Source of the DNA: an uncultured Bacteroidales bacterium | GTDB taxonomy: Bacteria; Bacteroidota; Bacteroidia; Bacteroidales; UBA4417 | Length of the DNA stretch: 32,427 nt | Direction of reading: 5' to 3' | Assembly: GCA_903946925.1 (NCBI GenBank) | Contig: CAJAXK010000313.1 | Coordinates: 1 to 32,427 of the forward strand | Shown: one piece after another, positions 1 to 32,427 of the stretch | How positions within the stretch are numbered: position 1 is the first letter of the stretch | How the letters are laid out: each line of letters begins with the position of its first letter | The notes under the pieces: model-generated | Database searches by the model: none | What the model was told of the DNA's origin: nothing | Seen by the model: the letters and a program-made list of their open reading frames with translations, nothing else | Position numbers and translations under genes: made by a program

Positions 1-47
1 CTAAATCCTAAAATCCTCTGCAATACCAATTTGATCGTAGTCTTCAT
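1..47 (-). CDS. 5' fragment of an unidentified protein, running off the window
   Basis: Only the first 15 codons are inside the window; they read MKTTIKLVLQRILGF and stay open to the edge. A perfect Bacteroidota -7 box (TACTTTTG, 74-67 on the minus strand) lies 19 nt before the ATG and supports both the gene and the start. The short basic-hydrophobic N-terminus recalls FkbM-type methyltransferases of this phylum, but 15 residues are too few to assign a family, so that is a guess. Confidence 0.45.
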   Translation of the reverse strand, partial: MKTTIKLVLQRILGF

Positions 48-66
48 TCTATAAACAATTAGCCGC

Positions 67-74
67 CAAAAGTA
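67..74 (-). promoter_or_regulatory. -7 promoter box of the gene at the left edge
   Basis: The minus strand reads TACTTTTG, an exact match to the Bacteroidota -7 consensus TAnnTTTG. It ends 19 nt before the ATG at 47. I see no convincing -33 TTTG at the usual distance. Confidence 0.5.
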
Positions 75-276
75 CGACTATTTGAGAAACCGCCTAACTA
101 TCTTGCATATTCGGAAATGGTATTTTTTGTTGGCTCTTAAATTGAATCGCGGTGTCAATTGGAAAAATCCACCACCCTAGCATTTTACCATACATATTTA
201 TATTTTACATATCCGCAAACCAATTACCTTTACAATGGCAATTATCAGGATTCCTATCCTAATAAAATCAAAAACA

Positions 277-3246
277 ATGAAAATAATTAAAAGCCTAACA
301 TACTGGTCCACAATTGCTTTTGTAATCATTCTGTTTACTGCAAAACCACTTTCGGCACAGATTGATTTTACTTTTAGTGGGAAATGTATTGGAAGTGCGA
401 CAGTTTTTTCACCTGTTGTTGCCAATCCTGCAACTATTGCAACATATCTGTGGGATTTTGGTGATGGAGGTATTTCCAATTCTTCTAATCCTATTCATGT
501 ATATATGGCAACAGGGGTTTATTCAGTAACTTTATCAGTAGTAAATACTTCAGGGATTCCGAGTTCGGCAACGCATCAGGTTCTGATTGAGCCACTTCCG
601 GTAGCTTTCTTCGCTTTTTCAACACCAAATTGCGGCAATACTCCTGTTCAGTTTACCGATCTTTCCTCAACCATGTATGGCTATATTGTAAAATGGAGGT
701 GGGATTTTGGTGATGGGAATACCCAAACCGTAACTTTTCCCAATAACCCTAATGTCGCACATTTGTATCCTACTTATGGCACTTTTGGGGTTACACTAAC
801 CATTAAAAATTCCGATTCGTGCCAAAATTCTTTCACTGCTTATGTAACAATTTCACCAGCTCCTGTTGCCAATTTTTATTCCAATGGCAACTGTGAGGAC
901 GGGATAATTCAATTTATGGATGCATCAATAAGCAATGGAGCAGGCAATATTGTTAGTTGGGATTGGGATTTCGGCGATCCTACTTCGGGTATAAACAACA
1001 CAAGCAACTTAAATAATCCATTACATATTTATTCAAATCCAGGTGCTTACACAGTAAGGCAGGTGGTTACGAATTTCAACAATTGTAGTGATACTATTGT
1101 CAAAACGGTGGTTGTAAATCCTAACGCACCAGTTGATTTCGCTTATTTTGGCAATTGCGAGGATAGCCCGACACAATTCACATCCATGGTCAACACCTTA
1201 ACAATTGCACAATATTCCTGGCAATTTGGCGATGGGTTTACTTCCAATTTAGCTAACCCTCTGCATACATATTCCAATCCCGGAATATATTCGGCAATGC
1301 TAACAGTTACTGATACCAATGGCTGCTCAAGCAGTGTTTCTCACCCAGTCAATATTATTCCTGCCCCAATTGCCCATTTTGTTGCAAGCAACCTTACTTG
1401 TTCTACTGTTTCGTTTGCCGACTTATCCAGTACCTCAACAGGATATATTCTAAATTGGTTTTGGAATTTTGGGGATGGCAATACTGCATCCATCAATTTT
1501 CCTTCCGTTCCAAATACAACACATGTGTATGCAAATGCAGGTTCTTATTCGGTATCGCTAACCATTACAACTTCTGACAGTTGTTTTAACAGCGAAACCC
1601 AGATTGTTACAATCCAGACAGCACCAATGGCAAATTTTTCTTTCACGCCCAACTGCTCTGTAAGCCCGATTCAATTCACTGACTTATCGTTACCTGGCGG
1701 AGGAAGCCCAATCGTACAATGGCAATGGGATTTTGGCGATCCGGCATCGGGTGCATTAAACACTTCTACTTTACAAAACCCAAGCCATCTTTTTTCAGCT
1801 ATTGGCGCATATAATGTGCAGGTAACGGTTTCAGCCGGAAACGGTTGTTCCAGTTCCTTAGCATTATTTGTATCATTTTCAAATCCGCCGGAAGCAAATT
1901 TCTCCTATTCAACAAATCCTTGTATCCAGCAAAATGTATGGTTTATGGACTTGTCGCAAACCAACGGAGGCGGATCAATAATAACGTGGCAATGGGATTT
2001 TGGCAATGGCAGTTCAAGCTTCACGCAAAATCCAGGTTGTGGTTACTCCAGTGCCGGAACGTATGCTGTAAAATTAACAGTTACCAATAGTTTTGGTTGT
2101 AATGATTCAATTGTGCAACCGGTTACGGTAACAAGCAACACGCTTGCCAGCTTTACTTTTTCAGCACCAGTGCTAAACCAGCCAGTACAATTCACCGATC
2201 AAACAGTTGCTACCAACCCGATTATTCAATGGGCCTGGAGTTTTGGCGACGGCAGCACTTCTTCCTTGCAAAACCCTACTCATATTTATTCATTACCAGG
2301 AAATTACATGGTAGATCTTGTAGTTACCGATGGCAACGGATGCAGTTTTACGGCATATAACGGCTTTATTGTTCCTCCCGGATCAGGCAATTCCATAATA
2401 AATGGCTCGGTGTATGCCGGCGACCAAACCTTGAGCCTCGCCATTATTCAGCTTATTCAGATTGACAGCACAGGATATCCACTGTCAATACAAAATACGG
2501 TTCCCGGCATGAACAACCTTTTTGAGTTCAACAATGTGCCTGAAGGGAATTATTACCTCCATGCCATCCCATTTACAAATATCAACGATACAATTTCCTA
2601 TCTGCCAACATTTTACTTGAATTCTGTTTTTTGGCAGACAGCAACCATACTAAACCTTGGCACTCCCCAAAATCCTTACAACATACATCTCGTTTCATAC
2701 GATATGGTTGATGACGGTATTTACACGATAAACGGGCAAATTGTAAATTCGGGCAAGTCGTTGAGCGTGGCTGATCAGGAAGTGCTTTTATTCGACAGTC
2801 AGGGAAATATCGTACAATTCACTTTTACTGATGCAAATGGGAATTTCACTTTCAACTCACTTCCAGCAGGCACTTACAGTATAAATCCTGTTATACCTGG
2901 GCTGACAACCTATCCATTTTATGTTGTTTTGAACGAAAACACAAGTTCAGCGTATGTGCGAATGGTAATTTTGGGCAATACTATTACATCTGTCGAAGAG
3001 CAAGTATCGAAGGGAAATGCTTGCGAGGTTTTTCCAAATCCAGCAAATCAATCTATTACAATAACTTCGGATAAAAATGCGGATATAATTGTGATTGGAA
3101 ACTACCTTGGAAAAATTTTGGTTGAAGTAAACAAACCCGTTAAAACTTATCAGCTTGATGTTAGTTTTTTCCCGGCAGGAATATATTTTATAAAAGTGAT
3201 CGCTGGAAATGAGGAGACAGTTAAAAAAATTGTAATAACCCATTGA
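277..3246 (+). CDS. Secreted PKD-repeat protein with T9SS type A sorting domain
   Basis: A 989-residue exported protein. The ATG at 277 is chosen over the in-frame ATG at 235 because it gives a normal signal peptide (MKIIKSLTYW..., cleavage expected after LSA, before Q). Eight PKD domains follow at about 85-residue spacing, each marked by a W-x-F-G-D/N core: WDFGDGG near 59, then near 142, 230, 315, 396, 484, 573 (WDFGNGS) and 654. After them come two beta-sandwich, carboxypeptidase-regulatory-like segments (about 710-810 and 825-900). The end is a typical T9SS type A domain, from VFPNPANQS to VKKIVITH. No catalytic domain is visible, so an adhesive or structural role on the surface or in the secretome is the reasonable inference. 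The adjacent genes do not suggest a partner. Confidence 0.9.
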   Translation: MKIIKSLTYWSTIAFVIILFTAKPLSAQIDFTFSGKCIGSATVFSPVVANPATIATYLWDFGDGGISNSSNPIHVYMATGVYSVTLSVVNTSGIPSSATHQVLIEPLPVAFFAFSTPNCGNTPVQFTDLSSTMYGYIVKWRWDFGDGNTQTVTFPNNPNVAHLYPTYGTFGVTLTIKNSDSCQNSFTAYVTISPAPVANFYSNGNCEDGIIQFMDASISNGAGNIVSWDWDFGDPTSGINNTSNLNNPLHIYSNPGAYTVRQVVTNFNNCSDTIVKTVVVNPNAPVDFAYFGNCEDSPTQFTSMVNTLTIAQYSWQFGDGFTSNLANPLHTYSNPGIYSAMLTVTDTNGCSSSVSHPVNIIPAPIAHFVASNLTCSTVSFADLSSTSTGYILNWFWNFGDGNTASINFPSVPNTTHVYANAGSYSVSLTITTSDSCFNSETQIVTIQTAPMANFSFTPNCSVSPIQFTDLSLPGGGSPIVQWQWDFGDPASGALNTSTLQNPSHLFSAIGAYNVQVTVSAGNGCSSSLALFVSFSNPPEANFSYSTNPCIQQNVWFMDLSQTNGGGSIITWQWDFGNGSSSFTQNPGCGYSSAGTYAVKLTVTNSFGCNDSIVQPVTVTSNTLASFTFSAPVLNQPVQFTDQTVATNPIIQWAWSFGDGSTSSLQNPTHIYSLPGNYMVDLVVTDGNGCSFTAYNGFIVPPGSGNSIINGSVYAGDQTLSLAIIQLIQIDSTGYPLSIQNTVPGMNNLFEFNNVPEGNYYLHAIPFTNINDTISYLPTFYLNSVFWQTATILNLGTPQNPYNIHLVSYDMVDDGIYTINGQIVNSGKSLSVADQEVLLFDSQGNIVQFTFTDANGNFTFNSLPAGTYSINPVIPGLTTYPFYVVLNENTSSAYVRMVILGNTITSVEEQVSKGNACEVFPNPANQSITITSDKNADIIVIGNYLGKILVEVNKPVKTYQLDVSFFPAGIYFIKVIAGNEETVKKIVITH

Positions 3247-3481
3247 TCGGGGATTTCAGATTACGATCGAAACATACATCTTCACTGCCTGCACCAAGTT
3301 GTGAAAGCACTGGAATTTTTGTCAGAATATGCTTATAATATACTGATTATTAACACGGAGGGTTGTTGTAACGCTTCGTGTTTTTGTTTTGTAGCAAATC
3401 ACATCCCCGCGTTTCAAGGATATTTACCCACATATTATAAATTCCTTTTGGGGCTTTTATCCTTAAAACACCACATTTTAT

Positions 3482-3489
3482 TACTTTTG
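3482..3489 (+). promoter_or_regulatory. -7 promoter box upstream of phosphofructokinase
   Basis: TACTTTTG matches TAnnTTTG exactly and ends 40 nt before the ATG at 3530. No good -33 TTTG lies at 19-21 nt; the T-rich stretch at 3455-3458 is the nearest candidate. The rest of the 283-bp gap 3247-3529 shows nothing else I can name. Confidence 0.5.
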
Positions 3490-3529
3490 CACAAAAGTTC
3501 AACTAAAATTTATCTAACTTAAAAAACGC

Positions 3530-4747
3530 ATGAAAGGATCAATCCTTATACTTGCCGGAGGTGGACCAGCCCCAGGAATCAATACAGTTATCAGTTCGGT
3601 TGCAAAAGTTTTCCTTCGCGATGGCTTCCGTGTAATTGGCCTTCACGATGGCTATAAAAGCCTGTTTGCCGAAAACCCCAGCACCATAGACCTGGATTTC
3701 GAAATGGCTGACCGTGTGTTCAGCATGGGCGGTTCCATGTTGCGCATGAGCCGTTACAAACCTGCTGACTTAGAGTTTAAAACTACTTTTTTTGTAAAAA
3801 ATAACGTAAAACTTCTTGTTACCATCGGTGGGGACGACACTGCATCTACAGCCAACAGGATTTCCAAATTCCTAGCTGAACGCAAATTCCCAATCCAGAA
3901 CATACACGTCCCAAAAACGATTGACAACGATCTTCCGTTGCCTGAAGGACAACCAACTTTTGGTTATCAGAGTGCCAAGCAGGAAGGCGTTCGCATCGGT
4001 CGCACAATTTACGAAGATGCACGCACTTCGGGAAACTGGTTTGTGGTTTCGGCCATGGGACGCGAAGCCGGCCATTTGGCTTTTGGTATCGGCGCAGCCT
4101 GCCACTACCCAATGATCATCATCCCCGAAATGTTCAACAAAACCAAAATTACGCTTGATAAAATTACCCGTCTTATCATTTCTTCAATCGTGAAGCGGAC
4201 TTTGCTTGGCATCCCTTATGGGGTGGCAATTGTTAGCGAAGGCGTTTTCCATTTTATGAGCGATGATGAAATTGAAGCATCCGGCATACAATTTACGTAT
4301 GACGAGCATGGCCACCCGGAATTGGGAACCGTTAGTAAAGCGCATATATACAATATGTTACTTCAAATCAGACTCAAACAACTTGGTCTGAATGTAAAAA
4401 GCCGTCCGGTGGAAATGGGATACGAATTGCGTTGTATTCAGCCAACCGCATTCGATTTGTTGTACTGCAGCCTGCTTGGAATTGGTGTGAAGAAAATATT
4501 CGACGATGGATTGACCGGCTGCATGGTTAGCTCGGACCCAACAGGTGATATTTTCCCACTCTTCCTGAAAGACCTCGAAGATGGCCACGGTAAAGTGCGT
4601 ACCCGTATGGTTACCATGGACAGCCAGAAATCGAGGATGGTGTTCTACGACAGTATCCAGTACCTGACAGCCAACGATATGGAAGAGGCAAAAAAATACC
4701 TTTCAAATCCCGAAGATTTTGATTTTATGAAGATTTTGGAATGGTAG
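3530..4747 (+). CDS. 6-phosphofructokinase, predicted pyrophosphate-dependent
   Basis: A 405-residue PFK-family enzyme that phosphorylates fructose 6-phosphate to the 1,6-bisphosphate in glycolysis. The N-terminal nucleotide/PPi loop GGGPAPGIN is at 10-18, GGDD at 100-103 and PKTIDND at 128-134. In this family ATP-dependent enzymes carry GGDGS and PGTIDND, while PPi-dependent enzymes carry a second Asp after GGD and a Lys before TIDND. Both diagnostic residues here (Asp103, Lys129) are of the PPi type, so reversible, PPi-linked activity is inferred. The start is the ATG directly after the promoter region. The gene appears monocistronic, with a MITE-containing gap downstream. Family certain; phosphoryl donor likely but predicted from two residues. 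Confidence 0.9.
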   Translation: MKGSILILAGGGPAPGINTVISSVAKVFLRDGFRVIGLHDGYKSLFAENPSTIDLDFEMADRVFSMGGSMLRMSRYKPADLEFKTTFFVKNNVKLLVTIGGDDTASTANRISKFLAERKFPIQNIHVPKTIDNDLPLPEGQPTFGYQSAKQEGVRIGRTIYEDARTSGNWFVVSAMGREAGHLAFGIGAACHYPMIIIPEMFNKTKITLDKITRLIISSIVKRTLLGIPYGVAIVSEGVFHFMSDDEIEASGIQFTYDEHGHPELGTVSKAHIYNMLLQIRLKQLGLNVKSRPVEMGYELRCIQPTAFDLLYCSLLGIGVKKIFDDGLTGCMVSSDPTGDIFPLFLKDLEDGHGKVRTRMVTMDSQKSRMVFYDSIQYLTANDMEEAKKYLSNPEDFDFMKILEW

Positions 4748-4842
4748 GTTTTTAACATTTTAACTCATTTTTAACTTCGGGAACTTGTTTTTGGGTGTCT
4801 GTTCAATTTTCTTAGTGGGCAGGCACTCTTTTTTTCTACTCC

Positions 4843-4850
4843 TATCTTTG
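4843..4850 (+). promoter_or_regulatory. -7-like box split by the MITE left end
   Basis: TATCTTTG fits TAnnTTTG, but its last base is the first base of the MITE inverted repeat. On the other side of the element ATCTTT recurs at 5019-5024. The uninterrupted site therefore probably read TATCTTTA about 18 nt before the methyltransferase ATG. The element may have displaced this promoter about 170 bp from its gene. Confidence 0.35.
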
Positions 4851-5018
4851 AGTCCACTCCGAAAACCTAAAAAAAAAACCACGGAGCGATGTGCTGAGCT
4901 TATCGAAGCAGCATAGAGGACACAGAGGTACACAGAGTATTGTTAATCTGCTATTTAAACTTTTTGAACTTACAGATTTAGTGCCTTAGTGGCAAATAAG
5001 ACTTTTCGGAGTGGACTC
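4850..5018. mobile_element. MITE-like element, copy 1 (169 bp)
   Basis: The ends are a perfect 16-bp inverted repeat: GAGTCCACTCCGAAAA at 4850-4865 and its complement at 5003-5018. They are flanked by the direct repeat ATCTTT (4844-4849 and 5019-5024), which fits a 6-bp target duplication. The interior has the ACCACGG / CACAGAGG-type sequence common in Bacteroidota genomes and TTTAGTGCCTTAGTGGC near the right end, with no coding capacity. Compared with copy 2 (17922-18121) it carries a local replacement holding GCTGAGCTTATCGAAG and lacks about 45 bp near the right end. It must be mobilised in trans, by a transposase not seen here. Confidence 0.8.
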
Positions 5019-5039
5019 ATCTTTAAAACTAATAATTCG

Positions 5040-6224
5040 ATGGATACCAGCTTAAAAACCGGTGAATTTTCGCTTTCGGTGCAACAGTGCCTTGCCGATA
5101 ATACTTTTATCAAACTTTCCCTTGGGAATTACAAAGGCAAGGAAGAAAACCTGAAAAATATTTACATCAAGCGCATCCTGATTAAAGGCGAGGAAAAGCT
5201 AAGTTTTACATTCAGGTACAAAACCCGTGATATTGTTAAAAACTATTCTGTTTCGGAGGGATTAAATTTAATCGGTACTTATTTGGATCGGCAATTTTAT
5301 GTTGCAAGCCTTTTTTCCACTGCTTTCGACCTCAGTTTTGAGAACTTGCACAATAAAAAGATTGTCCTTCGCAAAAGCCAAGCGAGCAACAGCAGTGTAC
5401 CATCGCTCGAACACGACAGGAGCAAAAACCGGTTGATTGCTGCAAATGAGAAACCCTATCTCACAGAACTTAAAATAACTGACCAAACTGGGAAAGTGCT
5501 TGCCAATTCGCAGGACAAGTACAAGCAAATAAACCATTACATTGAGATACTCAGCACATTGATACAGGAAATGCCTATTAGGGAAAACCTTAAAGTGGTG
5601 GACATGGGTTCAGGGAAAGGCTATCTTACTTTTGCATTATACGATTATCTTACCAATGTTTTGAAAATCCAGGCACAAATTACGGGAGTTGAATTCAGGC
5701 CAGAATTGGTGGATTTGTGCAACAAATTTGCCAGAAATTCAGGTTTTGGTCAATTGGATTTCAAACAAGGAACTATAGAAAATTACGATAGTTCGGGAAC
5801 CAACATCCTTATTGCGCTCCATGCCTGCGACACGGCAACCGATGATGCTATTTATCAAGGAATTAAGGCCAATGCCGATTTAATTGTTGTTGCTCCTTGC
5901 TGCCATAAACAGATACGGCGGCAATTGGAAGCACAAAAAACCAGCAACGAAATGGATTTTCTGACCAAATACGGAATTTTTCAGGAACGCCATGCCGAGA
6001 TGCTGACAGATGGGATACGAGCTTTGATACTCGAATATTTTGGGTACAAAACCAAAGTTTTTGAATTTATATCAGATGCCCATACGCCTAAAAATGTGAT
6101 GATTGTGGGAATTAAAAACCAAAAAGCAGAACAAAAAAACATTCAGGTTTTACAAAAGATAAAAAACGCAAAGGCCTATTTTGGCATTGAATATCATCAT
6201 TTGGAGAGGTTGATGGGGATTTGA
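5040..6224 (+). CDS. Class I SAM-dependent methyltransferase, Methyltransf_32 type
   Basis: A 394-residue protein. The reading frame is open upstream to a GTG inside the MITE, but the ATG at 5040 (MDTSLKTGEF) is the first codon outside the element and is preferred. The C-terminal half holds the SAM-binding motif VVDMGSGKGYLTFAL, then GVEFRPELVDLC, LHACDTATDDA and APCCHKQIRRQL. The D-GSGKGYL, LHACD and PCCHK set is the signature of Methyltransf_32 (METTL25/RRNAD1-related) proteins. The N-terminal ~170 residues have no recognised domain and may bind substrate. The substrate is unknown; an RNA or protein target would fit relatives but is not shown here. The upstream region is disrupted by the MITE, so expression may be altered. 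Confidence 0.85.
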   Translation: MDTSLKTGEFSLSVQQCLADNTFIKLSLGNYKGKEENLKNIYIKRILIKGEEKLSFTFRYKTRDIVKNYSVSEGLNLIGTYLDRQFYVASLFSTAFDLSFENLHNKKIVLRKSQASNSSVPSLEHDRSKNRLIAANEKPYLTELKITDQTGKVLANSQDKYKQINHYIEILSTLIQEMPIRENLKVVDMGSGKGYLTFALYDYLTNVLKIQAQITGVEFRPELVDLCNKFARNSGFGQLDFKQGTIENYDSSGTNILIALHACDTATDDAIYQGIKANADLIVVAPCCHKQIRRQLEAQKTSNEMDFLTKYGIFQERHAEMLTDGIRALILEYFGYKTKVFEFISDAHTPKNVMIVGIKNQKAEQKNIQVLQKIKNAKAYFGIEYHHLERLMGI

Positions 6225-6321
6225 AATTTAAGTTTTTATAATTTCAATTTATAGAAAAGCGGAGCTAAATCCAAACTTCAAATTGACATAGAGAAAAACG
6301 AGGAAACAAGTTCAAACGAAT

Positions 6322-7560
6322 ATGAAAAAGGAAGAAATTGAAAAACTTACACCAGAAATCAGAAAGAGCGAATCTTGGAGCGAGGCCGAAAGCGAATACC
6401 AGTTTTTGTTTGAAACAGAGATGATGCCCGATATTTTGCGTTTTGGTGCCAAACCACTATCGAACAAGCAATTTGTTGATAAACTTAAAAGCATAGTTAA
6501 AAATTATCCTTTCTATTATCCGGCGTATCTTGATATGGGCTGTAGGCTGCTCAAAATCAATATACAACAAGCTACGGAAGCTCTTGATATAGGTTACGAA
6601 ATCTGCATTAGGGTATCTGATTTCGAAACAATTGATAAGGATTACGATATTGTGTTCGAGAATTTAGAGAATCTTATTCATTCGGAGTTTGTTGTTCGTT
6701 ATGTACTAAAACTTATTGAAAAATTTCCTGACAAGGCAATATTTTACGATTCGGCCGCGTATGCGTTTGCCTCATTGGGCGAAAATGATCAAGCGGTTGC
6801 TTTCAGCAAAAAAGCAGTTGAACTATCCCCTAAAAATTCATATTTCCTTAACAATTTGGGGATGAATTATTTAGAACTAAAAATGTATGAAGAAGCAGAA
6901 AAGTGCTTCAATCTTTCGATAAAAGCAGATAAGAATCATGTTAATCCTGTTAACAACCTTGCAATTTGTAAAGAAATGAAAGCCATAGGATTAACACTCA
7001 AGGAATATTTCCTTTTACCCGTTGATATTGAAAAAATTAGGGAATTGGAAAAGAACAGTGATCCTGATATTTTAGTGGAATATATTGGTAATGTGAACCA
7101 ATTTAAAATTATTGGTCTAAAGAATTCTTTTTTGGAGAAATCACAAAATAAAATACATTCATTTGACAGACTCATTAAAACACTAAGAGGGTTTTTCCGT
7201 TTTATTCAATCCATTAGCGATGAGTATTTTATTTATGAACAGGTGTTTTATGTACACATAAATTTCGAATCAATAATGCACATGTTTATCATTAGGCATA
7301 GCGATGTGAACGAAGAGATTTTGAATGAAATTTACCAATCCATGTTCATGTTCTACGGTTACCTTTCCGAGAAAAAAATTATTAAGAAACAACAGTTTGA
7401 AGCATTTAAAGAAACAGCAGATTCTATTAAATCTGGACTTTTTGATAAAATGCACAAATACAATAAAGTGCGAAAAGGATTGGGGAACAATCGAAAGACA
7501 AAAGCGGAAATCTTGGAGGAAATTTTTGGTGATGATGGCGATAGGGATTACATTTTTTAG
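6322..7560 (+). CDS. TPR-repeat protein of unknown function
   Basis: A 412-residue, probably cytosolic protein without signal peptide or membrane segments. At least two clear tetratricopeptide repeats occupy about 135-215 (FYDSAAYAFASLGENDQAVA, then YFLNNLGMNYLELKMYEEAE followed by KCFNLSIKADKNHV). The N-terminus is charged and helical. The C-terminal half (about 260-390) is helical with no recognised family and ends in an acidic tail, GDDGDRDYIF. TPRs mediate protein-protein contacts, so a scaffold role is likely, but no partner is suggested by the neighbours (a methyltransferase 97 bp upstream, a convergent GtrA gene downstream). Confidence 0.8.
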   Translation: MKKEEIEKLTPEIRKSESWSEAESEYQFLFETEMMPDILRFGAKPLSNKQFVDKLKSIVKNYPFYYPAYLDMGCRLLKINIQQATEALDIGYEICIRVSDFETIDKDYDIVFENLENLIHSEFVVRYVLKLIEKFPDKAIFYDSAAYAFASLGENDQAVAFSKKAVELSPKNSYFLNNLGMNYLELKMYEEAEKCFNLSIKADKNHVNPVNNLAICKEMKAIGLTLKEYFLLPVDIEKIRELEKNSDPDILVEYIGNVNQFKIIGLKNSFLEKSQNKIHSFDRLIKTLRGFFRFIQSISDEYFIYEQVFYVHINFESIMHMFIIRHSDVNEEILNEIYQSMFMFYGYLSEKKIIKKQQFEAFKETADSIKSGLFDKMHKYNKVRKGLGNNRKTKAEILEEIFGDDGDRDYIF

Positions 7561-7669
7561 TAAATCTATATCAAAAAGACTCTTTGACTTAAAATGTAAT
7601 TGATAATCAGATAGTTTCAGCAATTTATTTTCATATGCAGTAAATTATACTGGTAATAAAATTACTTAT

Positions 7670-8065
7670 CTAAACAAAAGTGTACATAAGGTTGATAAAG
7701 AAATTCCATACCGTCACAATACCGATAGCAAACAATTTGGATAGGTAAAAATTATAGCTCCGTTTTGTAACCAAATACCAGATTACCATCGTATTCATTC
7801 CCAAGCCAATAACTGAAAAAAACAGGAACCTTGAATACTCAATTGCTAATTCGGGATTGTTGCTTTGGAATGTCCACCAACGGTTCAGGAAATAATTGCT
7901 GGTAGCTGCCAATGTAAAACCAATGCAATTGGCAACATATTTCTGTATCTGGAATTTTTCTTTGCTTAGCCAAGTAAAACCAAAATCAACAACCACTCCG
8001 GTAGCCCCAACAGCCCCAAATTTCATAAATTTTACCAGTACGTCCTGGGTTAAAAAATCCATCAT
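7670..8065 (-). CDS. GtrA-like family membrane protein
   Basis: About 131 residues with four membrane segments. The family pattern is clear: KFGAVGATGVVVDFGFTWLS in the first helix, YVANCIGFTLAATSNYFLNR and WWTF after the second, and two more helices ending INLMYTFV. GtrA-like proteins help move undecaprenyl-linked sugars or act with glycosyltransferases in cell-surface polysaccharide synthesis; no glycosyltransferase is adjacent. The frame is open to a TTG at 8074, but that codon lies inside the -7 box, so translation should begin at the ATG at 8065 or the ATG at 8062. Either would make the mRNA nearly leaderless. Confidence 0.88.
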   Translation of the reverse strand: MMDFLTQDVLVKFMKFGAVGATGVVVDFGFTWLSKEKFQIQKYVANCIGFTLAATSNYFLNRWWTFQSNNPELAIEYSRFLFFSVIGLGMNTMVIWYLVTKRSYNFYLSKLFAIGIVTVWNFFINLMYTFV

Positions 8066-8071
8066 ATCCGG

Positions 8072-8104
8072 CAAAGGTACAGAAAAACACTTTTACAGTC
8101 CAAA
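8072..8104 (-). promoter_or_regulatory. Bacteroidota promoter of the GtrA-like gene
   Basis: On the minus strand TTTG (8104-8101), a 21-nt spacer and TACCTTTG (8079-8072) make one of the best promoter matches in the window. The -7 box ends 6 nt before the ATG at 8065 (9 nt before the ATG at 8062), so the transcript should start at or next to the start codon. Confidence 0.6.
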
Positions 8105-8199
8105 TTTGAAAACCGACTGGCAAAAACCTTATTTGAATTATTAACTATAACACTTATTTTCAACAGTTTACAGCACATACTATTTATGCTGCCAAAAGG

Positions 8200-9984
8200 C
8201 TAAAACTGCACAATTACAAGCTGTTTTTTCTCATCCCTTATAATTTCGACAGTTGCAACCTGGCCAGGTTTCAATTTGCCAAGCCGTGCCATATAATCGT
8301 AAATATTGCTCACGGGCTGACCTTCGATGGATATTACCCTGTCGCCTTTAACAATCCCCGAACGTTCGGCTGGCCCACCTTTGCGCACGCCGTCAACCCT
8401 AAGCCCATTATTGTCATTGGAAACCATATCTGGAACAATCCCTAAAGTAACTTTCATGTTTCGGCCATAACGAGCAGCTTGTTTGGAACCAGCTTCGCGG
8501 AAAATCAACCTCGGACTGTTAGCCAGGATTTTGGATAAATCGTAAACCATTTCCAAAACAGCTACCTCGCCGGTATAATTTATTTTATCAACATCATCAG
8601 CAGGAGTGTGATATTCGTCGTGTGCCCCGGTGGTGAAATAGAACACAGGAATATTTTCGCTATAAAAAGATGCATGATCCGATGGACCATACCCATCAGT
8701 AGAATGAGTAGTCTTGAACGGACGGCCAGTTTCGAGGATTTTCAGCAACGAATCCGATTCTGCCGAAGTACCAGTACCTCCAACGCTTATGGAGTTTGTT
8801 GCGGGGTTGAGCCTTCCAATCATATCCATGTTAATCATGGCATTTACCTTTTTCAGGTCAATTGGTGGTTTGTTAACAAATTCCTTCGAACCCAATAGCC
8901 CCATTTCTTCGCCTGTAAAAGCTACCAATACAACACTTCGCTTTAATTGCGAGCGGTTTGCAGCCAATTTTTGAGCTATTTCAATAACTCCTGCCGTGCC
9001 TGAAGCATTGTCGTCGGCTCCGTTATGAACTGCCAATGTTTCGGGTGCGCGCGAACCGCTTCCTTCGCCACCCATTCCCAAATGGTCGAAGTGGGCACCA
9101 ATTACCACATATTCGTTTTTAAGTACTGGATCCGAGCCTTCAATTACAGCAGCTACATTCTGCGCTATCACCCTTGTTTTCACCACATCGGCAGTAGCTG
9201 TAACCGTAGGTTCCAGGTATAACGAAACAGGTTTGTGGTTATCCTTCATCTCCGTTTCGAGCGTGGCAATTGAGTAGTTCATGGAAGCAAGCAATTTATC
9301 GGCAAGTTCGCGGGTAATGCTAAAAACCGGAATCCCGGCATCGGATGGCGATTTGTCGTACTGCGTATGCATGAGCACATCCTTTTTTTCGATGTCGGAT
9401 GGAGTAACCAGCAACACGCCAATAGCCCCTTTATCTTTGGCTGTCAACACTTTACCGCGTTCCTGCCCATAAGCTATAAAAGCAGAGTTTTGTTTTTCCG
9501 GTTCAGGATCGCCCCGAAGTATAATGGCCCATTTGCCTTTTACATCAATATTTTTAAAGTCGTTCCATTTTAACGAATCCAAATCCAGATCGAAACCATA
9601 TCCGGCAAAAACCACAGGAGCCGCAACTTTCGCCGAAGCAGAAAAAGAGAGTGGGGTAAAATCAACATTTGGGGTTGCAGTATATCCGTCGAAAGAAATC
9701 GAATTATTTTCTCCCGGATTTACATCCGATACGATCTCGAATTTTTGAAACCCGTTATCGAAAAGTAATTTTAAACCAGCTTTACTAAAACAATCGCGGA
9801 TATAAGCCGAAGCAACCCCATCTTCCGGAGTGCCGGGTTTGCGCCCTTTCAGCGAATCGGATGCAAGAAAACCAATTTGCTTTTGCAAATCGGTTGTAGT
9901 TATTTCGGGGTTGTATTGGGCAAAAGTTGAAGAGGAAAAAATCAAAATTCCGGCAACAAAGAGAAGAATACTTTTATGTTTCAT
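8200..9984 (-). CDS. Secreted M28-family metallopeptidase with PA and PDZ domains
   Basis: A 594-residue exported zinc peptidase, probably an aminopeptidase. It has a signal peptide (MKHKSILLFVAGILIFSSS, cleaved after TFA), a protease-associated domain at about 95-235, and an M28 catalytic domain with the expected ligand motifs GAHFDH (His298), GADDNASG, FTGEEMGLLGS (catalytic and ligand Glu), INMDMIGR and YHTPADD. A C-terminal PDZ domain (about 515-594) contains GPAERSGIVKGDRVISIEG. M28 enzymes with this layout remove N-terminal residues from peptides in the periplasm or outside the cell. A TATGTTTG box precedes the gene. It is not part of the neighbouring haem operon, being separated by 87 bp and having its own promoter. 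Confidence 0.92.
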   Translation of the reverse strand: MKHKSILLFVAGILIFSSSTFAQYNPEITTTDLQKQIGFLASDSLKGRKPGTPEDGVASAYIRDCFSKAGLKLLFDNGFQKFEIVSDVNPGENNSISFDGYTATPNVDFTPLSFSASAKVAAPVVFAGYGFDLDLDSLKWNDFKNIDVKGKWAIILRGDPEPEKQNSAFIAYGQERGKVLTAKDKGAIGVLLVTPSDIEKKDVLMHTQYDKSPSDAGIPVFSITRELADKLLASMNYSIATLETEMKDNHKPVSLYLEPTVTATADVVKTRVIAQNVAAVIEGSDPVLKNEYVVIGAHFDHLGMGGEGSGSRAPETLAVHNGADDNASGTAGVIEIAQKLAANRSQLKRSVVLVAFTGEEMGLLGSKEFVNKPPIDLKKVNAMINMDMIGRLNPATNSISVGGTGTSAESDSLLKILETGRPFKTTHSTDGYGPSDHASFYSENIPVFYFTTGAHDEYHTPADDVDKINYTGEVAVLEMVYDLSKILANSPRLIFREAGSKQAARYGRNMKVTLGIVPDMVSNDNNGLRVDGVRKGGPAERSGIVKGDRVISIEGQPVSNIYDYMARLGKLKPGQVATVEIIRDEKKQLVIVQF

Positions 9985-10010
9985 GGTCGAAGACTTTTTT
10001 TAAGAAAAAA

Positions 10011-10018
10011 CAAACATA
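10011..10018 (-). promoter_or_regulatory. -7 promoter box of the M28 peptidase gene
   Basis: The minus strand reads TATGTTTG, an exact TAnnTTTG, ending 26 nt before the ATG at 9984. A -33 element is not evident. Confidence 0.5.
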
Positions 10019-10061
10019 GCAATTAAATTGTAATTGCCGTAATCCTGATTAAAAGTTGACT

Positions 10062-10089
10062 AAAAAAGGCATTAGAGTTTCTGAAACTC
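10062..10089 (-). terminator. Possible terminator at the end of the HmuY-like lipoprotein gene
   Basis: The minus strand holds GAGTTT-CAG-AAACTC (10089-10075), overlapping the last codons of the gene, followed 7 nt later by TTTTTT (10067-10062). The stem is only 6 bp and the T-run is a little distant, so this is tentative. Confidence 0.3.
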
Positions 10090-11088
10090 AAACGATGGAA
10101 AGCCTTTTTCCATTTTGTTGTTCACCAATTTGTAAAAGCCAACAAACCTTAATTTATACAAATAGCCTTTCGTATCGCGTATCACATAAATTAAATCCGA
10201 ATTAACCGTGTAGGTCCCAACAGCGAAGTCGTACATTTTCCAGTTATACCCAATACGATCGGCATTTTTACTAAAATTCATTGATTGCGCCGTTTCGTAA
10301 GTTACGCTATCGAAAGGGGAAAGAGAATCCACTGCAACTTCAACAAATCGGGGGTTTATTAAAACACCTGTCAATAGATATGGGTAAGGATCGCCTTCAT
10401 CAGTATAAAGGAGCGTTGTGTATTGGGTGAAAAGTAAATCCCAATTGGATTTATCAGGCTCTGAAACGATTTCCGTTGGATTGGAAATTGAAAAAAGCAC
10501 ATTGTTGACATTTTCCTGCTTTTTTACTGAATGTAACTTTGGGTTTTTCCCATCCATGGCTGCGGTGCGGAAATAGTAAACTCCATTTTTCAGGCTATCA
10601 ATCACCAATTGGCTGAAACCTCGTGGGTTTCCCCGCTCATCAATTCCCCTATCAATCAACAGCAATCGGTTGGTGCCAATGGTGTCGTTATCAGTATTGA
10701 TTTCGAACCATTTTCCGATAGCGAGTGAGTCAGCAGTACCATCTGATGGATTGAAAAGCCATATTGCCCCGGTAGTATCTACAGGAAGACCAAAAACCTG
10801 CCCTTCTAAATGGGCAGATTTCATAAAATTACTACTGTTCAGTATAACCCGCCAACCATAGGCAGAGCTTTCGAAACCCAAATCCCAAGTCGCTTTCAGG
10901 TTTGTACTCACGGCACTACTATCTAACAGGCTATAATAAACCTGATATTTGTAAGTATCGGTTAAAGAAACTGTGTCGGAAATATAATTTCCAGGCTTGT
11001 GTGGTGTAATCCTCTCATCTTCTTTGAAACAAGACGAAACCAACACTGAAATCAAAACAAGCAGGTATAATATCGGTTTACGGAACAT
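10072..11088 (-). CDS. HmuY-like haem-binding lipoprotein
   Basis: A 338-residue predicted outer-membrane lipoprotein with lipobox VSSC and acylated Cys20. HmuY-family features are the first WDLGF block (near 68), a second WDLLFTQY block in the C-terminal half, and a KLRFVGFY segment near the end. HmuY of Porphyromonas gingivalis binds haem and passes it to the TonB receptor HmuR. Here the ATG overlaps the receptor stop codon by one base (TGATG), so the two are co-transcribed and probably translationally coupled. The protein is paralogous to the T9SS-exported protein at 13576-14877. Ligand assignment rests on family and context; the haem-coordinating residues were not verified. Confidence 0.8.
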   Translation of the reverse strand: MFRKPILYLLVLISVLVSSCFKEDERITPHKPGNYISDTVSLTDTYKYQVYYSLLDSSAVSTNLKATWDLGFESSAYGWRVILNSSNFMKSAHLEGQVFGLPVDTTGAIWLFNPSDGTADSLAIGKWFEINTDNDTIGTNRLLLIDRGIDERGNPRGFSQLVIDSLKNGVYYFRTAAMDGKNPKLHSVKKQENVNNVLFSISNPTEIVSEPDKSNWDLLFTQYTTLLYTDEGDPYPYLLTGVLINPRFVEVAVDSLSPFDSVTYETAQSMNFSKNADRIGYNWKMYDFAVGTYTVNSDLIYVIRDTKGYLYKLRFVGFYKLVNNKMEKGFPSFEFQKL

Positions 11089-13316
11089 CAGGTTTTTTTG
11101 AAATTATAGGATAATTTTACGAATGCGGTACGACCCCAGGCTATAATAGTTGTCCCACTACTACTTGAATGTGCCCCTGAACTACCCATTTTACCTTGTA
11201 CATTGGTAACATCAAAAAGGTTTTTCCCACCACAGGAAACAGTAAGTATGTTGTGGAAAAAGCTTTTCATCAATGAGATATCCAAAGAAGGAAAACCATC
11301 AACATATTCATTATTGAAAGCACCATCTGGATTTAGGATTGGATATTTACCTGAATATTTGAAGTTAGTAATCAGGGATGTGGCAATTTTTTCAAAGTTA
11401 TAAGTAAGCATGAAATCAAAATCGGTACTGTAATGAAATATTTCGTTAACATTACTTTGGTCTTCTACTGGGTACTTTCTACCAATTAGTGAAATCCCTG
11501 CCCGCATTGTTAGTTTAGGATATAAATTAACGGTCGAATTTAATTGAACGCCTTGTGAAATAAACTTAACAATATTAGCATAAGAATAAGATATAGAATT
11601 TGAAGCAGAATCAAGGGGGACCAATTCTATCATATTATCTAGGTTGGTGTAAAACAAAGTTATTTCTGTATTCAGAAAATACGTTGGCATCTCACGGTTA
11701 TATGAAAAATTAAGGTTGGTGAGATAAGAGCTTTCTGCTTTTAATTCGGGATTACCTACCACGGCGTGGTTGCTATCAATAAATTCAAGATAAAGTTCTT
11801 TTATGGTAGGCGACCTAAATCCCCTTGCAAAGGAGGCCCGGAGCGAAGTGTTTTTTGATGGTGAATATTTGGCATTTAAGGAGTAAACCAGTGGGGCTTC
11901 ATATTTTGTGTTATATATAAATCTGGCTCCTGGTTGTAAAGTTATTTTTGAATTTAGATTGTACTTAATATTGATAAAACCAGCTAAGTCGCCAATTTGC
12001 TGCGAGTTGCCTTGTATCCGCTCACCTTCGGTATTGTCTAAATTACCCTCGAAACCAATCAAAGTGTTCAGCTTTTGTTCAAAATAGTACGAATCTAACA
12101 AGGTGCGCAAATAGAAACTTTGATAAATCGTGGTGTCGCCTTCGATGGGAGTTTTTTCTAAAATTGTAAGATCATTCTGATAAAGCTCATATTTTTTGTT
12201 ATGAGTAGAATAAGCCCCAACAAAACTCAGTTGCTGCTTAGGCGAGAAAATATAAGATGATTCTACCTTAGAAGTTTGCCTTATTGTATGGAAAGTTTTA
12301 TCCATAGCTGTTTCGTAATAAGGTTTCAACAAATTACCATAGCTTTGGATAATCTCATCAAAGAATTGCAATGACATTTTTAAACGCACTTTATTTGTGG
12401 AATACAAATAATAACCATTAGCATTGTACTGCAGTTTTGGGTTCCAGGTCATGGCTCTTGCTGTATCCGATTCTGATTCGGAATAACCATCAAAAAAGTT
12501 GCGTGAAAAATCAAGGGAATAGGTATGATTTTTATTGTGGGCTGAACCACCAGCATTAAAATCATAACGTCCAACACTTTCGTAATACGCATTTGCAAAA
12601 GCTGTTAACGAAGCATTCTTATTCTCTCTGGTAATAATATTTACAACCCCTCCACTAGCATTGCTACCATAAACAACAGACATGGGGCCTTCTATTATCT
12701 CAACATGATCAACATTGTATAGGTTTAATTGGTTGATGTCGATATTTCCATCCAAACGACCAATAACTGGAACACCATCAACAAGTATTTTAACATTTTC
12801 GCCTGACAGGCCCATAAAACTCAAATTCGCCCCCATAATTCCACCTTGTGATATCCGAACATGACTTTCCGTGCTCAACAAATCAGTCAAATTGGTAGCA
12901 GCTTTTCGTTCGATCTGCCTACTATTTATTACATTGACTTTGTAAATGGACTTATCCGCTTTTTCAGGCTTAAATTGGCCTGTTACCACAAATTCGCTCA
13001 TGTTCAACACGGCCGGAACTAGAGACAAAGTAGTAGAAACCCCTGGCTCAATGGTATCGAATAAAGTTTCGTAACCGACGTAAGTAATTGCTATTTTACT
13101 TGTCTCTTTTAACTCGTTTGGAACTTTGCCTTCCATATCGGTAACCGCTTGCTTGAGGCTTGTAGTTTTCAGTCCTTGAAAACAGACGGTTGCAAAAGGA
13201 ATGACTTCTTTCGATTTGGCATCAATAATTTTAATAGTGCCTTGCTGACCGAAGATCTCACCTACGGTCAGCATTAGCACTATCAACCCTATTAACCTGA
13301 TAAACAAAACTTTCAT
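11088..13316 (-). CDS. TonB-dependent outer-membrane receptor, HmuR-like
   Basis: A 742-residue beta-barrel receptor. It has a signal peptide (cleaved near GEIFGQ), a carboxypeptidase-regulatory-like domain at about 25-105, a plug domain at about 125-230 (VKILVDGVPVIGR, VEIIEGPMSVVYGSNASGGV) and a barrel to the end. FRSPTIKELY near 499, NH a few residues on and NPEL near 521 resemble the FRAP/NPEL region of haem receptors, which suggests haem as ligand. It is flanked by two HmuY-like genes and overlaps the downstream one by 1 nt. The gap upstream (13317-13575) is unusually structured. Haem uptake is an inference from motif and context; another iron chelate is possible. Confidence 0.9.
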   Translation of the reverse strand: MKVLFIRLIGLIVLMLTVGEIFGQQGTIKIIDAKSKEVIPFATVCFQGLKTTSLKQAVTDMEGKVPNELKETSKIAITYVGYETLFDTIEPGVSTTLSLVPAVLNMSEFVVTGQFKPEKADKSIYKVNVINSRQIERKAATNLTDLLSTESHVRISQGGIMGANLSFMGLSGENVKILVDGVPVIGRLDGNIDINQLNLYNVDHVEIIEGPMSVVYGSNASGGVVNIITRENKNASLTAFANAYYESVGRYDFNAGGSAHNKNHTYSLDFSRNFFDGYSESESDTARAMTWNPKLQYNANGYYLYSTNKVRLKMSLQFFDEIIQSYGNLLKPYYETAMDKTFHTIRQTSKVESSYIFSPKQQLSFVGAYSTHNKKYELYQNDLTILEKTPIEGDTTIYQSFYLRTLLDSYYFEQKLNTLIGFEGNLDNTEGERIQGNSQQIGDLAGFINIKYNLNSKITLQPGARFIYNTKYEAPLVYSLNAKYSPSKNTSLRASFARGFRSPTIKELYLEFIDSNHAVVGNPELKAESSYLTNLNFSYNREMPTYFLNTEITLFYTNLDNMIELVPLDSASNSISYSYANIVKFISQGVQLNSTVNLYPKLTMRAGISLIGRKYPVEDQSNVNEIFHYSTDFDFMLTYNFEKIATSLITNFKYSGKYPILNPDGAFNNEYVDGFPSLDISLMKSFFHNILTVSCGGKNLFDVTNVQGKMGSSGAHSSSSGTTIIAWGRTAFVKLSYNFKKT

Positions 13317-13575
13317 TCCAAATTATTATTTTTTTAGCAGAAATGAGATGTGTTTTTAGTTGTTACTGAAGTAAAGTGCCGGCCAAAGTAACCAGCTCTG
13401 GCCGGCGCCCTTACTTTCAAACCTAATTAACCCTATAAACAAAACATTTCATGCGTACTTATTTCGCTTTAATTGAGGTAGATTTTGCTTTTTAATGCCT
13501 GACCGTTAACCGGATATTTTATCCGGCCAACGGAATAGACATCAAACCCTATAAACATAAACAAAACCCCACATT
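13317..13575 (-). promoter_or_regulatory. Structured leader before the TonB receptor: repeat boxes and two hairpins
   Basis: The 259-bp gap holds two strong inverted repeats: CCGTT-AA-CCGGATA, loop TTT, TATCCGG-CC-AACGG (13503-13533), and TGCCGGCC, 15-nt loop, GGCCGGCG (13378-13407). A box of the type CCCTATAAACAAAAC occurs in three variants: 13417-13452, 13542-13579 (with an inserted repeat of AAACAT) and the receptor start itself (13283-13316). The copy at 13417-13452 resembles the receptor start over about 34 bp, including a decoy ATGAAA that stops after eight codons. The arrangement could be an attenuator, a partial terminator after the upstream gene, or the scar of a local duplication. 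Neither hairpin is followed by a T-run. Confidence 0.45.
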
Positions 13576-14877
13576 TTAATTATTTATCACTACCTTTTGT
13601 GATATTCTATTTGCACCGCTCTGTACAACAACTACATACATACCTGTGCGCAAAGCCGTAACTGGTATCCGGAGGGTTGTAAGCACTTCGGATTGAAGCT
13701 CATATTGTTGCGCAAATACAATCTTACCCGAAATATCCATTATGGAAACCATGGTATTTACCGATTTTCCAGGGTTAACAACAAGATTCATTACCTCACT
13801 TACCGGATTTGGGTAAACAGCCACATTAAAGCTTGATTTTTCAACCTCTGCAAAGCCTAAAGCTGAAATCATTTCTTTTTGAAAAACTATCCGGCCAGTT
13901 GATGTGCCAACAAATTCTTTAAAAACAAGTTTATGAATGTTACCACTTTTATCCTGAACAAAATAAACGGTTGAGTCCACTATATCATACGTATAACTGG
14001 CATTCAGTTTTTTCCATTCCCAACCAATTGGTGAACGGGTTGAATCCATGGCGGCCAGATCAAATGCTTTATAATCCAGTGAAACATGTTCAAATTTATC
14101 CACTTTTACATCGTAATTATTGAGTACACCAACAACCGGATACAAAACTCCATCAGGATATGTGTACATATATTTAGCAAACAACAAATCCCATTGTGAG
14201 GTAGCAACTGGCTCAAAATCAACAATCTGATTGTCAACCAAATTATATCCTACAAAGTTTTTTGTTGAATATGGGCTACAATCCAAACTGATTTTGTTAT
14301 CATTTGTGCCGTCCAAATTTGCGAAACGAAAGTCAATAACGTTCAAACTCGAATATTTACGCATGATCCAAATTTTGCGCAGGCTTCCATCACGAAGTTT
14401 TATGATAAACAAGGAATCGCCAACCACATCGTGCGAAGCTGTATTGTATTTGCCCCAACCGTAATCGGGATGGCCTTTCTGGTTTTGGCAAAAAGCACCT
14501 GTTTCCCAATCAGTGGTTGAATTCACCAATTTTTTCCATGAATAAAACCCGGCTGTATCTACTGTTGCCCAGCCACTTGTATCTGATTTTGGGTAAGCAT
14601 ACAATTCAACACCAGCAAGGCTGATTGCATTGTTGTTAGAAGCATCATTTGTAAGGATGCTAGCACTCATGCGCGATGCACGGAAAGCAATATCCCACTG
14701 TTTACGGTTAACAGCACCTTTGTTACCGGCAGACATGCTGTAATAAACCTCATTGTTATAACCGGCACCCATATAAATTGTGTCGGTAATAGGGCCAGAT
14801 TTTTGGCCCATTACAGGATATGAACCTGCAAAAGTGGTTGCTATTAATGCAACAAAAGTGAAGAGTTTGTTAATCAT
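13576..14877 (-). CDS. HmuY-like protein exported by the type IX secretion system
   Basis: A 433-residue protein with a signal peptide (MINKLFTFVALIATTFAGSY, cleaved near VMGQ) rather than a lipobox. The HmuY-like region shows WDIAFRASR near 62 and WDLLFAKYMY followed by YPVVGVLNNYDVKV, then IGWEWKK and HKLVFKEF, the same series as in the lipoprotein at 10072-11088. The last ~75 residues are a T9SS type A sorting domain (VAVYPNPVSEVMNL to SQKVVINN). The protein should therefore be secreted and either released or anchored on the surface. With the receptor and lipoprotein it would form a capture chain for haem or a similar ligand. The order and shared strand support one operon, although the 259-bp structured gap may adjust expression. 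Confidence 0.8.
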   Translation of the reverse strand: MINKLFTFVALIATTFAGSYPVMGQKSGPITDTIYMGAGYNNEVYYSMSAGNKGAVNRKQWDIAFRASRMSASILTNDASNNNAISLAGVELYAYPKSDTSGWATVDTAGFYSWKKLVNSTTDWETGAFCQNQKGHPDYGWGKYNTASHDVVGDSLFIIKLRDGSLRKIWIMRKYSSLNVIDFRFANLDGTNDNKISLDCSPYSTKNFVGYNLVDNQIVDFEPVATSQWDLLFAKYMYTYPDGVLYPVVGVLNNYDVKVDKFEHVSLDYKAFDLAAMDSTRSPIGWEWKKLNASYTYDIVDSTVYFVQDKSGNIHKLVFKEFVGTSTGRIVFQKEMISALGFAEVEKSSFNVAVYPNPVSEVMNLVVNPGKSVNTMVSIMDISGKIVFAQQYELQSEVLTTLRIPVTALRTGMYVVVVQSGANRISQKVVINN

Positions 14878-15024
14878 AAGGTAAAAAGTATGGAATTGTG
14901 TGTGAAATTTCCCAGTAATGGAACCATTCTGGCAATAAGGCTTTTGATGCCTTACTAAATGGATTATGCAGGCAACTTTATGCGCGGATGTGAACCGTAC
15001 AATTCCAAGCCTGAAAATCAGAAA

Positions 15025-15396
15025 TTAAGCGGTTGGTGGGCCTCGTAAGGAAAAGGCTTGAATGCCCTGAATGGAAACAGGGACATCTGGCAAATTGAAA
15101 TATGTAGAAATTATTTCTGCATGAAAAATATTGAATTCCTGAACATCAGGGGTTGAAAAATCAAAATGGTGTACACTCCCAAACTGGGCAAAACTTCCGT
15201 CATCCTTAACCGATGAGGATGAATCTTTGTCCTTGGCACGGGTTGAGGAACACGCAACAGGAATAAGTTGTTTGCCCCAAATATGATGCTGATGAAAATT
15301 AACAAGGCTTCCAAGATAAATCCACATCACACCAAAAGCCCATCCAATAAGGATGGCTTTGCGCAGTGCTGAGGTTGTGGAACGTAGGAAACCCAT
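15025..15396 (-). CDS. Small membrane protein ending in RGPP
   Basis: A 123-residue protein with one membrane segment (about 13-33: ILIGWAFGVMWIYLGSLVNF), a His-rich patch just after it (HQHHIW) and the C-terminus SLRGPPTA. Small Bacteroidota proteins with a signal-like helix, His/Cys-rich middle and a terminal RGPP-type motif often precede TonB receptor genes for metals. That is recalled from general experience, not verified. It lies 147 bp upstream of the T9SS HmuY-like gene on the same strand and is probably the first gene of the locus. A weak promoter (AACTTTG near 15417-15423, minus strand) lies just before it. Function unknown; metal sensing or handling is a guess. Confidence 0.6.
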   Translation of the reverse strand: MGFLRSTTSALRKAILIGWAFGVMWIYLGSLVNFHQHHIWGKQLIPVACSSTRAKDKDSSSSVKDDGSFAQFGSVHHFDFSTPDVQEFNIFHAEIISTYFNLPDVPVSIQGIQAFSLRGPPTA

Positions 15397-15586
15397 AATT
15401 TGCCTTTGAAATAGGGTGCAAAGTTGTATTTTTTTCGGGACATAAAAACTTTTTTATGACTTTTTTTTAATAATTAACGAAAATAATCAGAATAATGACA
15501 TATATCAATGCTTTTTGTGATTTGTACATGGTGTCAAATTGATTTTTATCCTAAAACCCCAAAATAATCCCTTTTTATAAAAAAAC

Positions 15587-15621
15587 ATCAGCCAATCGAA
15601 GTATTCCTTCAATTGGCTGAT
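15587..15621 (-). terminator. Rho-independent terminator of the flavodoxin gene
   Basis: On the minus strand a 15-bp stem (one G-T wobble) with ATCAGCCAAT at its base and GAAG/CTTC at its top closes a 5-nt loop. It is followed by TGTTTTTTTAT. It starts 23 nt after the flavodoxin stop codon. This is the strongest terminator in the window. Confidence 0.8.
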
Positions 15622-15644
15622 AGTAAACATACAATGAAAATGTG

Positions 15645-16151
15645 CTAAATGCCTGCTTCAAGTTTTATTTGAACCACCCAATCTTTGATCCTCTGATCAG
15701 TAAACTCTTTTTGAGAATCGTCGTCGATGGCCAATCCAACAAAATTCCCTTCTTTCTCGGCTGTTGAGTAATAAAAGTTGTACCCACGGGTTGATGTAAA
15801 GCCAACCACGTTTTGCTTGTACGGCAAACGGCAAAATATTGTTCCCATACCATCAACAAAGCTTTCGGGATAAATTTTCTGATCGCCAAGACCAAACAGA
15901 GCAATTTTCTTTTTGCTCAAATCGGCTTCGATCAGAGTGTCGATAAACCTTTCCCAGTCCGAATGCATTTCGCCAATTCCCCAAGCGGCTGTTCCCAAAA
16001 CCAAAAAATCGTATTTTTCGACATCGTGCTTGGCAGCTCCACCAACATTGTGTACCGTTGCATCCACTCCAATAAGTTCCTGTATCCTGCGGGCCACTTT
16101 TGCAGTGGTTCCATTATCTTTACCGCCGAAAAAAATTCCAATCTGTGACAT
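15645..16151 (-). CDS. fldA: Flavodoxin
   Basis: A 168-residue FMN electron carrier, usually made in place of ferredoxin when iron is short. Flavodoxin features are the N-terminal beta strand IGIFFGG with the FMN phosphate loop, VLGTAAWGIGEMHSDWERFI (first aromatic FMN loop), KKIALFGLGDQ with YPESFVDG, and TRGYNFYYSTA in the long-chain insertion. The phosphate loop is atypical: it reads GGKDNGTT where relatives have GS-x-T-G-x-T, so it appears one residue longer and has lost the first Thr. The gene has its own -7 box 30 nt upstream and a strong terminator. It lies beside the haem-uptake locus and divergent from a two-component system. Confidence 0.9.
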   Translation of the reverse strand: MSQIGIFFGGKDNGTTAKVARRIQELIGVDATVHNVGGAAKHDVEKYDFLVLGTAAWGIGEMHSDWERFIDTLIEADLSKKKIALFGLGDQKIYPESFVDGMGTIFCRLPYKQNVVGFTSTRGYNFYYSTAEKEGNFVGLAIDDDSQKEFTDQRIKDWVVQIKLEAGI

Positions 16152-16181
16152 AATTAATTAAAGTTTCTATTTGATTTTTTA

Positions 16182-16189
16182 CAAAAGTA
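16182..16189 (-). promoter_or_regulatory. -7 promoter box of flavodoxin
   Basis: The minus strand reads TACTTTTG, an exact TAnnTTTG, 30 nt before the ATG at 16151. It is divergent from, and about 50 bp away from, the kinase promoter, so one regulator could act on both. No clear -33 box was found. Confidence 0.55.
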
Positions 16190-16213
16190 ATGCAAATCAA
16201 AAAGATGCATTAG

Positions 16214-16243
16214 TTTGCGACAACCTTTTTCTGACTAATTTTG
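16214..16243 (+). promoter_or_regulatory. Promoter of the histidine kinase/response regulator pair
   Basis: TTTG (16214-16217), 18 nt, TAATTTTG (16236-16243). The -7 box overlaps a TTG codon at 16241 that is in frame with the kinase, which argues against that codon as the start and for the ATG at 16268. Confidence 0.5.
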
Positions 16244-16267
16244 AAGCCGAAGCCAAAACCAGCAAAA

Positions 16268-17245
16268 ATGAGAAGTAGATTAAATAAACACCATTACTTT
16301 AATTTTGTTTTACCCCAACTTTTAATTTCACTCATACTGCTGATTGCCATAATTGGGGTTACTGGATTTGGTTTGCCCACTTTAGTGGTTATATTGTTCG
16401 TCTCCTCACTTATTTACATAAACAGCAGGATATTTTCAAACATACTTCAACTCCGAAACACGCTTGAAAATATTGAGCAAGGATTAGTTGAAGGGATAGA
16501 TTCAGACCCAAAAGGAATTTTTGCTGAATTAAACGGCTTACTGTCAACCATTTTTGAAAGGATCAGAAAACAGGAAGATGATCTTCAGCTTGAAAAACTA
16601 AGAAGGCTCAGATCGGTAATTGATGGGCAGGATCAGGAACGCAACCGTTTATCGCGCGAATTGCACGATAGTGTTGGACAATCGCTTATTGCAGTGAAAT
16701 TGCAGCTCGAAAATGCCGAAACCATGAATTACTCCATGATGCGGGCTGGAATCGACTCAGCAAAAAGCATGATTGATAGTACAATTGAAGAAGTCCGCCG
16801 TGTATGCAATGCACTTATGCCCGCAGCTTTAAATGAATTTGGAATTATTTCGACCCTCAGGGCACTATGCTCCGAAATGGCTTCCTTGGCTGGATTTACC
16901 GTGGAATTCGAAAATGAGGGTTCTTTGGACAGAATATCGAAAAAATCGCAGGTTTACCTTTACCGCATTGCGCAGGAAGCCTTGAACAACATAGCCAAAC
17001 ATTCCCGAGCTACTCATGTTATTATGAAACTTAACCGCATAAATAATATAGTTACATTGGAAGTATCTGACAATGGAAAAGGTTTTAACTTTGACCCGAT
17101 AAATTTTGCGCTCCGCAACGGACTACAAAACATGCGCGAACGCACAAATTTGTTGCAGGGAGAATTTACTATCAACAGTCAACCAGGTTTTGGGACTACC
17201 ATAAAAGTCTCAATTCCTTATAATACTGGAAATGGAAAGGATTAA
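16268..17245 (+). CDS. NarL/LuxR-type sensor histidine kinase
   Basis: A 325-residue membrane kinase. Two transmembrane helices fill about 12-55 with almost no periplasmic loop, so the signal is probably sensed in the membrane or cytosol. A linker helix leads to a HisKA_3 domain with the phospho-acceptor in SRELHDSVGQ (His133). The ATPase domain follows (NNIAKHSRATHV, SDNGKGFNF, GLQNMRERTNLLQG, GFGTTIKVSIP). It ends inside the response regulator gene (14-nt overlap), so the two are one cognate pair. It is divergent from flavodoxin, so redox or iron control is possible but not shown. Confidence 0.9.
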   Translation: MRSRLNKHHYFNFVLPQLLISLILLIAIIGVTGFGLPTLVVILFVSSLIYINSRIFSNILQLRNTLENIEQGLVEGIDSDPKGIFAELNGLLSTIFERIRKQEDDLQLEKLRRLRSVIDGQDQERNRLSRELHDSVGQSLIAVKLQLENAETMNYSMMRAGIDSAKSMIDSTIEEVRRVCNALMPAALNEFGIISTLRALCSEMASLAGFTVEFENEGSLDRISKKSQVYLYRIAQEALNNIAKHSRATHVIMKLNRINNIVTLEVSDNGKGFNFDPINFALRNGLQNMRERTNLLQGEFTINSQPGFGTTIKVSIPYNTGNGKD

Positions 17246-17888
17246 AATAATATTGGTGGACGACCACCAACTTGTACGGACAGGCATTGCCAACTTGTTG
17301 GCAGGGGAACAAGGGTTTGAAATAATAGGCGAAGCGGCTGAGGCTAAAGATTTTTTCGACCTGCTTAAGCACAAACATCCCGACATTGCAATCCTCGATA
17401 TTGCATTGCCCGGCATGTCGGGCATTGATATTACCAAAAGGTTACACAACGATTTCCCGGGAATCCGCATCCTGATACTTTCGATGCACACATCGGAGGA
17501 ATTTATTTTTAATGCAATAAACTCAGGTGCAAGAGGTTATTTGCCAAAAAATACATCGCGGAAAGAACTTGTTGATGCGGTTTATGCCATCCATCGTGGC
17601 GAAGAATATTTTGCCGAAAGCATCTCAAACGTTATCCTTAAAAGCTATGTAAAAAAAGCGAAGTCGGATGTTCAGGACGATAACAACGAGAACTTATTGT
17701 CGAAACGCGAAATTGAAGTGCTGAAACTTTTTGCCGAAGGAAAAACAAACCAGGAAATTGCCGACAAACTTTTTATCAGCATCCGCACGGTTGAATCGCA
17801 TAAAAACCATATCATGGCAAGGCTCGAACTTAAAACCACTGTAGATTTGGTGAAATTTGCGATAAGGAACAATATTGTTCTTCTTTAA
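17232..17888 (+). CDS. NarL/LuxR-family response regulator
   Basis: 218 residues. The receiver domain has the acidic pair Asp10-Asp11 (ILVDDHQ), the phospho-acceptor Asp56 (AILDIALPGMSG), the LSMHTS switch region and Lys in GYLPKNTS. After a short linker comes a LuxR-type helix-turn-helix (about 155-210: LSKREIEVLKLFAEGKTNQE, then IADKLFISIRTVESHKNHI). It overlaps the kinase gene by 14 nt. Targets are not known; no repeated operator near the gene could be identified by eye. A MITE copy begins 33 bp after the stop codon. Confidence 0.92.
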   Translation: MERIKIILVDDHQLVRTGIANLLAGEQGFEIIGEAAEAKDFFDLLKHKHPDIAILDIALPGMSGIDITKRLHNDFPGIRILILSMHTSEEFIFNAINSGARGYLPKNTSRKELVDAVYAIHRGEEYFAESISNVILKSYVKKAKSDVQDDNNENLLSKREIEVLKLFAEGKTNQEIADKLFISIRTVESHKNHIMARLELKTTVDLVKFAIRNNIVLL

Positions 17889-17921
17889 ACCAAATAGTAA
17901 CTCTTCACACTACGGAAAATT

Positions 17922-18121
17922 GAATCTACTCCGAAAACCCTCAAAAAAAAGAAAACCACGGAGGCACAGAGGACACAGAGGTGCACAGAGTATTGTTAAT
18001 CAGTTCTTTAAACTTTGTGAACTTAGCGAAGCGATATCACGAATTCCTTTAAAACAAGCAATTATGAGTAATCTTAGAGATTTAGTGCCTTAGTGGCAAA
18101 AAAACTTTTCGGAGTGGACTC
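17922..18121. mobile_element. MITE-like element, copy 2 (200 bp)
   Basis: The left end GAATCTACTCCGAAAA (17922-17937) pairs with the right end TTTTCGGAGTGGACTC (18106-18121) with two mismatches; the right end is identical to that of copy 1. The interior shares with copy 1 the ACCACGGAG, GGACACAGAGG, CACAGAGTATTGTTAATC and TTTAGTGCCTTAGTGGC blocks. It has about 45 extra bp (around 18026-18070) that copy 1 lacks. No clear target duplication is seen, so this may be the older insertion. Confidence 0.75.
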
Positions 18122-18148
18122 AATATCGATGATTTAGAAGTACTTAAA

Positions 18149-18310
18149 GTGCCTAAATTGCCAAAAGTTAATGCCACTAATGCGTTTAGTCCTTTAATTT
18201 GTGAAAAAAGTCGCTTTCATTAATTTGAAATTCTGAAAAACTATTCTAATGTAAGTGCTTGGTTAATAATGCGGTTAAGATTAGTTTGGAACTTTAGGCA
18301 TTTTAGGCAC
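18149..18310. repeat. Imperfect inverted-repeat element (~160 bp) next to MITE copy 2
   Basis: GTGCCTAAATTGCCAAAAGTT at 18149-18169 is answered by the near-complement ending in TTTAGGCATTTTAGGCAC at 18293-18310, with 18 of about 22 positions agreeing. A further CTTTAGGCAC follows at 18317-18326. No coding sequence lies within. With MITE copy 2 this fills the 521-bp gap between the response regulator and the thioredoxin-like gene. It may be a decayed second MITE family. Confidence 0.45.
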
Positions 18311-18409
18311 ACGCTACTTTAGGCACTGAATAGTTACAACAAATCCTGTGGGCCAAAACACAGAAACACCTCACTATACTTATTAGATAGCTGTAAATCG
18401 ACTCAAAAT

Positions 18410-18925
18410 ATGATCAAGAACTTCATTTCCTTTTTACTTTTTGTTCTGCCTGCCTTGGCATTTTCGCAACAGTTGAACCAAAAATCAACCGACCCCAAAA
18501 AGAACAACGAGATGCTTGTTGGCTATTGCAACCGCGATGGTTTTGTTGATGTGAAATGCAATTTCGATTCCGCTTTCCAGGCTGAATATGCCATTTACCA
18601 TGCCGATAAAGCAAGCATGGAACATTTAGCAAAAAAAATGAAAGGCATCAAAGTAACTTTGGTAATGGCAACCTGGTGTGGCGACAGCAAGGAATGGGTT
18701 CCGAGGTTTTATAAAATTATGGACCAACTTGACTTTAACTACAAAAAAATGACCGTTATAAGTGTTGACCGCAGTAAAAAAGCACCTGGAACCAAAGTCG
18801 AAACACTAAATATCGAAAAGGTGCCCACTTTTATATTTTACAGGAAAAACACCGAAATAGGACGCATTATTGAAGTTCCTGTTGATTTACTTGAAAAAGA
18901 TATCCTCAGAATCCTTTCAGAATAA
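18410..18925 (+). CDS. Secreted thioredoxin-like protein with a WCGDS site
   Basis: 171 residues with a signal peptide (MIKNFISFLLFVLPALAF, cleaved near SQQ). The thioredoxin fold is shown by VTLVMATWCGDSKEW (Cys90), then YKKMTVISVDRSKK, the cis-Pro motif VPTFIFY and a C-terminal helix. The second active-site Cys is replaced by Ser (Cys-Gly-Asp-Ser), so classic dithiol reduction is not expected. A monothiol or non-redox role is more likely. The protein should act in the periplasm. It stands alone between a repeat region and a lipoprotein gene. Confidence 0.85.
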   Translation: MIKNFISFLLFVLPALAFSQQLNQKSTDPKKNNEMLVGYCNRDGFVDVKCNFDSAFQAEYAIYHADKASMEHLAKKMKGIKVTLVMATWCGDSKEWVPRFYKIMDQLDFNYKKMTVISVDRSKKAPGTKVETLNIEKVPTFIFYRKNTEIGRIIEVPVDLLEKDILRILSE

Positions 18926-19059
18926 GTGCGTGGGATGGCTAAAAGACAGATTCACTTCAAGTGATTGTTTGTTTTGAAAAATGCCATGTTTTGAAACCCT
19001 TTGATTTGACTTTTTTAAGGAATGGTTTTTGTGGAATTAAGTCCGAAAAATTATAGAAA

Positions 19060-19821
19060 ATGAAAAAATCGATTATTGTAACAATTGCCTTGCTACTCGG
19101 GTTTTCGTCCTGCGAAAAGACCAAAAACACTACAACCGCAATACCTGATGGTACATATTTCGGCACTTTCCAACGGGTTGTACCTGGCGAGGCAGGACAA
19201 ATCGCAAATGTAGCCCTCACATTTAACTCTGGGGTGTGGTTTGGAGAAAGCGATTTGGCAAATTATCCCGCACTTTGCCGTGGAACTTATGAGGTAGAAG
19301 GCAACAAACTTATTTTAAAAGATGATTGTTTGTGGATAGCACAGTTCGATTGGTCGTTGATATTGAATGGTGAGTATATTTTTGAAAAGAATGGTGATAG
19401 CCTGATATTCTCAAAAAAACCTTTGAGCGTGGCATCAAATTGGTTTGTTGATACTTATAGGATGTCCCTTCCAATGCAAGGTTTAAAGAAAAGCCCTATG
19501 GAAGGGGTTTGGGTTGAATCGGTAGCGAAAAAAGACACAATGGAATTTGTTTCAGAATATGATGGGCAGTTCCCTGTTTTTACTTTGAAAAGGGAATCCC
19601 AAATTATTGATGGTCTTAATCTACCTGGATATTTTTCAGGGCCATACCATTATAAATTACTGGAAAACAGCATTTCCACACAATGGTTCCTTTCGAGCAA
19701 TTCGGCATATTTCAGGTATTATTTCAAAATGGATAAAGGTGGAACCGAATTTAAAATCGGAAACTTTTTTGCTGATTTTTCTGAAAACCCTGATACATTG
19801 ACGTTTGTAAAAATTAAATAG
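19060..19821 (+). CDS. Lipoprotein of unknown function
   Basis: 253 residues with an N-terminal lipoprotein signal (lipobox FSSC, Cys18). The remainder looks like beta-rich strands with two segments of similar type: GTYFGTFQRVVPGE to SLIFSK (about 30-125) and MEGVWVESVAKKD to TLTFVKIK (about 147-253). This suggests two lipocalin-like or META-like halves, but no family is recognised. The ATG at 19060 is the only start giving a proper signal. It lies 46 bp before panC on the same strand, so co-transcription is possible. Confidence 0.7.
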   Translation: MKKSIIVTIALLLGFSSCEKTKNTTTAIPDGTYFGTFQRVVPGEAGQIANVALTFNSGVWFGESDLANYPALCRGTYEVEGNKLILKDDCLWIAQFDWSLILNGEYIFEKNGDSLIFSKKPLSVASNWFVDTYRMSLPMQGLKKSPMEGVWVESVAKKDTMEFVSEYDGQFPVFTLKRESQIIDGLNLPGYFSGPYHYKLLENSISTQWFLSSNSAYFRYYFKMDKGGTEFKIGNFFADFSENPDTLTFVKIK

Positions 19822-19867
19822 GCAAAGAATCCCAAAGCACCACATTATTACAAACATAATCTTTAAA

Positions 19868-20713
19868 ATGATCAACCTTTTAAATACCATTCCCTCAACA
19901 CAGGCAGCTATACGAAAAGAAATCGGTAACGGCAAAACAATTGGGTTTGTACCCACCATGGGAGCATTGCACGAAGGCCATTTGGTATTGATACGACGGG
20001 CAGTTGCCGAAAACGATTTTGTGGTTGTTAGCATTTTTGTGAACCCAATACAGTTCAACAACCCCGACGACCTCGCAAAATATCCAAGGACACTTGAAAC
20101 TGACCTAAAAATGCTCGAAAGCACAGGTTGCCACCTTGTTTTCGCCCCTTCGGCAGAAGAAATGTATCCCGAACCCGATCGTTCAGAATTTGATTTTGGC
20201 AAACTTGATAAGGTAATGGAAGGCAAATTCCGCCCCGGGCATTTTAATGGTGTTGCCATAGTGGTAAAAAAACTGTTTGAAATAGTAAGCCCGCATAAAG
20301 CTTATTTTGGCGAAAAAGATTTTCAGCAATTGGCGATTATCAAGAACATGGTGAGCCAATTGAACCTGCCGGTACACATTGTCCCCTGCCCTATCGTCCG
20401 CGAACCGGATGGTTTGGCAATGAGTTCGCGAAATACAAGGCTTAGCCCGAAAGAACGTTCAGAAGCCCTAATTATATTTAAGGCACTTTCGGGCATTAGT
20501 GAAAATTACTCTTGGTTTATTCCCGATGGAGTAAAGCAATTGGTTAGGGGCGAAATTCAGGAAAGCCCGCTTTTTAGGGTTGAATACGTGGATGTGGTTG
20601 ATACCGAAACCCTTCAGCCTTTTGAAGATTGGAACGATGTGGAACATGCTGTGGTGTGTGTGGCCGCATTTATCGGATCTGTAAGGTTGATTGATAATAT
20701 CAAATTGTTTTAG
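19868..20713 (+). CDS. panC: Pantothenate synthetase (pantoate-beta-alanine ligase)
   Basis: 281 residues, the normal length. It joins pantoate and beta-alanine with ATP to make pantothenate, the precursor of coenzyme A. Diagnostic motifs are PTMGALHEGHL at 29-39 (the HIGH-type ATP site), FVNPIQFNNPDDLAKYPRTL, FRPGHFNGVAIVVKKLFEIV, KAYFGEKDFQQL and REPDGLAMSSRNTRLSP (Met185, the KMSKS-equivalent loop). panD, which supplies beta-alanine, lies about 1.6 kb downstream beyond two lipoprotein genes. Confidence 0.96.
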   Translation: MINLLNTIPSTQAAIRKEIGNGKTIGFVPTMGALHEGHLVLIRRAVAENDFVVVSIFVNPIQFNNPDDLAKYPRTLETDLKMLESTGCHLVFAPSAEEMYPEPDRSEFDFGKLDKVMEGKFRPGHFNGVAIVVKKLFEIVSPHKAYFGEKDFQQLAIIKNMVSQLNLPVHIVPCPIVREPDGLAMSSRNTRLSPKERSEALIIFKALSGISENYSWFIPDGVKQLVRGEIQESPLFRVEYVDVVDTETLQPFEDWNDVEHAVVCVAAFIGSVRLIDNIKLF

Positions 20714-20761
20714 ACAAAAGTTTATTTTTAATCTCTAGGAAAATTTTAATCAAATAAACCT

Positions 20762-20769
20762 TACATTTG
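20762..20769 (+). promoter_or_regulatory. -7 promoter box of the first tandem lipoprotein gene
   Basis: TACATTTG is an exact TAnnTTTG, 67 nt before the ATG at 20837, implying a 5' leader of about 60 nt. It suggests the lipoproteins are transcribed independently of panC. Confidence 0.45.
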
Positions 20770-20836
20770 CTTAATTCCTTATCACAACGCTTTTACCTGT
20801 AATTTAATACTTTAACCCAACCTAAAACTATTTAAT

Positions 20837-21457
20837 ATGAAAACAAATGGATTAAAAATCGGATTATTTATCCTAGCGCTTTGCGTAAGTATGGTTGCAT
20901 GCAAAGATGATGAGGCAACCGCTACAAAAAATTCCTTCAAATACAACGATAAGGAGTCAGAAATAGGCACCGCCTTTGGTTTTGCTTTTGGCCAAACCGA
21001 TGTTACCGGGGTTTACTGGGTAGATATGGAATTTTTTGAAAAAACATTTACCGTGCATTACGTAAATGGTTATCCTGATTCACTTTCAGGAAAAGGCGAT
21101 GCCTTGGTTCTTGCTTTTTTAACTAACAAGGAAACAGAGATACCAACAGGCGAATATGTCTTTAAATCGACAAGTTCTACCTATGCAGCTTTTACCATTG
21201 ATGGCGAAGACGCCACAGGGCTTATTGTTGGTTATGATGCAGCAAGTCAAGATGACCCCGCATTTGTTGAAATTTCGGGTGGAAAAGTTACCGTTACAAA
21301 AAATGCCGACGAGTACGAATTCACGTTTAACCTCACCACAAAAATTAATACCACCATTACCGGATATTATAAGGGCAAACCTGTTTTTTATACGGAAAAG
21401 AAAAAGAAATCGGGAAATCCACAAAACTGGTTTCCCCCAAAAAAACAATCAATTTAA
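20837..21457 (+). CDS. Tandem paralogous lipoprotein, copy 1
   Basis: 206 residues. Lipobox SMVAC (acylated Cys22) followed by the acidic KDDE, which in Bacteroidota can favour surface export. The body has NSFKYNDKESEIGTAFGFAF, the YVNGYPDSLSGKGDALVL segment, and TEIPTGEYVF. The C-terminal third is GGKVTVTKNADEYEFTFNL, TTKINTTITGYYKGKPV and KKKKSGNPQNWFP. No domain family is recognised; the alternating pattern suggests a beta sandwich. It is about 60-65% identical overall to the next gene and much more alike in the last 50 residues. It sits between panC and panD without an obvious link to pantothenate synthesis. Confidence 0.8.
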   Translation: MKTNGLKIGLFILALCVSMVACKDDEATATKNSFKYNDKESEIGTAFGFAFGQTDVTGVYWVDMEFFEKTFTVHYVNGYPDSLSGKGDALVLAFLTNKETEIPTGEYVFKSTSSTYAAFTIDGEDATGLIVGYDAASQDDPAFVEISGGKVTVTKNADEYEFTFNLTTKINTTITGYYKGKPVFYTEKKKKSGNPQNWFPPKKQSI

Positions 21458-21548
21458 TCTCGAAACTTTAGCATTTCAATCGTATTCATAATAGCATCGC
21501 TTTGAAATCAATATTATTTAACCTTAAACCGATTTAAACCAAGCAATT

Positions 21549-22157
21549 ATGAATAAAAAAGTTTCAAAAATCGGATTTTTCCTGTTGGTTCTAAGCATCA
21601 GCCTTGCTGCATGTAAAAAGGACGAAAAAACTACGATAAATTCTTTTAAGTACAACCAAAAAGAAGTAGAAATAGGCACCACCTTAGGTTTCACTTATGG
21701 CCAAGTTGCTGTTCCTGGTGTGTATTGGTTTGCAATGGAGTTTCTTGAAAAAACATTAACAGTGAATTATGTAAACAGTTACCCCGACTCAATTTCGGGC
21801 ACTGGAGATGCTCTGCTATTAACATTTTTGACCAACAACTCAACTGAAATTCCGACCGGAGAATATGTTTTTAGTACCCCTGGCAGTGATTACACCAGTT
21901 TTACTTTCGATGGCGATTTTTCTGGGCTGACGGTTGGTTACGAAGCTTCCAATTGGGAAAATCCATCAATAATTTATATTTCTGGCGGAAAAGTTACCGT
22001 TACAAAAAATGCCGATGAGTACGAATTCACTTTTAACCTAACCACGAAAATAAACACAACCATTACCGGATATTATAAGGGCAAACCAGTTATTTATGCT
22101 GAAAAGAAAAAGAAATCGGGAAATCCACAAAACTGGTTTCCAGTAACTGGCCTTTAA
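21549..22157 (+). CDS. Tandem paralogous lipoprotein, copy 2
   Basis: 202 residues. Lipobox SLAAC (Cys22) and the same order of segments as copy 1: NSFKYNQKEVEIGTTLGFTY, YVNSYPDSISGTGDALLL, TEIPTGEYVF and the shared C-terminal block ending KKKKSGNPQNWFP. Copy 1 ends PKKQSI and this one VTGL. The two genes are 91 bp apart on the same strand, and a terminator follows this one, so they probably form a two-gene unit. Function unknown. Confidence 0.8.
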   Translation: MNKKVSKIGFFLLVLSISLAACKKDEKTTINSFKYNQKEVEIGTTLGFTYGQVAVPGVYWFAMEFLEKTLTVNYVNSYPDSISGTGDALLLTFLTNNSTEIPTGEYVFSTPGSDYTSFTFDGDFSGLTVGYEASNWENPSIIYISGGKVTVTKNADEYEFTFNLTTKINTTITGYYKGKPVIYAEKKKKSGNPQNWFPVTGL

Positions 22158-22182
22158 TTCTTTAGCAGTTGGCAAAGTATAA

Positions 22183-22214
22183 GAAAGCCCTGTCCTCATC
22201 TGGCAGGGTTTTTC
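22183..22214 (+). terminator. Rho-independent terminator after the tandem lipoproteins
   Basis: GCCCTG (22187-22192) pairs with CAGGG (22204-22208) across an 11-nt loop and is followed directly by TTTTTCG. It separates the lipoprotein pair from panD, which has its own promoter. Confidence 0.6.
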
Positions 22215-22266
22215 GTTTATTGCAGGTTGCCCGGATGCAGAAAAACCGATTTGATAAAATATTTCG

Positions 22267-22274
22267 TAATTTTG
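22267..22274 (+). promoter_or_regulatory. -7 promoter box directly before panD
   Basis: TAATTTTG, an exact TAnnTTTG, ends only 7 nt before the panD ATG at 22282. The predicted transcript would begin at or within a few bases of the start codon. No -33 TTTG at the right distance. Confidence 0.5.
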
Positions 22275-22281
22275 CCGCGCT

Positions 22282-22629
22282 ATGATAATTGAAGTCTTAA
22301 AATCAAAAATACACAGAGCCACCATAACCCAGGCTAACCTGAACTATATCGGCTCTATTTCCATTGACGAAGATTTGATGGAAGCTGCAAACCTGATTGA
22401 ATTTGAAAAAGTTCAGGTTGTAAACATCAACAATGGCGAAAGGCTCGAAACTTATGTTATCCGCGGCGAAAGGGGCACAGGCGTAATTTCACTCAATGGC
22501 GCTGCTGCCCGTAAAGCCCATGTTGGGGATTTGGTAATTATTGCTTCGTATGCCCAAATGGATTTTGAGGAAGCAAAAAGCCATAAACCAAGTATCGTTT
22601 TCCCGACTTCCCAAAACAAATTAAGCTAA
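22282..22629 (+). CDS. panD: Aspartate 1-decarboxylase
   Basis: 115 residues, a typical length. This pyruvoyl enzyme makes beta-alanine from aspartate for pantothenate synthesis. The self-cleavage site Gly24-Ser25 is in NYIGSISID, with Lys9 near the N-terminus; [20 protein letters not shown] and [12 protein letters not shown] complete the family pattern. A terminator and a promoter immediately upstream make it the first gene of the next unit. The flippase-like gene starts 5 bp after its stop. Confidence 0.96.
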
Positions 22630-22634
22630 CTGCC

Positions 22635-23654
22635 TTGAATCCAAAACTCAAGAACTTTATCCGTTTTACAGTTTTTCTGGGAATCGGCATCTTTTTTATC
22701 TGGATATTTCTCCGAAACCTTTCGGCTGAACAAAAGCAGGAAATCATCCTTTCGATGGGGAACGCCAATTATTGGTGGATTGCCTTAGCAATCCCATTAG
22801 GAATCCTCAGCCATTACATCAGGGCCATCCGCTGGAAAATGCTGATCGAAACCATGGATTACAAGCCAAAGAACAGCAATATGTTTTATGCTGTTATGAT
22901 CGGATATTTTGCCAATCTTGCATTGCCACGTTTGGGTGAAGTCAGCCGTTGCACGGTTCTTGCCAAATACGAAAATGTCCCTTTCCAAAAATCATTTGGT
23001 ACGGTTATTACCGAAAGGGTGCTCGATATGATGGTTTTCATGCTGCTTTTCTTCCTCAACCTGGCTTTACAGGCCGAACGGCTTTCTGGCTATATTGACG
23101 AAAATATTTATAAACCACTTCAATCAAAATTACATCTTAGCTACAACCTTTCGGGAGCGTTTACCATACTCATGGTTGCTTTTGCTGTAGTTTTCGGCAT
23201 ACTCTTCTTCATATTCAGAAAAAAAATAACAACTAATAAGCTCTATATCAAGATTATAACCATGGCAAAGGGCTTCGTTGAAGGGATGAAATCCCTATTG
23301 AAAGTCAGGAATCTGTGGTTGTTCTTTTTATATACAGCTTCCATTTGGGCACTCTATTTATTGATGGCTTATGTGGTTTTTTTCAGTATTCCCGGAAGCA
23401 GTGGCTTAGGCCTTGATGCAGGTTTAGCAGTATTAGTTTTCGGTTCAATCGGTATTATGGTTGTGCAGGGCGGCATTGGGATTTATCCCGCAATAGTGGC
23501 CGAAACCCTTGTGCTTTATGGAGTTGCAAGTGTGCAGGGGTACGCGTTGGGCTGGTTGATTTGGACTTCACAAAACCTAACCATTGTTTTGGTAGGTATA
23601 ATTTCTTTAATTTTGTTGCCCATTGTAAACAACCGGAAAAATGCCAAAGCTTGA
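22635..23654 (+). CDS. Lysylphosphatidylglycerol synthase TM-like (flippase-like) membrane protein
   Basis: 339 residues with about eight membrane segments. It is of the LPG_synthase_TM type: SHYIRAIRWKMLIETM after helix 2, YFANLALPRLGEVSRCTVLA, GTVITERVLDMMVFMLLFF and QGGIGIYPAIVAETLVLYG near the end. Only the membrane domain is present and no aminoacyl-transferase domain, so lipid or glycolipid transport is more likely than lysyl transfer. The start is a TTG at 22635; the next ATG would remove the first helix, so TTG is preferred. It is co-transcribed with panD (5-bp gap) and overlaps the adenylyltransferase by 14 bp. Confidence 0.88.
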   Translation: MNPKLKNFIRFTVFLGIGIFFIWIFLRNLSAEQKQEIILSMGNANYWWIALAIPLGILSHYIRAIRWKMLIETMDYKPKNSNMFYAVMIGYFANLALPRLGEVSRCTVLAKYENVPFQKSFGTVITERVLDMMVFMLLFFLNLALQAERLSGYIDENIYKPLQSKLHLSYNLSGAFTILMVAFAVVFGILFFIFRKKITTNKLYIKIITMAKGFVEGMKSLLKVRNLWLFFLYTASIWALYLLMAYVVFFSIPGSSGLGLDAGLAVLVFGSIGIMVVQGGIGIYPAIVAETLVLYGVASVQGYALGWLIWTSQNLTIVLVGIISLILLPIVNNRKNAKA

Positions 23655-24144
23655 TATAATCAAAAAAAAAATATTTGCTTCAGTTGATGCAGATTTTCTC
23701 CGCATGTTGACTATCAGCAAGTTTCAGGGAAAGAAAATCGTTTTCACCAACGGATGTTTCGATATCTTGCATCTTGGCCATATTGATTACCTCTCGAAAG
23801 CCGCCGATTTGGGCGATATGCTAATTATTGGCCTTAATTCCGATTTATCGGTTAGCAGCATAAAGGGGAAAAACCGCCCTTTGCAGGATGAAATCTCGCG
23901 GGCAACAGTGCTAGCATCGCTTGGATTTGTGGATGTCGTAGTCCTTTTTGGTGAGGATACGCCTTACGAACTTATCAATGTGGTGCAACCCGATATTTTG
24001 GTAAAAGGTGCCGATTACAAACCGGAAGAAATTGTTGGCTATGATATTGTAAAGAAAAAAGGGGGCGAAATTGCCACACTTTCATTTTTGGAAGGATATT
24101 CTACTACTGCCATTGAAAAAAGGATTTTGGGGGTTGGGGTTTAG
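23641..24144 (+). CDS. rfaE2: RfaE domain II-type adenylyltransferase (heptose 1-phosphate)
   Basis: 167 residues. A nucleotidyltransferase with the HxGH motif in VFTNGCFDILHLGHIDYL (44-47), GLNSDLSVSSIKGKNRP and the PDILVKGADYKPEEIVG and GGEIATLSFLEGYSTTAIE segments typical of stand-alone RfaE2. The expected reaction is D-glycero-beta-D-manno-heptose 1-phosphate plus ATP to ADP-heptose for lipopolysaccharide core. No kinase domain is fused. It overlaps the preceding gene by 14 bp. Its stop codon lies inside a G-rich tandem duplication (24129-24160). A glycerol-phosphate-type substrate is a less likely alternative. Confidence 0.88.
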   Translation: MPKLDIIKKKIFASVDADFLRMLTISKFQGKKIVFTNGCFDILHLGHIDYLSKAADLGDMLIIGLNSDLSVSSIKGKNRPLQDEISRATVLASLGFVDVVVLFGEDTPYELINVVQPDILVKGADYKPEEIVGYDIVKKKGGEIATLSFLEGYSTTAIEKRILGVGV

Positions 24145-24162
24145 GTTTTGGGGGTTGGGGTT
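24125..24162 (+). repeat. G-rich tandem duplication over the rfaE2 stop codon (G-quadruplex candidate)
   Basis: TTTTGGGGGTTGGGGTT occurs twice in tandem (24125-24141 and 24146-24162). The first copy encodes the end of the adenylyltransferase, ILGVGV plus stop. Together they place four G-runs of 4-5 (24129-24133, 24136-24139, 24150-24154, 24157-24160) on the coding strand, with loops of 2, 10 and 2 nt. No other role is visible. Confidence 0.6.
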
Positions 24163-24203
24163 ACAATTCAAACCTTAATAATTGATACAAAAAGATTTTC
24201 CGG

Positions 24204-24314
24204 TTTGGATTTTTATCATTTTTGATAATTTATTGGTTTGGATTTTTATTAAAAATGAATAATATTGATTTGGATTTTTATTGATATTAGTCTAATTTTG
24301 CTTTGGATTTTTAA
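24204..24314 (+). repeat. Four 13-bp boxes at 32-33-bp period before the AAA ATPase gene
   Basis: TTTGGATTTTTAT occurs at 24204-24216, 24237-24249 and 24269-24281, and as TTTGGATTTTTAA at 24302-24314. The spacings are 33, 32 and 33 bp, about three helical turns. The spacer sequences differ, so this is not a simple recent tandem repeat. The third box supplies a -33 TTTG for the promoter of the downstream gene. Confidence 0.65.
24269..24300 (+). promoter_or_regulatory. Promoter of the AAA/DUF4143 gene
   Basis: TTTG (24269-24272, within the third 13-bp box), 20 nt, TAATTTTG (24293-24300). Spacing and both boxes match the Bacteroidota consensus. The ATG follows 24 nt after the -7 box. Confidence 0.55.
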
Positions 24315-24324
24315 TTGAACCAAA

Positions 24325-25641
24325 ATGTATCTGCCAAGAAACATTGATAATGAACTACTTGTCTGGAAAAATGAAGCTAACCGAAAACCTTTACTTTTGA
24401 GAGGTGCGCGGCAAGTAGGGAAATCATCGGCTGTGCGAAACCTTTCCAAGCATTTTACACATTTTGTTGAGCTTAATTTCGATGAAAACCCAGCGTTGGG
24501 CAAACTTTTCGAGAATAACCCATTGATAGATGATCTTTGCGAGCAACTTTCCATTTACACCAAAACCCCAATAATCGAAGGTAAAACCCTTTTGTTTTTC
24601 GATGAAATTCAATCGTGCATTCCTGCTATATCAATGTTAAGGTATTTTTATGAGAAAAAGCCTGATTTACATGTAATTGCGGCAGGTTCGTTATTGGAGT
24701 TTGCCATGTCGGAAATCCCCTCTCATGCTGTGGGAAGGGTGCGTTCGCTGTTTTTATTCCCATTTTCGTTCAACGAGTTTTTAACCGCACTTGGCGAAGG
24801 TGCGCTGTTGGCATTAATAGGGAAATCAAATTCCGACAAGCCAATAAACGAACTGATCCACCAAAAAATAATCCTTTATTTAAGGAGATTCTTCATTATT
24901 GGCGGAATGCCGGAAGCCGTAAGCGTTTATAAACAAACAGGTGATTTGTTAAAAGTCCAGAATATCCTCAACGATCTTTTTATTTCGTTTCAGGAAGATT
25001 TCAGCAAATACAAAAAGAAAATCTCGACAGAGAGGATAACCGAAGTGTTTTATGCTGTAATACAACAAGTTGGGAATAAGTTTACCTATTCGTACCCCAA
25101 CGCGACCCAAAACAACATCCAAGTTAAAGAAGTGCTTGATTTGTTGCAAAAAGCGGGATTGATTATCCCTGTTACCCATACCGCTGCCAATGGCATACCG
25201 TTGGGGGCTGAAACAAACCCTAAAAAACGAAAATTCCTCATACTCGACACAGGGATTTATCAACGATCATTAGGGCTGAACCTAACGCAGTTGTTCAACG
25301 AAGAACAGACAACATTCGTTAACAGGGGCGGAATTGCAGAACTACATGCTGGATTGGAAATCATGAAAAGCGGTTCCTGTTATAGCAAGCCAGAACTGTA
25401 TTATTGGCAAAGGGAATCGCGCAACAGTCAGGCCGAAGTTGATTATATCATCCAAAAACAAAATGAAATAATACCTGTGGAGGTGAAAGCAGGCACAAAA
25501 GGAGCGATGCAAAGCTTGTATGTTTTTTTAAAGGAGAAAAACACAAACAAAGGGATCCGTTGTTCGTTGGAAAACTTTTCGGAATTCGAAAGCATTGAAG
25601 TTGTACCTTTATATGCTATTGGAAATATTTTCAAAGTATAA
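24325..25641 (+). CDS. AAA ATPase with DUF4143 domain
   Basis: 438 residues. Walker A is GARQVGKS (27-34) and Walker B LLFFDEIQ (Asp93-Glu94), followed by VIAAGSLLEFA (sensor-like). This is the AAA_14 type. The C-terminal DUF4143 region contains AEVDYIIQKQNEIIPVEVKA (about 369-388), which resembles a PD-(D/E)XK nuclease core (Asp, then E-x-K). Such proteins are common, patchily distributed and of unknown role; they are often treated as mobile or defence-associated, which is not proven. It has its own promoter with periodic upstream boxes and interrupts the rfaE2-radA interval, so it is probably an insertion into the backbone. Confidence 0.88.
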   Translation: MYLPRNIDNELLVWKNEANRKPLLLRGARQVGKSSAVRNLSKHFTHFVELNFDENPALGKLFENNPLIDDLCEQLSIYTKTPIIEGKTLLFFDEIQSCIPAISMLRYFYEKKPDLHVIAAGSLLEFAMSEIPSHAVGRVRSLFLFPFSFNEFLTALGEGALLALIGKSNSDKPINELIHQKIILYLRRFFIIGGMPEAVSVYKQTGDLLKVQNILNDLFISFQEDFSKYKKKISTERITEVFYAVIQQVGNKFTYSYPNATQNNIQVKEVLDLLQKAGLIIPVTHTAANGIPLGAETNPKKRKFLILDTGIYQRSLGLNLTQLFNEEQTTFVNRGGIAELHAGLEIMKSGSCYSKPELYYWQRESRNSQAEVDYIIQKQNEIIPVEVKAGTKGAMQSLYVFLKEKNTNKGIRCSLENFSEFESIEVVPLYAIGNIFKV

Positions 25642-25682
25642 AAGTATTTCTGTCAACCATTTCTACCTAAATCCGCATTATC

Positions 25683-25811
25683 GCATCACCACATTCCAAA
25701 ATTCCCACATTCCCTCATTCCCACATCCCCAAATTTTCAAATTCTCACATCTCCAAATTCTCACATCACCGCATTAACACATCACCGCATTAACACATTA
25801 GCAAATTAACA
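25683..25811. repeat. Low-complexity degenerate tandem repeat before radA
   Basis: A run of short units of the kind CACATTCCC / AAATTCTCACAT / ACATCACCGCATTAAC. The last unit occurs twice in direct succession at 25763-25797. The strand is almost free of G. It ends at the radA ATG, so it forms the radA 5' region if radA is transcribed from here; no TAnnTTTG box is seen in it. Confidence 0.55.
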
Positions 25812-25813
25812 CC

Positions 25814-27181
25814 ATGGCAAAAACTAAAACCGTTTTCTTCTGTCAAAATTGCGGGGCGCAGTCGGCCAAGTGGATGGGACGCTGTACTTCCTGCGATGCC
25901 TGGAACACTTTTGTTGAAGAAGTTGTGCAGCGCGACGATGCCTCGGCCAAAAACACCGGAAATTTCAAGGCTTCCGAATCGAAACCCCGAAAATTGAAGG
26001 AAATAGAGCAAGGCAACGAGCAGCGCACCACAACAAACAATGGCGAACTCGACCGCGTGCTGGGTGGTGGATTGGTTGGCGGCTCACTAATATTGGTTGG
26101 CGGCGAACCGGGAATTGGGAAATCAACACTTATGCTGCAAATCGCCCTCAATATGCAAGGCATCAGGGTTTTGTATGTTTCGGGCGAAGAGAGTGAGCAA
26201 CAAATCCGAATGCGTGCCGACAGGCTTGGCTTTAACGACCCTGACTGCTACATACTTACCGAAACCAATACACAAAGCGTTTTTCAGCATATACAAGCGG
26301 TGCAACCTGGTTTGGTTATCATTGATTCGGTTCAAACCCTGCAGACCAGTATTATTGAATCTTCTGCCGGAAGCATTTCGCAAATACGCGAAACCGCAGC
26401 CGAAATGCAGCGTTTTGCCAAAACCACAGGAGTTCCGGTTATATTGATAGGGCATATTACCAAGGATGGATCGCTTGCCGGGCCGAAAATACTCGAACAC
26501 ATGGTGGATGCGGTGCTGCAATTCGAGGGCGACCGCAATTATGGTTACAGGATACTCCGCGCGGTGAAAAACCGTTTCGGTTCCGCTTCCGAGCTTGGGA
26601 TTTTTGAAATGCGCGATACCGGTTTACGCGAGGTTACCAACCCTTCCGAAATACTTATTTCGCAGCGCGAAGAACCTACAAGCGGCGTGGCCATTGCCAG
26701 CACCATCGAAGGGATACGGCCTATGCTCATCGAAGTGCAGGCTTTGGTGAGTTCAGCTGCTTATGGTACGCCACAACGCTCAAGCACTGGTTTCGATAGC
26801 CGCAGGCTGAACATGCTTTTGGCCGTTCTGGAAAAGCGTTGCGGTTTTAGGCTGGGGATAAAAGATGTTTTTTTGAATATTGCCGGAGGCATACGCGTTG
26901 ATGATCCGGCTATTGATATGGCAGTGGTTAGCGCCATCCTGTCTTCCAACGAAGACATTCCAACTAACCAACAGGTTTGTTTTGCCGGCGAGGTTGGACT
27001 TTCTGGCGAAATACGTCCGGTAAACCGTGTGGAACAACGCATTGCCGAAGCCGAGAAACTTGGTTTCAAACAAATTTTAGTCTCGCGCTACAACCTGAAA
27101 GGCTTGAAAACCGATAAGTGGGCCATAAAAGTTACCGGGGTGGGAAAAGTGGAAGAAGTTTTCGGGATATTGTTCGGGTAG
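25814..27181 (+). CDS. radA: DNA repair protein RadA/Sms
   Basis: 455 residues, the normal length. RadA is a RecA-related ATPase and branch-migration helicase acting in recombinational repair. It has an N-terminal C4 zinc finger (Cys10, Cys13, Cys24, Cys27), Walker A GGEPGIGKST near 96, the RadA-specific KNRFG motif near 252 and a C-terminal Lon-like domain (GGIRVDDPAIDMAVVSAILS, FAGEVGLSGEIRPV). Start ATG directly after a low-complexity repeat. Its stop is followed by a third repeat element at 27197. Confidence 0.97.
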   Translation: MAKTKTVFFCQNCGAQSAKWMGRCTSCDAWNTFVEEVVQRDDASAKNTGNFKASESKPRKLKEIEQGNEQRTTTNNGELDRVLGGGLVGGSLILVGGEPGIGKSTLMLQIALNMQGIRVLYVSGEESEQQIRMRADRLGFNDPDCYILTETNTQSVFQHIQAVQPGLVIIDSVQTLQTSIIESSAGSISQIRETAAEMQRFAKTTGVPVILIGHITKDGSLAGPKILEHMVDAVLQFEGDRNYGYRILRAVKNRFGSASELGIFEMRDTGLREVTNPSEILISQREEPTSGVAIASTIEGIRPMLIEVQALVSSAAYGTPQRSSTGFDSRRLNMLLAVLEKRCGFRLGIKDVFLNIAGGIRVDDPAIDMAVVSAILSSNEDIPTNQQVCFAGEVGLSGEIRPVNRVEQRIAEAEKLGFKQILVSRYNLKGLKTDKWAIKVTGVGKVEEVFGILFG

Positions 27182-27196
27182 AGGTTTTTAAAAGGA

Positions 27197-27354
27197 TTAA
27201 CCACGGAGGCACGGAGGGCACTGAGGAGCACGGAGGATTTTTTAAACCGCTAAGGTCACTAAGTTGCACTAAAGGTGTTACATTTTGTTGAATTACGGAA
27301 TGTTGTAACAATGTTCTATCTTACTTCTCCATACCCTCCTTGCCTCCGTGGTAA
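27197..27354. repeat. Inverted-repeat element of ACCACGGAGGCA type (158 bp)
   Basis: The left end reads TTAACCACGGAGGCACGGAG (27197-27216) and the right end is its near-complement (27335-27354; one indel and one mismatch). Inside, TGTTACA and TGTAACA form a further inverted repeat (around 27278-27310). It shares the ACCACGGAGGCAC motif with the two MITE copies but lacks their GAGTCCACTCCGAAAA ends, so it is a related but separate family. It fills most of the radA-parE gap. Confidence 0.6.
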
Positions 27355-27372
27355 AAGAATTGGAAGGATTTT

Positions 27373-27396
27373 ACCGAACGCATCTGAAAGAAGATG
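27373..27396. repeat. Palindromic repeat, partial copy 1
   Basis: ACCGAACGCATCTGAAAGAAGATGG, without the final CGCCCGAACGGA block of the full repeat. It lies just downstream of the parE stop codon. Confidence 0.5.
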
Positions 27397-27403
27397 GAGG
27401 TTG

Positions 27404-27706
27404 CTATTTTTCTTTTATCCTGTTCTTCAAATCCATTTGTTCATGTAAAATTCTTGTTATTTCTATTTCGGCATCTTCAGTCCTGCGATAAAAAATGATA
27501 TGTTTGCCCGCATTGAAACCCAATAAATTTTCGGTAACCCCTGAATAGCTTTTCCCTAAATCAGGGTTATTTGCTACCTGCTCGAAAGTATCTATAAGCA
27601 TAGCATAATACTTGTCTGCTTGATTTTCAGACCATTTGTCAAAAGTGTAATTCCAAATACAGGTTAAATCGTCAACTGCCTTATTTGTGAGTTTATACTT
27701 TGCCAT
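27404..27706 (-). CDS. parE: ParE/RelE-family toxin
   Basis: 100 residues. RelE/ParE-fold features are YKLTNKAVDDLTCIWNYTFD at the start, ADKYYAMLIDTFEQVANNPD, the GKHIIFYRR strand and EIEITRILHEQMDL at the end. ParE toxins poison DNA gyrase; the sequence fits ParE better than mRNA-cutting RelE. The start overlaps the antitoxin gene by 14 bp, the usual antitoxin-first operon. Confidence 0.9.
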   Translation of the reverse strand: MAKYKLTNKAVDDLTCIWNYTFDKWSENQADKYYAMLIDTFEQVANNPDLGKSYSGVTENLLGFNAGKHIIFYRRTEDAEIEITRILHEQMDLKNRIKEK

Positions 27707-27950
27707 CCAGGTTCTTTTTAGCTTTTATTTTTTCTAAATGCAACATGGGATCAAAATCGTGAGCTATCCCGCTTTCTGTGCCTTCGCAAATAGCTTGCCT
27801 TAAAGCAACCAACTTGCCTTCTTCTTCTTCCAAAAGCCTTAACCCTGCCCTGATTACTTCGCTTGCATTTTTATATCGCCCTGCCGATATCGTACCTTTA
27901 ATAAATGTGTCAAAATGGGGGCCTATTGATAAAGAGGTGTTTTTATTCAT
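27693..27950 (-). CDS. parD: ParD-like antitoxin
   Basis: 85 residues from the ATG at 27950; the frame also opens at a TTG two codons earlier, which is less likely. An N-terminal ribbon-helix-helix (TSLSIGPHFDTFIKGTISAG, then RYKNASEVIRAGLRLLEEEE) binds DNA, and the C-terminal tail wraps the toxin. A -7 box and a perfect 15-bp palindrome lie 17-38 bp upstream and suggest autoregulation. Confidence 0.9.
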   Translation of the reverse strand: MNKNTSLSIGPHFDTFIKGTISAGRYKNASEVIRAGLRLLEEEEGKLVALRQAICEGTESGIAHDFDPMLHLEKIKAKKNLDGKV

Positions 27951-27967
27951 TGTCAATAAATTTTCTT

Positions 27968-27988
27968 CAAAATTACCAATTTTTGGTA
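27968..27988 (-). promoter_or_regulatory. parDE promoter with overlapping palindromic operator
   Basis: The minus strand reads TAATTTTG (27975-27968), a perfect -7 box, joined to the palindrome TACCAA-AAA-TTGGTA (27988-27974). The palindrome overlaps the first bases of the -7 box, a standard position for a ParD operator. Confidence 0.5.
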
Positions 27989-28051
27989 TAAAATCATCGG
28001 GGTGAGAAGTTTTTTAACAATCACACAGACAAAAGGCAACAATTATAATAG

Positions 28052-28088
28052 CCCGAACGCGTCTGAAAGAAGACGCGCCCGAACTGAG
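28052..28088. repeat. Palindromic repeat, copy 2
   Basis: CCCGAACGCGTCTGAAAGA followed by AGACGCGCCCGAAC. The core CGCGTCT-GAAAGA-AGACGCG is a 7-bp stem with a 6-nt loop; the CCCGAAC ends are direct repeats. It lies between parD and hepT. Confidence 0.7.
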
Positions 28089-28153
28089 TATTGCAAAGTT
28101 AGCAATCATTATGAGTTATATCTTTCTCGGGGGGCATTTTGGGCTAGAAGTAA

Positions 28154-28188
28154 CCCGAGGCATCTGAAAGAAGACCCGCCCGAACGGA
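28154..28188. repeat. Palindromic repeat, copy 3 (diverged)
   Basis: CCCGAGGCATCTGAAAGAAG followed by ACCCGCCCGAACGGA. The left arm has changed, so the stem is imperfect. It ends 15 bp before the stop codon of hepT. Confidence 0.6.
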
Positions 28189-28203
28189 ACGCACGTTGTA
28201 GCA

Positions 28204-28545
28204 TTAAGGTTCAACAATCAGCCTATCCACTTCTTCCTTTAATCTGGGAATATGGTTTATCACAATGCCCCAGATATTTTCATCTGATACGCTATCGTAA
28301 CCATGTATGATTTGATTTCTTAACCCGACAATCCTTCTTGCGTTTTCTATTGGGAACAGTGCATCTTCTTTTAGAATCCTGTTTATTGCCTCACCAATTA
28401 TCTCCAGGTTTCTTTCAATCGCCCGTTTTAGCATCATATCTTTGGCGTATTCATCGAAACGCTTTTGCCTGCCAATAAAAAAAGTGTCTGTTTCTTCAAT
28501 GGCAAGTTTTATATCGTAAAGGCATTTAAGCACTCTTTCGTTCAT
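28204..28545 (-). CDS. hepT: HepT-like HEPN ribonuclease toxin (DUF86)
   Basis: 113 residues, all-helical. The HEPN catalytic motif R-x4-H-x-Y is intact as RNQIIHGY (Arg76, His81, Tyr83). In characterised HepT proteins this motif cuts RNA and the Tyr is AMPylated by the partner MntA. The ATG lies 20 bp inside the mntA gene, so the pair is one operon. Intact motif and pairing indicate a functional type VII-like module. Confidence 0.88.
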   Translation of the reverse strand: MNERVLKCLYDIKLAIEETDTFFIGRQKRFDEYAKDMMLKRAIERNLEIIGEAINRILKEDALFPIENARRIVGLRNQIIHGYDSVSDENIWGIVINHIPRLKEEVDRLIVEP

Positions 28546-28837
28546 AAACCAATTGTTTTTCCCTTTCGACCACTTTCTTGAATATCGGATTGCGTATGGC
28601 CTGGTTCTCTACCAAGTCAACCTGCCTGTGGAATAGTTGTTCCAGGTTTTCTTTTAAATCCATATAATTGTCAAAGTATTCCAGCAGATCCATCTGATGG
28701 AATTGAATCAGCATATCAATATCGCTGTTGTCGTTGAATTTATCCGAAAGTACCGAACCGAACAGGTACAACTCTTGTACTTTGTGCGTTTCGCAAAGCC
28801 CCATTAACTTATCTTTATGCAAATCTATCAGGTTCAT
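28526..28837 (-). CDS. mntA: MntA-like minimal nucleotidyltransferase antitoxin
   Basis: 103 residues from the ATG at 28837. The frame is open further upstream, but a perfect -7 box sits just before this ATG and the nucleotidyltransferase fold starts here. Motif G-S-x10-D-x-D is intact (Gly27, Ser28, Asp39, Asp41 in LFGSVLSDKFNDNSDIDML), and a third Asp is in QVDLVEN. In known systems MntA transfers AMP to HepT and silences it. Antitoxin precedes toxin. Confidence 0.88.
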   Translation of the reverse strand: MNLIDLHKDKLMGLCETHKVQELYLFGSVLSDKFNDNSDIDMLIQFHQMDLLEYFDNYMDLKENLEQLFHRQVDLVENQAIRNPIFKKVVEREKQLVYERKSA

Positions 28838-28841
28838 AAGG

Positions 28842-28849
28842 CAAAAGTA
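28842..28849 (-). promoter_or_regulatory. -7 promoter box directly before mntA
   Basis: The minus strand reads TACTTTTG, an exact TAnnTTTG, with only 4 nt (CCTT) between it and the ATG at 28837. This predicts a leaderless or almost leaderless mRNA. No -33 TTTG is present. Confidence 0.5.
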
Positions 28850-29031
28850 CGAAATTTGTGGTTGTTTTGTGGTTTTTCTTCCTATTAGCTGAAGGCCTTG
28901 CGCTATTGTGTGGCTCAGAAGCCTATGAGGGAAGCGAACGATTCTCAAATTATTAAGAACTGAACAATAGGGGTTGTATAACCAAGCAATAAATAAATTT
29001 TATAGGCGCGGGCAATAGGCTAAGGATTTAA

Positions 29032-29067
29032 CCCGAACGCGTCTGAAAGAAGACGCGCCCGAACGGA
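29032..29067. repeat. Palindromic repeat, copy 4
   Basis: CCCGAACGCGTCTGAAAGA followed by AGACGCGCCCGAACGGA; identical to copy 2 through GCGCCCGAAC. It lies in the 314-bp gap between mntA and the next gene, which otherwise holds only copy 5 and AT-rich sequence. Confidence 0.7.
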
Positions 29068-29095
29068 GGGATAGTGGCCAAGGAAAAGAGATTTT

Positions 29096-29150
29096 CCCAG
29101 AACGCATCTGAGAGAAGATGCGCCCGAACGGAGATATTACTCGAACGGAG
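29096..29150. repeat. Palindromic repeat, copy 5, with an extra half-unit
   Basis: CCCAGAACGCATCTGAGAGA followed by AGATGCGCCCGAACGGAG (29096-29133), then a lone CTCGAACGGAG at 29140-29150. Relative to copy 4 the stem has paired changes (CGCATCT/AGATGCG for CGCGTCT/AGACGCG), so base pairing is kept. It ends 2 bp before the stop codon of the next gene. Confidence 0.7.
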
Positions 29151-29151
29151 T

Positions 29152-29700
29152 TTAATTCCTATTTTTTTTTTGTAGTGCTTCTTCGTCTAACTTTACTTTT
29201 TCCCAATTTTCAATGAATATCCTTTTCCAGTCACGATACATAAAGAAAATTACAGGTATAAATAATATCACACTCAAGGAATAAAATATCCAATAATTAC
29301 AGCTAATAAAGCCTTTTGAAATGAATACTAATATATCTATCAAGATTAAGCCTAAGTAGACTAATAGAATTGTCCTGCTAAACCTAAGTTTAAATTTTGT
29401 ATTAAGCTTCAGCAGTCTATTCTCAAATTTAAGTTCTGAGTTAGGTTCAATGAAAACTATCAAATATGAGGCTATCCTAAATAAAGATTGAAATCGTGAA
29501 ATAAGAATTAGACAGGAAGGATAAATTACAAGTATTGGCAAGGCGTATAACCAAAATGATACAACAGATTGTGTAAATATAAAACTGAATATAGCAATTG
29601 TACCTAAAACCGAATAATTTACGGTTGAGGTTATGATTTGAGTTAAAATTGAAAACTCACTTCTGAGTTCTTGATATTCTAGTTTTTTATACTTATTCAT
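29152..29700 (-). CDS. Four-helix membrane protein of unknown function
   Basis: 182 residues. A charged helical N-terminus (about 1-22) is followed by two membrane helices (about 26-68), a cytosolic stretch (about 70-108: FRIASYLIVFIEPNSELKFE) and two more helices (about 110-155), then a Lys-rich tail. No family is recognised. The gene is clearly more AT-rich than the backbone genes and lies among toxin-antitoxin pairs and palindromic repeats, which suggests acquisition. It stands alone. Confidence 0.65.
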   Translation of the reverse strand: MNKYKKLEYQELRSEFSILTQIITSTVNYSVLGTIAIFSFIFTQSVVSFWLYALPILVIYPSCLILISRFQSLFRIASYLIVFIEPNSELKFENRLLKLNTKFKLRFSRTILLVYLGLILIDILVFISKGFISCNYWIFYSLSVILFIPVIFFMYRDWKRIFIENWEKVKLDEEALQKKNRN

Positions 29701-30318
29701 AAATTACAGTTTTTGAGTTTTGTTCTTTCCATGTTTTATTTGTCGGACAGTTATTGTCTTTAGTATTACAACCAATATCGATTAACTGTGGCATTTATAA
29801 TGGTTCTGATGATCCGGCATTTACCACATTTCGGTTTTACAAAACCAAGATATAAATTAGACGAAAACTAACGGTTACAGATAATGAAATAGACTACAAC
29901 CGCCTTTTTCATTGCCTTACCAACTGCAATCTTTTATTGGAATGCGAATCAAAGGTATGTTTATAAACCACTCAATTAAAACTTGGCAATAAATATTCGT
30001 TATTAAGTTTGTTTGAATACATAATTGCTGGTTGTTTTGCTGCTTGGTTGTTTTTAATTCCCTTTTACATTTTGAAATTGAATGGTCTTACCCCTTTCCC
30101 AAGCTCTCCCTATTCGCAATATTTGAACAGCAAATGCAAATCAACTTTTAGATTAGCGAGGAAGCGGTTACAAGGATTATACCCGAAAGTATTTGAAAAA
30201 AGAAACTCCTGAAATGGAGATGCTCCAGAATTAGGATGACCATGCATAAAAAAGTGAACTATTATCTGTAATTCCTTTTCCTAAATCTACTAAAACCACA
30301 ATTTTCTAAATTTTAACT
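29701..30318. other. 618-bp AT-rich gap with no supported gene
   Basis: The only features seen are a short palindrome GGTTTTACAAAACC around 29835 and a strongly decayed relative of the palindromic repeat at about 30181-30219 (ACCCGAAAGTATTTGAAA...). A 67-codon TTG-started frame at 30009-30212 has one hydrophobic stretch but runs into the decayed repeat and has no promoter; it is not called. Confidence 0.5.
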
Positions 30319-31059
30319 TCATTCATAAATTTCATAATAAATATCATAATATTTTTGAAAATTTGCTAGCAACAAAATAATAGACAAAACATTAGCTGCT
30401 ATTAAAGCAATAACTAATATAAACAGGAATCCAACAACATCAATAGCGATTAAAGAGATTAATAAACTAAAGAGTGTTGAAAATGCAGTGGTTAATCCTA
30501 ATCCTCGAGCCCATTTTTTATATTTTATTAAGCCATAACTGATTATTGCTTCGCTTATTGTAATTCCAATAATTAGTAATAAAAGCTTAATTGCATTATC
30601 ATTAATGAGTTTTGGCGCTAGATCAATTGTAAAATATAAAAAGGCTATTGCATTTACAAAAAATGAAGTAGCTGCAATTGTAATACCAATATTTTTCTTA
30701 TAAGCATCGTTAAATTTGATTTTACCTACTTTTGGAGGTAGTTCTTCTTTGCTTTCAACTATCATTTGCGTGACCTCTGTATGCGGATTTATAACACTCT
30801 GATAAAATTCCTCATAAGTATTGAATCCACGACTATTGGCCGCCTTAATAACATCACTATCAAAATTAGCTATGTTTAGGTTTTCAGTAACTTCATTAAT
30901 AGCTTTAAGCAATGATGTTGAAATCACTAAATTTCGTCTCTTAATTTCTGCATAACTATAAAGCAAAGTAGGAGTTGTAAAATCTGCATGATTTTCAAAG
31001 ATATTTACTAATTCAGAATCTGGCAATATCATCAGTTCTGTCGCATTAATTTTTTTCAT
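30319..31059 (-). CDS. Membrane protein of unknown function with soluble N-terminal half
   Basis: 246 residues. The first ~115 residues are soluble and helical (ELMILPDSELVNIFENHADF, VIKAANSRGFNTYEEFYQSV). Four membrane helices follow (about 123-146, 158-178, 190-212, 214-235), then a Tyr-rich tail YYDIYYEIYE. No family is recognised. It is AT-rich like its neighbour at 29152 and has no promoter box that I can find. The 266-bp gap after its start (31060-31325) is AT-rich, with AAATGCAATTA occurring twice and nothing else recognisable. Confidence 0.65.
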   Translation of the reverse strand: MKKINATELMILPDSELVNIFENHADFTTPTLLYSYAEIKRRNLVISTSLLKAINEVTENLNIANFDSDVIKAANSRGFNTYEEFYQSVINPHTEVTQMIVESKEELPPKVGKIKFNDAYKKNIGITIAATSFFVNAIAFLYFTIDLAPKLINDNAIKLLLLIIGITISEAIISYGLIKYKKWARGLGLTTAFSTLFSLLISLIAIDVVGFLFILVIALIAANVLSIILLLANFQKYYDIYYEIYE

Positions 31060-31325
31060 TTTATTGATTATTAGATGGCTAATTATTTCTCTTTTAATAA
31101 AAGGGCTTGATTTTATGTCTTGCTATTAATGTTCTTGTTTGTTTAAGCTTGCTTCATAAGTTTCATTTTTGGATTTTTGTAACACAAAATTAGGTAAAAA
31201 TGCAATTACAAAAAGCAATTATTCCCAAATATATTTTCTTTGTAAAAATATATTATTTGTTAAATGCAATTATTGTTCATACACATTGAAAACCAGCATT
31301 CAGCATCGTATTTTTGAAACAATTA

Positions 31326-32255
31326 TTACCCCTTCACCATCACCCCCTCCACTTCGGTTTCTTCGTCGGCTTTTACTTCAATATTGGTGAGGCTAAGGTT
31401 TTGGTAGGTTTCCTTTATGCAAAGTATGCTGTGCATGCCGGGGTCCACCTGGTCGAAGGCAAAACTGCCATCCTCGTCGGTGGTGGTGGCTTCGGGCATG
31501 CCTTCCATTTGCACTATGGCATCGGCAATGGGTTCGGCGGTAACAGAATCGGTGAGCGTGCCGCTTACCATGCCTTGGGTTTCGCCTTCGGGGCTGCTGG
31601 GGCGGCGCTTGCCATGCCTATCCACAATTACGCGGGCATTGGTATAGGCGGCAAAAAACTCGGGTTCGCGGCTTTTTACGATGCCAAAGGCCAGGTCCAT
31701 TTTGTCGGTAAGCAGGGCGCGGATGTCGGAAATAATGGATTCCATCTCGGTTTTAATGGCGGCACGGGCACTTATGCTTGCGCGTGGGGCCGAATTTACT
31801 GCCGCATACCCGTCAATCGTAAGTTTAAACCCATTTAGCCATGCAGTATTAATGCTGTAATCGTCAAGGCGGTCGAGTAAGGTGGTGGCAAGGCGGTGCA
31901 ATTCGCGGCAGGTATCAAGGAGTTTGTCGCCCCCAACCCTATGAAGGTCGGAATAGTACAGGTCAACTTTCCCGCGTACTTCGGTTACGTTTTCCATGTT
32001 TGCAAAAAGCAGCATGGTGTTGGCTAACTCGTCGGCGGATGTTTCGAGCAACTTCCGCTTTTCCTGTTTTACGGCGGCATCGGAACTTCCAAGCACCAAT
32101 TGCTGGTTCCGCTCGTGGTGAAGGGCAACCAAGGCTTTAAGTTCCTCGAACAGTTGCGGGAGTTTTGGGACAAGGTTTAATTTGGTGGCAAACATTTGAA
32201 GCGTGTTTATCACTGCTTCGGCCATACGTAGCACATTCAAATCGGTAATTCTCAT
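31326..32255 (-). CDS. Helical protein with C-terminal carboxypeptidase-regulatory-like domain
   Basis: 309 residues with no signal peptide. The first ~215 are helical and heptad-like (LPQLFEELKALVALHHERNQ, KREPEFF-type segments). A basic linker, RHGKRRPSSPEGE, joins them to a beta-sandwich (about 228-309: GTLTDSVTAEPIADAIVQME, DEDGSFAFDQVDPGMHSILC) of the carboxypeptidase-regulatory-like type, usually extracytoplasmic. A cytosolic form is odd. The base composition is visibly more GC-rich than the flanking genes. An IS256-like element starts 40 bp before its ATG. Function unknown. Confidence 0.7.
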   Translation of the reverse strand: MRITDLNVLRMAEAVINTLQMFATKLNLVPKLPQLFEELKALVALHHERNQQLVLGSSDAAVKQEKRKLLETSADELANTMLLFANMENVTEVRGKVDLYYSDLHRVGGDKLLDTCRELHRLATTLLDRLDDYSINTAWLNGFKLTIDGYAAVNSAPRASISARAAIKTEMESIISDIRALLTDKMDLAFGIVKSREPEFFAAYTNARVIVDRHGKRRPSSPEGETQGMVSGTLTDSVTAEPIADAIVQMEGMPEATTTDEDGSFAFDQVDPGMHSILCIKETYQNLSLTNIEVKADEETEVEGVMVKG

Positions 32256-32333
32256 AACGGTATGCTAAAAGGTTAATAAATTGGTTTCTAATGCGAGACT
32301 GTTCATGCAACTGTGTCTGCAAAGAAGAAAAAC

Positions 32334-32341
32334 TAAATTTG
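32334..32341 (+). promoter_or_regulatory. -7 promoter box directly before the transposase gene
   Basis: TAAATTTG, an exact TAnnTTTG, ends 6 nt before the ATG at 32348, again predicting a leaderless transcript. Confidence 0.45.
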
Positions 32342-32347
32342 CAGACT

Positions 32348-32427
32348 ATGACAGAACCGATTAAAAAAGAAGAATTCAATTATGAAGAATTCGAAAAGGA
32401 AGCCATAAAAGGGCTTTATGCGAAGAA
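32348..32427 (+). CDS. IS256-family transposase, N-terminal fragment
   Basis: Twenty-six codons to the window edge (MTEPIKKEEFNYEEFEKEAI, then KGLYAK). The pattern F-[DN]-Y-E-x-F-x-K-x-A followed by a short basic stretch is the usual start of Bacteroidota IS256 transposases. The catalytic DDE residues lie beyond the window. The identification rests on the N-terminus plus the terminal repeat just upstream. Confidence 0.55.
   Translation, partial: MTEPIKKEEFNYEEFEKEAIKGLYAK

Follow-up and report, generated by a model that had tools for sequence, protein, structure and literature searches.

The window analysed here, a stretch of 32,427 nucleotides from an uncultured Bacteroidales bacterium, carries four neighbouring genes on its minus strand. 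They encode a small protein ending in RGPP (15025-15396, 123 aa), a HmuY-like protein with a type IX secretion system (T9SS) tail, called T9H (13576-14877, 433 aa), a TonB-dependent receptor (11088-13316, 742 aa) and a HmuY-like lipoprotein, LIP (10072-11088, 338 aa). All four open reading frames lie where the original prediction had placed them, and the 1-nt overlap that it described between LIP and the receptor is found at 11088. The parts are known and the arrangement is new: two differently anchored, doubled HmuY-like proteins flank one receptor.

A conserved gene set and its upstream site

A scan of named genomes with one peptide pattern gave 281 confirmed loci, of which the best 80 were kept; the counts therefore describe the closer relatives of LIP. 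Among these 80, the receptor gene is directly upstream of LIP in 77, and the order T9H, receptor, LIP recurs in 72, so the arrangement exceeds chance and the three genes do co-occur in related genomes as had been proposed. Across 149 related genomes, both HmuY-like proteins are present in 31, T9H only in 2, LIP only in 2 and neither in 114 (Fisher p 3e-27, with relatedness ignored).

The small gene stands upstream of T9H in 60 of the 72 named loci with T9H and receptor (best 80 of 281). Its product has a conserved FH, a C-terminal R(G/A)PP and, as read by eye, a single N-terminal membrane segment. Residues F34, H35, R118, P120 and P121 are invariant across 22 aligned proteins, this locus included, which agrees with the small RGPP-ended membrane protein first described. 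No Pfam family matched the 123-aa protein. Its histidine had prompted the idea of a zinc or copper module, which was abandoned: there is no Pfam family, and the HemS and haem-ABC context described below favours haem.

A near-palindromic site, TTGATATATGTCA, lies upstream of the small gene (15496-15508, minus strand). The whole genome contains two exact TTGAYATATGTCA sites and none of the reversed pattern; the second site is upstream of a gene whose product combines a Crp-type HTH domain with a cNMP-binding one. A site with at most two mismatches from TTGATATATGTCAA is present in 10 of 12 upstream regions of the same genus. We infer a Crp/Fnr-type site. The small protein and the upstream site are further conserved elements of the module. 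Downstream of the site, just 1 of 12 own-genus regions contains a TAnnTTTG promoter element, hence we make no promoter claim. The next gene on the minus strand encodes flavodoxin FldA (15645-16151; NF006739, 178.6 bits for a cut-off of 175), which is the upstream neighbour in own-genus loci and is found downstream of LIP in loci L056 and L057.

Fold, repeats and anchors of the HmuY-like proteins

Both proteins pass the Pfam cut-off of 27 bits for HmuY (PF14064), LIP with 45.8 bits and T9H with 29.4 bits in two stretches. The predicted model of LIP (pLDDT 89.5) matches HmuY (3h8t) with Z 15.8 and an rmsd of 2.5 over 137 residues, the best non-HmuY structural row having Z 5.3. The AlphaFold model of T9H (pLDDT 86.3) matches 3h8t with Z 13.7 and an rmsd of 2.9 over 131 residues, and HmuY and PinO structures with Z 13.7-14.0. 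The expectation that both are HmuY-like thus holds. A six-frame search of the genome with PF14064 reported LIP alone.

Profile comparison shows that T9H and LIP each consist of two HmuY repeats, which the original prediction had missed. In hhalign comparisons with 20 single-domain HmuY proteins, repeat 1 of T9H (14314-14760, residues 40-188) reaches a probability of 98.1 (E 9e-14) and repeat 2 (13912-14289, residues 197-322) one of 95.9 (E 5e-9). The values for LIP are 97.6 (E 3e-12) for repeat 1 (10585-10998, about residues 31-168, with an hhalign match from residue 1) and 96.9 (E 2e-10) for repeat 2 (10081-10512, residues 193-336); all four repeats are on the minus strand. Taken as separate pieces, they score 96.2-97.5 per cent, the LIP piece 30-185 alone giving 96.2, against 0.2-0.7 for five unrelated stretches taken from this locus. 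Compared directly, the two LIP repeats reach 37.6 and no higher. The structural (residues 32-338) and Pfam (46-335) matches of LIP span both repeats, which would fit a single HmuY unit built from the beginning of repeat 1 and the end of repeat 2. The middle of LIP had been considered a new insert some 120 residues long; this was dropped, the profile comparison assigning it to the inner parts of two HmuY repeats. Structural matches of the same region to beta-barrels, RhuH among them, are very weak (Z about 3). These HmuY-like proteins, some 340 aa in length plus the tail, are tandem duplications hidden by a single "HmuY domain" annotation.

The proposed alignment column of the second axial ligand of haem comes from the repeat alignments and the account of the HmuY structure (PMC2671838). 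At this position, Trp+8, repeat 1 of T9H has His149 (codon 14431-14433, minus strand), the proposed ligand, with His in 96 of 98 aligned T9H. In the sequences of this locus, repeat 2 of T9H and both LIP repeats have neither His nor Met there; among the 20 single-domain HmuY-like proteins, the column holds His or Met in 13 and Asn or Gln in 7. No counterpart of the first HmuY ligand, His134, could be placed in T9H or LIP. It is possible that LIP holds an unrecognised ligand, for instance Met89, kept in 90 of 113 aligned LIP. The named and unnamed sets behind these and the later conservation counts overlap, only exactly identical proteins having been removed beforehand.

T9H has an N-terminal signal peptide, as read by eye, and a T9SS type A C-terminal sorting domain (13585-13818, minus strand, residues 354-431). 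The latter is over the cut-offs of PF18962 (Por_Secre_tail, 49.6 bits) and TIGR04183 (44.2 bits for 23), and its model matches the mirolase CTD with Z 11.6. The T9SS search of the genome covered SprA, which is present (TIGR04189, 2535.6 bits), and the predicted sorting domain is borne out.

LIP has an SSC lipobox followed by FKEDE. Its mature start, C-F-K-E-D-E, fits C-X-K-(D/E)2-X, the optimal surface-export signal as defined in Capnocytophaga (PMC5080379). Among LIP of the named loci (best 80 of 281), C-x-[KR]-[DE]-[DE] occurs in 56 of 80; loosening the pattern to C-x-[KEQ]-[KEDT]-D raises this to 74 of 80. In addition, 5 of 97 T9H carry a lipobox in place of the T9SS tail. Altogether, the export motif and the lipobox-bearing T9H suggest that both proteins are probably surface-tethered and that one kind of tether, T9SS or lipid, seems able to replace the other. 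The division first proposed, into a secreted or surface form and an outer-membrane form, is therefore probably wrong as stated.

The receptor and its likely ligand

The plug and barrel of the receptor are over their Pfam cut-offs; its N-terminal CarbopepD-type extension is below (25.6 bits for 32.2). The haem-receptor-like region noticed earlier is present (11742-11819, minus strand), with FRSP at residues 500-503, NH at 516-517 and NPEL at 522-525. In an alignment of 112 receptors, P503, N522 and L525 are kept in all 112, His517 in 111 and His716, near the C-terminus (11169-11171, minus strand), in 106. FRAP/NxxL with a histidine in loop 7 is a haem-receptor pattern that BfpR of Flavobacterium psychrophilum is described as combining with an N-terminal extension (PMC9331221); the motif histidine presumably sits in loop 7 here too. 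The NCBIfam haem-receptor models stay below their cut-offs (TIGR01785, 86.8 of 316.85 bits; TIGR01786, 94.6 of 323.75). PhuR and ShuA are among its weaker PDB sequence matches, which fall mostly within the plug.

Haem appears the likeliest ligand because some relatives have HemS and a haem-type ABC transporter nearby, because of the FRxP-His-NxxL pattern and because two haem synthesis genes were not found. In 5 of the 20 regions fetched from outside Bacteroidales, the receptor-LIP pair has HemS, FecCD, an ABC ATPase and a binding protein as neighbours, and 3 of these 5 also contain ChaN. HemS and ChaN are over their Pfam cut-offs in both loci tested, and the one ATPase tested exceeds the cut-off of the haem ABC model NF010068 (275.7 bits for 261). 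ChaN is also the third gene past LIP in 5 of 14 same-genus regions and occurs in the bacterium's own genome; a BLAST search for HemS in the Bacteroidales loci analysed found none. A CxxCH lipoprotein of locus L069, read by eye as a possible c-type cytochrome, had no Pfam match.

Two key steps of haem synthesis, ALAD and ferrochelatase, have no match in the genome of this bacterium, which carries the conserved gene set with its two haem-catcher-like proteins. Across the 149 genomes, ALAD is present in 2 of 31 with the module and 25 of 118 others (p 0.07); its absence is only weakly, and not significantly, linked to the module.

Possible routes from the cell surface to the receptor

The balance of these data tilts towards a haem-acquisition module in which T9H, LIP and one receptor act by surface capture followed by hand-over. 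The T9SS would carry T9H over the outer membrane, where it would be held at the cell surface. Repeat 1 would pick up haem, with His149 as axial ligand, and T9H would pass it to LIP, a surface lipoprotein beside the receptor, or directly to the receptor, whose His517 would take it for import. In Riemerella anatipestifer, a hand-over has been proposed from the secreted haemophore RhuH to the outer-membrane binder RhuA or the receptor RhuR (PMC11967795). Some observations count against the module: T9H is without an adjacent receptor in genome G067, loci L129 and L136 have the small gene, receptor and LIP with no T9H between, neither LIP repeat of this locus carries His or Met at Trp+8 and T9H does so in repeat 1 alone, and deletion of the T9SS-tailed HmuY of Flavobacterium columnare is reported to cause no growth defect (PMC9618737). 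To these are added the negative searches for HemS in the Bacteroidales loci analysed and for CobN/HmuS in the genome, the sub-threshold B12 scores given below, and the weak tie between the module and absent ALAD.

A narrower version of this hand-over is unlikely: haem would move from the ligand-bearing T9H repeat to a LIP repeat that has lost the canonical ligand position and on to His517, the two double proteins being of opposite chemistry and both placed on the outer surface, with covalent repeat doubling in place of haem-driven oligomerisation of single-domain HmuY and an exchangeable anchor. In the HmuY tetramer haem is described as inaccessible, and the haem affinity of HmuR as lower (PMC2671838). 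For the question of how HmuY-type haemophores hand over to receptors, the module, present in many uncultured Bacteroidales, offers natural paralogue pairs with different ligand sets beside one receptor, through which the order of hand-off and the part played by tethering can be tested directly.

BtuG and SusD are, in principle, receptor partners of a lid or docking type. LIP could tentatively be given such a role, T9H alone binding haem, given the contrast at Trp+8 between T9H and LIP and the closeness of the LIP and receptor genes, which overlap or lie at most 10 nt apart in 72 of 77 named pairs (best 80 of 281). That closeness is found in only 7 of 17 pairs outside Bacteroidales, and a ligand such as Met89 in LIP would speak against a mere lid, as does HfpY, which is described as binding haem though very divergent (PMC9331221), in a family whose ligands vary.

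It is somewhat unlikely that no relay exists and that T9H and LIP feed the same receptor independently, as alternatives suited to different haem sources or conditions. In a sampled tree, LIP (47) and T9H (39) fall into separate clades (support 0.867), their Trp+8 residues differ, two HmuY loci are reported in Prevotella intermedia (PMC10434189), and 13 of 17 receptor-LIP pairs fetched outside Bacteroidales have no T9H in the region, so that LIP seems able to work alone. Joint action is favoured by the tight co-presence in Bacteroidales (31 of 35 carriers) and by T9H-receptor gaps of at most 10 nt in 53 of 72 loci (best 80 of 281). Another porphyrin, a cobamide or an iron complex as ligand is quite improbable. 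In its favour, the receptor's best NCBIfam match is a B12 receptor model, with a score that falls far short of the cut-off (114.2 of 599.7 bits), the FecCD protein of locus L192 scores best with BtuC, also under the cut-off (242.7 of 334), and cobamide systems of Bacteroides likewise use accessory binders such as BtuH (PMC8941943). Against it stand the HemS and haem-ABC context, the receptor motif and the HmuY fold of T9H and LIP.

The capture and hand-over module resembles several known systems. In Porphyromonas gingivalis (hmuYRSTUV), a HmuY-fold lipoprotein likewise adjoins a TonB receptor; here there are two paralogues, each with two HmuY repeats and one of them T9SS-tailed, the receptor has an N-terminal extension, and a search of the whole genome gave no CobN/HmuS (PF02514), 5 of 14 controls being positive. 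A T9SS-exported HmuY has already been published: C6N29_01035 of F. columnare has a HmuY domain and a Por_Secre_tail and is reported as T9SS-secreted, in an account that describes one HmuY and no paired lipoprotein, the comparison being by description only (PMC9618737). HfpY/HfpR and BfpR of F. psychrophilum, likened by description, also combine a receptor and a HmuY-like haem binder in one operon, with one HmuY-like protein and a gene between HfpR and HfpY (PMC9331221). RhuH, RhuA and RhuR likewise pair a secreted haemophore with an outer-membrane haem binder and a TonB receptor; RhuH has another fold according to its authors and is not among the PDB matches of the T9H profile at E 1 (PMC11967795, PMC10986502). 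Kinship with RhuH was also considered for a 263-aa T9SS-tailed neighbour in locus L192, but the test returned no match to RhuH. In principle, the gene set can also be likened to BtuH/BtuB of Bacteroides, where an extra binder serves TonB transport of a cobamide (PMC8941943).

Gene set and predicted folds

The genes of the module all lie on the minus strand of the window. A small membrane protein of 123 aa with the C-terminal end RGPPTA (15025-15396) is encoded upstream of T9H (13576-14877), a HmuY-like protein of 433 aa with a signal peptide and a T9SS tail. After a gap of 259 nt comes a TonB-dependent receptor of 742 aa (11088-13316), whose gene overlaps by 1 nt that of LIP (10072-11088), a HmuY-like lipoprotein of 338 aa. 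Pfam's HmuY family (cut-off 27) is recognised in LIP with 45.8 bits and in T9H with 29.4 bits, the latter in two stretches. Por_Secre_tail reaches 49.6 bits in T9H; the receptor contains plug and barrel, with a CarbopepD-type N-terminal extension that stays under the Pfam cut-off. The module proposed in the original prediction is real and conserved, with HmuY domains in both proteins and a gene order that recurs in relatives. A six-frame HmuY search of the organism's own genome reported LIP alone and missed T9H, although T9H passes as a protein; further HmuY copies in this genome are therefore possible. For the small protein Pfam gives no match, nor is any family credible for RGPP proteins; 22 of these, when aligned, share without exception F34-H35 and an R-x-P-P close to the C-terminus. 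Beyond LIP, the window encodes a GtrA-family membrane protein (7670-8074) and an M28 peptidase with a PDZ domain (8200-9984), the latter also found beyond LIP in many own-genus loci.

AlphaFold, run on orthologue alignments of LIP and T9H, gave confident models (pLDDT 89.5 and 86.3, respectively). With VIA-align, known HmuY structures rank first for LIP (HmuY 3h8t: Z 15.8, rmsd 2.5 over 137 residues), the first non-HmuY row having a Z of only 5.3. The T9H model likewise matches best PinO 6r2h (Z 14.0) and HmuY 3h8t (Z 13.7, rmsd 2.9 over 131 residues), and its tail the T9SS domain of mirolase (Z 11.6). The HmuY-like folds expected for both proteins are thus borne out by the predicted models. 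In Foldseek, HmuY structures top the list for LIP (E 1.6e-4 to 1.4e-3); with T9H they score less well (E about 2e-3 to 1e-2), mixed with other beta-sandwich matches. A profile from 29 LIP sequences retrieves HmuY relatives from the PDB, with a best E of 1e-7 and HmuY itself at 2e-5.

HmuY repeats and proposed haem-ligand residues

Each protein matches twice a profile of 20 single-domain HmuY-like proteins (196-232 aa, drawn from a PF14064 search): LIP at residues 1-168 (prob 97.6) and 193-336 (prob 96.9), T9H at 40-188 (prob 98.1) and 197-322 (prob 95.9). Taken as separate pieces, all four repeats reach 96.2-97.5 per cent; the T9SS tail, three receptor pieces and the small protein, which served as five controls, stay at 0.2-0.7 per cent in the same test. 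A lenient single-domain HMM (domain E 0.1) finds separate matches in both halves of 100/112 LIP and 74/97 T9H. Second repeats match across the two proteins (prob 99.8, E 4e-29), as do first repeats across just 51 columns (prob 96.5, E 9e-10). Within T9H the two repeats match with prob 92.5 (E 5e-7), within LIP with only prob 37.6 (E 3e-4). These matches suggest that the doubling is older than the split of LIP and T9H. In a tree of 86 sampled proteins, 47 LIP stand fully apart from 39 T9H (support 0.867). The T9H of two genomes (G029 and G145, loci L060 and L058, one family) has its doubled domain circularly permuted, profile positions 94-338 being followed by 26-99 and these by the T9SS tail.

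In the receptor, R501, P503, His517, N522 and L525 (conserved in 110, 112, 111, 112 and 112 of 112 sequences) fit the FRAP/NxxL plus His pattern of haem receptors (PMC9331221); His716 is kept in 106. The receptor scores under every NCBIfam haem-receptor cut-off, and its best NCBIfam score, with a B12 receptor model, is likewise far under cut-off. His149 of T9H, present in 96/98 sequences, lies eight residues past a Trp kept in 98/98. By eye count, this column holds His in 11, Met in 2 and Asn or Gln in 7 of the 20 single-domain relatives, and the B. vulgatus structure 3u22 has Met at Trp+8. His166, the known ligand in HmuY of P. gingivalis, stands at Trp+5 of the same loop (numbering set by 25 missing residues and the ligands given in PMC2671838). 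Neither LIP repeat of the window has His or Met at Trp+8.

Probable surface anchoring and conservation

LIP starts with C-F-K-E-D-E, and the optimal surface signal of Capnocytophaga is C-X-K-(D/E)2-X (PMC5080379). Among the named loci (the best 80 of 281 confirmed, so closer relatives of LIP), this Capnocytophaga motif occurs in LIP in its strict form in 56/80 and in a looser form in 74/80. Rule-based scoring of 97 T9H gives a tail without lipobox in 91, a lipobox without tail in five (L059, L062, L111, L116 and L177), both in one (L118) and neither in none. In L111, T9H (about 4494-5770) has a lipobox and the T9SS tail remains as a separate frame past the stop, which gives it the look of a halfway stage from one anchor to the other. 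Since lipobox and tail replace each other, their distribution suggests that T9H must remain at the surface and not diffuse away.

In 149 related genomes, a LIP search (E 1e-5) has matches in 35, G008 and G067 through T9H only; full-length T9H occurs in 33 (rows counted by hand). Both proteins occur together in 31, only T9H in two, only LIP in two and neither in 114 (Fisher p 3e-27, kinship between genomes ignored). T9H of G008, a T9H-alone genome, lies at a contig end; the LIP-alone genomes are G050 and G142, the latter with weak fragments. The predicted co-occurrence of T9H, receptor and LIP is complete in 72 of the best 80 of 281 loci: the receptor lies at most 400 nt upstream of LIP in 77, and T9H at most 500 nt upstream of the receptor in 72 of these. 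Among these 72, the T9SS tail is found in 69 and the small protein in 60; in 53, no more than 10 nt separate T9H from the receptor. Eight named loci have no T9H: sequence ends within 250 nt in four (L104, L114, L155, L163), L157 is fragmented and L178 displaced. L129 and L136, where the small gene directly precedes receptor and LIP with no T9H between, are likely losses. Among the matches listed, the record titles name mostly uncultured Bacteroidales and Bacteroidetes, besides Lentimicrobiaceae, Prolixibacteraceae and a small number of other groups.

Of 395 genomes in the phylum, 38 (the own genome counted) have LIP or T9H by the LIP profile. Twenty regions fetched from these genomes, outside the order Bacteroidales, contain the receptor-LIP pair in 17, with T9H in four of these; L194 and L196 have T9H only. 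In L182, T9H adjoins LIP and no receptor is called. Receptor and LIP lie at most 10 nt apart in 72/77 named pairs, against 7/17 outside the order.

Haem context and putative control region

The module is best explained as a haem-uptake system in which two double-HmuY proteins, both held at the surface, flank a single receptor; the order of any haem relay among T9H, LIP and receptor, as raised originally, is something we infer. F. columnare reportedly has a T9SS-secreted HmuY that, like T9H, carries a Por_Secre_tail; deletion of this HmuY left growth and virulence unchanged in the tests shown (PMC9618737). Further precedents are HfpY/HfpR (PMC9331221), RhuH, RhuA and RhuR (PMC11967795, PMC10986502) and the two HmuY loci of P. 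intermedia (PMC10434189). Among the matches listed from the open-licence literature, no title or abstract opening names paired or double HmuY proteins, though earlier descriptions may exist.

In 5/20 regions outside the order (L189, L192, L193, L195, L197), the receptor-LIP pair accompanies HemS, a FecCD permease, a binding protein and an ABC ATPase. The L192 ATPase scores 275.7 bits with a haem ABC model, above the cut-off of 261; the IsdE-like binding protein, HutX-like HemS protein and permease (best score with BtuC) of this locus are under cut-off. In both L192 and L195, HemS and ChaN score above their Pfam cut-offs, and a divergent T9H is also present. Between this T9H and the receptor lies a T9SS-tailed protein of 263/272 aa (L192:11257-12048, L195:8452-9270). 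In 5/14 same-genus regions (L033, L036, L038, L039, L041), the third gene past LIP, on the opposite strand, encodes ChaN, several others ending earlier; in the own genome ChaN lies on another contig. Because neither ALAD nor ferrochelatase has a match in the own genome, this organism may depend on outside haem. Across the 149 genomes, lack of ALAD is weakly associated with the module (ALAD present in 2/31 genomes with the module against 25/118 without, p 0.07).

TTGAYATATGTCA has two sites in the own genome, the reversed pattern none. One lies upstream of the small gene; the other (L069, G000:C125 around 4797) separates a Crp-type regulator gene (PF13545 and PF00027) from a divergent lipoprotein gene that bears CxxCH and matches no Pfam family; a DUF5777 barrel gene comes after the latter. 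It is possible that this locus and the module form a small regulon. A site within two mismatches occurs in 10/12 own-genus upstream regions, a count that leaves out L067 (2 nt of upstream sequence); it is absent from L041 and L040. In own-genus loci the FldA gene stands on the upstream side, in L056 and L057 on the downstream side of LIP. Iron starvation raises both hmu and an fldA-containing gene group in P. gingivalis, and hmu goes up in each of the three Bacteroidetes tested (PMC10434189).

Directly downstream of LIP, three loci encode a 126-aa membrane protein (L058:1637-2017, L059:2037-2417, L062:10557-10937); the two scanned both match HsmA (TIGR03987) under cut-off. Upstream of T9H, L058 carries multihaem-cytochrome-, DsrO-, DsrP- and thiosulfate-reductase-cytochrome-b-like genes, all under curated cut-offs, and a CxxCH protein is also in the gene run leading into the module. 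By BLAST, the same gene clusters lie upstream of T9H in L060.
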